A stretch of DNA of 64,000 bases from Candidatus Acidulodesulfobacterium ferriphilum (GTDB taxonomy: Bacteria; SZUA-79; Acidulodesulfobacterales; Acidulodesulfobacteraceae). Where the stretch lies: the NCBI GenBank assembly GCA_004195035.1, contig SGBD01000001.1, positions 726,368-790,367 of the forward strand, in the 5' to 3' direction. The stretch's first letter is position 1. Each line of letters begins with the position of its first letter. The position numbers and the translations under genes are program-made. This document shows positions 1 through 64,000 of the stretch, one piece after another. The notes beneath the pieces are model-generated. The model saw nothing but the letters and a program-made list of their open reading frames with translations. It did no database searches and was not told where the DNA came from.

Positions 1-904
1 CATAGATTATCCGACGATTGTTGATTTTAAATCGGAAGATAATTTTAATATCGATTTTAAAATATTAAAGAAACTTATTAATAATGTTATATTTTCCACA
101 GCGGCGAACGAAGAGACAAAGAGAAATCTTACGGGCGTATATTTTGTTTTGGTTAATTTAAACGGACAGAATTATCTCAGATTAGTTGCAACCGATGGGC
201 ATAGATTAGCTTTAGCTCAAGCGGAAATTATTTATAGCGGTAAAACAAATGAAGGTATTTATGATTTATTAAAAAATGGAGTGATAATACCTAAAAAGGT
301 TTTAGCCGAGATTTTAAAGTTGGATAAATCTGATTCGGTTAATATTTCAATAAATTCAAATAATATATTTTTTAATTTTACAGGAAAATTTACCGCTCCG
401 CTCCCTGCCGAAGGTCCGACAAAACCCCTTAAAGATTTGGGTAGCGCAGATATTCCTATAAAGGGTACCGAGCTTATATCCAGATTAATCGAAGGAAAAT
501 TTCCTGACTATCAAACCGTAATACCTAAAGATAATTATAAGACATCGATAATAAATACTAAGAATTTTTTTAATTCGATTAAAAGGGTTTCTTTATTAGC
601 CGAGGAAAAAAGCCATTCTATAGAACTAAGTTTCAGCGATAATAATTTATTAATTAAAACGGTAAATACAAGCGTTGGAGAGGCAAGCGACGAATTAGAT
701 ATTAAATATAGCGGCGAACCCATAAGTATTAAATTAAATTCAAGGTATATTATGGATTTTATCTTAAATATTATGGAGGAAAATATAAAAGTCAAATTTA
801 ACACGATTTACACCCCTTTTGTTGTTGAACCCTTCACGGGTGATAACGAAAGCGGTGATAAAATAATGGAAATTATAGGCGTATTTATGCCTATGAGATA
901 TTAA
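1..904 (+). CDS. dnaN: DNA polymerase III beta subunit (sliding clamp), 5'-truncated by window edge
   Basis: The frame is open from base 2 of the window without a start codon, so the N-terminal part (about a hundred residues, judged from the family length of about 370) lies outside. About 300 residues are visible. The clamp signature VATDGHRLAL follows NLTGVYF at the domain I/II region, and FPDYQ and the C-terminal MPMRY tail (family MPMR(L/Y)) are present. DnaN forms the dimeric ring that tethers DNA polymerase III to DNA. It is followed after 23 bp by gyrB, the arrangement typical of the origin region, but without recF in between. An internal ATG at 149 is not the true start, because conserved sequence continues upstream of it. 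Confidence 0.96.
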   Translation, partial: IDYPTIVDFKSEDNFNIDFKILKKLINNVIFSTAANEETKRNLTGVYFVLVNLNGQNYLRLVATDGHRLALAQAEIIYSGKTNEGIYDLLKNGVIIPKKVLAEILKLDKSDSVNISINSNNIFFNFTGKFTAPLPAEGPTKPLKDLGSADIPIKGTELISRLIEGKFPDYQTVIPKDNYKTSIINTKNFFNSIKRVSLLAEEKSHSIELSFSDNNLLIKTVNTSVGEASDELDIKYSGEPISIKLNSRYIMDFILNIMEENIKVKFNTIYTPFVVEPFTGDNESGDKIMEIIGVFMPMRY

Positions 905-924
905 TATATTAAAAAATGGGGTAA

Positions 925-3426
<2,502 letters not shown>

Positions 3427-3451
3427 CTTTAAAGAAGGGACGCGTTTTTAT

Positions 3452-3811
3452 TTACTCCGGTTTTTGTTTATCGCTTTTAGCCTTCGACCTTTTCGTTGGG
3501 ATTGTTTTGGCTGTTGTCGTTTGCACAGGTTTTTTTGAGCGGGTTTTTGACGCTTTGCCCGGTTTTCTTTTTGCCTGCCGTTTCTTTTTGCCTGCCGTCT
3601 TTTCGCCGGAAATCAGGTTTGGGGATTCCGCCTGCGGTTGCTCTTCGTTATTCAAAGGATTAATTTGATCTTTTAAATCCGAAGATGCTTTTTTAAACTC
3701 CCTGAGTCCCTTACCGAGAGTTTTGCCAAGTTCCGGAAGTTTCGTGGGACCGAATATTAATAGAGCAACTACGATAATAATAAGTATTTCTGGCGTTCCT
3801 ATTCCAAACAT
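3452..3811 (-). CDS. tatA: Twin-arginine translocase TatA/TatE family subunit
   Basis: Small membrane protein of the Tat pathway, which exports folded proteins. It has one N-terminal transmembrane helix ([18 protein letters not shown]), the FGP hinge, and an amphipathic helix [18 protein letters not shown], as in TatA rather than TatB. The C-terminal half (residues about 70-119) is an unusual long Lys/Arg/Thr/Pro-rich tail ([20 protein letters not shown]), probably disordered. It lies convergent with gyrB, only 25 bp from its stop. The gene stands alone, with no tatC next to it. Confidence 0.9.
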
Positions 3812-3866
3812 TTTTTATTTCCTCTATAGAAAATTATATAATAATTTATTAAAATATTCAAATGGA

Positions 3867-4032
3867 ACCCAAATCCTGATTTAGAAATTTATTTAATGGA
3901 TTCCTGCCTACGCAGGAATGACAATAACGGAATTTTACTTTTTACCCAACTGGTGTCATTCCCGCGAAAGCGGGAATCCAGATTTACTTAACATTGGAAT
4001 ATCTAAAATAGTTTCTAAATCTGGATTTGGGT
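3867..4032. repeat. MITE-like repeat unit with terminal inverted repeats and two internal hairpins
   Basis: A 166-bp unit bounded by 21-bp inverted repeats (3867-3887 and 4012-4032) that match at 20 of 21 positions. Inside are two hairpins facing each other (about 3898-3925 and 3957-3981) of the GGATTCCTGC/GCAGGAAT and CATTCCCGCGAAAGCGGGAAT type. A sister copy of similar size lies at 45186-45348, and core-only copies at 35754-35886 and 49435-49521. The right end stops one base before the queE ribosome binding site, so it may carry or interrupt the queE promoter. No coding capacity. Confidence 0.75.
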
Positions 4033-4044
4033 GAAAGGACTGAA

Positions 4045-4677
4045 ATGTTATTCGTAAACGATATTTTCTACAGTATTCAGGGCGAATCTTCCTTTGCCGG
4101 TTATCCGTGTAAGTTCGTCAGGCTTGCGGGCTGCAACCTTAAATGTTCTTATTGCGATACCGAAGAGGCTTTAACGACCGAAAATTCCAGAAAACTATCC
4201 GTAAGCGAAATTGTTAATGATTTAAGTAAGATAGGCGGAAAAATAAGGCTTGTGGAGATTACCGGCGGCGAACCCTTAATTCAGGAAGCCGTTTATGGAT
4301 TATTCGATGAATTGATAAAATTAAATTATACGGTATTATTAGAAACCAACGGGTCAATAGACTTAAAAAGCGTTCCCGGGCATGTTGTCAAAATTGTCGA
4401 TATAAAATGTCCTTCAAGCGGTTTTTCCCATAAGAATAATTATAAAAATTTAGATTATATTACTGCAACGGATGAGCTGAAATTTGTTATAGGAACGGAA
4501 GATGATTATGCCTTTGCTAAAGATTTTTTAAAAAATAACTTGATAAAAACATCAAAAATTATATTCTCCGCGGCCTTTGCCGCTATGCCTTCGAAAGATC
4601 TGGCATTAAAAATATTAAAAGATGAATTGAATGTCAGGCTGGGGATACAGCTTCACAAAGTTCTGCAATTAAAATAA
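4045..4677 (+). CDS. queE: 7-carboxy-7-deazaguanine synthase (radical SAM)
   Basis: Radical SAM enzyme of queuosine/7-deazaguanine synthesis that converts 6-carboxy-tetrahydropterin to 7-carboxy-7-deazaguanine. It begins with FYSIQGESSFAGYPCKFVRLAGCNLKCSYCDT, abbreviated here to its key parts: the QGE substrate motif and the CNLKCSYC cluster motif (CxxxCxxC). TGGEPL follows as the SAM-binding GGE. At about 210 residues it is in the family range. The start was chosen at ATG 4045, with AAAGGA 6-7 bases upstream; a TTG at 4027 would also be in frame but falls inside the adjacent repeat end. No other queuosine genes are in the window. It is convergent with the next gene, 7 bp apart. Confidence 0.92.
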   Translation: MLFVNDIFYSIQGESSFAGYPCKFVRLAGCNLKCSYCDTEEALTTENSRKLSVSEIVNDLSKIGGKIRLVEITGGEPLIQEAVYGLFDELIKLNYTVLLETNGSIDLKSVPGHVVKIVDIKCPSSGFSHKNNYKNLDYITATDELKFVIGTEDDYAFAKDFLKNNLIKTSKIIFSAAFAAMPSKDLALKILKDELNVRLGIQLHKVLQLK

Positions 4678-4684
4678 ACCCGGT

Positions 4685-5107
4685 TTACGGCATCATCCTT
4701 CCACCCTTGCCCGATAATGTCATAATATTATTAAAAACAAAAATACAGATACCCGAAAACTCCATTAAGGCAAAAAAGCTAAGGGCTGAAATAGAATAAA
4801 ATCCGGAAGACCCGTCTTCTGAAATAATCCATGTAAAAGCCATACCGATTAATCCTATATTGGTAAGGTAAAATTGAACCGTTACGAGTATTTCGCTATA
4901 AAGTTTAAAGCCGCTGAAACGGGGCAAAACATGATAACCCACGGAATATATCATCATAGCGATGAATCCTAACAAAAGAAAATGAACATGGGCTAAAAGC
5001 AAATAGTTAACCCACGGAGGATAAATTGCCATAACTAAGCCGAGACCCGCCCCGATAATTAAGTATAATAAAGAGGCTATGGTAAAGTATCTTATTACTG
5101 GACTCAT
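4685..5107 (-). CDS. Small membrane protein resembling the N-terminal half of cbb3 oxidase subunit I
   Basis: A 140-residue protein with four predicted membrane helices. The segment HVHFLLLGFIAMMIYSVGYHVLPRF resembles helix II of heme-copper oxidase subunit I, where the first His is the low-spin heme ligand; compare HVNGVAFAWLVTAFFGISYYYVPR in the CcoN of this window (58494-59840). The CuB and high-spin heme histidines of the C-terminal half are absent, so it cannot be a complete oxidase subunit. It ends in GKGGRMMP. It could be a heme b protein, an oxidase-like sensor or an assembly protein; the function is not established here. It lies downstream of nth on the same strand with 47 bp between. 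Confidence 0.7.
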   Translation of the reverse strand: MSPVIRYFTIASLLYLIIGAGLGLVMAIYPPWVNYLLLAHVHFLLLGFIAMMIYSVGYHVLPRFSGFKLYSEILVTVQFYLTNIGLIGMAFTWIISEDGSSGFYSISALSFFALMEFSGICIFVFNNIMTLSGKGGRMMP

Positions 5108-5154
5108 TTGGAGGTTATTATATCAATTTAATCTTTTAATTTTTATGATTAATA

Positions 5155-5805
5155 TCACAAATTTTTAGACTTATAATAAAGGCAATAGCCTTTCAGAAAG
5201 CAATCGGCGCATTTCGGATTTTTGGCAATGCAGTAAGTTCTGCCGTGATAAATAAGCCAGCGGTGCATTTTCATCCAGAGATTCGGAGGAATTATTGCGG
5301 TAAGGTCGTCCTCTGTTTTTTCGGGGGTTTTCTGGCTCACAAGCCCGATTCGATTTGCAACCCTGAATACATGGGTATCTACCGGAAACCGTTCTTCATT
5401 GAAGTAAGTGCCGAGTATTACATTGGCGGATTTTCTTCCGACTCCCGGAAGGCTGACTAACGAATCGAAATCCTTGGGAACTTCGTTATTGAAATTTTCG
5501 GTAAGTATTTTAGAGGCTTCTATAAGGTTTTTTGCCTTGTTGTGATACATGCCGCAGGTTTTAATCTCTTCTTCAAAATCTTTTAAATTTTTTTTGGCGA
5601 GGTCTGACGGTTTAATGTAGCGTTTAAACAAATCTGCGGTAATTATATTAACCCGTTTATCGGTACATTGGGCAGAAAGAACCACTGCTATTAAAAGCTG
5701 AAAGGCGTTGTTGAATTTTAAAAAGGGCTTTAGTTCTCCGTAATTTTTTTCAAAAAGTTTTACTATACCGCCTATATTCTTTTTTGCAAACATAGAATTA
5801 AGCAT
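5155..5805 (-). CDS. nth: Endonuclease III (DNA glycosylase/AP lyase)
   Basis: Base-excision repair enzyme that removes oxidised pyrimidines and cleaves AP sites. The 216 residues show the helix-hairpin-helix LPGVGRKSA with catalytic Lys, the catalytic Asp in PVDTHVFRVANR, and a C-terminal [4Fe-4S] motif C-x6-C-x2-C-x5-C (CIAKNPKCADCFLKGYC). The first Met (5805) and the Met four codons later are both possible starts; neither has a clear Shine-Dalgarno. It lies 17 bp downstream of ndk on the same strand, so the two are probably co-transcribed. Confidence 0.95.
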   Translation of the reverse strand: MLNSMFAKKNIGGIVKLFEKNYGELKPFLKFNNAFQLLIAVVLSAQCTDKRVNIITADLFKRYIKPSDLAKKNLKDFEEEIKTCGMYHNKAKNLIEASKILTENFNNEVPKDFDSLVSLPGVGRKSANVILGTYFNEERFPVDTHVFRVANRIGLVSQKTPEKTEDDLTAIIPPNLWMKMHRWLIYHGRTYCIAKNPKCADCFLKGYCLYYKSKNL

Positions 5806-5822
5806 TTAGATATAATATATAA

Positions 5823-6239
5823 TTATAATATCTCGAATACATTAAAGAAATATGGAATTTCGAATTTTGCGGATTCCAAAGAGTCGGAGCCGTGCACCAC
5901 ATTTCTTTCAATGCTTTCGGCATACATTTTTCTTATAGTTCCTTCCTTTGCGTCTTTCGGGTTTGTTGCCCCCATTAACTCACGATTTTTTAGAATAGCA
6001 TTTTCAGCGGATAATACGATAAGGACGACAGGCCCTTCCGTCATAAAAGAAACTAAGCTGTTAAAAAAGGGACGTTCTTTATGGACATAGTAAAACCCTT
6101 CCGCTTCGCTTTTCGAAAGATGGACCTTTTTTATGGCCTTTATCTCAAAGCCGTTTTCCTCGAATAATCTAATAATATTTCCCGTTAACCCGTTTTTCAC
6201 GCCATCCGGTTTTATAATGGAAAGTGTCCGCTCTATCAT
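5823..6239 (-). CDS. ndk: Nucleoside diphosphate kinase
   Basis: Transfers the gamma phosphate from ATP to nucleoside diphosphates through a phospho-histidine. It is 138 residues long, the usual size. It begins [18 protein letters not shown] and carries [13 protein letters not shown] and the active-site His in RNVVHGSDS. It is encoded downstream of the 2-oxoacid oxidoreductase genes on the same strand, separated by about 110 bp that contain a repeat hairpin arm, so it may have its own promoter. Confidence 0.96.
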
Positions 6240-6305
6240 TTAATGTACCTCTTTATTTTAATATTATTTATTATTTATTGTTTTTAGTTTCTTTTGCAAA
6301 TCCAC

Positions 6306-6333
6306 TGTCATTCCGAAGGAAGCAGGAATCCAG
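6306..6333. repeat. Short copy of the dispersed palindromic repeat (single arm)
   Basis: A 28-bp segment, TGTCATTCCGAAGG...GCAGGAATCCAG, with the same ends as the hairpin repeats elsewhere (CATTCC and GGAATCCAG arms). It is identical over all 28 bases to 56266-56293 inside polA. It lies between korC and ndk. Confidence 0.7.
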
Positions 6334-6348
6334 AGTTTACCCTGTTAT

Positions 6349-6903
6349 CTATTTGTTATTCTTAATTTCTTTTGCAAGCCTGAAACCGATTTCTATAGCT
6401 TTTTTGTTATAATCTTCAAAACCCTTAGGCACCCTTTTCATCAATGCCTGCTCAATCGACTCGTGAGAAACTATGCCGGAGAGTTCAACGAGAACGCCCA
6501 GCGCAATAATATTTAATCCTAAAAGCTTTCCCAGTTCCTCCCTTGCGGATTTAACCATATCGATAACATAAAGTTTGCCCTTAGCATTTGAAAAATCCGC
6601 CACAAGTTCTTTATCGGCAATTACGATGCCGTTATCTTTAACATCCTTGATATACTTGGTAAAAGACTCCTGCGTTAAGGCAACCATATAGTCAACCATT
6701 GTTGCCTTCGGGTATTCGATAGGGCTATCCGATATAATAACCTCGGATTTGCTGGAACCGCCCCTCGCTTCGGGGCCGTAAGATTGGGTTTGAACGGCAT
6801 TTTTGTTTTCGTATATCGCAGCCGCATCTGCCAGTATAATGCCTGCAAGGATTAAACCCTGACCGCCGGAACCCGCAAATCTAAACTCAGTCCTGTCACT
6901 CAT
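6349..6903 (-). CDS. korC: 2-oxoglutarate:ferredoxin oxidoreductase, gamma subunit
   Basis: Gamma subunit of a four-subunit 2-oxoacid:ferredoxin oxidoreductase. The N-terminus EFRFAGSGGQGLILAG has the Gly-rich motif typical of this subunit, followed by YGPEARGG(S)SKSEVIIS, the family hallmark (TSYGPExRGG). At 184 residues it has the expected size. It is the last of four genes transcribed leftward (D-A-B-C). Substrate assignment to 2-oxoglutarate is supported by adjacency to succinyl-CoA ligase; other 2-oxoacids cannot be fully excluded. Confidence 0.9.
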   Translation of the reverse strand: MSDRTEFRFAGSGGQGLILAGIILADAAAIYENKNAVQTQSYGPEARGGSSKSEVIISDSPIEYPKATMVDYMVALTQESFTKYIKDVKDNGIVIADKELVADFSNAKGKLYVIDMVKSAREELGKLLGLNIIALGVLVELSGIVSHESIEQALMKRVPKGFEDYNKKAIEIGFRLAKEIKNNK

Positions 6904-6945
6904 ATTAAGTTATCCCCTTTTGTTTTTGTAAAATTATTAAAATTA

Positions 6946-7773
6946 TTATTTTATTTTTATCGTTTCTAATTTTTTGTAATATTCCCCGCAAAATTCGGGC
7001 ATATCTTTTTTTTCGAATAAAATGCCTGTTTTAAACCTGCCTGCCAAATCTTCCGGCGTCATATTTTCTGCAGACCTTGCAGGAACCGCCTTTTCCTTTT
7101 GATATTTAATCATTTCTACAGGGGATTTCATTTTATTTCTCCTTCCGTAAGAAATATGGCAGTTAGTGATGACATCGAGGACGGAAAAACCGGTATGATT
7201 CAATGCGTCAACCATAAACTTTTCAAGTTGAACTGCGTGGTAAGAGGTGGATCTCCCGACCCATGTCGCGCCGGCGGCTTGAGCCAGATTGCAGACATCG
7301 AACGGCGGTTCGATATTTCCGAAGGGCGTCGTAGTCGAATAGCTGTCTAAAGGCTGAGTGGGGGAATACTGCCCGCCTGTCATTCCGTAGGTGTAGTTGT
7401 TAAAAACGATTAAAGTCATGTCTATATTTCTTCTCGCGGCATGTATAAAGTGATTTCCTCCGATAGCAAGAGCATCGCCGTCTCCGGAAATCGTAATGAC
7501 TTTGAGTCTCGGCTTGTACATTTTTATCCCGATAGCAAATGTCAATGCCCTTCCGTGGGTTGTATGTATCGTGTTGAAATCGACATAACCCGGAAGCCTC
7601 GAAGCGCACCCTATGCCGGATGTAATGACTACCTCGTCCTTGGAATAGCCGGACTTGTCGATTGCTCTTAAGAGCGCTTTTAAAATAATTCCGTCTCCGC
7701 ATCCCGGGCACCATATATGAGGCAATGTGTTTTTTCGCAAATATTTATTATAATCGAATTTTGTTTTTATCAT
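6946..7773 (-). CDS. korB: 2-oxoglutarate:ferredoxin oxidoreductase, beta subunit (TPP-binding)
   Basis: Carries the thiamine diphosphate site of the complex. Evidence: PHIWCPGCGDGIILKAL near the N-terminus (Cys ligands of the proximal iron-sulfur cluster), GIGCASRLPGY, THGRALTFAIGIK, and the TPP/Mg motif GDGDALAIGGNHFIHAARRN. It has 275 residues, as usual for OGOR beta subunits. It is separated from the alpha gene by 72 bp and from the gamma gene by 42 bp on the same strand, consistent with one transcript. Confidence 0.93.
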   Translation of the reverse strand: MIKTKFDYNKYLRKNTLPHIWCPGCGDGIILKALLRAIDKSGYSKDEVVITSGIGCASRLPGYVDFNTIHTTHGRALTFAIGIKMYKPRLKVITISGDGDALAIGGNHFIHAARRNIDMTLIVFNNYTYGMTGGQYSPTQPLDSYSTTTPFGNIEPPFDVCNLAQAAGATWVGRSTSYHAVQLEKFMVDALNHTGFSVLDVITNCHISYGRRNKMKSPVEMIKYQKEKAVPARSAENMTPEDLAGRFKTGILFEKKDMPEFCGEYYKKLETIKIK

Positions 7774-7845
7774 TTTGTATCTCCCGTAAATTAAGATTAA
7801 ATCAAGGCAGCCTAATTTTAAATTAATAATTAATAAATTGTATAA

Positions 7846-8982
7846 TTATATTTTTGAAATCTCTTTAATCTTTTCATATATCTGATCGGGCGTGATAGGT
7901 TCGCCGCTGACCACATTTAAACCATAAACCGACGAGCCGCAGGCATTTCTTTGCACCTCAAAAATAATTTGACCCATATTCATTTCGGGAACCAATATCT
8001 TTTTTATTTTCTTAGAAAGTTTAGAAACCTGTTCATCGGGAAACGGCCATATCGTAATAGGCCTGAACATGCCCGCCTTTATGCCTGCGCTTCTTGCCAT
8101 CCTGATAGCCTGCCGGGAGGAGCGGGAGGTTGAACCGTAAGCTACCAAAAGTATATCGGCATCCTCTGTTTGAAACTCCTCGAACTTTTCAATATCCTTG
8201 ATATTTTTATAAATCTTGTCCATAAGCCAGTTTTGAGCGTTTTGGATGACATCGGTTTTTTGGGACGGGAAGCCGGTTTCTCCGTGGATCAGCCCCGTAA
8301 CATGATAGCGGTATCCTTCGCCCATCGGCGCTAAAGGGGTCACTTTTCCGCTCGTGTAGTTATACGGGTTATACTTTTCGGGCGGGACGCCGGGTAATTT
8401 GACATCTATTATCTCGACATCGTTTTTATCGGGAATAACAACTTTTTCTCTCATATGCCCGATGATTTCATCGGTTAAAATAAGGACGGGGGTTCTATAT
8501 TTTACAGCCAGATTAAATGCGCGGATAGTTTCATAAAGCGATTCGTTGACGCTTGAAGGAGTAATGGCTATAATAGCATGGTCCCCGTGCGTTCCCCATT
8601 TTGCCTGCATAACATCGCCCTGGGCAGGAAGCGTCGGCAAGCCCGTGGAAGGTCCGCCCCGCATAACATTTATAATAACACAGGGAATTTCGCACATCGA
8701 GGCATATCCGATGTGCTCCTGTTTTAAAGAAATTCCGGGCCCCGATGATGCCGTGATAGCTTTTGCGCCGCCCAGCGCCGCCCCAAGGACGGCGCCTAAA
8801 GCGGCAATTTCATCTTCCATTTGAAGAAATACTCTCCCGATTTTCGGAAGTTTGCTCGATAAAATCTCTGCTACTTCCGAAGACGGCGTTATAGGGTAAC
8901 CCGCAAAAAAATCGCACCCGGCTATAACAGCGCCTTCGGCAATTGCTTCATTCCCTTGCATAAGTTTTATGTTTTTAGTCAT
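7846..8982 (-). CDS. korA: 2-oxoglutarate:ferredoxin oxidoreductase, alpha subunit
   Basis: Alpha subunit of the 2-oxoacid:ferredoxin oxidoreductase (378 residues). Shows GNEAIAEGAVIAGCDFFAGYPITPSSEV at the start, DEIAALGAVLGAALGGAKA, the SSGPGISLKQE motif and a transketolase C-terminal-like domain (AYGSTSRSSRQAIRMAR). The complex interconverts 2-oxoglutarate and succinyl-CoA using reduced ferredoxin; run in the carboxylating direction it is a key step of the reductive TCA cycle. Position after the ferredoxin subunit (40 bp) supports a korDABC operon. Confidence 0.93.
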   Translation of the reverse strand: MTKNIKLMQGNEAIAEGAVIAGCDFFAGYPITPSSEVAEILSSKLPKIGRVFLQMEDEIAALGAVLGAALGGAKAITASSGPGISLKQEHIGYASMCEIPCVIINVMRGGPSTGLPTLPAQGDVMQAKWGTHGDHAIIAITPSSVNESLYETIRAFNLAVKYRTPVLILTDEIIGHMREKVVIPDKNDVEIIDVKLPGVPPEKYNPYNYTSGKVTPLAPMGEGYRYHVTGLIHGETGFPSQKTDVIQNAQNWLMDKIYKNIKDIEKFEEFQTEDADILLVAYGSTSRSSRQAIRMARSAGIKAGMFRPITIWPFPDEQVSKLSKKIKKILVPEMNMGQIIFEVQRNACGSSVYGLNVVSGEPITPDQIYEKIKEISKI

Positions 8983-9022
8983 TTTTTATCTTATTCCTCC
9001 GTTACTGACTAGATTATTTATC

Positions 9023-9367
9023 TTATCCTTCCACGCTAATCGAAAAGTCCGGACACAGATATTCGCAAATATTGCATTTAGTGCATTTGGAAATATCCAC
9101 AACTTCCGCCACCTCTTTATTCATAACAAGAACCTGTTCGGGACAGAAAGCGACGCAAATTTCACACCCCTTGCAGTAATTGACGATAATGTCGATTTTA
9201 ACGGCGCCCTTTTTGCCCGTCCCCGAGACTTCCTTAACGGTAAGGCTGTTTTTTGTTTTGATTTCGGTTGAGCTGCGCTGATCTTCGATTTCTATGCCCT
9301 CGCATACATTATAGTTCGTGAGGGTTACCGTTTGGCTATTCAAGTTTTTGTTCTCTTTTTCAGGCAC
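9023..9367 (-). CDS. korD: 2-oxoglutarate:ferredoxin oxidoreductase, delta (ferredoxin) subunit
   Basis: A 114-residue electron-transfer subunit with two [4Fe-4S] motifs, CKGCEICVAFCP (Cys 65, 68, 71, 75) and CTKCNICEYLCP (Cys 95, 98, 101, 105). The first 55 residues are an extra, low-conservation N-terminal extension not needed for the ferredoxin fold. First gene of the kor set in transcription order, 52 bp after sucD. Confidence 0.92.
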   Translation of the reverse strand: MPEKENKNLNSQTVTLTNYNVCEGIEIEDQRSSTEIKTKNSLTVKEVSGTGKKGAVKIDIIVNYCKGCEICVAFCPEQVLVMNKEVAEVVDISKCTKCNICEYLCPDFSISVEG

Positions 9368-9419
9368 ATTAGCCTCCTACAAAAATGTTAATTAATTAAA
9401 AATACAAGCAGCATTAATT

Positions 9420-10295
9420 CTACAAATTTAAAGCCTTTTTTACGGTTTCGGCAATAATGGACGGATTATCGGCAATAAAAACCCCGTTTTTTTCCATTGT
9501 TTTAAGTTTTGCAGATGCCGTGCCTACGCCGCCGGAGATTATTGCGCCCGCATGCCCCATTCTTTTGCCAGCAGGAGCGGTTTTTCCCGCAATAAAACCT
9601 ATGACGGGTTTTTTCATATTTTTTTTGACGAATTCCGACGCTTCCTCTTCGGACGTTCCGCCGATTTCCCCGATCATAACAACGGCTTTTGTTTCGCTAT
9701 CATTTTCGAACATCTTTAAAAAGGTTATAAAAGGAGAGCCTATTATAGGGTCGCCCCCGATACCTATGCAGGTGGTTTCGCCAAGCCCTGCTTTTGTGAG
9801 CTGATTTACCGCTTCATATGTCAGGGTTCCGCTTCTCGACAAAACCCCGATTTTACCCTTTTTATGAATAAACCCGGGCATAATGCCGATTTTACACTCA
9901 TCCGCGGTAATAATTCCGGGGCAGTTGGGGCCAATCATTATAGATTCCGAACAGTTTAAAGCATCTTTAACATTTAGCATATCCATTACGGGTATCCCTT
10001 CGGTTATACAAACAATGAGCGGAATTTCAGACTCTACCGCCTCGATTATGCTCGAAGCCGCAAAACCTGCGGGGACAAAAACCATAGTAGCGTCGATCCT
10101 GTGCTCTTTTTTGGCTTCGTCGATCGTATTGTAAACAGGCACGGAATTGTTAAACAGTGTTTTGCCTTTGAAAGGAGTAACGCCTGCAACGATATTTGTG
10201 CCGTATTCAAGGCACTTCAGGGTATGAAACGACCCCTCCTTGCCCGTAATTCCCTGAACCAGAACATTGGTATTTTTATTTACAAGAATGCTCAT
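9420..10295 (-). CDS. sucD: Succinyl-CoA ligase, alpha subunit
   Basis: Forms with SucC the enzyme that interconverts succinate, CoA and a nucleoside triphosphate with succinyl-CoA. The CoA-binding Rossmann region (VQGITGKEGSFH, GVTPFKGG-like GVTPFKGKTL) is followed by GPNCPGIIT and the phospho-histidine motif KRMGHAGAIISGG. At 291 residues it is full length. It sits between sucC and the kor genes on the minus strand. Confidence 0.96.
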   Translation of the reverse strand: MSILVNKNTNVLVQGITGKEGSFHTLKCLEYGTNIVAGVTPFKGKTLFNNSVPVYNTIDEAKKEHRIDATMVFVPAGFAASSIIEAVESEIPLIVCITEGIPVMDMLNVKDALNCSESIMIGPNCPGIITADECKIGIMPGFIHKKGKIGVLSRSGTLTYEAVNQLTKAGLGETTCIGIGGDPIIGSPFITFLKMFENDSETKAVVMIGEIGGTSEEEASEFVKKNMKKPVIGFIAGKTAPAGKRMGHAGAIISGGVGTASAKLKTMEKNGVFIADNPSIIAETVKKALNL

Positions 10296-10361
10296 ATTTT
10301 GATACCCTTAATATTTATTTTGTATTTTTATACTTTATATTTTATACTTTATAATTTCAAA

Positions 10362-11525
10362 TTAGCCGTTTACGATATCCGAAATCTTTTTTGCGCCGTC
10401 TGCGAGGCTTTCCCCGACTATAAAATTCATTCCCGAACTTTCTATTATTTTAGCGGCAATGTCGGCGTTCGTGCCCTCGAGCCTGACGACTACGGGCAGT
10501 TTTAACCCGATATTTTTGGCTGCGGCGACAACCCCTTCCGCAACCATATCGCATTTGACGATTCCGCCGAATATATTTATAAATATTCCCTTGACATTTT
10601 TATCGGATAAAAGGATATTGAATGCCGTTTCAACTCTTTTAGTATCGGCGGTTCCGCCCACATCTAAAAAATTGGCAGGCATTGCGCCAAACTCCTTAAT
10701 CGTATCCATCGTAGCCATGGCAAGTCCCGCACCGTTTACCATGCATCCGACATTTCCGCTTAATTTAATGTAGTTAAGCCCGACGCTTTTTGCCATGACT
10801 TCCAGTGGCTCTTCCTCATCCTCGTCGATAAAGTCGTTAAAATAAGGATGCCTTATAGATGCATTATCGTCTAATATGATTTTTGCATCCAATGGAATAA
10901 ATGCGTTAGCCCCCGTCAGTATTAAAGGGTTAATCTCGAGCATAGACATATCTTCTTTAATAAAGGAATCGTATAAGAGATTTACAAGGTTAGAAAAATC
11001 GTTGTAAAGGGTTTTTTCAATGCCGAGGAATAAAAGCATCTTAAGTACATGAAAGGATTTCAAGCCATGACACTGGTTTATCGAGACGGTTAAAATTTTT
11101 TCGGGCGTGTTTTTGGAAACCTCCTCTATTTCCGTGCCGCCTTCCGCGCTGAGAACAAAGGCAATGGACGCGGTTTTTCTATCTATCGTAAGGGACAGGT
11201 AAAACTCTTTAATTATTTCGGCGCCTTCCTCTATAAGAACCTTTCTGACTATTTTGCCCTCTTTGCCCGTTTGAGCGGTAACCAGTGTCATGCCGATCAT
11301 TTTCTCGGCAATAGATTTGGTTTCGACGGCAGATTTTGCAATTTTAACGCCGCCCGCCTTGCCTCTCCCTCCTGCATGAACCTGCGCTTTTACGGCACAG
11401 ACGGGGGAGGATAATGTTTGATATGCCTTATATGCCTCTTCACCGTTACGGCACAAGATAGACCTGAGGGTTTTAATGTTGTGATTATTTAAAATTTCCT
11501 TTGCCTGATATTCATGAATATCCAT
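10362..11525 (-). CDS. sucC: Succinyl-CoA ligase, beta subunit
   Basis: ATP-grasp subunit of succinyl-CoA ligase, 387 residues. It starts with MDIHEYQAKEIL, followed by KAQVHAGGRGKAGGVK (nucleotide binding), EINPLILTG, LDVGGTAD and INIFGGIVKCD, all classical SucC motifs. The spacing to sucD is 66 bp. The upstream 175-bp gap to the fumarase beta gene holds a large hairpin (11617-11663). Confidence 0.96.
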   Translation of the reverse strand: MDIHEYQAKEILNNHNIKTLRSILCRNGEEAYKAYQTLSSPVCAVKAQVHAGGRGKAGGVKIAKSAVETKSIAEKMIGMTLVTAQTGKEGKIVRKVLIEEGAEIIKEFYLSLTIDRKTASIAFVLSAEGGTEIEEVSKNTPEKILTVSINQCHGLKSFHVLKMLLFLGIEKTLYNDFSNLVNLLYDSFIKEDMSMLEINPLILTGANAFIPLDAKIILDDNASIRHPYFNDFIDEDEEEPLEVMAKSVGLNYIKLSGNVGCMVNGAGLAMATMDTIKEFGAMPANFLDVGGTADTKRVETAFNILLSDKNVKGIFINIFGGIVKCDMVAEGVVAAAKNIGLKLPVVVRLEGTNADIAAKIIESSGMNFIVGESLADGAKKISDIVNG

Positions 11526-11616
11526 AGTAATAATGTCCGTTTATAAGTTTTTAATTTTATTTAATTTATTTAATCGTTATCAAAGCTTAATGCACTCCAG
11601 ATTAAAATCTATTGTC

Positions 11617-11663
11617 ATTCCCGTCTGCATCAAAGACATGCTTTGATAAACGCAGACGGGAAT
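11617..11663. repeat. Two-part intergenic hairpin
   Basis: Inverted arms ATTCCCGTCTGC (11617-11628) and GCAGACGGGAAT (11652-11663) pair perfectly over 12 bp, and an inner pair ATCAAAG/CTTTGAT stacks below a 5-base loop. The arm begins CATTCCCG as in the dispersed repeat family. It lies between the fumarase beta stop and the sucC start. No T-run follows, so a terminator role is doubtful; it may be an mRNA processing or stability element. Confidence 0.6.
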
Positions 11664-11699
11664 ATCTGCGAAGGCAAGAATTCATTTTGCGTGAATATT

Positions 11700-12269
11700 T
11701 TATATTGCAATGCTATATTTGTTTTCATATCGTTTTCTGCCTTCTTCGTACAGGTCTCCCCCATATACATCGTTTACGACGATAGCCGGAAAATCTTCGA
11801 CTATAAGCTCGCGGACGGCTTCGGACAAAAGGTCTTCGTATGCGATAACCTTATTGGATTTTATTGATTTAGAAATTAAAGCCCCTGCTCCGCCGATAGC
11901 GCCGAAATACACTGCCCCGTATTTTCGGATCGCTTCTTTCACTTCATTGGATCTTTTGCCTTTGCCTATCATGCCCTTTAAGCCAAGCTTCATTAATGCG
12001 GGGGCGTACTTATCCATCCTGTAACTTGTGGTCGGTCCTGCCGCGCCGATAACCTCGCCCGGTTTTTCAGGGGTTGGTCCGACATAGTAAATAATCTGCC
12101 CTTGAATGTCAAACGGCAGAGGCTTATTTTCCTCTATTAATTTAATCAATCTAAAGTGAGCCTGATCCCTTGCGGTATAAATTACCCCGCTTATTAAAAC
12201 CTCGTCGCCCGTTTTCAGGCTTAATACCGTGTCGTCTGACAGGGGCGTAGTTATTTTTTTAACGCTCAT
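11700..12269 (-). CDS. Class I fumarate hydratase, beta (C-terminal) subunit
   Basis: C-terminal-domain subunit of two-subunit iron-sulfur fumarase (hydration of fumarate to malate). It shows LKTGDEVLISGVIYTARDQAHFRL, YYVGPTPEKPGEVIGAAGPTTSYRMD and GKGKRSNEVKEA, all typical of this domain. The start was set at ATG 12269 (MSVKKITTPLSDD), which matches how the family begins. An ATG 11 codons upstream (12302) would add MQHYYNIILSK, which looks non-homologous. It follows the alpha subunit gene by about 110 bp on the same strand. Confidence 0.92.
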   Translation of the reverse strand: MSVKKITTPLSDDTVLSLKTGDEVLISGVIYTARDQAHFRLIKLIEENKPLPFDIQGQIIYYVGPTPEKPGEVIGAAGPTTSYRMDKYAPALMKLGLKGMIGKGKRSNEVKEAIRKYGAVYFGAIGGAGALISKSIKSNKVIAYEDLLSEAVRELIVEDFPAIVVNDVYGGDLYEEGRKRYENKYSIAI

Positions 12270-12382
12270 TTTGCTTAGAATTATATTATAATAATGTTGC
12301 AATAGTTAATTAATAAATTAATAATAATTCGAAAACAGGGATAATACGGAAATATAGTAAATTAATGAGATAAATTGATAAT

Positions 12383-13225
12383 TTATATTGTTATTTCGGC
12401 ATGCCTGTGCGAATGGCATTCGATATTAACGGCAACGGGAAGGCTTGCAATATGGCACGGTTCTTTAATTATATGAACCCCGAGAGCCGTGCAAATCCCG
12501 CCAAAACCCATCGGACCCGTTCCGATGTTATTTATCCTTTCCAATATTATTTTTTCCATTTCATCTAATTCTTGATCGTTGTTTTTCTCTCCCAATTTTC
12601 TAAAAAGGGATTTTTTTGCAAGAATGGCAGACCTTTCAAAATTGCCGCCTATGCCGACCCCGATAATGTTGGGAGGACAGGGGTTTGGTCCCGCCGCCTG
12701 CATTATTTGAACGACAAAATCCATAATGCCGTCTTTTCCGTCCGAGGGACGCATCATCTTAATTCCGCTCATATTTTCGCTTCCCCCGCCCTTTGCCGCG
12801 TACATTATTTTAAGTTTATCCCCGTTCGTAAACTCATAATGTATTATCGCAGGCGTATTGTCTCCTATGTTCTTCCTTGTTAAAGGGTCGCATGTAGATT
12901 TTCTTAAAAATCCTTCGGAGTACCCCCGCCTTGTGCCCTCGTTTATAGCATCCGTTAAGTTTCTGCCTTTAACCGCAACATCTATCCCGATTTCCACAAA
13001 GAAAACGGCAAGTCCCGTATCCTGGCATAGAGGCTTATTTTCGGTTTTTGCGACCTCCGCGTTTAACAGTATCTGGCGCAGTACGGTTTTTCCGGATTCG
13101 GAAATTTCTTTTTCAAAAGCCTGCTTAAGGCCTTTGTAGGTATCTTCGGGCAAGCTGACGCTTGAATTAATAATTAAATTTTTAACGGTGTTTGATATTT
13201 CTTCGGATGTTATAAACCTCATCAA
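12383..13225 (-). CDS. Class I fumarate hydratase, alpha (N-terminal) subunit
   Basis: Catalytic [4Fe-4S] subunit of two-subunit fumarase. Three cysteines at the expected positions can bind the cluster: Cys67 (LCQDTG), Cys183 (NPCPPNIIG) and Cys245 (GGICTALG). KGGGSENMSG is the conserved substrate loop. It is 280 residues long. The start is MMRF; the second Met is equally possible. As first gene of fum-suc-kor, transcribed leftward, it supplies malate/fumarate interconversion for the TCA segment. The enzyme is oxygen-sensitive in the known family, consistent with a low-oxygen lifestyle. Confidence 0.93.
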   Translation of the reverse strand: MMRFITSEEISNTVKNLIINSSVSLPEDTYKGLKQAFEKEISESGKTVLRQILLNAEVAKTENKPLCQDTGLAVFFVEIGIDVAVKGRNLTDAINEGTRRGYSEGFLRKSTCDPLTRKNIGDNTPAIIHYEFTNGDKLKIMYAAKGGGSENMSGIKMMRPSDGKDGIMDFVVQIMQAAGPNPCPPNIIGVGIGGNFERSAILAKKSLFRKLGEKNNDQELDEMEKIILERINNIGTGPMGFGGICTALGVHIIKEPCHIASLPVAVNIECHSHRHAEITI

Positions 13226-13304
13226 TAAAATATTCCCTTTGAATTCAATGTTATAACTATTTTACACATTTAAAAAATAATTTCAAGTAAAAAATAAACC
13301 GTGA

Positions 13305-14318
13305 TTATAAATTTTGATGAACGCAAAAACTGTTTGTCATATCGCAGGCATTAAATTCGGGCTGAATGACAACATGATTTATATTGAATTTTTCTTCGAG
13401 CGCATCCTGAATGTTATCGATAATACAGCATATGTCGGATGATTTAACGACGGTTTCCTCGACAAGAATATGCGCGCTTAATAGCTTAAAAGATTTTGAC
13501 ATGCTCCATATATGGAGGTCATGAACATTTTTTACCCCCCGCGTTTTAAGTATTTCTTCCTTTACCTTTTCAAAATCAATCTCTTTCGGTACTCCTTCCA
13601 ACAATATATTTATGGTTTCGTTTATGACGGAGAATGCGCCTATCGCAATAATCGGGGAGACTATTAAACTTATTATAGGGTCAATGTAATAAAATTTTGT
13701 AAAATAAATAATTATTCCGGCGGCTATAATCGCTATTGAAATTAAGGAATCCCCAAGTATATGGAAAAAAGAGCTTTTAAGATTTAAATTGCTATGAATA
13801 TCTTTATGGATTCTAATGCCTATTATGATATTTATAACAAGGCTTATTAAAGGGAAAATAATCATAATGCCCGAATTAACCGTTTCCGGATGAACAAGCC
13901 TTAAATAACTTTCATAAATCAATATCAAAGATATCACTAAAAGTAAAGACGAATTAAAAAGCGCCGCAAGTATTCCCATTCTGTGGTAGCCGTATGTATT
14001 TTTTTCGGTGGGCGTTTTTCTTACCTGCATTTGGGCAAACCATGCCAGAAGAAGCGATGACGCATCGACTAAAATATGGCCGGAATCCGAGTATAACGCC
14101 ATACTTTTCGATATTACCGCTCCGCTAAATTCCGTAATCAGTATAAAAATAGTAAGCAGAAAGGCTATTTTTAAGTTTTTTTCGGATCTAAAGGCCTCGC
14201 CGTTTAAATTTAGCGAATGGGAATGGGCATTATCATCGTGCGGACGGTGATGTTCCGCATGCCCGTTACGGGTATGCAAGGTAAATTCGCCTGATTTTAT
14301 TTTTACTATATCTTCCAT
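13305..14318 (-). CDS. Cation diffusion facilitator (zinc/divalent metal exporter)
   Basis: Inner-membrane metal/proton antiporter of the CDF (ZitB/CzcD) family, 337 residues. The N-terminus is His-rich (HTRNGHAEHHRPHDDNAHSHS), a metal-binding tail. Six membrane helices follow, with the paired metal-site motifs HILVDASSLLLAW (helix II; H and D) and HILGDSLIS (helix V). The C-terminal cytoplasmic domain has VHDLHIWSMS and SAHILVEE, typical of the CDF dimerisation domain. It is divergent from the MFS gene on the plus strand, 119 bp apart. Zn specificity is inferred from the HxxxD pattern. Confidence 0.92.
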   Translation of the reverse strand: MEDIVKIKSGEFTLHTRNGHAEHHRPHDDNAHSHSLNLNGEAFRSEKNLKIAFLLTIFILITEFSGAVISKSMALYSDSGHILVDASSLLLAWFAQMQVRKTPTEKNTYGYHRMGILAALFNSSLLLVISLILIYESYLRLVHPETVNSGIMIIFPLISLVINIIIGIRIHKDIHSNLNLKSSFFHILGDSLISIAIIAAGIIIYFTKFYYIDPIISLIVSPIIAIGAFSVINETINILLEGVPKEIDFEKVKEEILKTRGVKNVHDLHIWSMSKSFKLLSAHILVEETVVKSSDICCIIDNIQDALEEKFNINHVVIQPEFNACDMTNSFCVHQNL

Positions 14319-14397
14319 AATAATAAAATATCCCCCGATAATAGGTAAAATTATAGCATATTATATGATTATTTTAAAATTAATTTAATTTTCCAAA

Positions 14398-14427
14398 TTG
14401 ATAAGCGTGTTTAAAATAATGTATAAT
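14398..14427 (+). promoter_or_regulatory. Sigma70-type promoter for the MFS gene
   Basis: TTGATA (14398-14403) and TATAAT (14422-14427) are separated by 18 bases. The ATG at 14438 lies only 10 bases after the -10 box, so the transcript would have almost no leader and no Shine-Dalgarno is visible. Confidence 0.5.
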
Positions 14428-14437
14428 ACTAAAAATA

Positions 14438-15712
14438 ATGGAAAAAAAAGAAAAAGAAACGATAACGCTTTTGAGCCTTTCACATTTTTTTTGCCATGTC
14501 GCCATACTTACATATCCGGCAATTTTAATACTTATTAAAGATAGATTTCATGCAAACTATGAAACGCTTGGAGCCGTTGCGGGGATATATCTTTTTTTGT
14601 TCGGCGCGGGTTCTTTGCCTATCGGTTTTATAGCCGATAATATTAATAAGAAACGTATTTTAAGAATTTATCTGCTGGGGATGGCCGTTTTTTCTTTTAT
14701 GGCCGCCGTTTCAGGTAATTTCTATGTTTTTGCCGTTTCCGTTATTTTTATCGGGTTTGTCGGCAGTATTTATCATCCCGTGGGCTTAAGCATGATGTCT
14801 TTTATCGGGAGCGATAAGCTGAGGGCATTTGCAATTCACGGTATCGCGGGGACGCTTGGCGTGGCTTTAAGCGCAGGCTTTGCCGGAATGCTGGGCTATT
14901 TTTTCGGGTATAATTTTCCGTATTTAATACTCGGCATTATATTTTTATTGCTTTTTATTTTATCATATTTATTAAAAATAGATGTCAACGATGCTAATAT
15001 TAATAGTTTAAAAGATAAAGATAAAGATAAGGATAAAGATGGCCATGCCTATGCTAATAAATTCGATTATAATAAAAATGTAAAGGGGAAAAGGAATAGT
15101 AAAATTAAGATTGCGATAAATGATTTTGTTAAAGAATTTTTCCATTTTAATTTAATTTTAATTTTTATTGCCGAATTTTTAAACGGATTTGTGTTTCAGG
15201 GGGTTTTTTCATTTTTGCCCGCTTATGTCGGGATTGAATTAAAAAACTACCTGTTTTTTCATAATCAGGCAGCTGCCGCAGGCGGGTTTTTCGTTACGAT
15301 TGCGCTTATCGTAGGGGTAATTTTCCAGTATAACAGCACGAGAATCACAAAAAATTACAAACCGAACAAAGTTTTTTCCTTATTAATATTAGTGAGCGGC
15401 ATATTTCTTTTAATATCCGGTTTTACCCATAATATTTTACTTTTTATATCTATTCTGGCATTTTCGGCATTTAATTTTTCCCTGAATCCTATCTCAAACC
15501 TTATGATAAGCCAAAATGCTCATGAGAAGTATAGAGCGACAGCTTACGGGATATTTTTCTTTGCGGGCTTCGGAATAGGTTCCGTTGCCGCTCCGATTGG
15601 CGGCGTCATTGCTCAAAGGTTTGCCCTGCACTGGATATTTGTATTATTCGGGTTTGTAATGATGCTTTCTTTCGCGATATCCGGCTTAATTAAAGACGGG
15701 CAGTATGCATAA
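14438..15712 (+). CDS. Major facilitator superfamily transporter
   Basis: A 424-residue membrane protein with about 12 helices in two halves. The first-half loop GFIADNINKKRILR corresponds to the MFS motif A between helices II and III. The first half (SLSHFFCHVAILTYPAIL, SIYHPVGLSMMS) resembles the fosmidomycin-resistance-type drug efflux subgroup. The central cytoplasmic loop (residues about 185-225) is highly charged and contains KDKDKDKDKDG, encoded by a hexamer repeat at 15011-15040. The substrate cannot be deduced from sequence. Confidence 0.85.
   Translation: MEKKEKETITLLSLSHFFCHVAILTYPAILILIKDRFHANYETLGAVAGIYLFLFGAGSLPIGFIADNINKKRILRIYLLGMAVFSFMAAVSGNFYVFAVSVIFIGFVGSIYHPVGLSMMSFIGSDKLRAFAIHGIAGTLGVALSAGFAGMLGYFFGYNFPYLILGIIFLLLFILSYLLKIDVNDANINSLKDKDKDKDKDGHAYANKFDYNKNVKGKRNSKIKIAINDFVKEFFHFNLILIFIAEFLNGFVFQGVFSFLPAYVGIELKNYLFFHNQAAAAGGFFVTIALIVGVIFQYNSTRITKNYKPNKVFSLLILVSGIFLLISGFTHNILLFISILAFSAFNFSLNPISNLMISQNAHEKYRATAYGIFFFAGFGIGSVAAPIGGVIAQRFALHWIFVLFGFVMMLSFAISGLIKDGQYA
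15011..15040 (+). repeat. Hexanucleotide tandem repeat within the MFS gene
   Basis: Five consecutive copies of AAAGAT (fourth copy AAGGAT) encode (KD)5 in the cytoplasmic loop of the transporter. Because the unit is a multiple of three, length changes would not shift the frame. Confidence 0.8.
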
Positions 15713-15769
15713 TATTTTGTACCTTGGCAACAGATGCCGTCAACCGCGGATTTTGCACGCAACGGCAAT

Positions 15770-15813
15770 CTATCGCGTACGGTAATTGTGCTTGTTTAGA
15801 TGGTACGCGATAG
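15770..15813. repeat. Intergenic inverted repeat between convergent genes
   Basis: CTATCGCGTAC (15770-15780) and GTACGCGATAG (15803-15813) are a perfect 11-bp inverted repeat with a 22-base loop. The surrounding 15713-15835 spacer is richer in GC than the flanking genes. It may terminate transcription of either convergent gene, though no T-run is present. Confidence 0.5.
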
Positions 15814-15835
15814 GTAAACGCCTCTATTGTCTCGA

Positions 15836-16381
15836 TTACAGAAAGGACATTCCCGCAATTTTATTATTTTTAATTACGGTTTTAATATATACGGCTTTTC
15901 CGCTTTTCAGCATTAATTTCCACATATAAAACTTAAGCCCCGCTTGTTTTAATGCAACCAAGTATTTAATATCGTAGCCGTTTTTTAATTGTAATTTATT
16001 ATTTAGAGAGTTTGACACTTTATCGAAGCTGGCTTTGCTTATGATGCTTTTAAATGCGGGCGAGGATGTTTTAATGAATTTGGTATAATTTTTTTTTGCC
16101 AGAGCATTGACCGCTTTCGACACCACTTTTTTAACGGCCTTAATCTTATCGGGACTTACATATAACTTTGCCGGCTTATTGGCATTATTAATGGAAGGAG
16201 CGTTAGTAGGAGGCGGAGCATATGGCTGGTTATCAGGCTGCGGCGGGGCATACCGGCTTGAAGAATGGGGACTTGCCGGGGGCATCGGCGCCTGCCCCTG
16301 CGAATTTAACAAATTAGCATTGGCATTGACACTAAATGCCAAAAGCGACATCAAAGCAGTTAAGTAAATAAATAGTTTCAT
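15836..16381 (-). CDS. Secreted Pro-rich protein of unknown function
   Basis: A 181-residue protein with a clear signal peptide (MKLFIYLTALMSLLAFSVNANA, cleavage after ANA). A Pro/Ser/Asn-rich linker (residues about 25-70, PMPPASPHSSSRYAPP) is followed by a basic alpha/beta domain of about 110 residues (VSPDKIKAVKKVVSKAVNALAKKNYTKF). The pattern of the second domain faintly recalls small NTF2-like secreted domains, but no family is recognised. It lies on the same strand as the copper efflux genes, yet 484 bp downstream of cusA, so co-transcription is doubtful. Confidence 0.7.
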   Translation of the reverse strand: MKLFIYLTALMSLLAFSVNANANLLNSQGQAPMPPASPHSSSRYAPPQPDNQPYAPPPTNAPSINNANKPAKLYVSPDKIKAVKKVVSKAVNALAKKNYTKFIKTSSPAFKSIISKASFDKVSNSLNNKLQLKNGYDIKYLVALKQAGLKFYMWKLMLKSGKAVYIKTVIKNNKIAGMSFL

Positions 16382-16865
16382 TTTGAACCTCCATTGAATT
16401 AGTTTGATTTAAGTTTGATTAACTTAATGGATATGTATTATAATTATGCGGCAAGCATACGATAGAAAAGAAAAAGAAAAATATCGCAACGGCAAAAATT
16501 AACAGCCGTGAAACAATTCTTTATGGAAAATTGCATATAAAGCACCTCTATAAGAAATTATTATCGGTAGTCGAGAAGTCTGGATAAAAAGCAATGTATG
16601 CGGAAATTAACATTTATTACTGCTTAAATTTAAATAAATGTTAATTTTCAAAGATCGACAAACAAAGTAGGATAAAAATAAAACAACTTTAATAACTGCT
16701 ATTGTTATTTAGGTTATCACAAAAATTATGGCGTGTCAAATGTAAGACGACAATGCTGGTTTCATTTTTTATTTTTTTGTAAGAGCCGGGCAAGTTTAAG
16801 CCTTTAGGCAGGATTAAGTACCTGCCCAGCCAAGTAAGTGATAAAATACCATCTCTTTTGCTAAA
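16382..16865. other. 484-bp intergenic region with an AT-rich hairpin
   Basis: No gene is supported here. A perfect 15-bp inverted repeat (16604-16618 and 16633-16647; AAATTAACATTTATT and its complement) with a 14-base loop lies in the middle. A second short hairpin GGCAGG/CCTGCC lies at 16807-16826, near the cusA stop. Either may end the copper operon transcript. Promoter elements for the leftward secreted-protein gene would fall in 16390-16600, but no convincing -35/-10 pair was found. Confidence 0.5.
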
Positions 16866-19800
16866 TCAGTTTCTATATCTGAAATAGTATTTATGTCCAA
16901 TTTCCCATTTTTTCCAGATAAGATATAACGTCGGCAATAAAAGCAGGTTAAGTATCGTAGCCGTGATCATCCCGCCGACCATAGGCGACGCTATGAATTT
17001 TGTCATTCTTGCTCCCGTGCCGTAGGCGAACATTGCGGGAATAAGCCCGATGATGATGGACATTGCCGTCATAACGATAGGGCGGAGCCTTAATATCGAG
17101 CCTTTGATTACTATCTGCTCTATGTCGGCGCCGGCTTCGTAATCATTATGGAACGTAAGCTCCAGTATGGAAATCATAACCACGCCTATTTCCGTCGATA
17201 CCCCCATTGCGGCGATGATGCCGACCCATACGGCAATGGACATCGTTATATGTATAAGGTAGAGATACCAGAACGCTCCGACTAACGCAAACGGTATCGA
17301 AAAAAGCGCCAGAAGCGATAACGGTACGGATTTAAAATTAAAATATATCAAAAGGAAAATAATAAATATTGTTATTGGAATTATGACCATAAGCTTGTTG
17401 TTTGCCCTTTTGAGGGATTTATATTCGCCGCTTATATTATATGTATAGCCCTTGGGAAATTTAACATATTCATTAATCATTTTTTTAGCGTTTTTAGCCC
17501 ATAATACCATATTGGGCGTGTTTAAAGTTATATCGACGGTGTCGTCAGGCGTTCCGCCTTGGGAAGATATGAAAGACGGACCGAGTTCATACTTTATAGA
17601 TGCAAGTTCTTTCAAAGGTATAAACCCGCCGTCGGTTTTTACCAGTATGTTTTTCAGAGATTTTAAGTTATTTCTATAGGCATAAGGGTATCTGACCGAA
17701 AGCGGATAACGGGCTAATCCGTCGTAAATAGTGCTTATCGTCTTGCCGCCCGCAGAGGAGTCTATAGCTTCGTTTATGTTTTTAAGCGATATTCCGTAAA
17801 AACCCATAGCATCGGCATTCGGCTTAATTACTATATATGGTCTATTATAAACTCTTTCGGCATATGCGCTCAATGTTCCCTTTACCATTGAGGCGGCTCC
17901 GGCAACACCCTCAGCCAATTTTTGCAGGGTTTTTACATTGGAGCCGTATATTTTGATTCCTATAGGCGTCCTTAAACCGGCAGACGTCATTTCTATCCTG
18001 TTTTTAATGGGCATAGTCCATACATTTTCGAGGCCGGGTATATTTAACGCTTTATTCATTTTATTAATAAGCTTTGAGGCGGTCATGCCGGCAGGCCAGT
18101 ATTTCCTTCTTTTTAAAACTATCGTCGTTTCGGCCATGCTTAAAGACGCCGGGTCGAAAGCCGTATTTGCCCTGCCCGCTTTACCGGTGACCATTTTTAC
18201 TTCCGGAAATTTTTTAATGAGCCTGTCTTCTATCTGTAAAAGCTGTGCTGCATCGGTGTAAGAATAACCCGGAGTAGAGGAAGGCATATATAAAAGCGTT
18301 CCTTCGTTTAAGGGCGGCATAAACTGCGAACCGAGCCTGACAAACGCAAAGTATCCGCTTGCCAAAACAACAAACAGCATAGCCAAAAATACAGCCTTAT
18401 GTTTCATGACAAATTTTAAAACGGGCGAGTATAAAAAAACTAAAAATCTGTTCATAGGATTTTTGTCTAAAGGCATTATCCTGCCTTTAATTAAATAAAC
18501 CATAAGAATAGGCACGAATATAACGGATAGAACAGCCGCAAAAATCATCGAAAATGTTTTAGTGTATGCTAAGGGCCTGAACAATGCACCTACTTCGCCG
18601 GTTAAAAAGAAAATGGGCAGAAATCCCACGGCTATAATAATAAGCGAGTAAAAAAGCGGTTTGCCCATCTCTTTTGCCGAATCCACGATGCAGAGTTTTT
18701 TTGCATCTTCCCTGTTTTCCATGCCGCCGTATGGACATTTTTCGGGCGCGCGTTCTAAAATTTCCAGATGCGCATGGGCGTTTTCAATCATTACTATAGC
18801 GGAATCGGTCATTGCGCCGATTGCAAGCGCTATGCCGGAAAGAGACATGATGTTCGCGCTTATGTGGAGCATATACATAAGAAAAAATGCCCCGAGAATA
18901 GCAAACGGAATCATTATAACTATAACCAGGGACGACCTTAAATGAAACAAGAAAAGCATAATAACGAAAATAACTATTAAAACTATCATAATAAGCGTGG
19001 TTTTAAGCGTAGAAACGGAACGGTGAATAAGTGTGCTCTGGTCGTATGTAGTTATTATTTTCGCGCCTTTCGGAAGAGAGTTTTTAAGTTCTTTGAGTTT
19101 ATTCTTCACGGCGGCGATTACTTTCAGCGTGTCGGAGCCCTGGTCTTTTATTACGACTCCGCCTATCATCTGTCCTTTGCCGTTTAGGTCCGATATAGAA
19201 CGGCTTGAAGCAGGCACCAATTGAACCGTTCCTATGTTTTTGACCAAAACAGGCGTGTGGGCTGCCGTCTCCCCCACGACTATGTTTCGTATCTGTTTTA
19301 AATCGTGAAGATAACCTTTGACATAGATTAAGTGGCTTACCCCCGACGAAGAGTTTATGATTCTTGCCCCATTATCGGAGTTGGAAGATTTTATATTATT
19401 AATTACCCGAGATAACGACAAATCGTAATACTGAAGCGCTTTCGGATTGACCGTAACCTGATATTCTTTATTCCAGCCGCCGTAAGTCGCAACCTGCGCC
19501 ACTCCCGGCACGGTTTCTAAGGCATATCTGAGGAAATACTCCTGATAGGAATATAAATCCGCCAAACTCTGATTATGCGCTTTGTCTATTATCGCATACT
19601 GGTAAACCCAGTCCACTCCGTTTGCGTAAGGGCTTAAAACAGGTGAAACGCCCGGAGGAAGCAGTTTTTTTGCCTGAGAAAGATATGTAAGTATCTGCGC
19701 CCTCGCCCATCCTAACGAGGTACCTCTTTTAAATACGACCGTAACAAAAGAGGTACCGTACATAGAATTTCCCCTCACCTCTTTAACCCTCGGAGCCGAA

Positions 19801-20021
19801 ATAAGCGAGGACTCTATGGGGTAGGTTACCTGAAGCTGGACTATGTTCGGCGGCTGTCCCGGCCACGCCGTTTTAATGATAACCTCTGAAGGCGCTATGT
19901 TAGGAAGGGCATTAAGCCTTATGTTGTGAATTGCGTAAACCCCGCCGAGCCCCAGAAATAACATAAAAACAAAAACCAAAAACTGATTATTTATGCAGTA
20001 ATCTATTATTTTATTTATCAT
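16866..20021 (-). CDS. cusA: Copper/silver RND efflux pump, inner-membrane transporter (CusA-type)
   Basis: A 1051-residue heavy-metal-efflux RND pump that expels Cu(I)/Ag(I) from the periplasm with CusB and CusC. It starts with the typical N-terminal helix MINKIIDYCINNQFLVF, and helix IV carries AIGAMTDSAIVMIEN with the proton-relay Asp and Glu. AIGAMxD resembles CusA rather than CzcA (AIGMVVDG). Methionines in FMPPLNEGTLLYMP and MTSAGLRTPIGIKIYG correspond to the CusA methionine region, supporting monovalent metal. A perfect 12-bp inverted repeat (19719-19757) sits in the coding sequence. It is last in the cusCBA order, 79 bp after cusB. Confidence 0.9.
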   Translation of the reverse strand: MINKIIDYCINNQFLVFVFMLFLGLGGVYAIHNIRLNALPNIAPSEVIIKTAWPGQPPNIVQLQVTYPIESSLISAPRVKEVRGNSMYGTSFVTVVFKRGTSLGWARAQILTYLSQAKKLLPPGVSPVLSPYANGVDWVYQYAIIDKAHNQSLADLYSYQEYFLRYALETVPGVAQVATYGGWNKEYQVTVNPKALQYYDLSLSRVINNIKSSNSDNGARIINSSSGVSHLIYVKGYLHDLKQIRNIVVGETAAHTPVLVKNIGTVQLVPASSRSISDLNGKGQMIGGVVIKDQGSDTLKVIAAVKNKLKELKNSLPKGAKIITTYDQSTLIHRSVSTLKTTLIMIVLIVIFVIMLFLFHLRSSLVIVIMIPFAILGAFFLMYMLHISANIMSLSGIALAIGAMTDSAIVMIENAHAHLEILERAPEKCPYGGMENREDAKKLCIVDSAKEMGKPLFYSLIIIAVGFLPIFFLTGEVGALFRPLAYTKTFSMIFAAVLSVIFVPILMVYLIKGRIMPLDKNPMNRFLVFLYSPVLKFVMKHKAVFLAMLFVVLASGYFAFVRLGSQFMPPLNEGTLLYMPSSTPGYSYTDAAQLLQIEDRLIKKFPEVKMVTGKAGRANTAFDPASLSMAETTIVLKRRKYWPAGMTASKLINKMNKALNIPGLENVWTMPIKNRIEMTSAGLRTPIGIKIYGSNVKTLQKLAEGVAGAASMVKGTLSAYAERVYNRPYIVIKPNADAMGFYGISLKNINEAIDSSAGGKTISTIYDGLARYPLSVRYPYAYRNNLKSLKNILVKTDGGFIPLKELASIKYELGPSFISSQGGTPDDTVDITLNTPNMVLWAKNAKKMINEYVKFPKGYTYNISGEYKSLKRANNKLMVIIPITIFIIFLLIYFNFKSVPLSLLALFSIPFALVGAFWYLYLIHITMSIAVWVGIIAAMGVSTEIGVVMISILELTFHNDYEAGADIEQIVIKGSILRLRPIVMTAMSIIIGLIPAMFAYGTGARMTKFIASPMVGGMITATILNLLLLPTLYLIWKKWEIGHKYYFRYRN

Positions 20022-20100
20022 ATATATTCCCCGGTATTTTAAATAACATCTTAATATTAATATTAAATTTTAAATTTATTACTCTTAAGCATCGCTTTTG

Positions 20101-21459
20101 TCACATTCCGGGCATACCGGTCATAGAAGAAGTCTTTTTTGGCCGGCCACTGTTGTTTGATATTGCCTGCGTTCCTGCCTTAAAAGAAGTCTTTTGCGAT
20201 AAATTTGAATTGTTTGACATTCCAGACATTCCGGGCATTCCCGCCATAGAACCGGTAGTCTGCGACAGATTGGAGTCGCTCGACATAAGAAAGGTTCCCG
20301 ATACGACGATTCTCTCGCCGTTTTTTAAGCCCGATATTACCGGATAATAATCGCCGTATCTTGTCCCTATAACGACATATTTCGGCATAAAATATCCCTT
20401 TCCTTTATAAACGAAAACCAGCGGTTTTGCCCCCGTAATAAGAACGGCAGATGTAGGAACCGCAATAATCTTTTCGCTTTTAATCATAATTTCGGCGTTT
20501 CCGTACATACCGGGTTTTATTTCGCCTTTTGAATTGTTAAAAACAAGCCTGACCTCGTTAACCCTTTTTTTGCCGGCAAGATAAGGGTAAATAAACGAAA
20601 CCCTGCCGTAAAATACCCGCCCGGGATAAGCGTTAAATCTCACCCTTACCGTTTCCCCCGTTTTTACGAAAGGCATATCCTTTTCATAGACCCATATGTT
20701 CATCCATACGCGGCTCAGTCCTGCCAGTTTATAAAGCGGCTGTCCCGCATTAAAATAACTTCCGGAAAAAATAGATTTTTTCAAGAAGACGCCGTTTACC
20801 GGCGAATAAACCGTCGTGTTCGTTAAGATAAGCATTCCCATTTTTAGCATGTTCAATTGGCTGTTTGTTACGCCGAACTGTTTGAGCCTGAAGACGGAGG
20901 AATTTAAAAAGGATTTAGCTTCATTTTTGCCGAAATTAAAACCGGATTTTTTTAATTTTATATAATTTTTATAAGCAAGTATGAAATCATTTTCGCTGTT
21001 GACCAACTCCGGACTGTAAACCGTAAAAAGGGGCTCTCCTTTATAAACGCTCATACCGGGTTTATTTATAAAGAGGTTTTTGACGTAACCGCCGTATTTC
21101 AATGTTACGGTTTTTTCTAAAGGAACGCCGTAAGCAACCTCGCCTATAGTTTTAATTTTTCTCGTCAATTTCATTAATTTTACTTTTCCGACTTTTATAC
21201 CGTAAAGCTGTCTTTGAATCGTGCTTACCATTACCCCGCCCTTAGCCATTTTCATCTTAGGTTTTGCGTTTACGCTTTTTCCGGCGGGAATCCTGTTATC
21301 CGTTCCGGTAAATATACCCGTATTTCTAAAAATTATAACGGTAATAATGCCGCCGAGAATAAAGGCGGATAAAAATACTAAGATGTTTTTAGCGTTATTT
21401 GAAACTTGACCGCTTCGCTCTCGGCCTTCGGCCTCGTGAAATTTTTTCAAAATTTTCAT
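20101..21459 (-). CDS. cusB: RND efflux periplasmic adaptor (CusB-type) with Met-rich tail
   Basis: Membrane fusion protein linking CusA to the outer-membrane channel, 452 residues. It has an N-terminal membrane anchor (residues about 25-45), a barrel-sandwich/lipoyl region (GYVKNLFINKPGMSVYKGEPLFTVYSPEL), an alpha-helical hairpin, and a beta-barrel (VWMNIWVYEKDMPFVKTGE). The last 50 residues consist of about three degenerate 20-residue units (NSNLSQ..., MAGMPGMSGM, MTGMPGM) rich in Met, suggesting extra Cu(I) binding. Residues 7-16 (FHEAEGRERS) are encoded by a dispersed repeat segment (21411-21440). Spacing to cusC is 34 bp. Confidence 0.88.
   Translation of the reverse strand: MKILKKFHEAEGRERSGQVSNNAKNILVFLSAFILGGIITVIIFRNTGIFTGTDNRIPAGKSVNAKPKMKMAKGGVMVSTIQRQLYGIKVGKVKLMKLTRKIKTIGEVAYGVPLEKTVTLKYGGYVKNLFINKPGMSVYKGEPLFTVYSPELVNSENDFILAYKNYIKLKKSGFNFGKNEAKSFLNSSVFRLKQFGVTNSQLNMLKMGMLILTNTTVYSPVNGVFLKKSIFSGSYFNAGQPLYKLAGLSRVWMNIWVYEKDMPFVKTGETVRVRFNAYPGRVFYGRVSFIYPYLAGKKRVNEVRLVFNNSKGEIKPGMYGNAEIMIKSEKIIAVPTSAVLITGAKPLVFVYKGKGYFMPKYVVIGTRYGDYYPVISGLKNGERIVVSGTFLMSSDSNLSQTTGSMAGMPGMSGMSNNSNLSQKTSFKAGTQAISNNSGRPKKTSSMTGMPGM
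21411..21440. repeat. Dispersed repeat segment inside the cusB coding region
   Basis: The minus-strand reading of this 30-bp segment (TTCACGAGGCCGAAGG...) matches 35849-35878 at 27 of 30 positions; the latter is part of an intergenic copy of the CATTCCCGC repeat family. It is in frame within the cytoplasmic N-terminus of CusB and encodes HEAEGRERS. Confidence 0.65.
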
Positions 21460-21493
21460 TCTAATAAACTCCTTAATTTTATTTCTTTGATTT

Positions 21494-22816
21494 TTATTGT
21501 ATTTTTCCCATAACCTGTTCGAGACGGGATTTGTCTATATAATATTTTGCATTATATGTATCTCTTTTAAACTCCGAATCGATTAACTTCCTGAAACTGT
21601 CTAAAAGCGGGAATGCGGACGACCTTTTTACTTCAAAAGATGCCGTTTCGGCTTTAAAAAGAAGTTTTGCTTCGGGAACATACAGGCTTTCGTATAATCT
21701 ATAATTATTTTTGTTTAAACGCATATCTTTTGCATATACTTTAATGTTTTTTATAATGCGCAGTTTTTCCCAGCTAATATCGTAAATAGACGCAAGCCTG
21801 TCCTTTTCGGCTTTATTTATCAAAGGTTTTTGATAGGAATTAAAATATACGGGCAGGGATAACCCGACCGAAGCCGATAAAATGGGAACCATCGAATATC
21901 TGTCCCCGTAACCGGCTTTAAGATAAAAATCGGGAAGATACGATTCCTTTGCATATGCGGTTTCATAATCCGATTTTTTGGCGAGATATTTTAGCGATTT
22001 TAATTCCGGATTAAATTTATATGCCGTTTTTATATCTTCTTTTTCGTTTAATTTATCTTTCGGGGACATGCCCGTTTTTGCCCCCTTTTTTTCCTCCGAT
22101 ATTTTCGGCAGTTCGGCGCGGCTGGATTTAATATACGAAACTTTTAACCCTGTGAGTTCGCCCAGTAAATAAATTAATTCAGCTTTGGCTTTATTAAGCG
22201 AAAACAATTCCGATTTCAACGATGCGTCTTCCAGCATAGTCCTGATATAAGCCGGAGCGGAAGCGCTTCCCGTGCCGTATTTTTGGGAAATATCTTTAAG
22301 GATTATATTTAAAAGCAGCCTGTTATATTTCACCACAATAATCTGTTTTTCTAACAAAGCAAGATTATAATAGGTTTCCTTGACCAAATAAGCGGTATTA
22401 ATTTTTAATGCTCTTGTTTTTGCTTTTGACGACATATAGGAATACTTATTTATTTGGCTTTTTGTTCCAAGTTTCGAAGGAAAGGGTATCTTCTGGCTTA
22501 TACTGAAGCCGATATAGCTCATCCCATTAACCCCGATTCCGGGATTATTAAACCCGTTTGCGTCGGTAAGCCCTATTCCTGCCACCGGTTCCGGAAGGGC
22601 TTTTGCAATAGCAATTTCTTCTTTGCGCCCTTCAGCCTTCAGAGCGGATGAAGTTATATCAGGATTTTTCAAGGCATTTTTTATAAGCATTTTTAAAGAC
22701 AATGCGTCTGCCGCATAAGACCTGCCGCCGTAAAAGATTAAACCTGTTAAAATGACAAAGAAAGAAAACAGGATTAAAACCTTTCGCTTTAACCAGCATA
22801 AATTAAATATATTCAT
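21494..22816 (-). CDS. cusC: Outer-membrane efflux channel (TolC/CusC family)
   Basis: Outer-membrane factor of the tripartite copper pump, 440 residues. The N-terminal signal segment is VLILFSFFVILTGLIFYGG, and the start of the mature domain, ADALSLKMLIKNALKNPDI, matches the first helix of TolC-like proteins. Two repeats of long helical hairpins follow (QIIVVKYNRLLLNIILKDISQKYGTG; LYVPEAKLLFKAETASFEVKRSSAFPLLD). No lipoprotein Cys is evident. It precedes cusB and cusA in the same direction. Family identity is clear; the exact name depends on the operon context. Confidence 0.87.
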   Translation of the reverse strand: MNIFNLCWLKRKVLILFSFFVILTGLIFYGGRSYAADALSLKMLIKNALKNPDITSSALKAEGRKEEIAIAKALPEPVAGIGLTDANGFNNPGIGVNGMSYIGFSISQKIPFPSKLGTKSQINKYSYMSSKAKTRALKINTAYLVKETYYNLALLEKQIIVVKYNRLLLNIILKDISQKYGTGSASAPAYIRTMLEDASLKSELFSLNKAKAELIYLLGELTGLKVSYIKSSRAELPKISEEKKGAKTGMSPKDKLNEKEDIKTAYKFNPELKSLKYLAKKSDYETAYAKESYLPDFYLKAGYGDRYSMVPILSASVGLSLPVYFNSYQKPLINKAEKDRLASIYDISWEKLRIIKNIKVYAKDMRLNKNNYRLYESLYVPEAKLLFKAETASFEVKRSSAFPLLDSFRKLIDSEFKRDTYNAKYYIDKSRLEQVMGKIQ

Positions 22817-22846
22817 ATTATTTATTCTCCATAATTAATATAAAAT

Positions 22847-22931
22847 CCTAATCCTGCAATACTGCACGAGAACTTCGCTTAATCCCCCGCCCCGCCTTGT
22901 TATGGCGATGCGTAAGGAGTGCGGGATTAGG
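22847..22931. repeat. 85-bp palindromic intergenic element
   Basis: Bounded by 11-bp inverted ends CCTAATCCTGC (22847-22857) and GCGGGATTAGG (22921-22931), matching at 10 of 11, with GC-rich interior CCCCCGCCCCGCC. The ends resemble the CCTTAATCCTG ends of the longer element at 45186-45348. It lies between the cytochrome gene and cusC in the copper operon. Confidence 0.6.
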
Positions 22932-22957
22932 GTAAAATTTTGAATAATCTCTTTTTA

Positions 22958-23521
22958 TTATTTTAAGGATTCGAGATACTTTGCCAGTATGCCGATATTC
23001 TTTGAGGACATATTTTTAAAAGAAGGCATAACAGCCCTGTATCTAACCCCGCTTAAAGTTACTACGCTGTTTCTCTTAAAATGCGCGGAGGGGTCGGCTA
23101 TCTGGGTCGCAATCCATGAAAAACTTCTTATAGAGCCGATATGCGATAGATTGGGCGCATCGTTGCCGCCGGCACCTAAGCCGTTTATCGTATGGCACAT
23201 AAAACAGCCTTCATAATGGAATAAAGCCGGTCCGGTTTTTACACCTTTATATTGGGGAAACATCCTGTGTCCCATATTATTTACCTCTTTTCCAGTCATG
23301 TTATTGCCCATGCCCATCATTCCGTTCATCATGCCGCCGTTACCGCCCATCATTCCGTTACCGCCCATGCCCATCATTCCCTTATTGCCGCTGGTGTTAG
23401 CCGCACCCTGAGCATAACTAAATTTCGCTAAATAAATCCCTGCAATAACCACTATAACTAACAGTACCGATAATATCGAAACAGTTACAAATTTCTTGTT
23501 ATGCAAATATTTTGTTTTCAT
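22958..23521 (-). CDS. Membrane-anchored Met-rich c-type cytochrome
   Basis: A 187-residue protein with one N-terminal membrane helix (residues 11-30) and a periplasmic part. Residues 46-76 form a Gly/Met/Asn repeat region (GNKGMMGMGGNGMMGGNGG), with 11 methionines in 27 residues (49-75), resembling Cu(I)-binding Met motifs. A monoheme cytochrome c domain follows with CFMCH (Cys106, Cys109, His110) and VMPSFKNMS as the likely Met heme ligand. It is first or second in the leftward copper operon, about 140 bp before cusC. A role in periplasmic copper redox chemistry or electron transfer is inferred from context only; no known Cus system uses such a subunit to my knowledge. Confidence 0.85.
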   Translation of the reverse strand: MKTKYLHNKKFVTVSILSVLLVIVVIAGIYLAKFSYAQGAANTSGNKGMMGMGGNGMMGGNGGMMNGMMGMGNNMTGKEVNNMGHRMFPQYKGVKTGPALFHYEGCFMCHTINGLGAGGNDAPNLSHIGSIRSFSWIATQIADPSAHFKRNSVVTLSGVRYRAVMPSFKNMSSKNIGILAKYLESLK

Positions 23522-23700
23522 AAAGAACTCCCTTCTTGTAATTTAATAATTTAATTATGTTAATTTTAATTTGCGAGCATCTTAAACATAAACATAGGAT
23601 GATAGCATAAGATACAATAATAGATAAAACTATAGCGGATCATATCTTAAGCTGACGAACTTATGTTCGATGCATTTGCGATAAAGATTGGCTGTTTAAT

Positions 23701-24141
23701 TTAACTAAATAAGGTAAGGCTGTTTTGAGGGGGATGGGGTATATCGGAAGAAAAATGTTTAATATAGGATTTTCCCGGGGATGAGATTGTTTTAACAAAA
23801 CTACCGTAATAAAATGATACGGGATAATAAGTGGTTGGTAAATTCTGACATTCTACGCAGGTTACGTAAGACTGCAAATTTAACTCATTGGAATTTGGCG
23901 AAACGGTTTTAAAAAAAGTAAGCGGAGATGCTTTTTGCACCCCTTGCACAAGTTTCCCCGCCGCCTGTCCCGCCTGCATCGTATTCATAGACATTCCCGC
24001 CTGCATCGGGGACATTATCATCGGAGCATTAAACATGGAGCTTATTTCGGGAGCTCCGATTAGAGAAAAAACCGCAATAGCGGCAAGAGGAAAAAATAGA
24101 AAAAACTTATATTTTTTATTCAAAAGTATTTGGATTTTCAT
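23701..24141 (-). CDS. Small exported Met-rich protein with a CxxC motif
   Basis: A 146-residue protein of no recognised family. An N-terminal hydrophobic segment (KFFLFFPLAAIAVFSLIGA) is a signal peptide or anchor. It is followed by a methionine cluster, MFNAPMIMSPMQAGMSMNTMQAG (residues 36-58, here spelled in parts: MIMSPMQAGM, SMNTMQAG), and later CVEC (Cys95, Cys98) with C-terminal His residues (KHFSSDIPHPPQ). The Met cluster and CxxC suggest a periplasmic copper-binding protein. It lies 179 bp upstream of the Met-rich cytochrome in the same direction, so it is probably a member of the copper locus. Confidence 0.65.
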   Translation of the reverse strand: MKIQILLNKKYKFFLFFPLAAIAVFSLIGAPEISSMFNAPMIMSPMQAGMSMNTMQAGQAAGKLVQGVQKASPLTFFKTVSPNSNELNLQSYVTCVECQNLPTTYYPVSFYYGSFVKTISSPGKSYIKHFSSDIPHPPQNSLTLFS

Positions 24142-24253
24142 ATTACATATATTATTATATATACATTACATTGGAAAGAATATCACCTGCCATAGGAAAT
24201 GTCAAGGATATTCTCGGCCTTTGGGCCTTTGTAAGACAACAATATATGTATGG

Positions 24254-24298
24254 TAGGCACGAGCATAATCCCGCCTAAGTATGCTCATACCTTCCTAC
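24254..24298. repeat. Inverted repeat upstream of proC
   Basis: GAGCATA (24261-24267) and TATGCTC (24280-24286) pair over 7 bp, extended by outer GTAGG/CCTAC arms. It lies in the divergent 250-bp gap (24142-24391) between the copper locus and proC. A TATAAT box follows at 24311-24316 and may be the -10 element for proC. It could be an operator for either side. Confidence 0.4.
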
Positions 24299-24391
24299 CC
24301 GATTTAATGGTATAATATACATAGTTATAAGGAAAGGCGGTTTTAAAATGCCGGTGCGTTTATAAATAACTTCCAAAGTTAAGGAGGGAAA

Positions 24392-25243
24392 ATGTCGTTA
24401 GAAAACAGGGTTATAGGTTTTATAGGTGCGGGCAATATGGCTTACGGGCTTATTAAGGGAATGGTTAGCGTAAAGCCCGGTGCGGAAATTTTGATTTACG
24501 ATACCGATGCCGAACGGGCAAATTTTGTCAGGGATACCTTGAGAGTAAATCCGCTGAATAGCATAGGAGAGGTTATCGAAAATTGCGACATAGTTTTTAT
24601 TGCCGTCAAACCTTATTCCGTGGAAAGCGTGCTCGAGGTTTCCGCTCAGGCCTTGAACGGTTTTAAAAATAGCAGAGATTTTCCAATGTTTATTTCGATG
24701 GCTGGCGGGGTTAAGGTTGACTTTATGGAAGAGGTTTTCAACCGGACGCTGAAAAATATTTTCCCGATAAAAATATTCAGAATTATGCCGAACATAAACT
24801 CCTTAGTGGGTAAGGGGGTGAGCGCGGTGTGTTACAATAATTATGTTTCGGATGAAGATATAAAAATAGCAACCGAAATATTGGAAACATCCTCGAAGGT
24901 TTTGGTTATCGAGGAGAAATATTTTGATGCGGTAACCGCTTTAAGCGGGAGCGGCCCCGCGTATGTATTTTTAATTGCCGAAGGGCTTATCGAGGCGGGG
25001 GTTAAACTTGGTCTTCCGAGAAATGCGGCAAAGACTTTGTCGCTTCAAACGCTTCTCGGTTCGGCTGTTCTGCTAAACGCTCCGGAATTTTCGAAATCTT
25101 CCACGAAAGACCTTAAAGATATGGTAACATCCCCGGGCGGCACGACGGCTTACGGACTTGCAAAGTTAGAAGAAGGAAGAATTAAATATGTTTTGGACTC
25201 GGCCGTAAATGCGGCGTATTTGAGGGCAAAGGGGCTGCTTTAA
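24392..25243 (+). CDS. proC: Pyrroline-5-carboxylate reductase
   Basis: NAD(P)H-dependent last step of proline synthesis. The 283 residues include the N-terminal dinucleotide motif GFIGAGNMAYGLIKG, VFIAVKPYSV, and the C-terminal signature ALSGSGPAYVFLIAEGLIEAGVKLGLPR plus TSPGGTTAYGL. A strong Shine-Dalgarno (AAGGAGGG) precedes ATG 24392. It is followed after 3 bp by yggS, a common pairing. Confidence 0.96.
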   Translation: MSLENRVIGFIGAGNMAYGLIKGMVSVKPGAEILIYDTDAERANFVRDTLRVNPLNSIGEVIENCDIVFIAVKPYSVESVLEVSAQALNGFKNSRDFPMFISMAGGVKVDFMEEVFNRTLKNIFPIKIFRIMPNINSLVGKGVSAVCYNNYVSDEDIKIATEILETSSKVLVIEEKYFDAVTALSGSGPAYVFLIAEGLIEAGVKLGLPRNAAKTLSLQTLLGSAVLLNAPEFSKSSTKDLKDMVTSPGGTTAYGLAKLEEGRIKYVLDSAVNAAYLRAKGLL

Positions 25244-25246
25244 AAA

Positions 25247-25963
25247 ATGCCGGAATCTTCTCTTGTAATAGCGGATAATATAAAAAATATAAATGTAAAA
25301 GTAAAAACCGCCGCCGTAAAAAGCGGCCGAGATTTCTCGGATATAACGATTTTGGCGGCGTCTAAAACGAGAAGCCCCGGGGAGATTCTGGAAGCGTTTA
25401 ACTGTGGCATAAAGGTTTTCGGGGAGAACTATGTTCAGGAGTTTTTGTCCAAGTTTGAGTTGCTTGCGGGCTATAAAGACCTTCGCTGGCATATCATAGG
25501 GCATCTTCAAAAAAATAAAGTTAAATATATAACCGGAAAGGTCGATTTAATTCATTCCATTGACAGCGTCCCGCTTGCGAAAGCCGTTGAAAACCGCGGG
25601 GTTTCCCAAAATATCGTTGCGGATATTTTAATCGAGGTAAACCTTGCCGGCGAAAAAACCAAAAACGGCGCGACAATAGATGAAACATATAATTTGGTCA
25701 AAGAAATAAATAAATTGCAGGGACTCCGGCTGAAAGGCCTTATGGCAATGCCCCCTTTGGAAAAAAATAATAGAAAATATTTTAAGTCTTTAAGAGAACT
25801 TCTTAAGGATATAAACGATAAAGGCATTTATAAAGAAAAACTTTCGACCCTTTCGATGGGAACATCGGGCGATTTCGAAGAGGCGATCGAGGAGGGCGCG
25901 ACTATAATAAGGCTTGGAACCGTAATATTCGGCAGTCGTCCCCCGAAAGTTAAATCAGCATAA
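25247..25963 (+). CDS. yggS: YggS family pyridoxal phosphate homeostasis protein
   Basis: Non-catalytic PLP-binding TIM-barrel protein that affects vitamin B6 and amino-acid balance. It carries ILAASKTRSPGEI with the PLP lysine, FGENYVQEF, WHIIGHLQKNKVKY, and the C-terminal LSMGTSGDFEEAIEEGATIIRLGTVIFG phosphate-binding signature. The 238 residues are normal for the family. It starts 3 bp after the proC stop, so translation is probably coupled. Confidence 0.95.
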   Translation: MPESSLVIADNIKNINVKVKTAAVKSGRDFSDITILAASKTRSPGEILEAFNCGIKVFGENYVQEFLSKFELLAGYKDLRWHIIGHLQKNKVKYITGKVDLIHSIDSVPLAKAVENRGVSQNIVADILIEVNLAGEKTKNGATIDETYNLVKEINKLQGLRLKGLMAMPPLEKNNRKYFKSLRELLKDINDKGIYKEKLSTLSMGTSGDFEEAIEEGATIIRLGTVIFGSRPPKVKSA

Positions 25964-25997
25964 TAACATAATAAATAAGATAATAAATTAACCTAAG

Positions 25998-26582
25998 GTG
26001 GAATATTATAAAAAACAGGTAATACTGGCATCGTCTTCGGAAAGAAGAATATTTCTGCTTAAACAATTAGGCGCGGGTTTTATTGTCGTAAATCACAGGC
26101 TTCAAGTGGAACCGCAGTTTGACGGAAGCGCGCCCCTCGGTCGTTTTGTTCAGGATCTTGCGTTAAAGAAGGCGGAAAGTTTGCAGGAATACTATCCCGA
26201 TAACTTTATAATAGGCTCCGATACCGTTATATGCCTGAACGGAACGGTTTACGGCAAACCCAAAGACTTTGACGATGCCTTTAATACGATAAAAGAACTT
26301 TCGGGCAAAACCCATGAGGTTTACACAGGTGTCAGCCTGATCAACAAGCTTAAAAATGTTTATAGAACCGCTTACGATAAAACCTTCGTTAAGGTAAAAC
26401 CGTTAAATAACGACGAGATAAAAAATTATCTGAATAAATATCCCCCGTTTGATAAGGCGGGAAGTTATGGAATTCAAGATGATAACGGGATTGTGGAGTC
26501 ATACGCAGGCTCTTTTGAAAATGTTTTAGGACTGCCCGTTCAAAAATTAATCCCGCTATTAAATGAATATCACTTGATATAG
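25998..26582 (+). CDS. maf: Maf family nucleoside triphosphate pyrophosphatase
   Basis: Hydrolyses non-canonical nucleoside triphosphates (house-cleaning; cell-division-linked family). Motifs: VILASSSERRIFLLKQLG at the N-terminus, IIGSDTVICLNG with the catalytic Asp, GKPKD, SGKTHEVYTGV and DKAGSYGIQDD. It is 194 residues long. The start appears to be GTG at 25998; the best Shine-Dalgarno-like sequence (AAGGTGG) overlaps this codon, which is unusual. It is the last gene of proC-yggS-maf, closed by the hairpin at 26603-26639. Confidence 0.92.
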   Translation: MEYYKKQVILASSSERRIFLLKQLGAGFIVVNHRLQVEPQFDGSAPLGRFVQDLALKKAESLQEYYPDNFIIGSDTVICLNGTVYGKPKDFDDAFNTIKELSGKTHEVYTGVSLINKLKNVYRTAYDKTFVKVKPLNNDEIKNYLNKYPPFDKAGSYGIQDDNGIVESYAGSFENVLGLPVQKLIPLLNEYHLI

Positions 26583-26602
26583 CAATTTCCGCGCAAATGC
26601 AA

Positions 26603-26639
26603 GTTTAGACCCCCCCTATAAAAAAAGGGGGGTCTAAAC
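26603..26639. terminator. Strong symmetric hairpin between convergent genes
   Basis: GTTTAGACCCCCC (26603-26615) and GGGGGGTCTAAAC (26627-26639) form a perfect 13-bp stem with an 11-base A-rich loop. It sits in the 75-bp gap between the maf stop and the convergent gene's stop, as expected for a bidirectional terminator. No T-run follows on either strand, so rho-independent activity is not assured. Confidence 0.6.
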
Positions 26640-26657
26640 AGCGGGTGTCAGGGAGCC

Positions 26658-27491
26658 TTATTTGTTCCCCCGCCTCAGTAGCTCCATTGCCTTTTTGAGG
26701 CTTATCTGCATCCTGTTAAATGATTTTGCAAGCGAGCCTATTTCATCATTTCTCGGATGGACAATCTCTTCGGTAAAATGCCCCTTCGATATTTCATCGG
26801 CAAGTTTCGACATTTTAGTTATCGGTTTTATTATTGCGCTTTTTATAATAAAATAAAGGAATAAGATAATGATAACAATAAAAATTACCGCAATAATCAC
26901 AGAATTTTTAATAAAAATGTTTTGAGCATTTTTAAGAGGCTTCAGAGAGTATATTAACTTTACGCCGCCTAAAATATCCCCCGACGAAGCTCTTGTATGG
27001 CACATTAAACAGTTTATTCCCCTCGAATTTGTTCTTGCCACGAAAGGGACTCCCACCATAAGTTCAAAGGGCTTGCCGTTTTTATAAATAATTTCGGTCG
27101 ATGTTTTATCCGAACTTAAGATTTTATTATCAAAGGAAGAGCTCGGTTCTTCTTCCTTAAGTCCTTTTCCAAATTCGGCGTTTACAATTCCTCCCCTTAT
27201 TACCTGAAAGTCTTTTATCCCCCTAATCTTTTTATAAATGGAAAAAAGCCCCTTTCTATCGGTTTTTTTCTTAATTGTCCCGTTCAGCATCATGGCGTTG
27301 AGACTTGAGAGGGCTGTTTTTGCAGTTACTACAGCGTCATGTTTAGTTAGAGAAACAGTAAGTTTGTTTTGGAGATTGTAAGAGTTGTAAACGATTAAAG
27401 CGATTGGAATAATGACGAGCAAGACAAGAGGAACGATAATTTTTGTCTTTACCCTTACATCCTGAAAAGATTTAAAAATGCCGTTGGGCAT
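26658..27491 (-). CDS. Membrane sensor with periplasmic heme c motif and HAMP domain, no output domain
   Basis: A 277-residue protein. Membrane helices lie at about 17-36 and 194-218, flanking a periplasmic region with a c-type heme motif CLMCH (Cys161, Cys164, His165), as in Tll0287-like/DUF3365 heme sensors. A HAMP domain follows (ITKMSKLADEISKGHFTEEI...RNDEIGSLAKSFNRMQ, residues 217-270), and the protein ends seven residues later, without a kinase, cyclase or methyl-accepting domain. It may act through a partner, or be a truncated chemoreceptor; no output module lies next door. The stop is clean, followed by the terminator-like hairpin. Confidence 0.85.
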   Translation of the reverse strand: MPNGIFKSFQDVRVKTKIIVPLVLLVIIPIALIVYNSYNLQNKLTVSLTKHDAVVTAKTALSSLNAMMLNGTIKKKTDRKGLFSIYKKIRGIKDFQVIRGGIVNAEFGKGLKEEEPSSSFDNKILSSDKTSTEIIYKNGKPFELMVGVPFVARTNSRGINCLMCHTRASSGDILGGVKLIYSLKPLKNAQNIFIKNSVIIAVIFIVIIILFLYFIIKSAIIKPITKMSKLADEISKGHFTEEIVHPRNDEIGSLAKSFNRMQISLKKAMELLRRGNK

Positions 27492-27610
27492 AATACACCA
27501 CCTTTAATTAAATAAAATTAAATAAGAAGAACGATTGGTTAATTAGAAAATATGTTTTATGGATTATATAAACAGGCTTTTTAAATTTATATTTATTATA
27601 TTAATTAATA

Positions 27611-29938
27611 TTAGTCGGAAGATTTCTCGCCTTCCGCCAGTTTTGGCAATGTCCATGCCGCGTAATCGCATTTTGGATAATTAGAGCATCCGTAAAATTT
27701 TCGGCCTTTTTTTGTCCGCTTTTCGACTAAATAGCCGCCGCAGCCGGTTGGGCAGGGAATTTTGGATTTATTATGCTTAACGGGTATAGGTTTTATATTT
27801 TTGCATTCGGGGTATCCGCTGCAAGAAAGGAATTTGCCGTATCTGCCGGTTTTTATTACCATCGGTTTCCCGCATTTCTCGCATATTTCATCCGTTTCAT
27901 CCGCCTGAGCGCCGCCTTCCGCATTTTCTTTTGGAATCTCTTTAGTGTTTTTGCATTCGGGGTATCCGCTGCAGGCCAGAAACTTGCCGAACCTCCCCAT
28001 CTTTATTACCATCGGTTTCCCGCATTTTTCGCAAATTATATCCGTGGGTTCCGAAGTTCCCTTTATGTTTTTAATGTTCATTTTGGCGGCGCCAAAGCTT
28101 TTCATAAATTGGTCGTAAAAATTTGCCAGCAGCTCTTTCCTGCTCATTGCTCCCTTTTCGATCCCGTCAAGTTTTGCTTCCATATTTGCCGTAAATTTTA
28201 AATCTACGATATCGGAAAAACCTGCTTTTAAAATATCCGAAACCGTCATTCCCAATTCGGTAGGCTTAAACTTTTGCGTGGAACCGCCTTTTTTTGAGGC
28301 ATCCGCCGATTCCGTCGTCATAGCCACATAATCTTTATTTTTGATGTTTGCAATGATGCTTTGATATGTGGACGGCCTGCCGATGCCGTTTTCGTCTAAG
28401 GCTTTTACTAAGGTTGCCTCGGTGTATCTGGGCGGAGGTGAAGTAAAATGCTGAAAAGTATCAACCTTTTTTATATCGGCGGGGTCGCCTTTCGTAAGAA
28501 GCGCAAAAATTTTTAATATGGAACTACGGGATGCTTCGGCATCTTCCTGCTCCTCGCCGTCAGATTTGGCTTTAATATTTGAACTTGTGCCAACCGCAGA
28601 TTCATTTATTACTTTTTGGAATCCGTCAAAATTTAAAACACTCTCCGTCGTTTTAAAGGTATATGCGGTATTTTTATCAGCTTGCGGTTCGTTATAGATG
28701 CCCTTTATAACTATGCTGTATTGGTCGTATATGCTTTCGCTCATAAGCGAGGCCACGAAATAAGTCCATATTAGATTATATAGTTTGTATTCGTCAGGGG
28801 TCAGATATTCTTTAATTTTTTTAGGCGTCAATAAAACATCGGTAGGCCTTATTGCTTCGTGTGCGTCCTGTATCTTCCCTGCTTTTCCCTTTCCTTTATT
28901 AAATTCGTTTTTGTTTAAATATTCTTTGCCGAATGAATTTTCTATAAAATTTTTGGCCGCGGCGGCGGACATTCCGGATATTCTGGTCGAATCCGTTCTC
29001 ATATAAGTTATAAGACCGACTGGACCTAACGGTTTATTGCTTACCCCTTCCACCGTCCCCAGTTCCACTCCTTCATAAAGCTTCTGGGCTATCGTCATTG
29101 TTTTTTTAACGGGAAATCTCAAAATTTTAGCGGCTTCCTGCTGGAGCGTGCTCGTAATAAGCGGAAGAGGAGGCTTTCTGGACGATTGTTTTTTGCCTAT
29201 CTCCTCTATTTTATAGTTATCCGTTTTTAATAGTTTTTCTTTTAATCCCGAAACCTCTTCCTCGTTTTTGATTTTAGGTTCTTTTCCGTTAATTTTAAAA
29301 AGTTCGCACTCTATGCTTATGATTTTATTTTCTTTTATATCAAAAAGCGCGGTTACAGTCCAAAACTCTTCTTTTTTAAAATCCTTTATTTCTTTTTCCC
29401 TTTCGACAATCAAATATAAAGCAACCGACTGAACCCTGCCCGCCGAAAGTCCTCTGCGCACTTTTTCCCATAAAAACGGGCTAAGATTATAGCCGACGAG
29501 CCTGTCTAAAATTCTCCTTGCTTTTTGGGATTCATACATTGGCTCATTCAAAGAAGTAGGATTTTTTATAGCATTTTTTATAGCGTCTTTTGTTATTTCG
29601 TTAAAAAGAACCCTTTTCACATCAGGTTTTTTGCCTTTGATGGTATCGATGATTTCTTTAATATTCCATGCTATAGCTTCACCCTCCCTGTCAGGGTCTG
29701 CCGCAAGATATACGGTTTCCACGTTTTTTGCTATTTTCTTAATTTCTTCGATGGTTTTTTCTTTGCCTTTTATAATTTCATATTTTGGTTCGAAGTCATT
29801 TTTTATATCGACGCCAAGGGTGTTTTTGGGTAAATTTTTAATATGCCCGACCGTAGCCTTAACTATAAAATCCTCGCCCAGATATTTATTTATAGTGTGC
29901 GCTTTCGATGGAGATTCGACAAGTACAAGATTTTTCAT
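27611..29938 (-). CDS. topA: DNA topoisomerase I
   Basis: Type IA topoisomerase that relaxes negative supercoils. The 775 residues have an N-terminal TOPRIM (LVLVESPSKAHTINKYLG, AADPDREGEAIAW), the active-site Tyr in GLITYMRTDSTRIS, and three C-terminal C4 zinc fingers (CEKCGKPMVIKMGRFGKFLACSGYPEC type; the first two are almost identical copies, the third CPTGCGG...). This is a standard TopA layout. It lies 28 bp downstream of the dprA-like gene in the same direction, which repeats the common dprA-topA order. Confidence 0.96.
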   Translation of the reverse strand: MKNLVLVESPSKAHTINKYLGEDFIVKATVGHIKNLPKNTLGVDIKNDFEPKYEIIKGKEKTIEEIKKIAKNVETVYLAADPDREGEAIAWNIKEIIDTIKGKKPDVKRVLFNEITKDAIKNAIKNPTSLNEPMYESQKARRILDRLVGYNLSPFLWEKVRRGLSAGRVQSVALYLIVEREKEIKDFKKEEFWTVTALFDIKENKIISIECELFKINGKEPKIKNEEEVSGLKEKLLKTDNYKIEEIGKKQSSRKPPLPLITSTLQQEAAKILRFPVKKTMTIAQKLYEGVELGTVEGVSNKPLGPVGLITYMRTDSTRISGMSAAAAKNFIENSFGKEYLNKNEFNKGKGKAGKIQDAHEAIRPTDVLLTPKKIKEYLTPDEYKLYNLIWTYFVASLMSESIYDQYSIVIKGIYNEPQADKNTAYTFKTTESVLNFDGFQKVINESAVGTSSNIKAKSDGEEQEDAEASRSSILKIFALLTKGDPADIKKVDTFQHFTSPPPRYTEATLVKALDENGIGRPSTYQSIIANIKNKDYVAMTTESADASKKGGSTQKFKPTELGMTVSDILKAGFSDIVDLKFTANMEAKLDGIEKGAMSRKELLANFYDQFMKSFGAAKMNIKNIKGTSEPTDIICEKCGKPMVIKMGRFGKFLACSGYPECKNTKEIPKENAEGGAQADETDEICEKCGKPMVIKTGRYGKFLSCSGYPECKNIKPIPVKHNKSKIPCPTGCGGYLVEKRTKKGRKFYGCSNYPKCDYAAWTLPKLAEGEKSSD

Positions 29939-29966
29939 AAGGTTTTAGTATTATTTTTATTTTAAT

Positions 29967-31037
29967 TTAATTTGATTTTTTAATAACCCCGCCGGGGAAT
30001 CTTTCTATTTCCGAATTCATCTCAAGCATCGAGACATTCTTAAGAATTTCGTTTGAGTTAATATTAAACTTAATATTGCTTAGTTTTATTAAATTGTCAA
30101 TAGTTATATTTTCTTTTTCCAAAGTTTTTAATATAAATTCTTGAATAGGGCTGTATTCCGTTTTATTTTTAGCCGCATCGCTGCCGGGCAGGGTTAAATT
30201 ATTATGAATACCTTTGGCATGCCGTTCCCCTTCAAAAATCTTTACCTGTTTGCCCGCATCTTTAAATTTTTTCATAACGCTTAACAATGAACTATTCTCC
30301 GACAGATACAGTATAGCCATTTCTTCCGATAAATGAAAAGCAAGGTTATTTCTTAAGGCGAATCCGTATTTTGAAGTTTTCGAAAACGGGTCTAAGGCAG
30401 AAATTTGCAAAATGTTTTTAAAATCAAACCTCGAGGTTGGCGATACTTTGGATAGTTTAGCCTGTTTATTTGGGATACTGGAAGTGAGCAGCGAATAATG
30501 CGGTAAAATTATCAGCGGAGAAGGATCGTCAAATTTTTCTATAAATTCTATTTCAGCCTCGCTGTTTGTTCCAATGCAAATAAAGCCCTCTTCTGCGTTA
30601 CCTTTGCCTGCATAATAATCTTTAAAATCTTTTAATATACTCTTGCCCGGCTTATAAATTTTAGCGTCTTTGAATCTGGACGATGTCAAAAATAGACCCT
30701 TAGGCGGCTTTATGTTTATATTAAAAATGTTAAGCGGGTCATAGATATGCAAAAATTGCGGGAGTGCGGGAGTAAAAGAATTTTTTCCGCAATTTTTTAT
30801 CAAGCGGGTTGTTTGTATAGGTTTTATGCAGTGTTTATTCAATGCGGCGATTTCGCCCGAGACCTTTTCCGCAAACTTATGGTAAAAGGCGGAATTTTTG
30901 AAATCGCTCCCTGCAATATCGCAATTATCCTGGATGTTTTTTATATATCCTTCCGCCTTAGCCTTCAGTCTTATCCTGTAATTAAAATATAGCGGGCTTT
31001 CGCCCAGCCGGTAATCTTTTTCGTCCGTCATAAGCAC
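29967..31037 (-). CDS. Highly divergent DprA-like protein
   Basis: A 356-residue protein upstream of topA, the classical position of dprA. The Rossmann core is degraded: the family motif FxxRNRIIAGLS appears as FALRNNLAFHLSEEMAI, the SGSLxTA motif as NSSLLSVMKKF, and the usual GSR/GID glycine pattern is hardly recognisable. The C-terminal winged helix is clear (TIDNLIKLSNI...VSMLEMNSEIERFPGGVIKK; DprA ends LExxGxIxxxPGG). DprA loads RecA on incoming single-stranded DNA; this copy may have lost or changed that role. It is not obviously a pseudogene because the frame is intact over 1.07 kb. Confidence 0.6.
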   Translation of the reverse strand: MLMTDEKDYRLGESPLYFNYRIRLKAKAEGYIKNIQDNCDIAGSDFKNSAFYHKFAEKVSGEIAALNKHCIKPIQTTRLIKNCGKNSFTPALPQFLHIYDPLNIFNINIKPPKGLFLTSSRFKDAKIYKPGKSILKDFKDYYAGKGNAEEGFICIGTNSEAEIEFIEKFDDPSPLIILPHYSLLTSSIPNKQAKLSKVSPTSRFDFKNILQISALDPFSKTSKYGFALRNNLAFHLSEEMAILYLSENSSLLSVMKKFKDAGKQVKIFEGERHAKGIHNNLTLPGSDAAKNKTEYSPIQEFILKTLEKENITIDNLIKLSNIKFNINSNEILKNVSMLEMNSEIERFPGGVIKKSN

Positions 31038-31137
31038 ATGCGTGTGAGGTTTTATATCTGAAATTTTTTGTAATCTTTTCCTGTAATTTATTTAAATAAT
31101 ATGATAAAATAAAAAAAATTAAAATGATTTTTTGTTT

Positions 31138-32508
31138 ATGAAAATGACAACGGGTTTTATCTTTATAAAAGCGAAGAATAAATTATTTCGGTTTTTGTTA
31201 ATCTGCCTTGCCGTTCTAACCCCTTTATTATCCATTGCCGTTGCGCCTCTGCCGTCTTACGGAAATACGGCTTACGGTAAAAATATTTCAGGTAAAGGCG
31301 GAACGATAAAAATTGCCGTACTGCTTCCGACCGAAGGAAGGTTTGCTTATTTTAGCAAACAGTTTATAAACGGGTTGCTGCTTAGCTCAAATAACCCCGA
31401 CGGCTCAAAAATAAGGTATGTAATCGTAAATTTACCGGAAAATGCCGGCAGAACTAACATCGGTTATATATTTGGCTCCTTGGCAAAAAAGGGAATAAGC
31501 GCCGTGGTCGGCCCGATTTTTGCGAGGCAATTAAAATATTTTGCGCATAATTCCGTTAAATTTAAAATTCCGGTAATAACACCCTCTCCGCTTGCGGCCA
31601 AAGAAGATATTTCGCCGTTTGTTTTCGGTTACGGCATGACTTTAAAGCAGGAGATGAAAACGGAAATTAAATACGCCGCGTACGCCGGTATAAATTCTAT
31701 TTCGGTCATATATCCTTACGGCGGCTACGGAGAAAAAATCCTTGCGTATATAAGGCGTTATTCTTTGAGATACGGCATTAATATTTTAAATACGGCCGCA
31801 TACGATTCCAAAACGGTCGATTTTTTTAATAATTTCAATTCAATCGTCCGGTTTCATAATGTCGGACAGGGTCATTTAACAAAAGCCGAGGAGGCGCAAC
31901 TCGGGGTTACCCCTTACGACCTTATGCACGGCATAACAAAGGCAAAACCGACCATCCCTTTTAAAGGTCTTTTTGTAATAGGAAGCCCCTCAAAGCTTGA
32001 GCTGATTTTGACCCAGCTTATGTATTATAATATTGACGGGTTTCCTATATTCGGCTTAAGTTCGCTTGATTCGCAATCGTTTGTAGAAAAGTACGGATTT
32101 TATATGCAAGGCGCAATTTTTCCCAACGGGTTTTTTAAGTATGACGACAACGGCGTCGTTAAAAAATTCGATGCGGCGTATAAAAAATATTATGGGAAAA
32201 TGCCTAATATACTCAGCGCCGAAGGTTACGATATCGGAGGGATATTGATTAAGGCGGCGGAGAAACTTCCCCGCCCAGGGGCGGCGGCGATTAGCGGCGG
32301 CGGTTCCCTGCCTTTAGGCTTGGGGCAGTTACAGAACCTGCCGGACAAAGATATTAACGGCGTTGCGTTTTACGGTTCTATTTTACGCGTTAAGTCGTAC
32401 AGAGGTGTATGCGGCATCAGCCGTTTAAGCGGCAACAGGTTTAAAAAAGGACTGTACCTGTTTAAATACAAGAACAACAAGATTTACATTCTCGAAAGCC
32501 CTTTCTAA
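31138..32508 (+). CDS. Periplasmic ligand-binding (type I) protein
   Basis: About 456 residues with a signal peptide (RFLLICLAVLTPLLSIAVA) and a periplasmic-binding fold of the branched-chain amino acid receptor/LpoA type: KIAVLLPTEGRFAYFSKQFINGLLL, GPIFARQLKYFA, IPVITPSPLA, ISVIYPYGGYGEKILAYIRRY, and GKMPNILSAEGYDIGGILIKAAEKL. No ABC transporter genes are adjacent, so it may be a stand-alone sensor or lipoprotein-like regulator; its ligand is unknown. ATG 31138 is preferred over a TTG at 31132; no good ribosome binding site is visible for either. A TATGAT box lies at 31100-31105. Confidence 0.75.
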   Translation: MKMTTGFIFIKAKNKLFRFLLICLAVLTPLLSIAVAPLPSYGNTAYGKNISGKGGTIKIAVLLPTEGRFAYFSKQFINGLLLSSNNPDGSKIRYVIVNLPENAGRTNIGYIFGSLAKKGISAVVGPIFARQLKYFAHNSVKFKIPVITPSPLAAKEDISPFVFGYGMTLKQEMKTEIKYAAYAGINSISVIYPYGGYGEKILAYIRRYSLRYGINILNTAAYDSKTVDFFNNFNSIVRFHNVGQGHLTKAEEAQLGVTPYDLMHGITKAKPTIPFKGLFVIGSPSKLELILTQLMYYNIDGFPIFGLSSLDSQSFVEKYGFYMQGAIFPNGFFKYDDNGVVKKFDAAYKKYYGKMPNILSAEGYDIGGILIKAAEKLPRPGAAAISGGGSLPLGLGQLQNLPDKDINGVAFYGSILRVKSYRGVCGISRLSGNRFKKGLYLFKYKNNKIYILESPF

Positions 32509-32613
32509 AATATAAGTATTCCAATCAAATACCTGCCTTGCAGCCGCAAAATAAAAAATGGTATTTTCTTAGTAATCTAATGTAAATATAAAATATAATA
32601 TGGTGAAAATAAT

Positions 32614-33003
32614 ATGATAAACATAAAAAGAGTTTATGAAGAACCATCGGACGAAGACGGCATAAGAATATTGGTCGATAGGCTATGGCCGAGAGGCATG
32701 AGCAAAGAAAAAGCCAAGATAAATTTCTGGTTTAAAGACATCGCTCCTTCAAACGAATTAAGGAAACTGTATCATACGGCGGCAATCGATTTTAACGAAT
32801 TTAAAAAAAGATACTTAAAGGAGCTTTCAGAATACTCCCACAGCCGTAATTCGTTCGACGAACCGGAATCAGGTAATTCGCTGGCGGAAATATCCCGATT
32901 ATTAAAAACCGGCGGTAAAAATATAACCCTGCTGTACGGTCTGAAGGACGAAATAAACAATAATGCCGCAGTTCTGAAAGAATTTATATTGAAATCGGTA
33001 TAA
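32614..33003 (+). CDS. DUF488 family protein
   Basis: A 129-residue protein of the DUF488/YeaO family, with the signature [35 protein letters not shown] and ITLLYGLKDEINNNA. The function is not established. A truncated, nearly identical second copy lies at 35391-35576. A TATAAT box (32594-32599) is close upstream. Intact copy, apparently functional. Confidence 0.88.
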   Translation: MINIKRVYEEPSDEDGIRILVDRLWPRGMSKEKAKINFWFKDIAPSNELRKLYHTAAIDFNEFKKRYLKELSEYSHSRNSFDEPESGNSLAEISRLLKTGGKNITLLYGLKDEINNNAAVLKEFILKSV

Positions 33004-33094
33004 ACAAATAAATTTTGTTATTTTTATTGATTATAATAGCTAAATATTATAACAATCATACCCGCTTAAGGTTTAAGCCGGTAAAAAAAATTAT

Positions 33095-33652
33095 ATGATT
33101 CCGCCAAATCAAAACAAAGTTGACGATTTGATTCAACTGGATTTAGGTTATATTCCCGATATAAGTGTCGAAGATTACAGGCTGACGATAAACGGCTTTG
33201 TCGATAATCCCGTCATTTTGACTTATGCCGATATTGTTAATATCGGAAACGATAAAGTAATAGACGACTTTCATTGCGTTACCGGCTGGACGAAAGAATC
33301 CGCCGAATGGAAGGGCGTTTTATCAAAAAAGATTATAGCGGAAGTTAAACCCCATAAATATGCAAAGCATGTTTTGATAGCTTCCTACGACGGTTATACG
33401 ACAAATGTGGGCATTGATTTTTTATTGAAAGATAATTCCATACTTGCAATTAAATACGGCGGAGAAGTTTTAACTCCCGAACACGGTTTTCCGGTGCGGT
33501 TGGTTATCCCCGGTAAATACGCATATAAAAGCGCCAAATGGGTAAAAGCCGTTACTTTCTTAGATAAAGAAGAGCTTGGATACTGGGAGCAAAGGGGTTA
33601 TTCCAATAGCGCAGACCCCTTTAAAGAAGAAAGGTATGCTTCGGAAAGGTAA
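33095..33652 (+). CDS. Molybdopterin-dependent oxidoreductase domain protein (sulfite oxidase/YedY-like)
   Basis: A 185-residue single-domain protein of the oxidoreductase molybdopterin-binding family. DFHCVTGWTKESAEWKGV contains the Cys61 that binds molybdenum, and HGFPVRLVIPGKYAYKSAKWVKAVTFLD is the cofactor-binding C-terminal motif. It lacks a Tat signal and the dimerisation domain of sulfite oxidases, so it is probably cytoplasmic. The substrate is unknown. moaA for cofactor synthesis is encoded at 40634. It ends about 55 bp before an hsdM remnant. Confidence 0.88.
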   Translation: MIPPNQNKVDDLIQLDLGYIPDISVEDYRLTINGFVDNPVILTYADIVNIGNDKVIDDFHCVTGWTKESAEWKGVLSKKIIAEVKPHKYAKHVLIASYDGYTTNVGIDFLLKDNSILAIKYGGEVLTPEHGFPVRLVIPGKYAYKSAKWVKAVTFLDKEELGYWEQRGYSNSADPFKEERYASER

Positions 33653-33707
33653 TTATAATATTAGGTGAAAACAGGTAAGTAAACCGCTCTTTCCAAAGTT
33701 TTAAAGG

Positions 33708-33909
33708 TTAATCTATGTAAATTTGAATTTAGGACAGTTTGCGGATGCGGAAGGGAAAAAGGGCGGGCAGTTTTATACTCACTAGATGCATAGTTAAGCT
33801 CCTTGCTCAGATGATAGAGCCTTATAGGGGTAGAGTGCTTGACCCCTGTTGCGGTTCCGGCGGAATGTTCGTTCAATCGGAAAAAGAGTTTGTTTCCGTT
33901 ACAACTTAA
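33708..33909 (+). pseudogene. Remnant of a type I restriction-modification methyltransferase (hsdM)
   Basis: Two frames carry adjacent pieces of the HsdM N6-adenine methylase. Frame one reads [17 protein letters not shown] (to 33779), then hits a stop; after a one-base shift, frame two from 33781 reads [17 protein letters not shown] and [18 protein letters not shown], the SAM-binding DPxxGSGG motif. It ends at a TAA (33907-33909) without the rest of the enzyme. No hsdS or hsdR is nearby. Thus a frameshifted, doubly truncated relic of about 65 codons. Confidence 0.88.
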
Positions 33910-33930
33910 CTCCTGCATTTGTATTGAATC

Positions 33931-34782
33931 TTATATATTTATATCCGGTTCCTGCACATCATACCCTTTTTGCCTTATTGATTCTTCGCTAAGCTGCCAC
34001 AATTTTTTTCTTGCATTTATATCGTGGCTTACGGGATTCGGTTTTACTATTTTAAGGTCACTAAAGTATTTTCCCGTAATATTTGCTACATCATCCGAGG
34101 TTGCCAGATAAACAGGCGTAATTGCCCCTTCGCCCGCATCCCTGCTGAAAAACTTGCCGAATCCGCCCCAGCCCGCCCTTAACAACTTTGTATTTATTAC
34201 GCCAGGATGAAGGCAGTTTACCGTGATATTTTTATCCTTCAGCCTTTCGCTTAATTCGATGGTAAAATAAATGACGCATAATTTGGAAAGACCATACGCC
34301 CTGTGTCCGTCATATTTTGCCGTGGTTATTAAATTTTCAAAATCCATTTCGGAAGAATGCGCCATAGAACTTACGTTTATTATGCGCGCCGCTTCGGATT
34401 GCCTCGGTTTAATTATGGGAATGAGATTTAATGTCAGAAAAAACATGGAAAGATAGTTTATCTGAAATGTTGCCTCTATGCCCTCGGGGGAAAGTGTATA
34501 ATCGTTTAAATAAACGCCCGCATTGTTTATTAAGACATCCAGATTATCGTATCTCCTTTTAACCTCGTTGAAAAAGTTAAAAACCTCTTTTAAAGATATT
34601 AAGTCATAAACAAAGTAATCCAAATGTTTATTTTTAGTTAAGGCGGAAATTTCATCCACGGTTTGCTTGCATTTCTCCCCGCTTCTTCCGTGTATTAACA
34701 CAAAAAAACCTTTTTTGGCAAGGATAATCGCCGTCTGCTTGCCTATTCCGTCTGTTGAGCCGGTAATAAGAACCGTTTTCAT
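33931..34782 (-). CDS. Short-chain dehydrogenase/reductase
   Basis: NAD(P)-dependent oxidoreductase of the SDR family, 283 residues. It has the nucleotide motif TGSTDGIGKQTA, NNAGVYLND, the catalytic Ser in INVSSMAHS, and YGLSK for Tyr and Lys. The overall layout resembles retinol-dehydrogenase/WWOX-like SDRs. The substrate is unknown. The start overlaps the end of the LRV-repeat gene by 4 bp, so the two are translationally coupled. Confidence 0.9.
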   Translation of the reverse strand: MKTVLITGSTDGIGKQTAIILAKKGFFVLIHGRSGEKCKQTVDEISALTKNKHLDYFVYDLISLKEVFNFFNEVKRRYDNLDVLINNAGVYLNDYTLSPEGIEATFQINYLSMFFLTLNLIPIIKPRQSEAARIINVSSMAHSSEMDFENLITTAKYDGHRAYGLSKLCVIYFTIELSERLKDKNITVNCLHPGVINTKLLRAGWGGFGKFFSRDAGEGAITPVYLATSDDVANITGKYFSDLKIVKPNPVSHDINARKKLWQLSEESIRQKGYDVQEPDINI

Positions 34783-35294
34783 AGTTTAAGCCTCTCCGAT
34801 ACGATATTCCTGACGCTTTCGCTGGCGTCATTCCGCAATAAAAAAAGATATTGCGCAGGAATTCTTTTTGCAACCGCCTTTCTAACCAACGGTTCTCCGT
34901 CTTTAACCATGTCTTTTAAATATTCTTCATCGATTCTTTCCGCAACCATAATCCTTACGATAGGCTCTTTATCCTCTACAAGTGAAGGCAAAAACGATTT
35001 GTCTATTCTTTCCGCAACGGCATGCCTTACCCAGAACGATTTATCGTTAATCATCTTCGGCAGTTCTTTCGCATTGATTCTTTTCGCGACGATTAAGCGA
35101 ACTTCTTTGTAAGGGTCGCTTATAAGGGGCGCTAAATTTTCAGGCGGTATTCTCGAGGCGGCTTTGTACCTTATATTTTCGTCTTTATCGCTTACGGCAC
35201 GGGTAAGATAAGCAGGGTCAGCCCTGCTTACGGCATCAAACCGCTCTTTAAAACTTCCAGTTTTTAAAATATTAATAAACTCTTCTTCGGTCAT
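34779..35294 (-). CDS. LRV/HEAT-like repeat protein
   Basis: A 171-residue protein made of six 24-residue repeats of the leucine-rich-variant type, each with the pattern LxxxxxDxxxxVRxxVAxRI (for example SLVEDKEPIVRIMVAERI). Such repeats form a superhelical binding scaffold. It lacks the N-terminal Cys cluster of the Azotobacter LRV protein. The first 14 residues (MTEEEFINILKTG) recur as a degraded copy at 37295-37340. It is co-transcribed with the SDR gene, overlapping it by 4 bp. Confidence 0.8.
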   Translation of the reverse strand: MTEEEFINILKTGSFKERFDAVSRADPAYLTRAVSDKDENIRYKAASRIPPENLAPLISDPYKEVRLIVAKRINAKELPKMINDKSFWVRHAVAERIDKSFLPSLVEDKEPIVRIMVAERIDEEYLKDMVKDGEPLVRKAVAKRIPAQYLFLLRNDASESVRNIVSERLKL

Positions 35295-35348
35295 TTTATC
35301 TTTATAATCGATATGTTTATATTGTTCATTATACCTTAAAAATTTATA

Positions 35349-35376
35349 CTTAATATAATATATATATTATATTAAG
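35349..35376. promoter_or_regulatory. Perfect 28-bp AT palindrome before the truncated DUF488 copy
   Basis: CTTAATATAATATA and its exact reverse complement meet without a loop. It lies in the divergent gap between the LRV gene and the DUF488 fragment, and its right end runs into AAGGAGG, a strong ribosome binding site. It may be an operator, or an overlapping pair of -10 boxes for both directions. Confidence 0.45.
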
Positions 35377-35390
35377 GAGGTAAAAATATC

Positions 35391-35576
35391 ATGATAAACA
35401 TAAAAAGGATTTACGACGAACCGTCGGAGGAAGACGGCATAAGAATATTGGTCGATAGGCTATGGCCGAGGGGCGTAAGCAAAGAAAAAGCCGAAATAAA
35501 TTTCTGGTTTAAAGACATCGCTCCTTCAAATGAATTTAAGAAAAGTCATGGTCAAAAACTTAATTTTAATATGTGA
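35391..35576 (+). pseudogene. Truncated second copy of the DUF488 gene
   Basis: The first 51 codons are nearly identical to the intact gene at 32614 ([31 protein letters not shown]). The match then stops and 10 unrelated codons ([10 protein letters not shown]) lead to a stop. It lacks more than half of the domain. A strong AAGGAGG ribosome binding site is still present. Partial duplication with a break near 35545. Confidence 0.85.
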
Positions 35577-35753
35577 AAATGAAAAATAATGTTTCCGAAG
35601 GTTAAAAGTCATATGCATTTTGCACGCTACACAAATTGCAAATTAAGAATATAAAAATCGCATCCAAATTGCTCTAATGACATTACTTAATTTAATTAAA
35701 ATATATAATAAATTATAAATTTATAAAGATGATAAAACTAATAATAAGCAATT

Positions 35754-35915
35754 CTGGATTCCCGCTTTCGCGGGAATGACACCCAAAGGGTGAAACGATA
35801 AATCCTCTCAAAGTCATTCCCGCGTAGGCGGGAAAGTTTCTTTGAAACTTCACGAGGCTGAAAGCCGAGAGCGAAGGGGAATCCAGAAAATAAAATCCTA
35901 AATCGGGATTTGGGT
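35754..35915. repeat. Copy of the CATTCCCGC repeat family with inserted segment
   Basis: Core from CTGGATTCCCGC (35754) to GGAATCCAG (35886), with hairpins CCCGCTTTCGCGGG and CCCGCGTAGGCGGG. A 45-bp extra segment holds AAGTTTCTTTGAAACTT and the stretch (35849-35878) that recurs in cusB. The right end 35898-35915 (CTAAATCGGGATTTGGGT) matches the terminal repeat of the 3867-4032 unit; the left terminal repeat is missing. Confidence 0.7.
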
Positions 35916-35954
35916 TAAACTATTTTATTGCTTTCTTTCTCATTACATATTATA

Positions 35955-36053
35955 CTTATCATAATAAGCAAATATATATTTAAAATGCTTATCATAATAA
36001 GCATAATTATTGATATTCTGCTTATTATAAATATACAAACCAATCAAAGTTAA
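35955..36053 (+). promoter_or_regulatory. Operator-like array with 33-bp periodicity
   Basis: CTTATCATAATAAG occurs at 35955-35968 and again at 35988-36001, and a weaker CTTATTATAA at 36021-36030. The three starts are exactly 33 bp apart, about three turns of the helix. Each full site is an imperfect palindrome with CTTAT/ATAAG half-sites. It lies directly upstream of the ATPase gene (ATG 36072). Confidence 0.6.
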
Positions 36054-36071
36054 ATTATTAAATTTTAATGT

Positions 36072-37277
36072 ATGGCTGATTTTTTAGAAAATATAGTAAG
36101 ATTCCATGCCGGCATAATTAACGATACACCATTATCTTTCACGCGATATCTATACGACAAAATTGATTTTAATGAAAGATTAATAGGAATTGTAGGGCAA
36201 AGAGGGGTCGGAAAATCTACTTTAATGCTGCAATATCTTAAAAAAAATTTTATCAATCCTGAAGATGGACTATATCTTTCTTTAGACAATCCTATAGTAG
36301 CAGGGATTAATTTGACGCTTTTTACAGAAGATTTTGTAGCCAAAAATGGAAAATTGCTTATTTTAGATGAGGTTCATAAATATAACAATTTTCACCAGCA
36401 TATAAAATCTATTTACGATTCTTTTAAAAAATTAAAGATTATATTTTCAGGCAGCAGCGAATTGCACTTAAAAAGGGATGGGGTTGATTTATCAAGAAGA
36501 GCAATAGTTTACAACATGAATGGATTATCTTTTAGAGAATTTATTAATTTAGAAACAGGTTTAAATTTTCCTGCCGTAAGTATAAAAGATATTGTACAAA
36601 ATCATTATGCCGTATCTTTGAATATTACAAATAAAATTAAGCCGCTATCATATTTTGAAAAATATTTAAATTATGGATACTATCCATTTTATAAGGAAAG
36701 CAAAAGTGGATATTTAATTAAATTATATAATGTTATAAATGAAGTGCTCGAAGGAGATATGGTAATCCTTGGACTTATACATCCTTCCCATATTCATAAA
36801 ATTAAAAAACTTTTAGATATACTTTGTGCATCTGACCCTTTTAAAATTAATATAGAGAAACTTGCTGCTTCTGCAGAAATAGATAGAAATACAGTTTATA
36901 AATATATTAAAAACCTTAATGAATCACATTTAATTACGGTATTATATCAAAAAGCTAAAGGATATGGGATAATGACTAAACCTGAAAAATTATACCTGAA
37001 TAATTCTAATTTAGTTTATGCTCTCTGCAATAATAACAGCTTGGGAACAATAAGAGAAATTTTTTTCATAAATCAAGTTTCAGCGGTAGTACAAAGAGTA
37101 AATAGCTATAAATCAGGAGATTTTATAGTTGACGATAAGTTTATTTTTGAAATAGGCGGAAAGAATAAAGATTTTTCACAAATAAAAGATATAGAAAATT
37201 CATTTCTTGCATTGGACGGAATAGAAATAGGCTATAAAAGAAAAATACCTCTTTGGCTTTTTGGATTTCTATATTAA
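36072..37277 (+). CDS. AAA-type ATPase with DUF4143-like C-terminus
   Basis: A 401-residue P-loop protein of the COG1373 type. Walker A is GQRGVGKST (residues 42-50), Walker B LLILDE (95-100), and sensor SGSSELHLKR follows. The middle contains a GLSFREFINLETG motif typical of this family, then a winged-helix-like part (IDRNTVYKYIKNLNESHLI) and a C-terminal nuclease-like fold region (GDFIVDDKFIFEIGGKNKDFSQIK). Base composition is more AT-rich than the flanks, and it is framed by truncated gene copies, suggesting acquisition. No ribosome binding site is evident. The family role is uncertain; links to toxin-antitoxin or mobile islands have been proposed. Confidence 0.85.
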   Translation: MADFLENIVRFHAGIINDTPLSFTRYLYDKIDFNERLIGIVGQRGVGKSTLMLQYLKKNFINPEDGLYLSLDNPIVAGINLTLFTEDFVAKNGKLLILDEVHKYNNFHQHIKSIYDSFKKLKIIFSGSSELHLKRDGVDLSRRAIVYNMNGLSFREFINLETGLNFPAVSIKDIVQNHYAVSLNITNKIKPLSYFEKYLNYGYYPFYKESKSGYLIKLYNVINEVLEGDMVILGLIHPSHIHKIKKLLDILCASDPFKINIEKLAASAEIDRNTVYKYIKNLNESHLITVLYQKAKGYGIMTKPEKLYLNNSNLVYALCNNNSLGTIREIFFINQVSAVVQRVNSYKSGDFIVDDKFIFEIGGKNKDFSQIKDIENSFLALDGIEIGYKRKIPLWLFGFLY

Positions 37278-37294
37278 AGATTTATTTGCTTAAA

Positions 37295-37340
37295 TTCCTA
37301 CCGTTTTTAAAATATTTAGAAACTCTTCCTCGGTTATTTT
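37295..37340 (-). pseudogene. Degraded fragment of the LRV gene's 5' end
   Basis: Read on the minus strand, this encodes ITEEEFLNILKT, matching residues 1-12 of the LRV protein (MTEEEFINILKT) with the ATG changed to ATA. It is a remnant lying on the far side of the ATPase gene. Confidence 0.65.
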
Positions 37341-37429
37341 TATAAATTTATAACGGCAAATTTTTATTTTAATTGCAATGTCTGAACTCAGGCGATTGCT
37401 ATTTTTCATATCCGTTTTAATTGGGCCAA

Positions 37430-37843
37430 TCAGCCGAATATCTTAAATATCCCCTTTTTTTCGGGTTTTACCAAAGGTTTGTACGATTCTAAATCGGCTA
37501 TATCTTCGGGTTTTTCAATAGAAACGATTATCCATGGCGGAGGGGTGGATATCGAACAGCCGCCGCCCGACATTCTTGGATGATAAATCTTTATTATGGA
37601 AGGGTTTTCTTTAGTATGGACATAAAACCATCCGCAAATCTTATCTAACTTTTTAATTTCTTCCATTCTTTCGCTTATAAAATCGGCTGCTTTGCCGGCG
37701 CCTAATTCAGCTTTCTCATCATCAAGCTGCGTATAGACATAATACCAGGATGAGCCGGAGTTTTTGACTGCGCCTATTAGCTTTTCGACATCTTCCCATT
37801 TCAAGAGGCCGGAAAAAGCCACGGTATCTACTTTGTAAGGCAT
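37430..37843 (-). CDS. Hypothetical cytoplasmic protein
   Basis: A 137-residue protein without signal peptide or membrane helix, and without a family I recognise. Composition is ordinary alpha/beta (VDTVAFSGLLKWEDVEKLIGAVK; GSSWYYVYTQLDDEKAELGAGKAADFISERMEEI; WFYVHTKENPSIIKIYHPRMSGGG). It ends with a basic tail KPEKKGIFKIFG. A good ribosome binding site (AAAAGGAG) precedes the start on the minus strand. It stands alone between the ATPase island and the PBP1A gene. Confidence 0.65.
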   Translation of the reverse strand: MPYKVDTVAFSGLLKWEDVEKLIGAVKNSGSSWYYVYTQLDDEKAELGAGKAADFISERMEEIKKLDKICGWFYVHTKENPSIIKIYHPRMSGGGCSISTPPPWIIVSIEKPEDIADLESYKPLVKPEKKGIFKIFG

Positions 37844-38059
37844 CTTTTTCTCCTTTTTTTAATTTTCTTTACGTTTATTCTGTTTTCATTTCGTTTTATA
37901 TTATTTTACCATAACATTATACCCTATTTCGATTATTTCGGCTAAAAATTTATGATTTATATTTATTATGTATAAATTACATTTTGAAAATTATATCCTT
38001 AAAAACCTGTTAAATCATTGCTCCTGCGCCTTAAACTTTTAAACTTAAAATTTATATTG

Positions 38060-38065
38060 TATAAT
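38060..38065 (+). promoter_or_regulatory. Putative -10 box for the PBP1A gene
   Basis: TATAAT within TTGTATAATG, 51 bp upstream of the PBP1A start. The -35 box is not convincing. Confidence 0.35.
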
Positions 38066-38115
38066 GTAACAATGTGTATAAAATTAATTAATTTAAATTT
38101 ATTTGTGGAACTTTA

Positions 38116-40488
38116 ATGTCCGTAAAGAAACAGGTAAATAAAAACAAACCTAAAAAAACGAAAAAAAAATTAATAGGGATAATAGCAATCGCGGCTTTCG
38201 TCTTAATACTTGCACCTTTTATCATTGTAGCCGTTCTTTATTTTTTGCTTTCATCCACCGTTCCCAATATTATCTCCCTTAAGAGTTATCATCCGCAGCA
38301 GGTGAATTATGTATATTCATCCAGCGGAAAACTTGTAGGCTACTTAGGTTCGGTAAACAGGGAGGTTGTTCCTTTTTCAAATATACCTCTGCAGGTCAGG
38401 GAGGCTTTTTTGGCGGCGGAAGATAAAAATTTTTATAGTCAGGGACCGCTCGATTATAAGGCAATTGCGAGGGCTTTTGTAGTTAATCTCACGGCGGGAC
38501 GCATTGTCGAGGGTGGTTCGACGATAACACAGCAGGTGGCAAAAACCCTTCTCGTTCCGTATGAAAGGACATACATCTGGAAGCTGAGAGAGGCTATTTT
38601 AGCTTACCGTATAGCAAATAATTTATCAAAAAACGATATTTTAGATATTTATCTTAATCAAATATACCTGGGCAACAACGCATATGGCGTTGAGGCGGCT
38701 TCCCTCACATATTTCGGAGTGCCGGTATGGAAACTAAACCTTGCTCAGGCGGCTATGCTTGGAGGGCTTCCGCAGGCGCCGTCGTTTTTAGACCCTTATA
38801 TTCATTTTAAAGATGCCAAAAGAAGGCAGAAATATGTTCTGGAACAGATGGCCAATGACGGATTCATTTCTAAGGCGCAGGCTATATCCGCCTATAATAC
38901 AAAACTTGTTTTTCACAACTACTTTAAATATTACGGGATTGCTCCATACTATCTTGCCTTTATCAAGCAGAGGATTATAGATAAGTACGGTAAAACCGTT
39001 TATAAAGAGGGCGGACTTAAGATTTACTCCGCCTTAAGCGCAAGGGCGCAGAAATATGCCGACGAAGCCGTAAAACCCGGACTTACTAAACTTTCTCACG
39101 AATACGGTTATACCGGTCCTCTTAAAAAGTTAAGCTATGATGAAATGCTTAAAAAAATTAACGAAAATAAAAACCGGGTAGAAGGTTTATACATAGGCAG
39201 TATTTATAAGGGGTTTGTTACCGGCGTTTCCCCTGATGGGCAGCTTGCTTATGTTACCGTCGGGAAATTCAAAGGGATTCTTCCCGTTAATAATATGAGG
39301 TGGGCATCCAGGTTTGAACGCTATGTTTATTTTGCTTATAGAACCGTTAGCAATGTGAATCAGGCCCTAAAGCCCGGATATGAAATATTAGTCAAATTTG
39401 ACGGCGCAGATAAAAACCATACGCCCATTTTTTCCTTAGAAGAAAAGGATGTTATCGAAGGGGCGTTAGTTTCGATTGACCCTAAAAACGGGTATGTGAA
39501 AGCCATGGTCGGCGGTTACAGTTTTAAAGATACTCAGTTTAACAGGGCGCTTTATGCCAAAAGGCAAACCGGTTCGGCATTCAAACCTATCGTATATGCC
39601 GAGGCTTTAACGCTCGGGTACTCCCCTTCTTCTTTAATAAACAACACTCCCGTGATTTATCCGACGGGGGTTCAGGGGAAGTATTATAAGCCCCACAATT
39701 TTTCGCGCCGGTTTACCGGCCCGACGACGCTTTTAATAGGACTGGCGCACTCCATCGATGTTATTGCCGTAAAGCTTTTGGAGAAGGTCGGTGTGGATAA
39801 AGTGGCGAATTTAGCAAACGAGATGGGTATCCGCCATGTCGTAAGAAACCTTACTATGGCTCTGGGTTCGTCAAGCGTCAGGCTTATCGATTTAACGGAT
39901 GCTTATACCGCGTTTTCTAACGGCGGAAAGGAGTGCAAGCCCATTTTTATCGTAAAGATACTGACGCCCGCAGGTAAAACCCTTTATCATAATACGCCTG
40001 TCTGTAAACAGGTGCTGACCCCTCAGGTTGCTTATGTTCTGACAAATATGCTTGAACGGGTCATTACAAACGGAACCGGCGTTACCGTCTCGAAAATAAG
40101 GAAAATTACCCCGTATGTCGCGGGGAAAACAGGTTCGTCAAGCCAGTACAGGGACGGCTTGTTCATGGGATACACGTCTTCTTTGGTAACCGGTGTTTGG
40201 ACTGGGCTGGACGATTTTCATTCGATGGGAAGATTTATGGTCGGGGCTATCACTGCCGCGCCGATTTGGGACGCTTACATGTCTAAGGCGCTGAATATTT
40301 ATCCTCCGAAGGCATTTAAAATTCCAAAAGGAGTGGTATTTGCGGAAATTAATCCTCACACGGGTTTAATTGCAAATTCAAATTATAAGGATCCGATTTT
40401 GATGCCGTATGTTTCGGGGACAGAGCCGACCTTGAGTAAAAAACAAAAAAAGATCAAAAACCCGCAGTTGTTTTTTGGACTGTTTTAA
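38116..40488 (+). CDS. mrcA: Penicillin-binding protein 1A (bifunctional transglycosylase/transpeptidase)
   Basis: Peptidoglycan synthase anchored by one N-terminal helix (residues about 20-45). The GT51 domain shows AAEDKNFYSQGPLDYKAIARA (catalytic Glu; the usual HxG is QGP), GGSTITQQVAKTLL, and LDIYLNQIYLGNNAYGVEAAS. A central OB-like insert follows. The transpeptidase domain has the SxxK serine in QTGSAFKPIVYAEAL and KTGSSSQYRD. The middle SxN motif, normally SxN, reads HSIDVIAVKL, with Asp in place of Asn. The 790 residues are normal for PBP1A. Monocistronic as far as can be seen. Confidence 0.92.
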   Translation: MSVKKQVNKNKPKKTKKKLIGIIAIAAFVLILAPFIIVAVLYFLLSSTVPNIISLKSYHPQQVNYVYSSSGKLVGYLGSVNREVVPFSNIPLQVREAFLAAEDKNFYSQGPLDYKAIARAFVVNLTAGRIVEGGSTITQQVAKTLLVPYERTYIWKLREAILAYRIANNLSKNDILDIYLNQIYLGNNAYGVEAASLTYFGVPVWKLNLAQAAMLGGLPQAPSFLDPYIHFKDAKRRQKYVLEQMANDGFISKAQAISAYNTKLVFHNYFKYYGIAPYYLAFIKQRIIDKYGKTVYKEGGLKIYSALSARAQKYADEAVKPGLTKLSHEYGYTGPLKKLSYDEMLKKINENKNRVEGLYIGSIYKGFVTGVSPDGQLAYVTVGKFKGILPVNNMRWASRFERYVYFAYRTVSNVNQALKPGYEILVKFDGADKNHTPIFSLEEKDVIEGALVSIDPKNGYVKAMVGGYSFKDTQFNRALYAKRQTGSAFKPIVYAEALTLGYSPSSLINNTPVIYPTGVQGKYYKPHNFSRRFTGPTTLLIGLAHSIDVIAVKLLEKVGVDKVANLANEMGIRHVVRNLTMALGSSSVRLIDLTDAYTAFSNGGKECKPIFIVKILTPAGKTLYHNTPVCKQVLTPQVAYVLTNMLERVITNGTGVTVSKIRKITPYVAGKTGSSSQYRDGLFMGYTSSLVTGVWTGLDDFHSMGRFMVGAITAAPIWDAYMSKALNIYPPKAFKIPKGVVFAEINPHTGLIANSNYKDPILMPYVSGTEPTLSKKQKKIKNPQLFFGLF

Positions 40489-40513
40489 TTATTTTATTTT
40501 AGCTATATAGATT

Positions 40514-40604
40514 CCTGCCGCCTTTCACCTGCAAAGGCGGCATGCACTTTTAAACGCAGGCAAAAGACGTGCAGAGCCTGCCCTCTTCAGAGCTTCTGGG
40601 CAGG
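40514..40604 (+). promoter_or_regulatory. GC-rich structured leader upstream of moaA
   Basis: Two clear hairpins lie in the PBP1A-moaA gap: GCCGCCTTT/AAAGGCGGC (40517-40541, 7-base loop) and CCTGCCC/GGGCAGG (40577-40604), with a possible TGCAC/GTGCA stem between them. It could be a structured 5' leader controlling moaA, or a second palindromic repeat family (a similar GC-rich stretch precedes cobA-hemD at 50556-50600). It does not convincingly match the known Moco riboswitch. Confidence 0.35.
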
Positions 40605-40633
40605 GGAACGACAAACGAGAGGATAAAATTATT

Positions 40634-41638
40634 TTGAATACGCCAAAACCTTTGATAGACAGCCATGGCCGGAAAATAACCTATTTAAGGGTAAGCATAA
40701 CGGACAGGTGCAACTTAAGATGCGTTTATTGCATGCCGGAAAAAGGGATTAATCCTTTAAGCCACAGCGAGATAATATCTTATGAGGATATTTTGAGATT
40801 TGTTAATGTCCTGGCAAATCACGGGGTTAATAAGATAAGAATTACCGGCGGCGAGCCCTTAGTGAGGAAGGGCTTAGTGGACTTTACCCGCAATTTGGGT
40901 AAAATAACGGGCATAACCGATATTTCCATGACCACGAACGGAACGCTTCTTGAAAAATATGCAGCCGAGCTTTATAATGCAGGACTCAAAAGGATTAATA
41001 TAAGCCTTGATTCTTTGAAAGAAGACAGGTTCCGGCAAATTTCGAGGATGGGCAATTTAAAAGATGTTTTAATGGGCATAAAGCTTGCGCAAAAAACAGG
41101 TTTTAACCCCATAAAAATCAATACGGTACTGATAAAAGGGATAAATGACGACGAGATAATAGATTTCGTAAATTTTGCAAGGGAATTTGAAATTAACTTA
41201 AGGTTTATCGAATATATGCCTATCGGCGGAAATATTACGGAAACTATCACATCAAAATGGATTGAGGAGAAAATAAGAAGCGTGTTTGACGGCTTTGAGC
41301 TGATTTCAGGGAACGGGTATCAAGCGGTTAGTAAAGAATATGGATTTAAGGATAGCAACGCGGTTATCGGATTTATAAGTCCGTTATCGGAGCATTTTTG
41401 CACAGGCTGCAACAGGTTGCGGCTTACGGCTTCTGGCAAACTAAGGCTTTGCCTTTTTTACGACAGCGAATATGACATTAAAGAAATTCTAAGCGTCGGA
41501 CGGGATGACGAAGCTATTTTTAACTGGGTTGCAGGTTTAATCCAGTTAAAACAGGATAAGCATAATTTTAGCGAAAAGGCTAAAAAGCCCGGTTCTTTAT
41601 TATGGGCTAACGATTTTATGAACGGAATCGGCGGGTAA
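40634..41638 (+). CDS. moaA: GTP 3',8-cyclase (molybdenum cofactor biosynthesis)
   Basis: First step of molybdenum cofactor synthesis, a radical SAM enzyme with two [4Fe-4S] clusters. The N-terminal cluster is CNLRCVYC in SITDRCNLRCVYCMPE. ITGGEPLVRKG binds SAM. The C-terminal cluster is CTGCNRLRLTASGKLRLC. The 334 residues are normal for the family. The start is TTG at 40634 with GAGAGGA upstream. It supplies the cofactor for the protein at 33095; moaC, moeA and others are not in the window. Confidence 0.94.
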   Translation: MNTPKPLIDSHGRKITYLRVSITDRCNLRCVYCMPEKGINPLSHSEIISYEDILRFVNVLANHGVNKIRITGGEPLVRKGLVDFTRNLGKITGITDISMTTNGTLLEKYAAELYNAGLKRINISLDSLKEDRFRQISRMGNLKDVLMGIKLAQKTGFNPIKINTVLIKGINDDEIIDFVNFAREFEINLRFIEYMPIGGNITETITSKWIEEKIRSVFDGFELISGNGYQAVSKEYGFKDSNAVIGFISPLSEHFCTGCNRLRLTASGKLRLCLFYDSEYDIKEILSVGRDDEAIFNWVAGLIQLKQDKHNFSEKAKKPGSLLWANDFMNGIGG

Positions 41639-41672
41639 TGATTACTAAAACACTGCAAGCAAAGGAGGAATT

Positions 41673-44108
41673 TTGGATCAAAAGAGTATTGTCGATATTA
41701 ACATAGAAGACGAGATGAGGCAGTCATATCTTGATTACGCAATGAGCGTGATTATAGGAAGAGCTCTTCCTGAGGTTAAAGACGGGTTAAAACCGGTTCA
41801 TAGAAGGATTCTTTTTGCTATGAACGAGATAGGCAATGATTTTAACAAGCCTTATAAAAAATCTGCAAGAATCGTCGGCGATGTAATAGGTAAATACCAC
41901 CCGCACGGGGATGCGGCGGTTTACGATTCTATCGTCAGAATGGCGCAGGATTTTTCCTTAAGATATCCGCTTGTTGACGGGCAGGGGAATTTTGGTTCGA
42001 TAGACGGAGACCCTCCTGCCGCCATGAGATATACCGAAATCAGAATGACCAAACTTTCGTCGTTTTTATTAGACGATATAGATTTCGAAACGGTTGACTT
42101 TGCCCCCAACTACGACGGTTCGTTAAAAGAGCCCGCCGTCCTGCCGGCTAAGTTTCCAAACCTGCTCATTAACGGTTCATCGGGTATCGCCGTAGGAATG
42201 GCATCAAATATTCCTCCGCACAATCTCATCGAAGCAATAGACGCAACGCTCCATTTTATGGATAATACAGGCTGCGGCATAGAGGAATTGACAGCCATAA
42301 TCAAAGGCCCCGATTTTCCTACGGGAGGCATAATTTACGGTCATTCGGGAATAAATAATTATTTTAAAACGGGAAGGGGGCTTGTAAAGGTAAGGGCCAA
42401 GCACCATTTCGAGAAATCAAAAATAATCATAACCGAAATACCGTATCAGGTAAACAAATCAAAAATACTTGAAAGAATAGCCGAACTTGTTAAGGAAAAA
42501 AAGATTGAAGGAATATCCGACCTGCGTGATGAATCCGATAGGGAAGGGTTAAGAATAGTTATCGAACTAAAAAGGGATGCCAACGAGACCGTCATAATTA
42601 ACAATCTTTTTAAACACACCCAGCTTGAGGAAACATTCGGAGTGATTTTTCTTGCGATAGTGAATAATCAGCCAAAAATATTAAATATAAAGGATATGAT
42701 ATCCCTTTTTGTGGATTTTAGAAAAGAAGTAGTTATAAAAAGGACGCTATTCGAATTAAAAAAGGCTGAATCCCGCCTTCATATATTGGAAGCTTTTAAA
42801 ATTGTAGCCCAAAATATCGATGAAGTCATCGAGCTTGTAAAAACATCCGATTCCCCGTCCGTTGCCAAAGAGCGCCTTATGAAAAGATTTAATTTTTCCG
42901 AAATTCAGGCCCGCGCCGTTCTAGATTTAAAATTAGAGAAGATTACAAGCTTAGAGCGCAAACAAATTATTAAAGAATATGAGGAAATACTCGACAAAGT
43001 TAAAAAATTAAGAGACCTGCTGGGAAGCGAGATACTTATAAAGAATGTTATAAAGGAGGAGCTTAAGCTTATAAAGGATAAGTTTGGCGATGAAAGAAAG
43101 ACGGAAATAGTACAGGAAGAAAACGAGGTAACCCTCACCGACCTCATACCAAATGAAGCCATGATAGTTATGATAACCGAAAACGGTTATATAAAAAGGA
43201 CAAAGTTATCGACCTTTAAGGCTCAACATAGAGGCGGCAAAGGGCAGACGGGCATTAAATCAAAAGAAGAAGATTTTGTCGCAAACTCCTTCTGTGCAAA
43301 TGCTCTTGAATCTATCCTGTTTATCACGAATATGGGGAATGCCTATAAACTAAATGTTTACGATATTCCTGAAACATTAAAATCCTCCAAGGGCAAACCT
43401 ATCGTAAACCTTCTTAATTTAAGGGAAAAGGAACTGGTTTCATCCGTTCTTCCTATTGCAAATTTCGATAAGGATTATTCGATTTTTATTGCCACAAAAA
43501 ACGGCCAGATTATTAAAACCTCGCTAGATAAATTTGCAAATGTCAGGAAAGGCGGGCTTATCGCAATAAGGCTTAAAGACGGCGACGAGGTCATAAGCAC
43601 TCAAATTGCCGACAACGCCTTAAAGAATCAGCTTGTCGTAATAGCCACAAAAATGGGAAAGTCCATTTGCGTGGGTATTAACGATTTTAGAACTCTGGGC
43701 AGGGGAGCGATGGGTGTCAGGGGGATCAGGCTTTCCAAGAATGATTCCGTCGTTTCTATGGATTTGCTTTCCTCGGCGGATGATTACCTTATAGCCTTTA
43801 CGGAAAAGGGCTACGGGAAAAAGACGAAGATGACGGAGTTTAGAAAACAAAATAAAGGCGGAAAGGGAATAATCGCTATAAAAACGGGGCAAAGAAACGG
43901 CTTTGTCGTTTCGGTTCTAAAAGCGTCCGGAGACAACGACATAATAATAATAACCTCCAACGGCAAGATTATAAGGATAAATGCGTCCGATTTAAGAAGC
44001 ATCGGAAGAAACACTATGGGCGTGAAGCTGATTAATCTCGATGAAAACGAAAGAGTCGTGAGCGCCTTAATCGCTTCCGGCGATTTAAAAGAAATAGAAC
44101 AAAAATAA
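41673..44108 (+). CDS. gyrA: DNA gyrase subunit A
   Basis: Breakage-rejoining subunit of gyrase, 811 residues. The catalytic Tyr is in [11 protein letters not shown], and [17 protein letters not shown] forms the quinolone-binding region. At the position of E. coli Ser83 this protein has Ala, while the Asp87 equivalent is kept. The C-terminal beta-pinwheel begins with the GyrA box QHRGGKG, which separates it from ParC. The start is TTG 41673 behind a strong AAAGGAGG. Separated from gyrB by about 38 kb; 35 bp after moaA. Confidence 0.96.
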
Positions 44109-44135
44109 AACAACGCGGGTATAAACAAATTGAAT

Positions 44136-45164
44136 ATGCAAAAAGCTAAACCCATAGGCATAATAGGCGCAGGAAGTTTTGGAACGGCCCTCGCCGTCAA
44201 TTTTTCAAAATTTACGCCGCATGTCTACTTAAAAGCCAGAAGCAAAGAATTTGCCGAAAAATTAAATAGGGAGAGGCAAAACGAATGTTATCTTAAAGGG
44301 GTGCCGCTTAGCGAGAATATAATAATAACAGACGATTATGAAACTATTTTTAAGAACTGCCATATTATATTTCTTGCCGTGCCTTCGAATGCATTACGGG
44401 AGACTTTATTGGATATAAAGACATATAGCGGCAAGTTTAACCTTCAAGGTTATATTTTCGTGAATACGGCAAAAGGTTTAGGCGATAAGTCTATGGAACT
44501 GCCGCACAAAGTTTTTTCAAGAACCCTCGGGAATTTAATGCTCGAAAGATATGCGGTTTTAAGCGGCCCAAGTTTTGCGGTCGAAGTCTCTAAGCATCTT
44601 CCCACGGCCGTGTGCGTCGCGTCTTTTAATAAAAAAATTTTAGACGAATTAAAAAATTTCTTTAAAAATATAGTAAACTTTAGAATATACACCTTAGACG
44701 ATGTTATAGGGGTTGAACTGGGCGGGAGCCTTAAAAACATTGTTGCGCTGGCGGCAGGTATTTCCGATGGACTTGGTTTGGGCAATAATGCCAGAGCGGC
44801 GCTTTTAACGAGAGGGGTAATCGAAATGACGAGATTCGGCGAGGCTTTGGGGGCAGATAATATCACATTTACCGGTTTGTCCGGCTTAGGCGATTTAATA
44901 CTTACATCGACATCGGATTTAAGCCGGAACAGATCTGTCGGGGTAAGGATAGGAAAAGGCGAGAGCTTAGATTCTATTGTAAAAGATATGAAAATGGTAG
45001 CGGAGGGTATAGCCACGACAAAGTCCGTCCACATAATAGCTAAGGAGAAAAATATTTATATGCCGATAACGGATGTTGTTTATTCCGTGCTTTATGAAGG
45101 GCTTAAACCTGCGGACGCGATAGTGAAACTTTTGGAAAGGGATATAAAAAATGAGTTTGTTTAA
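44136..45164 (+). CDS. gpsA: Glycerol-3-phosphate dehydrogenase [NAD(P)+]
   Basis: Makes sn-glycerol 3-phosphate for phospholipid synthesis from dihydroxyacetone phosphate. N-terminal GIIGAGSFGTALAVNFSK, FVNTAKGLGD, SGPSFAVEVSKHLPTAV, LGGSLKNIVALAAGISDGLGLGNNARAAL and FTGLSGLGDLILTSTS are the family motifs. ATG 44136 was chosen; a TTG two codons earlier is also possible. It follows gyrA closely (27 bp) and is followed by a repeat unit. Confidence 0.94.
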   Translation: MQKAKPIGIIGAGSFGTALAVNFSKFTPHVYLKARSKEFAEKLNRERQNECYLKGVPLSENIIITDDYETIFKNCHIIFLAVPSNALRETLLDIKTYSGKFNLQGYIFVNTAKGLGDKSMELPHKVFSRTLGNLMLERYAVLSGPSFAVEVSKHLPTAVCVASFNKKILDELKNFFKNIVNFRIYTLDDVIGVELGGSLKNIVALAAGISDGLGLGNNARAALLTRGVIEMTRFGEALGADNITFTGLSGLGDLILTSTSDLSRNRSVGVRIGKGESLDSIVKDMKMVAEGIATTKSVHIIAKEKNIYMPITDVVYSVLYEGLKPADAIVKLLERDIKNEFV

Positions 45165-45185
45165 ATTTATAATTTATAATAAATA

Positions 45186-45348
45186 CCTTAATCCTGCATG
45201 AGAATTTTATATTCTGGATTCCCGCCTACGCGGGAATGACATAGCTGGTATTTAATTTTTAACCCAACGGTGTCATTCCTGCGAAAGCAGGAATCCAGTG
45301 TTATTAACTGTTGGATATATTAATATAGTTTCTATCACAGGATTAAGG
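45186..45348. repeat. Second full-length MITE-like unit
   Basis: A 163-bp unit with perfect 11-bp terminal inverted repeats CCTTAATCCTG (45186-45196) and its complement (45338-45348). It contains the same internal pair of hairpins (core 45214-45298) and the same TTAATATAGTTTCTA inner right part as the unit at 3867-4032. It lies between gpsA and the OsmC gene. Confidence 0.75.
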
Positions 45349-45375
45349 AAATGTAAATGACAAGGGAGCCTGATT

Positions 45376-45798
45376 ATGGGGATTAAATTAGAATACCTTC
45401 AAGATTTACAGTTCAAAGCATATTCGGATAACGGCAACGGCTACTCTGTTTTACTCGATACTTCAAAAGAGGCAGGAGGAAACGACGAGGGTATAAAGCC
45501 TACGGACTTAATTCTCGCCGGACTTGCCGGATGCAGTTCTATGGATATAGTTTCCATATTAAAGAAAAAAAGGCAGAATATAATTTCTTATAGCGCTAAT
45601 GTTAGCGGCGAAAGAGCGGAAACGCATCCGAGGGTATTTACGAAAATGGTTATAACTTATGAAATTAAGGGTAAAAATATCGACGAGCAGGCGGTAAAAA
45701 GAGCAATCGAATTATCGAAAGATAAGTATTGCAGCGTCTGGGCTATGTTAAAAAATGCCGTCGATATCGAGTGGTCATATAAAATCGAAAATATTTAA
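45376..45798 (+). CDS. OsmC family peroxiredoxin-like protein
   Basis: A 140-residue OsmC/Ohr-superfamily protein. LILAGLAGCSSMDIVSILKKKRQNI contains the conserved first Cys, and KYCSVWAMLKNAVDIEW the second Cys at the end. These proteins reduce organic or fatty hydroperoxides, here probably the YhfA-like OsmC subgroup. A fair ribosome binding site (AAGGGAG) precedes ATG 45376. Confidence 0.9.
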   Translation: MGIKLEYLQDLQFKAYSDNGNGYSVLLDTSKEAGGNDEGIKPTDLILAGLAGCSSMDIVSILKKKRQNIISYSANVSGERAETHPRVFTKMVITYEIKGKNIDEQAVKRAIELSKDKYCSVWAMLKNAVDIEWSYKIENI

Positions 45799-45851
45799 AA
45801 TTAAAAATAAGATAGGCGGAAAAAAGCATATTCAATGGTAAAGTTGTTCCA

Positions 45852-45880
45852 CTCCCTTGACGGGAGGGGTTAGGGGAGGG
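45852..45880 (+). repeat. GC-rich palindrome with G-quadruplex motif serving as leader of the AMMECR1 gene
   Basis: CTCCC-TTGA-CGGGAG hairpin followed by GGGAGGGGTTAGGGGAGGG (45862-45880), four G-runs of three or more separated by 1-3 bases. The last run, GGGGAGGG, is 10 bases from ATG 45891 and is the only Shine-Dalgarno-like sequence there. It resembles the CCCTCCCCTAACCCCTCCCG-type dispersed repeats known in other genomes. Confidence 0.55.
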
Positions 45881-45890
45881 TGCATATAAT

Positions 45891-46460
45891 ATGAAAAATT
45901 TTGATTTAACGGAAAAGGAAAAGGCCATTTTGGTAAAAACAGCCAGAAAATCTATCGAGGATACACTTAATAAAAATAAGGATGAATTTCTTAACTCGCA
46001 GGAACTATTGTCCGAACTTACGGATAACCTTAAAATAAATGCCGGCGTTTTTGTCACATTAAAGACGGGGGGAGAGCAGTTAAGGGGATGTATAGGCAAT
46101 TTTATTTCTAATATTCCGATTTATAAAAATGTTTATAAAATGGCAAAAGAGGCGGCTTTCGGCGACCCGAGATTTATGCCTTTAAACAACCAGGAACTTC
46201 AAAAAATAAAGATAGAAATATCGGTTTTATCCCCTCTTGAAAGGATAGATAATCTCGATAATATAGAAATAGGCAGGCATGGCTTGTATCTTATAAAGGG
46301 GCCGTGCCACGGGGTTTTGCTCCCGCAGGTTGCTACCGAATGCAATATGGATAAAGAAGGTTTCCTGGAAGCCGTTTCGATGAAGGCGGGACTTTCGCCC
46401 GATGCTTATAAAAACGGCGCCGATATATGTACATTTTCGGCCCTTGTTTTTGGGGAGTGA
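45891..46460 (+). CDS. AMMECR1 domain protein (AmmeMemoRadiSam system protein A)
   Basis: A 189-residue protein of the AMMECR1 family, with GVFVTLKTGGEQLRGCIGNF (the LRGCIG signature) and AAFGDPRFMPL. In many genomes this domain is part of a three-protein system with a Memo-like protein and a radical SAM enzyme; those partners are not seen beside it. Here it stands at the head of the heme operon, 13 bp before the siroheme gene. Its function is not established. Confidence 0.88.
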   Translation: MKNFDLTEKEKAILVKTARKSIEDTLNKNKDEFLNSQELLSELTDNLKINAGVFVTLKTGGEQLRGCIGNFISNIPIYKNVYKMAKEAAFGDPRFMPLNNQELQKIKIEISVLSPLERIDNLDNIEIGRHGLYLIKGPCHGVLLPQVATECNMDKEGFLEAVSMKAGLSPDAYKNGADICTFSALVFGE

Positions 46461-46473
46461 ATAGAAGGATTAT

Positions 46474-47124
46474 ATGAAATATTATCCCGTTAATCTAAAC
46501 ATTTATAATAAAAAGGTTCTTGTCGTCGGCGGCGGTATGGTTGCGACAAGAAAGGCGGAAAGGCTTGCGGAAAGGGGCGCCGATATAACCATAGTTTCGC
46601 CGGAAATTTCCCCTGAAATCGCCGGATTTGTTAAGCAATCCATGGTTCGATGGGTTGATAGAACTTATAAAGCAGGGGATGAAAAAGGAGCGTTTGCCGT
46701 ATTTTGCGCAATTTCTCCCGGCAAAAAAAGTATAAAAATAGAAGAAGGGCTGTTCAAAAGATGCGTAAAAAAAAATATTTTGATAAATATTGCCGATAAG
46801 CCGGAATTTTGCACATTTACCCTGCCCGCCCTTGTTTCAAGGGGGGAATTCGATATAGCTATTTTTACCGGCGGATTAAGCCCAAGGCTTGCTAAAAAAA
46901 TAAAAGAGGATCTGGAAAAGGTTTATGGCAGCGAATATGATACTTATGTTAAAATTCTCGGCTTAATAAGGCATGAAATCAAGATGAAAAAATGGCCTCA
47001 GAGCAAAAATCAAAAACTTTTTGAAGAATTAGTCGATTCTGACCTTTTTGAACTCGTCAAAGATAAAAAATATTCTGAAATTAGCCTTTTTATAAGTAAT
47101 TTTATACAGAGAGCCCAAGCATGA
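46474..47124 (+). CDS. Precorrin-2 dehydrogenase / sirohydrochlorin ferrochelatase
   Basis: Converts precorrin-2 to sirohydrochlorin and may insert Fe to give siroheme (Met8/CysG N-terminal family). The 216 residues open with YYPVNLNIYNKKVLVVGGGMVATRKAERL, the NAD-binding motif, followed by FCTFTLPALVSRGEFDIAI, typical of the family; in both known enzymes a conserved Asp serves catalysis. It supplies siroheme for the Ahb steps encoded downstream. The stop overlaps the next start by 4 bp. Confidence 0.92.
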   Translation: MKYYPVNLNIYNKKVLVVGGGMVATRKAERLAERGADITIVSPEISPEIAGFVKQSMVRWVDRTYKAGDEKGAFAVFCAISPGKKSIKIEEGLFKRCVKKNILINIADKPEFCTFTLPALVSRGEFDIAIFTGGLSPRLAKKIKEDLEKVYGSEYDTYVKILGLIRHEIKMKKWPQSKNQKLFEELVDSDLFELVKDKKYSEISLFISNFIQRAQA

Positions 47125-47984
47125 TATTTATGACCGCAGGAGAACTATATCTAATCCCGTTTTTTATTTATGTTTTTTCTTATATGTTTATTCTATTAAG
47201 AAAAAAAAGATTTTATCAGGTTTTTATATCGTTAATTTATGCGGGATTTATCATTCAAAGTTTAATTTTTTTTATATGGCTGAACCTTCGCGGATTTAAA
47301 GGTATGATGTCGGTAGATTGGATTGTTTTCTTTAATGCATGGATTATTATGATTGTGGTTGTTTTGTTTAATCTCTTTTACAAAGCAAAATATATCCTGA
47401 TATATATAACCCCTATTGTTGCAATAAATTTATTAATAGGCTTTTTTGCTCCCCATGTTTATATTAACATTAAATCAATTTTTTCAAACTTCGATCAGGC
47501 TATTCTTTTAATCCATATAATTCTTATATTAATCGGGGATTCACTATTTGCTCTTGCTTTTATAATTTCTTTAATATATATTTTTCAAGAAAGAAGGATT
47601 AAGATTAAGAAAAACTTAAAATTATTCGATAAAAAAAATCATCCATTCGACGAGGTTTTTTATCAGGGCAAGGGCTATAATTTGGAGTTATTGGACAACA
47701 TGAATTACCAGTGCTTAAAAATAGGTTTCCCTTTAATTACCATCGGTATTGCTATGGGAATATATTTGTCTAATTCTTTATTTAAATCTTTTATGATTGT
47801 AAAACCAATCGAAATTATATCTTTAGCGACATGGCTTATTTATGCTGTGCTGCTGCATGAAAGGGTTGCAAAAGGACTCAGGGGGAAAAAGGCTGCGGTT
47901 TTTAGCATAGTCGGATTTTTATTGATTATTTCCAGTTTAAGTTTTTCTTTTTATTTATTTCCCGAATTTCATGGTTTTAAATAA
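47121..47984 (+). CDS. HemX/CcsA-like membrane protein
   Basis: A 287-residue membrane protein with about eight hydrophobic helices, of the cytochrome c assembly/HemX superfamily. HemX-type proteins stand directly upstream of hemA, as here, and affect GlutRR levels; the CcsA tryptophan-rich WWD heme motif is not visible, supporting HemX rather than CcsA. The 4-bp overlap with the previous gene shows coupled translation. Confidence 0.75.
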   Translation: MIFMTAGELYLIPFFIYVFSYMFILLRKKRFYQVFISLIYAGFIIQSLIFFIWLNLRGFKGMMSVDWIVFFNAWIIMIVVVLFNLFYKAKYILIYITPIVAINLLIGFFAPHVYINIKSIFSNFDQAILLIHIILILIGDSLFALAFIISLIYIFQERRIKIKKNLKLFDKKNHPFDEVFYQGKGYNLELLDNMNYQCLKIGFPLITIGIAMGIYLSNSLFKSFMIVKPIEIISLATWLIYAVLLHERVAKGLRGKKAAVFSIVGFLLIISSLSFSFYLFPEFHGFK

Positions 47985-48002
47985 GATTTATATATTAAAT
48001 AT

Positions 48003-49406
48003 ATGGATATTTTAATTATAGGCTTAAGCCATAAATCTGCAGATATCGGCGATAGGGAGATAGTCTCCAAGAAGATTTTAACCCCCGAATTAAGGCAGGA
48101 ATTCGCAAAAAAACTGCTTAATTTGAAAGATGAAGAAGGCAGACCGTTAATTAAAGAGCTGGCGATACTTACTACCTGTAACAGGTCTGAATTTATAATG
48201 GATTTATCCCCATGGGCGGTTGGAAAAGAAGCCCATTTTATAAAAGATTATATCTCCGGGTATTTTTTTGTGAAAAAAGACGCGGATAATCTTTTATATA
48301 TGTATCTTAACTTTGAAGCTGTTAAACACCTTTTTAGCGTAGCCTCAAGTTTAGATTCTATGGTAATAGGGGAACCGCAAATACTGGGACAGATTAAAGA
48401 TGCATATAACGAATCATGCGAATTTCGAATGAACGGCCAAGTTTTAAATAAGCTGTTTCATAAGGCTTTTTATTGCGCAAAACGGGTTAGAACCGAAACA
48501 AAGATAGCATCCTCTCCCGTATCTATAAGTTATGCGGCGGTAGAACTTTCAAAAAAGATTTTTAACAGCTTAGGCGATAAGAAGATATTGCTTTTGGGAA
48601 CAGGCGAAATGGGCAAGCTTACCGCCAAGCACTTTATAAAAAACGGAGTTCATAATATTTATATAGCGAACAGGACAAAAGACAAGGCCTGCCATTTTGT
48701 AGAAGAGTCATTTGGGGTGAATGAAAAAAACTGTATAGATGTGATTGATTTTTCGGAGTATTATAAATTACTGCCCCACACCGATATTGTTTTATGCTCG
48801 ACCGGTTCGGAAGGGTATGTGCTAAGGTATGATGATATTATGCCCGTTATAAAACTTCGCAAACAAAGGCCGCTATTTTTAATCGATATTTCCGTTCCAA
48901 GGAATATCGACCCTGAAATTAACAAGATTTCCAATGTATATCTGTACGACATTGACGATATCGGAAAAATGATCGAGGGTAACTTAGAAATAAGAGAAAA
49001 AGAGGCTGTGACCGCGAGCGAACTTGTAGAAATAAACGCAAAGGAGTTTATGGAGTGGAAGAATTCGTTAAATGCCGTGCCGGTCATAGTTTTACTTAGA
49101 AACAAGGTAAAAGATATATTAGAGATAGAGTTATCGAAATATATCGGCGAAAAAAAAGAAAAGGGCTTAATTATCAATTCACTCACGAATAAAATCCTTC
49201 ATGAGCCGATAACCCTTATCAAAAAAGCCGCTGTAGATTCAAGCGAAGCGAATATGTTAGAGACATTAAAAACCCTTTTTAATCTTGGTTTAGGCACAGA
49301 CAAGGAAATCGGGCATAAGAGAAACAACGATAATATAATAAATAAGGAATGTGAAAAAGGGTCCGGCGATAAAAATAATTTGTCAAAGATAAAGTTAATA
49401 AAATAA
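48003..49406 (+). CDS. hemA: Glutamyl-tRNA reductase
   Basis: First committed step of tetrapyrrole synthesis by the C5 route. It contains LTTCNRSEF with catalytic Cys, SLDSMVIGEPQILGQIKDAY, the NADPH-binding LLGTGEMGKLTAKHF, and a dimerisation helix. The C-terminus carries an extra 35-residue polar tail (GTDKEIGHKRNNDNIINKE) after the usual end. Its presence upstream of hemC and cobA-hemD shows a classical operon. hemL and hemB are not in the window. Confidence 0.95.
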   Translation: MDILIIGLSHKSADIGDREIVSKKILTPELRQEFAKKLLNLKDEEGRPLIKELAILTTCNRSEFIMDLSPWAVGKEAHFIKDYISGYFFVKKDADNLLYMYLNFEAVKHLFSVASSLDSMVIGEPQILGQIKDAYNESCEFRMNGQVLNKLFHKAFYCAKRVRTETKIASSPVSISYAAVELSKKIFNSLGDKKILLLGTGEMGKLTAKHFIKNGVHNIYIANRTKDKACHFVEESFGVNEKNCIDVIDFSEYYKLLPHTDIVLCSTGSEGYVLRYDDIMPVIKLRKQRPLFLIDISVPRNIDPEINKISNVYLYDIDDIGKMIEGNLEIREKEAVTASELVEINAKEFMEWKNSLNAVPVIVLLRNKVKDILEIELSKYIGEKKEKGLIINSLTNKILHEPITLIKKAAVDSSEANMLETLKTLFNLGLGTDKEIGHKRNNDNIINKECEKGSGDKNNLSKIKLIK

Positions 49407-49434
49407 TTATAAAATAATTTAAATATTATAAATT

Positions 49435-49521
49435 CTGGATTCCCGCTGAAGCGGGTTGGGATACCCGTTGGGTGAAAAGTTAAAATCCCGTATTGTCATT
49501 CCCGCGAAAGCGGGAATCCAG
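49435..49521. repeat. Core copy of the palindromic repeat
   Basis: Starts CTGGATTCCCGC and ends GGGAATCCAG; hairpins CCCGCTGAAGCGGG and CCCGCGAAAGCGGG. It lies in the hemA-hemC gap, just before the hemC ribosome binding site region. No long terminal repeats are visible here. Confidence 0.7.
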
Positions 49522-49584
49522 AAAAGAAATTTTCTATCGGCAATTTTGGGTAGTTCACATAATTTAATAAATAAAAGGTAAGTT

Positions 49585-50544
49585 TTGAAACTAAAAATAG
49601 GAACGCGCGGAAGCAAGCTTGCGTTATACCAGGCTAATCTTGTCAAGGATAAAATAAAACAGCTTTTCGATGATCAAAATAAAAAAATAGATATCGAAAT
49701 AAAAACTATTAAGACCTCGGGGGATAGGATTTTGACTGCGTCGCTTAGCAATTTTGGCGGCAAAGGACTATTCGTAAAAGAAATAGAAGAGGCTCTTTTT
49801 AGCGAAGATATCGATATTGCCGTACACAGTTTGAAAGATGTCCCGCAGGTAATACCCGAAGAACTGGCTCTGGGTGCGGTATTAAAAAGGGACGACCCGA
49901 GAGACTGCGTTATTTTAAAGGATAAACCGGAATCCGATAAGGAATTGGATTCCGTAAATTTTGCATCTTTGTTGAAAAATCACGCGATAGTCGGGACATC
50001 GAGCCTCAGGAGAAGAGCCTTGCTTGCCCGCTTCAGGGATGACATAATATTTGAACCATTAAGAGGCAATATCGATACGAGATTAGGAAAATTAAGAGAC
50101 GGATTTTTCGATGCTATCGTCCTATCGTCAAGCGGACTTATAAGGCTTAATCTTTCTTCCAATATAGATGTTTATTTAGACCCCCTTACATTTATTCCCC
50201 AGTGCGGACAGGGAGCCATAGTAATAGAATATAAAAGCGCCAGAGCCGATATAGGCGAAATAATTAAACCGTTGAACGATGAAGACACAAAGTTTTCGGT
50301 TTTTGCCGAAAGGGCATGCATTAAAGGGTTAAACTGCGGATGCGCGTCTCCCGTCGGGGCTTATTCTTATATCGAGGGTAATGATGTACATATAAAAGGC
50401 TTTGTCTCTAATACTTACGGGGAATATTTAGAGGATGGGGTTACCGGTAAAAAAATAGATTACGAGAATGTCGGGAAAAAATTAGCCCTGAGTTTAATAA
50501 ATAAAGGCGGGTTCGAGATACTGAGCAAAAACACGATACTATAA
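49585..50544 (+). CDS. hemC: Porphobilinogen deaminase (hydroxymethylbilane synthase)
   Basis: Joins four porphobilinogens into hydroxymethylbilane. It begins KIGTRGSKLALYQANLVKD, with VHSLKDVP, GTSSLRRRALL, LRGNIDTRLGKL, and the dipyrromethane-cofactor Cys in GLNCGCASPVGAY. It has 319 residues. The start is TTG at 49585 with AAAAGG upstream. Between hemA and cobA-hemD. Confidence 0.95.
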   Translation: MKLKIGTRGSKLALYQANLVKDKIKQLFDDQNKKIDIEIKTIKTSGDRILTASLSNFGGKGLFVKEIEEALFSEDIDIAVHSLKDVPQVIPEELALGAVLKRDDPRDCVILKDKPESDKELDSVNFASLLKNHAIVGTSSLRRRALLARFRDDIIFEPLRGNIDTRLGKLRDGFFDAIVLSSSGLIRLNLSSNIDVYLDPLTFIPQCGQGAIVIEYKSARADIGEIIKPLNDEDTKFSVFAERACIKGLNCGCASPVGAYSYIEGNDVHIKGFVSNTYGEYLEDGVTGKKIDYENVGKKLALSLINKGGFEILSKNTIL

Positions 50545-50612
50545 AATCATTATAGATTTTGCGCGCGCCTTGGAAGAGGCGGCAGGCAACGAACAAGAGG
50601 ATTATAAAGTAA

Positions 50613-52274
50613 ATGGATAAAAACAAAAATAAAGAGGAAAAAAAAACGGATAAAAATTCAAAAACAGGAATGGTTTATCTTACGGGCGCCGGACCCGGAG
50701 ACCCGGAGCTTTTGACCCTCAAAGCCAAAACGGTTTTGCAGGAGGCGGATGTTATCGTATATGACAGTTTAATTTCGGAAGAGATTTTATCCTACGCAAA
50801 AGATGGGTGCGAGATAATCTATGCGGGTAAAAGATCGTCAAATCACAGCCTTCCGCAATATTCTATTAATGAACTTTTGGCAGAAAAAGCCAAAGAAAAT
50901 AAGGTTGTCGTCAGGCTTAAAGGGGGGGACCCTTATTTATTCGGAAGGGGCGGGGAAGAGGCCGAAAGACTTTTTAAAGACGCAATCCCCTTTGAAATAA
51001 TACCCGGCATTTCCTCGTCTTTTGCCGTTCCTGCTTATGCGGGCATTCCTTTGACACACAGGGATTATGCCTCTACCGTTGCAATTGTGACGGGACACGA
51101 AGGAGAACATAAGGAAAAAAGCACAATAAATTGGGACAAGCTGTCCGGCGCGGACACAATAGTAATTTTAATGGGGCATAAAAATCTGGATTCTATCGCT
51201 AAAAATATAATTTCTTCGGGAAAAGATAAAGATACCCCTTGCGCCGTGATTCAAGAAGGGACTACTTTAAATCAAAAGGCGGCGGCAGGAACATTGGCTA
51301 CGATTAAAGACGAAGCTGACAGGCACGGTTTAAAAAGTCCGCTTATACTTATTGTCGGGAATGTCGTTAAACTTAGAGATATACTGAACTGGTTTGAAAA
51401 AAGACCGTTAAGCGGTTTAAAAGTGATGGTTACAAGAGCGGAGGGGCAGGCAGGCACGCTAATCCATAGGCTTAAAAGGCTTGGGGCTTTCGTAATGAAC
51501 CTGCCGCTTATAAAGGCGGTTAAAGGCGGAAGTAATATAGATAGGGCTAAGATTCATGAGGCAATAAAAAATATTAAAGATTACGATTATATCATTTTTA
51601 CAAGCGTTAACGGTGTTTCGGGGTTTTTTGACGAGTTTTTTTTGAAAGGGCTGGACGCAAGGTCGCTTTTCGGCAAAAAAATAATTTCCGTAGGCAAAGT
51701 CACGTCGTTGGAGTTAAAAAAATACGGCATAGTTCCGGATATTATCCCGTCCGAATTTTCCCAGACGGGCATAATAAATATTATTAAAGATACTGAACTT
51801 AAAGGCAAAAAAATTCTTTTTCCTCAGGCTTTGAAAATAAACGCCGAACTTCCGGAATTTCTTATATCGAGAGGCGCAATTTTAGAAAATTTGCCCGTTT
51901 ATGAAACCGTTATACCCGAAAAATCGAAAGAAGAGATATATGAAATTTTTAGCTCCCTTATAACAACAAAAGGTAACGGCGCAAAAAGGGTTCATAAAAA
52001 TATAGGCCTTCCGAATGACCTCTCATTAAGTTCTTTCGTTGTGAGCTTTACAAGTTATTCAACCGTCGAAAATTTTGTCAACTTAGCCGAAGGCATTCAA
52101 AAAGGGCTTTTGAAGAGGATTACGGGTTCCGGGGTCAAATTTGCGAGCATTGGGGAAAAGACGGCTAAATATGCGTTGGGGTTTGGTATTAAATCTGATA
52201 TAATATCTAAAGATGTCAATATAGATTCGTTAGTTGACGGAATAGTAGATTTTTATCGAAAAAACAAGATTTAA
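50613..52274 (+). CDS. Fused uroporphyrinogen-III C-methyltransferase / uroporphyrinogen-III synthase
   Basis: A 553-residue fusion. The N-terminal part (residues about 15-260) is the SAM-dependent methyltransferase of the CobA/SUMT type: VYLTGAGPGDPELLTLKA, VVRLKGGDPYLFGRGGEEA, VVPGISSS-like EIIPGISSSFAVPAYAGIPLTHR. The C-terminal part (about 265-550) is uroporphyrinogen-III synthase (HemD), with SGLKVMVTRAEGQAGTLIHRLKRLGA, YDYIIFTSVNGVSGFF and FASIGEKTAKYA. The two activities lead from hydroxymethylbilane to precorrin-2. This fusion is common in bacteria that make siroheme-derived heme. Confidence 0.93.
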   Translation: MDKNKNKEEKKTDKNSKTGMVYLTGAGPGDPELLTLKAKTVLQEADVIVYDSLISEEILSYAKDGCEIIYAGKRSSNHSLPQYSINELLAEKAKENKVVVRLKGGDPYLFGRGGEEAERLFKDAIPFEIIPGISSSFAVPAYAGIPLTHRDYASTVAIVTGHEGEHKEKSTINWDKLSGADTIVILMGHKNLDSIAKNIISSGKDKDTPCAVIQEGTTLNQKAAAGTLATIKDEADRHGLKSPLILIVGNVVKLRDILNWFEKRPLSGLKVMVTRAEGQAGTLIHRLKRLGAFVMNLPLIKAVKGGSNIDRAKIHEAIKNIKDYDYIIFTSVNGVSGFFDEFFLKGLDARSLFGKKIISVGKVTSLELKKYGIVPDIIPSEFSQTGIINIIKDTELKGKKILFPQALKINAELPEFLISRGAILENLPVYETVIPEKSKEEIYEIFSSLITTKGNGAKRVHKNIGLPNDLSLSSFVVSFTSYSTVENFVNLAEGIQKGLLKRITGSGVKFASIGEKTAKYALGFGIKSDIISKDVNIDSLVDGIVDFYRKNKI

Positions 52275-52324
52275 TGCCGGATTAAGGATATTAATAAAAA
52301 TAAAATCAAGGGGTTAATATAAAA

Positions 52325-53515
52325 ATGATAGGAATATCGAAACTTTATTGCGGCGGGGTTCACGCTTCCGACGCCCTTCGTTACGGGCGCATGTCGAGCA
52401 AACTGCCCTCCCACCTTTTACAATTTTCCGAGGATAAAAAGCCTGTAATCGTATGGAATATGACAAGGACATGCAATTTAAATTGCATCCACTGTTATTC
52501 CCAATCTAAAAATCTTCAGTATAACAACGAGCTTACGCTTGAAGAGGGCAAGGCGTTTATAGACGATATCTCTGCGTTCGGCTCCCCGGTTATGCTTTTT
52601 TCGGGCGGCGAACCGTTAATGCATCCGCATTTCCTTGATTTGTGCTTTTATGCAAAGTCGAAAGGAATGAGGGCGGTTATATCTACCAACGGAACCCTTA
52701 TTACTAAGGAGTTAGCTTCCGAATTAAAGAAAGTGGGACTGTCTTATGTCGGCATCAGCTTAGACGGGCTTGAGGCGGTTCATGACAGATTCAGGGGCAA
52801 AAAGGGCGCCTTTGGGGAGGCTCTGAAAGGTATTAATTATGCCAAAGAGGCAGGAATTAAGGTCGGGCTGCGCTTTACCATAAATAAAAGAAACGCTGAG
52901 GAAATTCCCGGCATTTTCAAACTGCTGGAGGAAGAAAATATCCCAAGGGTTTGTTTTTATCATCTTGTTTACGCGGGACGGGGAACAAAGCTGATAGACG
53001 AGGATTTATCTCTAGAAGAAACGAGGCAGACGGTCGATACAATATTGGAACTTACAAAAGAGGTATATTCAAGGGATAACCAAAAGGAAGTTCTTACCGT
53101 CGATAATCATGCCGACGGCCCGTATATTTATTTAAAGCTTTTAAAAGAGGGCAAACGGGAAGAAGCGGAAAATGTTATGAGCCTTCTCAAGATGAACGGG
53201 GGCAACAGTTCCGGGGTTGGAATCGGCTGTGTCAGCTGGGATGGCGAGGTTTATGCCGACCAGTTCTGGAGGCACTATTCATTCGGCAATATTAAAGAAA
53301 GAAAGTTTAGCGAGATATGGACGGATACCTCGAACCAGCTTATGAAACAGCTTAAAAATAAAAAGGCTTATGTAAAAGGAAGATGCGAAAGTTGTAAATG
53401 GCTTGATATTTGCAACGGCAACTTCAGGGTCAGGTCGGAGGCGAAAGAGGGGGATCTTTGGGCGCCGGATCCGGCTTGTTATTTGACGGATGAGGAGATT
53501 TATAATGGAAAATAA
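52325..53515 (+). CDS. ahbC: 12,18-didecarboxysiroheme deacetylase (radical SAM AhbC)
   Basis: Radical SAM/SPASM enzyme that removes acetate side chains from didecarboxysiroheme to give Fe-coproporphyrin III in the Ahb heme route. The start MIGISKLYCGG...SDALRYGRMSSKLPSHLLQFS matches AhbC/NirJ1 proteins. The SAM cluster is CNLNCIHC; FSGGEPLMHP follows; the C-terminal Cys set (GRCESCKWLDICNGN, PDPACYL) binds an auxiliary cluster. It could instead be NirJ (heme d1), but no other nir genes are present. It is followed by AhbD, whose start overlaps by 11 bp. Confidence 0.88.
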   Translation: MIGISKLYCGGVHASDALRYGRMSSKLPSHLLQFSEDKKPVIVWNMTRTCNLNCIHCYSQSKNLQYNNELTLEEGKAFIDDISAFGSPVMLFSGGEPLMHPHFLDLCFYAKSKGMRAVISTNGTLITKELASELKKVGLSYVGISLDGLEAVHDRFRGKKGAFGEALKGINYAKEAGIKVGLRFTINKRNAEEIPGIFKLLEEENIPRVCFYHLVYAGRGTKLIDEDLSLEETRQTVDTILELTKEVYSRDNQKEVLTVDNHADGPYIYLKLLKEGKREEAENVMSLLKMNGGNSSGVGIGCVSWDGEVYADQFWRHYSFGNIKERKFSEIWTDTSNQLMKQLKNKKAYVKGRCESCKWLDICNGNFRVRSEAKEGDLWAPDPACYLTDEEIYNGK

Positions 53516-54668
53516 AAATATTTCGATGCCTGCCGGTCATCCGGGTCAAATGCACGGCGGCGGTTTGGCGCCTTCGAAAAAAAACGAGCTGAGATTAGTC
53601 TTTTGGGAGCTTACCGCAAGATGCAATTTGAAATGTATTCATTGCCGTGCCGAGGCTCAGACGGAAAGGCAGGAAGACGAGCTTTCGACGGAAAAGTGTT
53701 TTGCCGTTATAGACGAGTTGTGCGGATTTAGCAGCCCCATCCTTATTTTAACAGGAGGAGAACCGCTATACAGAGACGATATTTTTGATATTGCCCGCTA
53801 TGCCGCGGGTAAAGGTCTTCGCGTCGCGCTTGCTACTAACGGCACATTAGTGAACGAAAAGGTTGCGGAACAGATTAAAGAAAGCGGCATCAAAAGGGTT
53901 TCTATAAGTTTGGACGGGGCAAACCCCCAAACCCATGATACATTCAGAATGATACCCGGCTCCTTCAAAAGCGCGTTTAACGGCATTAGAAATCTGCAAA
54001 AAGAAGGCATCGAGGTACAAATAAACACCACTATCGCAAGGCACAATGAGGACGAGGTCAAAGAGATACTGGATTTAGCCTTAAACAATAACATAAAGGC
54101 TCTTCATATATTTATGCTTGTACCGGTTGGCTGCGGCATTCAGATAGCGGATTCCCAAATGCTCGATAAACAAAAATATGAAGACGTATTATCATGGTTT
54201 TACGATAAGACTATGGAGTTAAGAGGCAGAATCGAGCTTAAAGCAACATGCGCCCCTCATTTTTTTAGGATTATGCATAAAAGAGCAAAGGATGAAGGCA
54301 TAACCATATCCCCTCAAACTCATGGCATGGCTGCCGTTACAAAGGGTTGTTTAGCCGGGAGCGGCGTTATGTTCATATCTAGAAAAGGCGTCGTTCAGCC
54401 ATGCGGTTATCTTCCCGTTCAAGCGGGGAATATTACAAAAGAATCCGTCAGTGAAATTTGGAACGGCTCCGAAGTCTTTTTAAACTTAAGGGATACCGGT
54501 CTTTTAAAGGGTAAATGCGGCATTTGCGAATATAAAAAGGTATGCGAAGGATGCAGGGCAAGGGCTTATTATGAAAAAGGAGATTATATGGAGGAAGAGC
54601 CGTATTGTATTTATGAGCCGACAAAGGGAAGGCTTGTCAATCCCAAAATTGTCGATAGAAATCCCTAA
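53505..54668 (+). CDS. ahbD: Heme b synthase (radical SAM AhbD)
   Basis: Radical SAM enzyme that converts two propionates of Fe-coproporphyrin III to vinyls, the last step to heme b. The SAM cluster is CNLKCIHC in WELTARCNLKCIHCRAEA; TGGEPLYRDD follows. The tail CGICEYKKVCEGCRARAYYEKGDY and EEEPYCIYEP matches AhbD ends. The start was set at ATG 53505, with GAGGAG 8 bp upstream; an ATG 15 bp earlier is less likely. The N-terminus has a His/Gly-rich stretch (GHPGQMHGGG). AhbC and AhbD together indicate heme made from siroheme; ahbA and ahbB (siroheme decarboxylase) must lie elsewhere. Confidence 0.9.
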   Translation: MENKNISMPAGHPGQMHGGGLAPSKKNELRLVFWELTARCNLKCIHCRAEAQTERQEDELSTEKCFAVIDELCGFSSPILILTGGEPLYRDDIFDIARYAAGKGLRVALATNGTLVNEKVAEQIKESGIKRVSISLDGANPQTHDTFRMIPGSFKSAFNGIRNLQKEGIEVQINTTIARHNEDEVKEILDLALNNNIKALHIFMLVPVGCGIQIADSQMLDKQKYEDVLSWFYDKTMELRGRIELKATCAPHFFRIMHKRAKDEGITISPQTHGMAAVTKGCLAGSGVMFISRKGVVQPCGYLPVQAGNITKESVSEIWNGSEVFLNLRDTGLLKGKCGICEYKKVCEGCRARAYYEKGDYMEEEPYCIYEPTKGRLVNPKIVDRNP

Positions 54669-54692
54669 AATGACTTTAAAGTTATACGAACA

Positions 54693-54720
54693 CTGGATTC
54701 CTGCTTACGCAGGAATCCAG
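54693..54720. repeat. Perfect hairpin copy of the dispersed repeat
   Basis: CTGGATTCCTGC (54693-54704) and GCAGGAATCCAG (54709-54720) form a perfect 12-bp stem with a 4-base loop. It is located between ahbD and the RDD gene; TTTCTATTGCAG downstream resembles the inner part of the longer units. Confidence 0.75.
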
Positions 54721-54767
54721 TAAATAAAATTTCTATTGCAGTACAGGGTAAATAATTTAATTAACTT

Positions 54768-55184
54768 ATGGATAAGAAAGCAAACACCCTTCACAGATTT
54801 ATAGCTAAGGCTATCGATTTACTGATATTTGGCTTTTTAAGCGAAGTGTTTTATCCTTTCGGCTTTTTAGCGGGTATTTTGTATATTTTAATTGCGGACG
54901 GGTTTTTTGACGGGCAAAGCCTTGGGAAAAAGATTATAGGTTTGAAGGTTGTAACAATTTCGGATGAAAAACGAATCGAATTTAAGGAATCGATTATAAG
55001 AAATTCCTTTCTTGCTTTAGCCCTTTTATTTTCCCTCATACCGTTTGTCGGATATTTTTTACTTTTCACGGTGGGTCTTTTCATATTTGGCGTCGAGACC
55101 TATTTTGTCATAAAAAGCCCAGAAGGTGAAAGGCTGGGGGATAGATTTGCCTTTACCCGCGTTATAGATGTCAAGAAATTTTAA
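54768..55184 (+). CDS. RDD family membrane protein
   Basis: A 138-residue membrane protein of the RDD family. The sequence starts RFIAKAIDLLIFGFL, where the RxxAxxID replaces the classical RxxDxxxD pattern. GQSLGKKIIGLKVV, the standard second motif, and two or three more helices follow. The function is unknown. It overlaps the start region of polA. Confidence 0.8.
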   Translation: MDKKANTLHRFIAKAIDLLIFGFLSEVFYPFGFLAGILYILIADGFFDGQSLGKKIIGLKVVTISDEKRIEFKESIIRNSFLALALLFSLIPFVGYFLLFTVGLFIFGVETYFVIKSPEGERLGDRFAFTRVIDVKKF

Positions 55185-58044
55185 ACGAATAATGGAAAAT
55201 AGCCTGCCTCAAAAAAAAACGGAAAAGAAAAGCCGCCCTAAAGCCAAAGAGATTCTTAATATTAAGGCAGACCTTTTTTTAATAGATTCAAGCTCCTATT
55301 TTTACAGAGCTTATTATGCCCTCCCCTCCCTTACAAATTCCAAAGGTATTCCCACAGGCGCCGCGTTAGGATACACGCGGATGCTTATGAAGCTAATTAA
55401 AGAGGCAAATATAAGGTATGGGGCATGCCTTTTCGATTCCCACGAAAGTTTAAGAAAGGAATCTTACGAAGAATATAAAGCCAACAGAAAGGGGATGCCC
55501 GAAGACTTGCTGTCGCAGGTCGATTATTTAACGGATATTTCTTATTTATTGGGGTTTAGCACATTCAGGCTTAAAGGATACGAAGCGGATGATTTAATTG
55601 CTTATATCGTAAACAATTTTTCAAAAAAATTATCTATACCTACCTGTATTGTAAGCAGCGATAAAGATTTGAAACAGCTGTTATCGGATCAGGTTTTTAT
55701 ATACGACGCCCTTAAAAATAAAATTATTACGGCGCGGGGTTTTGAGGAAGAATACGGAATAAAGCCGGACGAATACCTTTATGTTCTTGCATTAATGGGG
55801 GACGCCTCCGATAATATTCCGGGGATCAAAGGTATCGGTGAAAAGACGGCGTTTAGTTTAATAAAGACCTATAATAACTTGGACGGCATTTACGAAAATA
55901 TAGGCGGGATTAAACAGCAAAAGCTCAAGGATTTGCTTATAAATCATAAAGAAGAAGCGTATAAGAGTCTGGAGCTTGCCTCATTTTACAAAGACATCGA
56001 TATTGAGGGGGCATGTTTTACACCTGAACTAAAAGAACCTGCCGATAAAAGCTTGGAAACTTGCGCAGGGAAGAGTTTTTATGCATTAGGCGATTTTGCA
56101 ATGAGGCAAAAAGACAATAACGGACTTTACGATGTTTTTAAAAAATTGGAATTTAACTCCCTATTAAAGGAGCTGGAAGCGGGCATGAGCGGCGGGGACG
56201 GTTCTTCAGGCAATTATTACCGTGACAACATTAACGATACTAATATTAAAGATAACAAAATTCTTTGTCATTCCGAAGGAAGCAGGAATCCAGTATATAA
56301 AATTCTATCAATTTATATAGACTTTAACGATAAAAACAAAGATTTGCCGGATTTTAACTTTGAAGGCGATAATGGCGGGGATTTAATACACTTATTTTCA
56401 AAAGAAACGGGAACCGAAATTATCAATCTAAAAGACCTTGCCGCCCGCCCGCAAGTATTAAATTTATTAAAGGACGATTCCATTTATAAAACGGGTTACG
56501 ACCTTACGGGCATTAAAAGGTTTCTGGGGAAAAGCGGCATTGAATTAAATAATTTGTTTTTTGACATAAAAATAGCGTCCTACCTTTTAAATCCGATAAG
56601 ACATTCCCATAGTTTTACAGATATAAAAAAAGAATTCGAAAATGAGTCAAGAGGTTTAAACGGCATAGACTTAATGCCGCCAGAGGATTCAAATGTTCAA
56701 ATAGAAGCCGCGGACGAAGCCTTTTCGGTTTACATCCTGTATAAAATTTTTGAAGCCGGGATTGAAAAAGATGCGGATTTAAAATATCTGTTTTACAATG
56801 TCGATATGCCGCTTTCTATGGTTTTGAGCGATATGGAAGATGTAGGGATTATGGTTGACAAAGATAAGCTCATGTCTTTGTCGGTCGAATTAGACATAGA
56901 ATCAAAGAGGCTTGCAGGCATCCTGCACAAAATAGCGGGAAAAGAATTCAATGTCAATTCGCCCAAACAGCTTAGCGAAATTATGTTCAACGAAATGAAA
57001 TTTAACAGGGTAAAGAAAAACAGCACCGATATAGAGGTTCTTTCAACATTAAAGTCTGGATTTGAATTTTTATTGCAAAAGAGTGAAGACGGGACAATAA
57101 GGCAATATCTGGAATTTATAGACGGCCTTATATCCTACAGAAACAAAGTTAAGCTCAAAACATCTTTTACGGATGTTCTATTAAAGGAAATCGACAAAGA
57201 TGGCAGGGTTCACACCTCTTTTTCTCAGATTACGACCTCTACGGGCAGGCTTGCAAGCCAGAGCCCGAACCTTCAAAATATTCCGGCCGCGGGTGTTGAG
57301 GGGACTAAAATAAGGCAGTCATTTATTGCAAAAAACGGTTGTCTTCTTTTGTCGGCGGATTACTCTCAAATCGACTTAAGGGTTATGGCGTCTATTTCGG
57401 GAGATAAAGCATTGGTTGAAAGCTTCCAAAACAACGAAGATATTCACGCAAAAACGGCGTCCGAAATATTTAAAGTTAATCCCGAAGGTGTTGACCCTGC
57501 TATGAGAAGGAAAGCAAAGGTAATTAATTTTGGAATAATTTACGGTATGAGCCCCTTCGGGCTGTCGAAAGAACTCGGTATTTCTGCCGACGAGGCGAAA
57601 CTTTACATAGATTTATACTTTAAAAATCACCCCGCCATTAAGGATTATATGGACATAACCGTTGAAGAGGCTAAATCGAACGGGTTTGTCAGGACCGCTT
57701 TTGGAAGGAAATGTTATGTGGAAAATATTAATTCCAAAATAAAAAATCTGGCTTCTTTTTCCGAAAGAGCCGCAATAAATGCCCCTATTCAGGGAACAGC
57801 CGCCGATATTATAAAGGTTGCCATGGTGAATATTTATAAAAAACTTCAAAGCAGTCCCGAATTAAAAAGCGGTGCAAAAATGATACTTCAGGTCCATGAC
57901 GAACTTATATTCGAGGTCAAAGAATCTTTAGTGAACGAACTGAAAGATATTGTAACCGTTTTAATGACGGACAAAAACCTTCTGGTAAATGTCCCGTTAG
58001 TTATCAATATCGGAGCCGGTAAAAATTGGGCGGAGGCGCATTAA
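55168..58044 (+). CDS. polA: DNA polymerase I
   Basis: Repair and Okazaki-fragment polymerase, 958 residues. The N-terminal 5'-3' exonuclease domain (FLIDSSSYFYRAYYALPSL, YEADDLIAY, DASDNIPGIKGIGEKTA) is followed by a degenerate 3'-5' exonuclease domain: the first acidic motif (DxE) and the NLKYD aspartate are not conserved, so proofreading is probably absent. The polymerase domain is intact (DYSQIDLRVMASIS, RRKAKVINFGIIYGMS, QVHDELIFEV). The linker at residues 367-376 (CHSEGSRNPV) is encoded by a dispersed repeat. The start ATG 55168 overlaps the RDD gene by 17 bp; ATG 55192 is an alternative. Confidence 0.94.
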   Translation: MSRNFKRIMENSLPQKKTEKKSRPKAKEILNIKADLFLIDSSSYFYRAYYALPSLTNSKGIPTGAALGYTRMLMKLIKEANIRYGACLFDSHESLRKESYEEYKANRKGMPEDLLSQVDYLTDISYLLGFSTFRLKGYEADDLIAYIVNNFSKKLSIPTCIVSSDKDLKQLLSDQVFIYDALKNKIITARGFEEEYGIKPDEYLYVLALMGDASDNIPGIKGIGEKTAFSLIKTYNNLDGIYENIGGIKQQKLKDLLINHKEEAYKSLELASFYKDIDIEGACFTPELKEPADKSLETCAGKSFYALGDFAMRQKDNNGLYDVFKKLEFNSLLKELEAGMSGGDGSSGNYYRDNINDTNIKDNKILCHSEGSRNPVYKILSIYIDFNDKNKDLPDFNFEGDNGGDLIHLFSKETGTEIINLKDLAARPQVLNLLKDDSIYKTGYDLTGIKRFLGKSGIELNNLFFDIKIASYLLNPIRHSHSFTDIKKEFENESRGLNGIDLMPPEDSNVQIEAADEAFSVYILYKIFEAGIEKDADLKYLFYNVDMPLSMVLSDMEDVGIMVDKDKLMSLSVELDIESKRLAGILHKIAGKEFNVNSPKQLSEIMFNEMKFNRVKKNSTDIEVLSTLKSGFEFLLQKSEDGTIRQYLEFIDGLISYRNKVKLKTSFTDVLLKEIDKDGRVHTSFSQITTSTGRLASQSPNLQNIPAAGVEGTKIRQSFIAKNGCLLLSADYSQIDLRVMASISGDKALVESFQNNEDIHAKTASEIFKVNPEGVDPAMRRKAKVINFGIIYGMSPFGLSKELGISADEAKLYIDLYFKNHPAIKDYMDITVEEAKSNGFVRTAFGRKCYVENINSKIKNLASFSERAAINAPIQGTAADIIKVAMVNIYKKLQSSPELKSGAKMILQVHDELIFEVKESLVNELKDIVTVLMTDKNLLVNVPLVINIGAGKNWAEAH
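56266..56293. repeat. Dispersed repeat embedded in polA
   Basis: All 28 bases (TGTCATTCCGAAGGAAGC...AATCCAG) are identical to the intergenic copy at 6306-6333. It is in frame and encodes CHSEGSRNP in the linker between the 5' nuclease and the exonuclease-like domain. Confidence 0.85.
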
Positions 58045-58493
58045 AGGCGCATATTTAATTTATCCCGTATTAGCGTTTATCCGTTTCCGCTCTCCCGCAT
58101 ATTAGTTGTATAATTACCTTAATTATTCCGAACATTAATCTTGCCGCATTTCCGCCGCATTCAATGAGGCAGCCTTCACGGCAGTTAATTCCTTAAATTT
58201 ATAAACTTGTTTTACGAATTTTAAATCATTATCAAAATTTCTTAATTGATTTATATCGCATAACACTAAAATAAATATAATTTTTTACTTGACAAAATTT
58301 TTGTTAGTGATATAAATATGATAAATAGGATAATATTAATCCTAATTATAAAAATAAAACATATGTTTAAAAAAATGTAAATTAAATATATTAATTAAGA
58401 TTCGGGAGGTGAAGCAAAGGGAGTTTTTTAGTTTTTATTTTGTCTTTTTTATTTTTTTTAGTTTAACTTTTTATTTAAGTTTAAGGAGTTTTT
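58045..58493. other. 450-bp intergenic region with the cbb3 operon promoter
   Basis: Spacer between polA and ccoN. It holds the promoter at 58289-58316 and a long T-rich stretch (58424-58480) before the AAGGAG ribosome binding site of ccoN. ATCAA (58231-58235) and TTGAT (58246-58250) are inverted half-sites of the FNR/CRP kind but in unusual orientation. No gene is convincing. Confidence 0.5.
58289..58316 (+). promoter_or_regulatory. Sigma70-type promoter of the cbb3 oxidase operon
   Basis: TTGACA (58289-58294) and TATAAA (58311-58316) separated by 16 bases; this is the best -35 box in the window. It would give a 170-base leader before ccoN. Confidence 0.6.
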
Positions 58494-59840
58494 ATGGAAG
58501 AGTCGCTGGATAGTTATGTTGACAAAGGACTTGTCAAGGGTTATTTGTTTTCCGCGGTAATCTGGTTGTGCGTTGCCACAACCGTCGGATTTTTACTTTC
58601 CGTTAAATTTTGGTGGCCGTCGTTTTTAAGCAATATTTCATATCTTTCATTTCCAAGGCTTCAGATGGTTCATGTTAACGGGGTTGCTTTTGCATGGCTT
58701 GTTACCGCTTTTTTTGGTATTTCTTATTATTATGTGCCGAGGCTCACAAGGCAGAAGCTTTTCGGCGTTAAACTGGCATGGTTTAATTTATACTTATGGA
58801 ACGCAATTATAGTTGCCGCCGTTATCGAGCTTTTACTTGGGGACAACAAAGGGCTTCCTTACGCGGAAATTCCGATTTGGATTAATTATATTATTGTCGT
58901 GGCTGTGGTTATATATGCCGTAAACATATTCGGAACTATATTCACGAGGCAGGAAAACCAGCTTTATGTCAGCCTCTGGTATTTAATGGGTGGCATAATT
59001 TGGACGGCATTGAATTATATTATAGGCAACTGGATTCCGTACTATTGGGCGGCAGGTACGGAAGGAGCCATGTTGAATGGGTTTTATTTTCATAATGTCG
59101 TCGGTATGACCGTAACGCCCTTAGGTCTGGCAATAGCCTACTATGTTCTTCCCATAGGGGCGGACAAACCGATTTATTCCCACAGGTTATCCATAATCGG
59201 CTTTTTTACGCTTGCTTTTATATACCCTTTTACGGGCGCCCATCATTATATTTACAGCCCGATTCCCACATGGGTTCAAACGATAGCTATTGTTACAAGC
59301 GTGCTTCTTATTATACCCGTTTGGGTTGTCATAACTAATTTTTTCGGAACTATGAAGGGAAAATGGACTAAACTTACGGAAAGCCTTCCCGTTAAATTTG
59401 TAATTTTAGGTATGGTATTTTATCTTCTTACTTGTTTCCAGGGACCTATGCAGTCGCTTCGGTCCATGCAAAAAATAATCCATTTTACCGACTGGGTCGT
59501 GGGGCATGCCCATATGGCTTTATATGGAGCCTTTTCTTTATTCTGCTTTGCGGCGATATACCTTATGTGGCCGATAGTGTCCGGCAAAGAAATGGATAAA
59601 AAATTGGGAAACTGGCATTTCTGGTTAGGGTTTGTCGGGTTTTCCATTATGGCTATGGTTCTATGGGCGGCCGGTTTGATTCAGGGAATCTTATGGATTG
59701 CGCAGGTGCCGTTTCTTAATACCGTATGGGATATTCAGCCGTACTGGGTAATCAGGACGGTGGCCGGGGCTATGATGGTGTTTAGCTTCTATATTATGCT
59801 TTACAATATGTGGAAGACTAATAAAAAAGCGGCGGCTTAG
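58494..59840 (+). CDS. ccoN: cbb3-type cytochrome c oxidase subunit I
   Basis: Catalytic subunit of the high-affinity terminal oxidase, 448 residues with about 12 helices. All six metal-ligand histidines are present: His60 and His340 (low-spin heme b), His338 (high-spin heme), His200, His250 and His251 (CuB). Tyr244, six residues before His250, is placed as the helix VII cross-linked Tyr of cbb3 enzymes. Starts with a strong AAGGAG ribosome binding site. It is followed after 52 bp by the cytochrome subunit. Confidence 0.95.
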   Translation: MEESLDSYVDKGLVKGYLFSAVIWLCVATTVGFLLSVKFWWPSFLSNISYLSFPRLQMVHVNGVAFAWLVTAFFGISYYYVPRLTRQKLFGVKLAWFNLYLWNAIIVAAVIELLLGDNKGLPYAEIPIWINYIIVVAVVIYAVNIFGTIFTRQENQLYVSLWYLMGGIIWTALNYIIGNWIPYYWAAGTEGAMLNGFYFHNVVGMTVTPLGLAIAYYVLPIGADKPIYSHRLSIIGFFTLAFIYPFTGAHHYIYSPIPTWVQTIAIVTSVLLIIPVWVVITNFFGTMKGKWTKLTESLPVKFVILGMVFYLLTCFQGPMQSLRSMQKIIHFTDWVVGHAHMALYGAFSLFCFAAIYLMWPIVSGKEMDKKLGNWHFWLGFVGFSIMAMVLWAAGLIQGILWIAQVPFLNTVWDIQPYWVIRTVAGAMMVFSFYIMLYNMWKTNKKAAA

Positions 59841-59892
59841 GTCAGGGTCAGGCCTCATTAGAAAAATTAAATTTAAGTAAGGAGATAAATTT

Positions 59893-60780
59893 ATGAAAAG
59901 GAGTGGTAATATTATACTAATTGCCGGCTTAGGATTCTTTCTTTTAGGATTTGTCGTAGTCGGCCTTATACCGTGGATTCAGCCAAAACAGACAACCCAT
60001 ACCATAATAAATTTAAAAGGGAAACCCGAACTTGTCCACCGTTTAACCGGCTCAGCCGCTAAAGGAAGATTGGTTTATATTCACGAGGGATGCTGGGTGT
60101 GCCATACGCAATTTGTCAGGCCCGTTTCGGGAGAAAGACAGTATTATGGCCCTGTCGCGCAGGCGGGAACTTATAATTATCAATTGCCTATGCTTATGGG
60201 TAAAAGAAGAATCGGACCAGATTTATCGGACGAGGGAGGAAAGCACACAAACGACTGGCAGTTTGCCCATTTATACAATCCCAATTCAGTTTCTCCCGGG
60301 ACAATAATGCCGGCTTTTAGCTGGTTATTTAACGGCGGCGCTTCTAAGCCCACAAAAAGGGCGGTTGAACTTGTCGCATATCTTCAAACTTTAGGCACCG
60401 ATGTTGCCGAGGGAACAGGATATAAGAGCTACTGGCAATATAAAGCCGCTCAGGTCAGCGCTGTTTCGGCCGTAGTTTCCAATACGCCGGAGGCCGTGCA
60501 AGAAGGCATGAAGATTTATAACGCAAACTGCCAGGGTTGCCACGGAATAAAAGGCGGCGGAAACGGCCCCGCGGCCGCAAGTTTAAAACCTGCGCCGTGG
60601 AATTTTACATCTGGTAAGTGGATACAAAAATACGGCACGGCGGATAAGGATATTTATAATCGTATAGCCCAGGGGGTTCCGCATACATCGATGCCTGAAT
60701 GGGCTACAACCTTAAAACCGAACCAGATATGGGAAGTTTTATATTACATCAAGACTTTTTCGCAGAAAAAAACCGCGTAA
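59893..60780 (+). CDS. ccoO: Fused cbb3 oxidase cytochrome subunit (CcoO plus cytochrome c domain)
   Basis: A 295-residue membrane-anchored diheme cytochrome c. Residues 1-170 are CcoO-like: N-terminal helix (IILIAGLGFFLLGFVVVGL), heme motif CWVCH (67-71) followed by TQFVRPV, ERQYYGP, and the Met ligand in IMPAF. Residues 195-295 form a second cytochrome c domain with CQGCH (213-217) and TSMPEW, resembling CcoP. So two hemes on one chain replace the usual separate CcoO (one heme) and CcoP (two). No separate ccoP is seen in the window. Confidence 0.88.
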   Translation: MKRSGNIILIAGLGFFLLGFVVVGLIPWIQPKQTTHTIINLKGKPELVHRLTGSAAKGRLVYIHEGCWVCHTQFVRPVSGERQYYGPVAQAGTYNYQLPMLMGKRRIGPDLSDEGGKHTNDWQFAHLYNPNSVSPGTIMPAFSWLFNGGASKPTKRAVELVAYLQTLGTDVAEGTGYKSYWQYKAAQVSAVSAVVSNTPEAVQEGMKIYNANCQGCHGIKGGGNGPAAASLKPAPWNFTSGKWIQKYGTADKDIYNRIAQGVPHTSMPEWATTLKPNQIWEVLYYIKTFSQKKTA

Positions 60781-60796
60781 AAGTAAACTAATACTT

Positions 60797-60824
60797 CTGG
60801 ATTCCCGCGTACGCGGGAATCCAG
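60797..60824. repeat. Perfect 28-bp palindrome of the dispersed repeat family
   Basis: CTGGATTCCCGCGT (60797-60810) directly adjoins its exact complement (60811-60824). It lies in the ccoO-ccoI gap; GCGGATTAAGG (60841-60851) downstream resembles the end of the longer units. Confidence 0.75.
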
Positions 60825-60888
60825 AGATGCAATTTATATTGCGGATTAAGGTTTCATATCAGCGTTAAAAGGGAATTATTTAAAAATT

Positions 60889-63498
60889 ATGTTTGATTTT
60901 ATAAATAAAATAAAAGATAAAGCAAAGCCTTCGCACTGCGATTTTTGCGGGGCTAAAATCGTTAAACGACCTGTAACGGCAGAGGTTAAAACACCCCCCT
61001 ATATGTTAAACTTCTGCTGTTACGGTTGTAAAATAGGCTATCTGACCCTCGGAAAAAGCGAAAGTTCTATATCTAATCTTATTATAAACGACCTTGCGTT
61101 ACCGGGTCAGATGCCTGTTTTTCAAAAAGAAAGGGAACGCCAAACGCAAATCCGGCGCGGGCAGCCCGCCGGTTCCGCGGAGCCGACCACTGCTTACACC
61201 GTTACCCGCGGCAAAAATGACGAAAGGCAGATTAGCTTTGGAATTAAGGGAATAACATGTTCGTCGTGTATTCCCGTTATAGAAAAAGCATTAGAACTGC
61301 AGGATAATATAGAAAGCGCAAAAATCAACCCCGTCACCCATTCCGTTACGCTTAACACGGGACAAGGCGGCGCCGATTTAAAAGCCGTTAAAAATATTTT
61401 AAAGAAATTAGGGTATGGGGTATCGGAATATGACAACAGCTATGACAACCTTAAGGAAGAATCATATTCCCTTCTTGCCCGTTTTGCTTTCGGGGTTTTT
61501 ATGTCCATGAATATAATGGTTTTTTCATTGCTGCTGTATTCAGATTATTTTTTAAGGCTTAAAAACGAAATTATTAATTACAGCCATATTATATTGTGGA
61601 CGTTTACAACCGCGATAGTCCTTGTCGTAGGCTATCCCATATTTAAAAGCGCCTATAAGAAACTTATCGCTTTAGCGTATAACTCGGATACCCTGATTTC
61701 CATGGGGGTTCTTTCCGCTTATATTTACAGCTCTTTTATTACCTTCGGGCTTTATAAAAAATCTTCGGGAGTTTTTTTCGATACGGCGGCAATGATATTG
61801 ATTTTAATCACCTTTGGAAAATTTCTTGAGGCATCGGCAAAGAAATCGTCCGTGTCGGGACTTCATAATTTGATTAATTTAAGGCCGGATTTTGCGACAA
61901 TTCTTATTGACGGAGAAGAAAAAGAAGTCGATATCGGGAATATAAAAAAAGACGACATTGTATTCGTCAAGCAAGGGGGATTAGTGCCTGCCGACGGCAT
62001 CCTTATTTCCGAATATGCCGTTATCGATGAATCTATGTATAACGGCGAAACTTTGCCGGTAAATAAAAAAAATAACGAAAATTTAATCAGCGGGTCGATA
62101 AATAAAGGAAAAGATATAAAAATAAAGGCTTCGACGGGCGCGTACGGAAGTTACTTATTTAAAATAATAAGATTCGCCGAAAGAGCTTATAATTTGAAAA
62201 CCGAACCCTTGAGATATGTCGATAACATAGCAAAAATTTTTGTTCCGGCGATAATAGCCGTTGCCGTTTTAACATTTGCAATTTACTATTTTTTAACAAA
62301 AAATTTTGACGCATCTTTAGTGAGATTCATATCCGTGCTGGTGGTGGCTTGCCCCTGCGCGTTCGGCCTTGCTGCGCCGCTTGTCATAACTAACGGAATC
62401 TCAAGGGCGCAAAAAGACAAGATACTCGTTAACGGGGCCGAAACCCTTGAACTATTTACAAATGCTGATACATTTATTTTTGATAAAACAGGGACATTAA
62501 CCGAAGGATTGCCGGAAATAAAAGAGATTGTCCCGTTAAATTCGACTAAAGGCAAAATTACAGGCTTAATTCAGGTTGCATCTTTAATCGAAAGAAATAT
62601 CGACGACAGGATAGCCGAGGCTTTTAAGCGAAAAGCCGAAAATGCCGAAAAGATAGACGCGGATGATATTAGCGGGATAAAATTTAAAATCGGTTACGGC
62701 GTTAGCGCAAAATATTTAAACGATGAGGTATTACTGGGGAATCCCGAATTTCTGGAAGAAAACGGCATATCCTTGAACGCGGAAATCAAAAAAAGGGCTT
62801 TAGGATTTGAAAAAGAAGGGGCGGCGGTAGTTTATCTGAGCATTGGGGGAGAACCGAAATGTTTTTTTGTTATAACGGATAAAATAAAGAGCAGTTCCGG
62901 TGACGCGATAAAAAATATTTTAAAGCTTAAAAAGAGGGTTATAATGTTAAGCGGAGACAGCGAAGAGGCGGTGAATTTTATAGCCTCTCAAGTCGGGATT
63001 CCAAAGGAAAACGCGCATTTTAGAATGAAGCCGGAGGACAAGCTCGAATTTATTCAAAATTTAAAGAAAAAGGACGGGGGCGGCATAGCAGCATTTGTCG
63101 GCGACGGTTTAAACGATATGCCGGCAATGGAAGAAGCCGATATTTCCATTTTATCGCCGTCCCATTATAATGTCCCGTTTACCCGGCCGAATGTGGTTCT
63201 GTTAAACGGGGACCTAAGATCTATCGTCCTTTTGTTGAAATTATCATCCGTTACAAGAAGGATTATTAAAGAAAACCTGCTATTTTCTTTTATTTATAAT
63301 TCCGCCGCAATACCGCTCGCCGTTCTCGGTATTTTAAACCCGTTAAGCGCGGCAATTTCTATGATGGTTTCCTCTATTTTTATAACCTTTAATTCTCTAA
63401 AGATAAAACTGCGCAGAGTTGAACCTTCCGCCGCTAAAAGGACTGATGCGGATACCGAAAGCGGTATTGCAGTGTATGGAAATGCTTTGATAAAATGA
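60889..63498 (+). CDS. ccoI: Copper-translocating P1B-type ATPase (CcoI/FixI-like)
   Basis: Copper pump needed for cbb3 assembly, 869 residues. The N-terminus carries Cys17/20 and CCYGC (43-47), as in CcoI proteins, then an HMA domain with CSSC (124-127). Eight helices include the CPC motif (VACPCAFGLAAP, 488-490). DKTGTLTEG (from Asp532) and GDGLNDMPAMEEAD are intact. The N-domain SEHPL motif is missing; the matching region reads ERNIDDRIAEAF. The actuator TGE motif reads NGE. Copper specificity is supported by CPC and by the oxidase operon. Confidence 0.9.
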   Translation: MFDFINKIKDKAKPSHCDFCGAKIVKRPVTAEVKTPPYMLNFCCYGCKIGYLTLGKSESSISNLIINDLALPGQMPVFQKERERQTQIRRGQPAGSAEPTTAYTVTRGKNDERQISFGIKGITCSSCIPVIEKALELQDNIESAKINPVTHSVTLNTGQGGADLKAVKNILKKLGYGVSEYDNSYDNLKEESYSLLARFAFGVFMSMNIMVFSLLLYSDYFLRLKNEIINYSHIILWTFTTAIVLVVGYPIFKSAYKKLIALAYNSDTLISMGVLSAYIYSSFITFGLYKKSSGVFFDTAAMILILITFGKFLEASAKKSSVSGLHNLINLRPDFATILIDGEEKEVDIGNIKKDDIVFVKQGGLVPADGILISEYAVIDESMYNGETLPVNKKNNENLISGSINKGKDIKIKASTGAYGSYLFKIIRFAERAYNLKTEPLRYVDNIAKIFVPAIIAVAVLTFAIYYFLTKNFDASLVRFISVLVVACPCAFGLAAPLVITNGISRAQKDKILVNGAETLELFTNADTFIFDKTGTLTEGLPEIKEIVPLNSTKGKITGLIQVASLIERNIDDRIAEAFKRKAENAEKIDADDISGIKFKIGYGVSAKYLNDEVLLGNPEFLEENGISLNAEIKKRALGFEKEGAAVVYLSIGGEPKCFFVITDKIKSSSGDAIKNILKLKKRVIMLSGDSEEAVNFIASQVGIPKENAHFRMKPEDKLEFIQNLKKKDGGGIAAFVGDGLNDMPAMEEADISILSPSHYNVPFTRPNVVLLNGDLRSIVLLLKLSSVTRRIIKENLLFSFIYNSAAIPLAVLGILNPLSAAISMMVSSIFITFNSLKIKLRRVEPSAAKRTDADTESGIAVYGNALIK

Positions 63499-63554
63499 AA
63501 ATTAATATTAATCTATAAAAATTTATTTAATGATGTTAAGGGGGTGAATTAAAA

Positions 63555-63716
63555 ATGTTTTTTTATCTTTTACTTATTCTTATGAGCTTATTTATGGGTC
63601 TTGGTTTTTTCTTCCTTCTTTATTGGGGAATAAAAACTGGACAGTTTAAAAATTCCGAAGATATAGCCAGAAGAATGCTTAAAAACGAGGAAGAAAGCGC
63701 CAAACTTAAACAGTAA
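63555..63716 (+). CDS. ccoS: cbb3 oxidase assembly protein CcoS
   Basis: A 53-residue membrane protein, MFFYLLLILMSLFMG, then FFLLYWGIKTGQFKNSEDIARRML, with the family's W-x-x-K/R-x-G-Q-F/Y signature. CcoS is required for cofactor insertion into cbb3 oxidases. A GGGGTG ribosome binding site lies 8 bp before ATG 63555. Located 56 bp after ccoI, the usual ccoIS order. Confidence 0.85.
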   Translation: MFFYLLLILMSLFMGLGFFFLLYWGIKTGQFKNSEDIARRMLKNEEESAKLKQ

Positions 63717-63772
63717 ATCTTATTCGGATTATTAATTTTAATATTTATTTTTAAACGAAAGGAGGTTTCATT

Positions 63773-63907
63773 ATGAATCAGGAACATAGCGAAGAATCTT
63801 CAAACATCGAAGTAAGTTCGGGACACGGCATTGTGCCGTTATGGCTTATTTTAGTTATGGCAGGCTTAGTTATCTGGGGTGTTATTTATTTGTATCTTTA
63901 CTGGTGA
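63773..63907 (+). CDS. Small membrane protein resembling the CcoP N-terminal helix
   Basis: A 44-residue protein, with a polar N-terminus (MNQEHSEESSNIEVSSGHG) and one helix, IVPLWLILVMAGLVIWGVIYLYLYW. The P-L-W helix resembles the N-terminal anchor domain of CcoP/FixP (PF14715-like). A strong AAAGGAGG ribosome binding site precedes ATG 63773. It probably supplies the CcoQ/P anchor role missing from the fused cytochrome subunit. The remaining 93 bases of the window hold no gene that I can support. Confidence 0.7.
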   Translation: MNQEHSEESSNIEVSSGHGIVPLWLILVMAGLVIWGVIYLYLYW

Positions 63908-64000
63908 GATTCGATATTCGTCTTTTTATCGTTAATTAATTTTTGTGAAAGTTTTTAATTAAGCCTCAGGCTTCCCTTGGCTTTTCCGCTGATATCCCCT

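Follow-up and report, generated by a model that had tools for sequence, protein, structure and literature searches.

A leader-first Cu(I)-efflux operon in an acid-mine bacterium, with a candidate CutF/CruR-like nascent-chain copper sensor and an optional Met-rich cytochrome c

The copper-efflux genes cusCBA of Candidatus Acidulodesulfobacterium ferriphilum are preceded by two small genes, one for an exported CxxC protein and one for a Met-rich cytochrome c, and the question that this locus raises is which of the two goes with the pump and what it does there. In the window, by which we mean the whole stretch of 64,000 nucleotides that was analysed, taken from an assembly of 1.87 Mb, transcription on the minus strand proceeds from the 146-aa exported CxxC protein through the 187-aa monoheme cytochrome c to cusC, cusB, and cusA. 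The original prediction, which had the position of all five genes right, tied the cytochrome to the pump as a periplasmic copper redox sensor or a partner in electron transfer. We favor, with a probability of roughly 70%, a different reading by analogy with known systems: this is a leader-first Cu(I)-efflux operon, whose first gene (hereafter the leader) would encode a CutF/CruR-like nascent-chain copper sensor that gates the downstream genes, with the cytochrome as an optional member. The host phylum is that of Candidatus Acidulodesulfobacterales, an acid-mine order for which cusAB transcripts have been reported (PMC6776010). It was sampled by 30 genomes, all of one family; a relative of the same family, Candidatus Acididesulfobacter diazotrophicus AP1, was found by CusA search, as were the 58 CusA loci of other phyla that serve for comparison.

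The cusCBA genes span positions 16866 to 22816 of the minus strand, and family scans back every gene of the operon except the first. CusC (21494..22816) is an outer-membrane factor of the OEP/TolC family (PF02321, E 3.6e-33), and CusB (20101..21459) is a periplasmic adaptor (PF16576, HlyD_D23, E 3.8e-55) that also matches E. coli CusB over residues 72-402 (E 6.7e-23). CusA (16866..20021) shows a full-length match to the CusA/CzcA family TIGR00914 (931.9 bits against a cut-off of 701.45), and its closest solved structure is E. coli CusA (E 2e-258, compared with 2e-120 for ZneA). Its residues M579, M629, and M678, all three invariant in our alignment A2, align with M573, M623, and M672 of the E. 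coli protein, the periplasmic Met triad for Cu(I)/Ag(I). CusA belongs with the RND pumps for Cu(I) and Ag(I), the triad being kept. The operon resembles E. coli CusCFBA in having this CusA together with CusB and CusC; unlike it, it adds the leader and the optional cytochrome, and CusF (PF11604) was found in none of the 30 phylum genomes by a search that does recover CusF in the E. coli control. CusRS two-component genes were not seen directly beside the operon. The Met-rich C-terminal tail that had been predicted for CusB is present in the window copy but is not a general trait, many orthologous CusB proteins being 383-412 aa long and tailless. A correlation of the tail with the cytochrome was also considered and rejected, as one locus (L097) has the tail without the cytochrome and another (L040) the cytochrome without the tail.

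Across the phylum, it is the leader that accompanies the pump. The cus genes occur in 19 of the 30 genomes, and their 5' flank is readable in 18 of these (G022, which ends inside cusC, was left out). At all 18 assessable loci the leader lies directly 5' of cusC or of an inserted cytochrome gene, and the adjacency includes lineages whose CusA is merely 62-68% identical to that of the window. An intact cytochrome gene is found between leader and cusC in six of them (G000, G010, G011, G013, G019, and G024), belonging to several species and having differing flanking genes; it is absent from that position in 11, and in G021 it survives as a deletion remnant, with its first 22 residues fused to the former downstream intergenic sequence. 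The expectation that cytochrome and cusCBA would co-occur in other genomes is therefore borne out in part. In a further genome (G028), where nothing reached the threshold set for a CusA match, leader and cytochrome stand together as a pair by themselves. These counts, 18/18 against 6/18, and the isolated pair indicate that the leader is the constant partner of cus and the cytochrome an optional partner that is still tied to the leader.

The cytochrome (22958..23521), with orthologues in eight genomes, is by its sequence a class I-like cytochrome c: it matches PF00034 (Cytochrom_C) at 45.4 bits against a cut-off of 21.3 (E 2.2e-11), and alignment locates a single CxxCH heme-attachment motif (CFMCH, residues 106-110, 23192..23206) and a conserved [VI]MP whose Met (M165 of VMP, 23027..23029), kept in all aligned orthologues and paralogues, is the candidate distal heme ligand. 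Its predicted Met richness is real. Of the 27 residues in its Met/Gly/Asn-rich segment (residues 49-75, 23297..23377), 11 are Met. None of the other window ORFs of at least 100 aa, 72 in all, is as dense; the leader (7 in 27) comes next, and CusB (5 in 27) shares third place. This N-terminal segment is variable among orthologues, and an MMG-rich N-terminus is found too in cytochrome paralogues unlinked to cus. The membrane anchor of the original prediction is no more than a possibility: a plausible signal-peptidase site, judged by eye, falls between SYA and QG in the window copy, whereas some orthologues have no plausible site. Between the window and another genus, dS is 0.08 for the cytochrome and 0.45-0.47 for the adjoining leader, cusC, and cusA, which points to recombination of the cytochrome segment.

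Could the cytochrome nevertheless be a functional partner of the pump, one that oxidizes or reduces copper, or that reads the redox state of periplasmic copper on behalf of CusCBA? Besides its linkage to cusCBA amid differing neighbors, its unmatched Met density, and its conserved His/Met-type heme motifs, the existence of the leader-cytochrome pair in a genome without cus speaks for this proposal, and there is a precedent in Nitratiruptor, where a copper-induced cytochrome c gene lies beside the SO_0444 Cu/Zn efflux gene (PMC10092412). Both clusters combine a cytochrome c gene with metal efflux and a TolC-family gene; the Nitratiruptor system, however, is not CusCBA, and the likeness of the two cytochromes is one of gene context. 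Against the proposal stand the absence of the cytochrome from most cus loci of the phylum, its deletion in G021, the occurrence of Met-rich N-termini in unlinked paralogues, and the other phyla, where none of the 58 CusA loci has a cytochrome gene directly beside cus, the nearest lying about 1 kb upstream (L176). We consider such a partnership doubtful, and these observations do not support a role in which the pump depends on the cytochrome or senses copper through it. The linkage to cus in several species and the pair in the cus-less genome suggest that the cytochrome is plausibly an optional member of the copper regulon, and the linkage itself makes a copper role plausible. An alternative of which we are similarly skeptical is that it does no copper chemistry of its own and is a spare electron carrier, tolerant of copper and produced when copper causes stress. 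This would suit a host genome in which several further cytochromes share its domain family and a leader whose relatives also head cytochrome c maturation genes, but it leaves the 11-Met segment unexplained. Sequence cannot tell apart a Cu(I) electron acceptor, a spare carrier, and a mere copper binder.

The leader (23701..24141) is where the constant features of the operon's 5' end reside, and the sequence shows directly how it is built, that its motifs keep a fixed spacing, that it is constrained as a coding ORF, and that it lies before genes for copper export or for thiol and cytochrome maturation. Throughout its relatives the N-terminus is short and hydrophobic, CxECxN is invariant, and an HPP stands near the C-terminus. 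In the window copy, the first motif reads CVEC (residues 95-98, 23848..23859), with C95, E97, C98, and N100 invariant in leader alignment A1, and the HPP (residues 136-138, 23728..23736), a candidate ribosome-arrest motif, is invariant in alignments A1 and A3. The residues between the two motifs differ wholesale among subfamilies, and lengths elsewhere in the protein vary; yet 23 of the 28 sequences have a distance of 42 residues from the first Cys to the first Pro of HPP, a further four have 41, and the last has 43. Departures from the pattern are seen in L054, where CGIEC replaces CxEC, and in G027 (L098), where the leader lacks HPP and overlaps cusC. A Met cluster (M36-M55, 23977..24036) is kept only in part of the family. 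With a dN/dS of 0.34-0.44, compared with 0.06-0.08 for CusA, the leader ORF is translated and weakly constrained, as expected if the motifs alone matter. No family in Pfam or NCBIfam matches it, searches against plasmids gave no match, and a leader HMM run on 40 genomes of other phyla found nothing convincing. Assignment to DUF2946 (PF11162) was tried and rejected, with matches in 0 of the 30 genomes at E 0.1 and to no member of A1.

This anatomy is that of the CutF-like proteins, which are recognized by a length below 150 aa, a signal peptide, a PP among the final 15 residues, and a gene on the same strand no more than 1 kb away. Their commonest neighbor is an outer-membrane factor of the OEP/CusC type (PMC9973294); such proteins are often beyond detection by sequence (PMC8456105). 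The leader has 146 aa, a hydrophobic N-terminus taken by eye as a signal, PP at residues 137-138, and the next gene 179 nt away. It shares with CutF of Rhodobacter capsulatus (PMC8456105, PMC9973294) the small size, export, a Cys motif, a C-terminal PP, and the first place before copper-handling genes. It differs in having CxEC rather than CxxxC (CutF residues 69-73), HPP(Q/K) rather than GPPP, and a spacing of 42 rather than about 45, as well as in lacking a detectable family match and a clear stem-loop that masks the next ribosome-binding site. The second parallel is CruR of Bordetella pertussis (DUF2946/PF11162), a 145-aa exported ORF at the head of a copper operon, in which copper is sensed via CxxC, RAPP is needed for regulation, and the spacing is conserved, with small spacing changes alone being tolerated (PMC9426467); its arrest has been demonstrated in vitro (PMC12992588). 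Both proteins place a CxxC and an xxPP near the C-terminus at a fixed distance and precede a long intergenic region (162 nt for CruR). In contrast to CruR, the leader is not matched by PF11162, its CxEC and HPP stand 42 residues apart where CxxC and RAPP stand 51 apart, although the principle of fixed spacing holds, and it precedes an efflux operon, whereas copper acting through CruR turns off an uptake operon. Its xHPP(Q/K) is neither RAPP nor RGPP. Our best reading is that the leader works like CutF and CruR, the likeness being one of anatomy, apart from sequence homology.

In a rule-based scan of the 58 CusA loci of other phyla, a CutF/CopL-like ORF lies just 5' of cusC in 19-20; this amounts to about 8 per 100 kb where control stretches have about 1, or some sevenfold background. 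Since about a third of these loci carry one, leader-headed cus operons are already known and are widespread. The novelty lies in the leader family itself, which Pfam and NCBIfam do not recognize: its motif and spacing are its own, and it is also at home ahead of genes for cytochrome c maturation. The CutF/CruR idea is thereby carried to proteins that present libraries miss.

CutF was itself first interpreted as a chaperone (PMC8456105), and the leader might likewise be a periplasmic Cu(I) metallochaperone that substitutes for CusF and passes copper to CusB. Its export, its Met cluster and CxxC, and the lack of CusF in all 30 genomes would fit, but the Met cluster is not shared by all subfamilies, invariance is confined mainly to short motifs and their spacing, constraint is weak, and relatives head operons without an RND pump. 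We regard this role as quite unlikely.

Those other operons also bear on what a leader of this kind might sense. A profile search of the family places subfamily B directly before TlpA-CcdA or TlpA-ResB-CcsA at eight loci, one of which, in G020, is cut short by the end of its contig; these sets serve thiol reduction and cytochrome c maturation. Other relatives occur singly: one heads copZ-copZ-copA (L109), one is followed by a protein with CAVCH and an ORF whose heavy-metal-binding domains are of the CPMHP type (L232), one heads the Met-rich cytochrome alone in the cus-less genome (L042), and one precedes a 691-aa lipoprotein-like protein. That what the leader senses is not copper but the redox state of periplasmic thiols or the status of export, as the subfamily B contexts, the capacity of CxxC to form a disulfide, and arrest peptides such as SecM, which senses export, might suggest, is improbable given that its commonest context is Cu(I) export by cusCBA, to which copZ-copA is added, and that the maturation contexts fit copper too. 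The last point follows from the title of a 2015 paper, cited in PMC7558416, which reports c-type cytochrome assembly as a target of copper toxicity. The second home of the leader family would tie the maturation of cytochrome c to copper stress in bacteria of acid mines, in which damage of the kind named in that title would matter.

As a CutF/CruR-like sensor, the leader would work while still being made. Its nascent chain would enter the Sec pathway, and the ribosome would pause when translation reaches the C-terminal HPP. The exit tunnel of the ribosome holds roughly 30-40 residues, so that at the pause the CxEC, 42 residues back, would be just outside it and free to bind Cu(I), possibly aided by the Met cluster. 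The fixed spacing over non-conserved sequence thereby yields a simple prediction of where the Cys motif stands at the pause. Copper would alter the pause, and whether the ribosome stays in place or is released would set either transcription or translation downstream, presumably with the polarity of CutF, copper turning the efflux operon on. The cytochrome gene, where present, would come second and be controlled in the same way; its product most likely faces the periplasm and carries electrons with a His/Met-ligated heme, while its Met-rich tail may hold Cu(I), serving as an electron acceptor for Cu(I) or as a copper-tolerant substitute carrier. Read by analogy, a lineage-specific nascent-chain sensor best accounts for copper sensing at the operon, better than a heme sensor does, and attention shifts to a leader peptide, which can be tested, and away from a heme sensor that was only imagined. 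A more sweeping scheme strikes us as a long shot: phylum-specific nascent-chain copper or thiol sensors, probably on leaderless mRNAs, would coordinate Cu(I) export with cytochrome c maturation and with a Met-rich cytochrome, the latter oxidizing Cu(I) in the periplasm and passing the electrons on to respiration.

The nucleotide sequence around the leader offers a few candidate signals. The 179-nt region between leader and cytochrome (23522..23700), a candidate regulatory region, contains a predicted hairpin (23604-23653), but its fold is not significantly better than that of shuffles (z -1.12), and masking of the ribosome-binding sites of the next genes showed no consistent effect. Upstream of the leader, a consensus scan gave as its best sigma-70-like promoter candidate TTGACA-17-TATTCT with a TG before the -10 (24177..24205, minus strand), in a region where the number of such sites is not above that in shuffles. 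In several leader orthologues, inspection by eye places the end of a -10-like box about 7 nt before the ATG, with no ribosome-binding site visible, which suggests that the leader mRNA is leaderless.

Divergence between the cus operon of the window and that of another genus (locus L038) is mosaic, with dS values of 0.45-0.47 for the leader, cusC, and cusA against 0.18 for cusB and 0.08 for the cytochrome gene (22958-23521 compared with L038:9163-9726). This uneven pattern suggests that the cytochrome segment has recombined. Among the relatives, genome G021 retains, between the leader and cusC, a remnant of the cytochrome gene left by deletion (L107:1077-1262), and in genome G027 the leader (L098:7559-7867), whose HPP motif is lost, shares an overlap with cusC.

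The leader mRNA is probably leaderless, because no ribosome-binding site precedes the ATG in 24142-24205 or in the upstream regions of orthologous leaders, and several orthologues display a -10-like box about 7 nt 5' of the ATG. Outside the phylum, a Nitrospina CusA locus (L169) contains, upstream of cus (about 6581-6874), a 97-aa ORF with CEKC 42 residues before its C-terminal HPPQ. At the other end of the operon, a 181-aa Pro-rich exported protein is encoded 3' of cusA (15836-16381, minus strand); a homologue (L041:6065-6589) adjoins the cus locus of another genus.

Further cytochromes occur elsewhere. MMG-rich paralogues (L044:14025-14906 and L045:10045-10905) each have as partner a small membrane protein that looks SHOCT-like by eye, and near the L044 pair lie a gene resembling ArsR and one for a Met-rich protein of 246 aa. 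In the window's own genome and G029, an outer-membrane-factor and adaptor pair is followed by one more cytochrome from the same domain family (L052:6643-9731 and L054:1533-4577), which makes a second efflux-cytochrome linkage.
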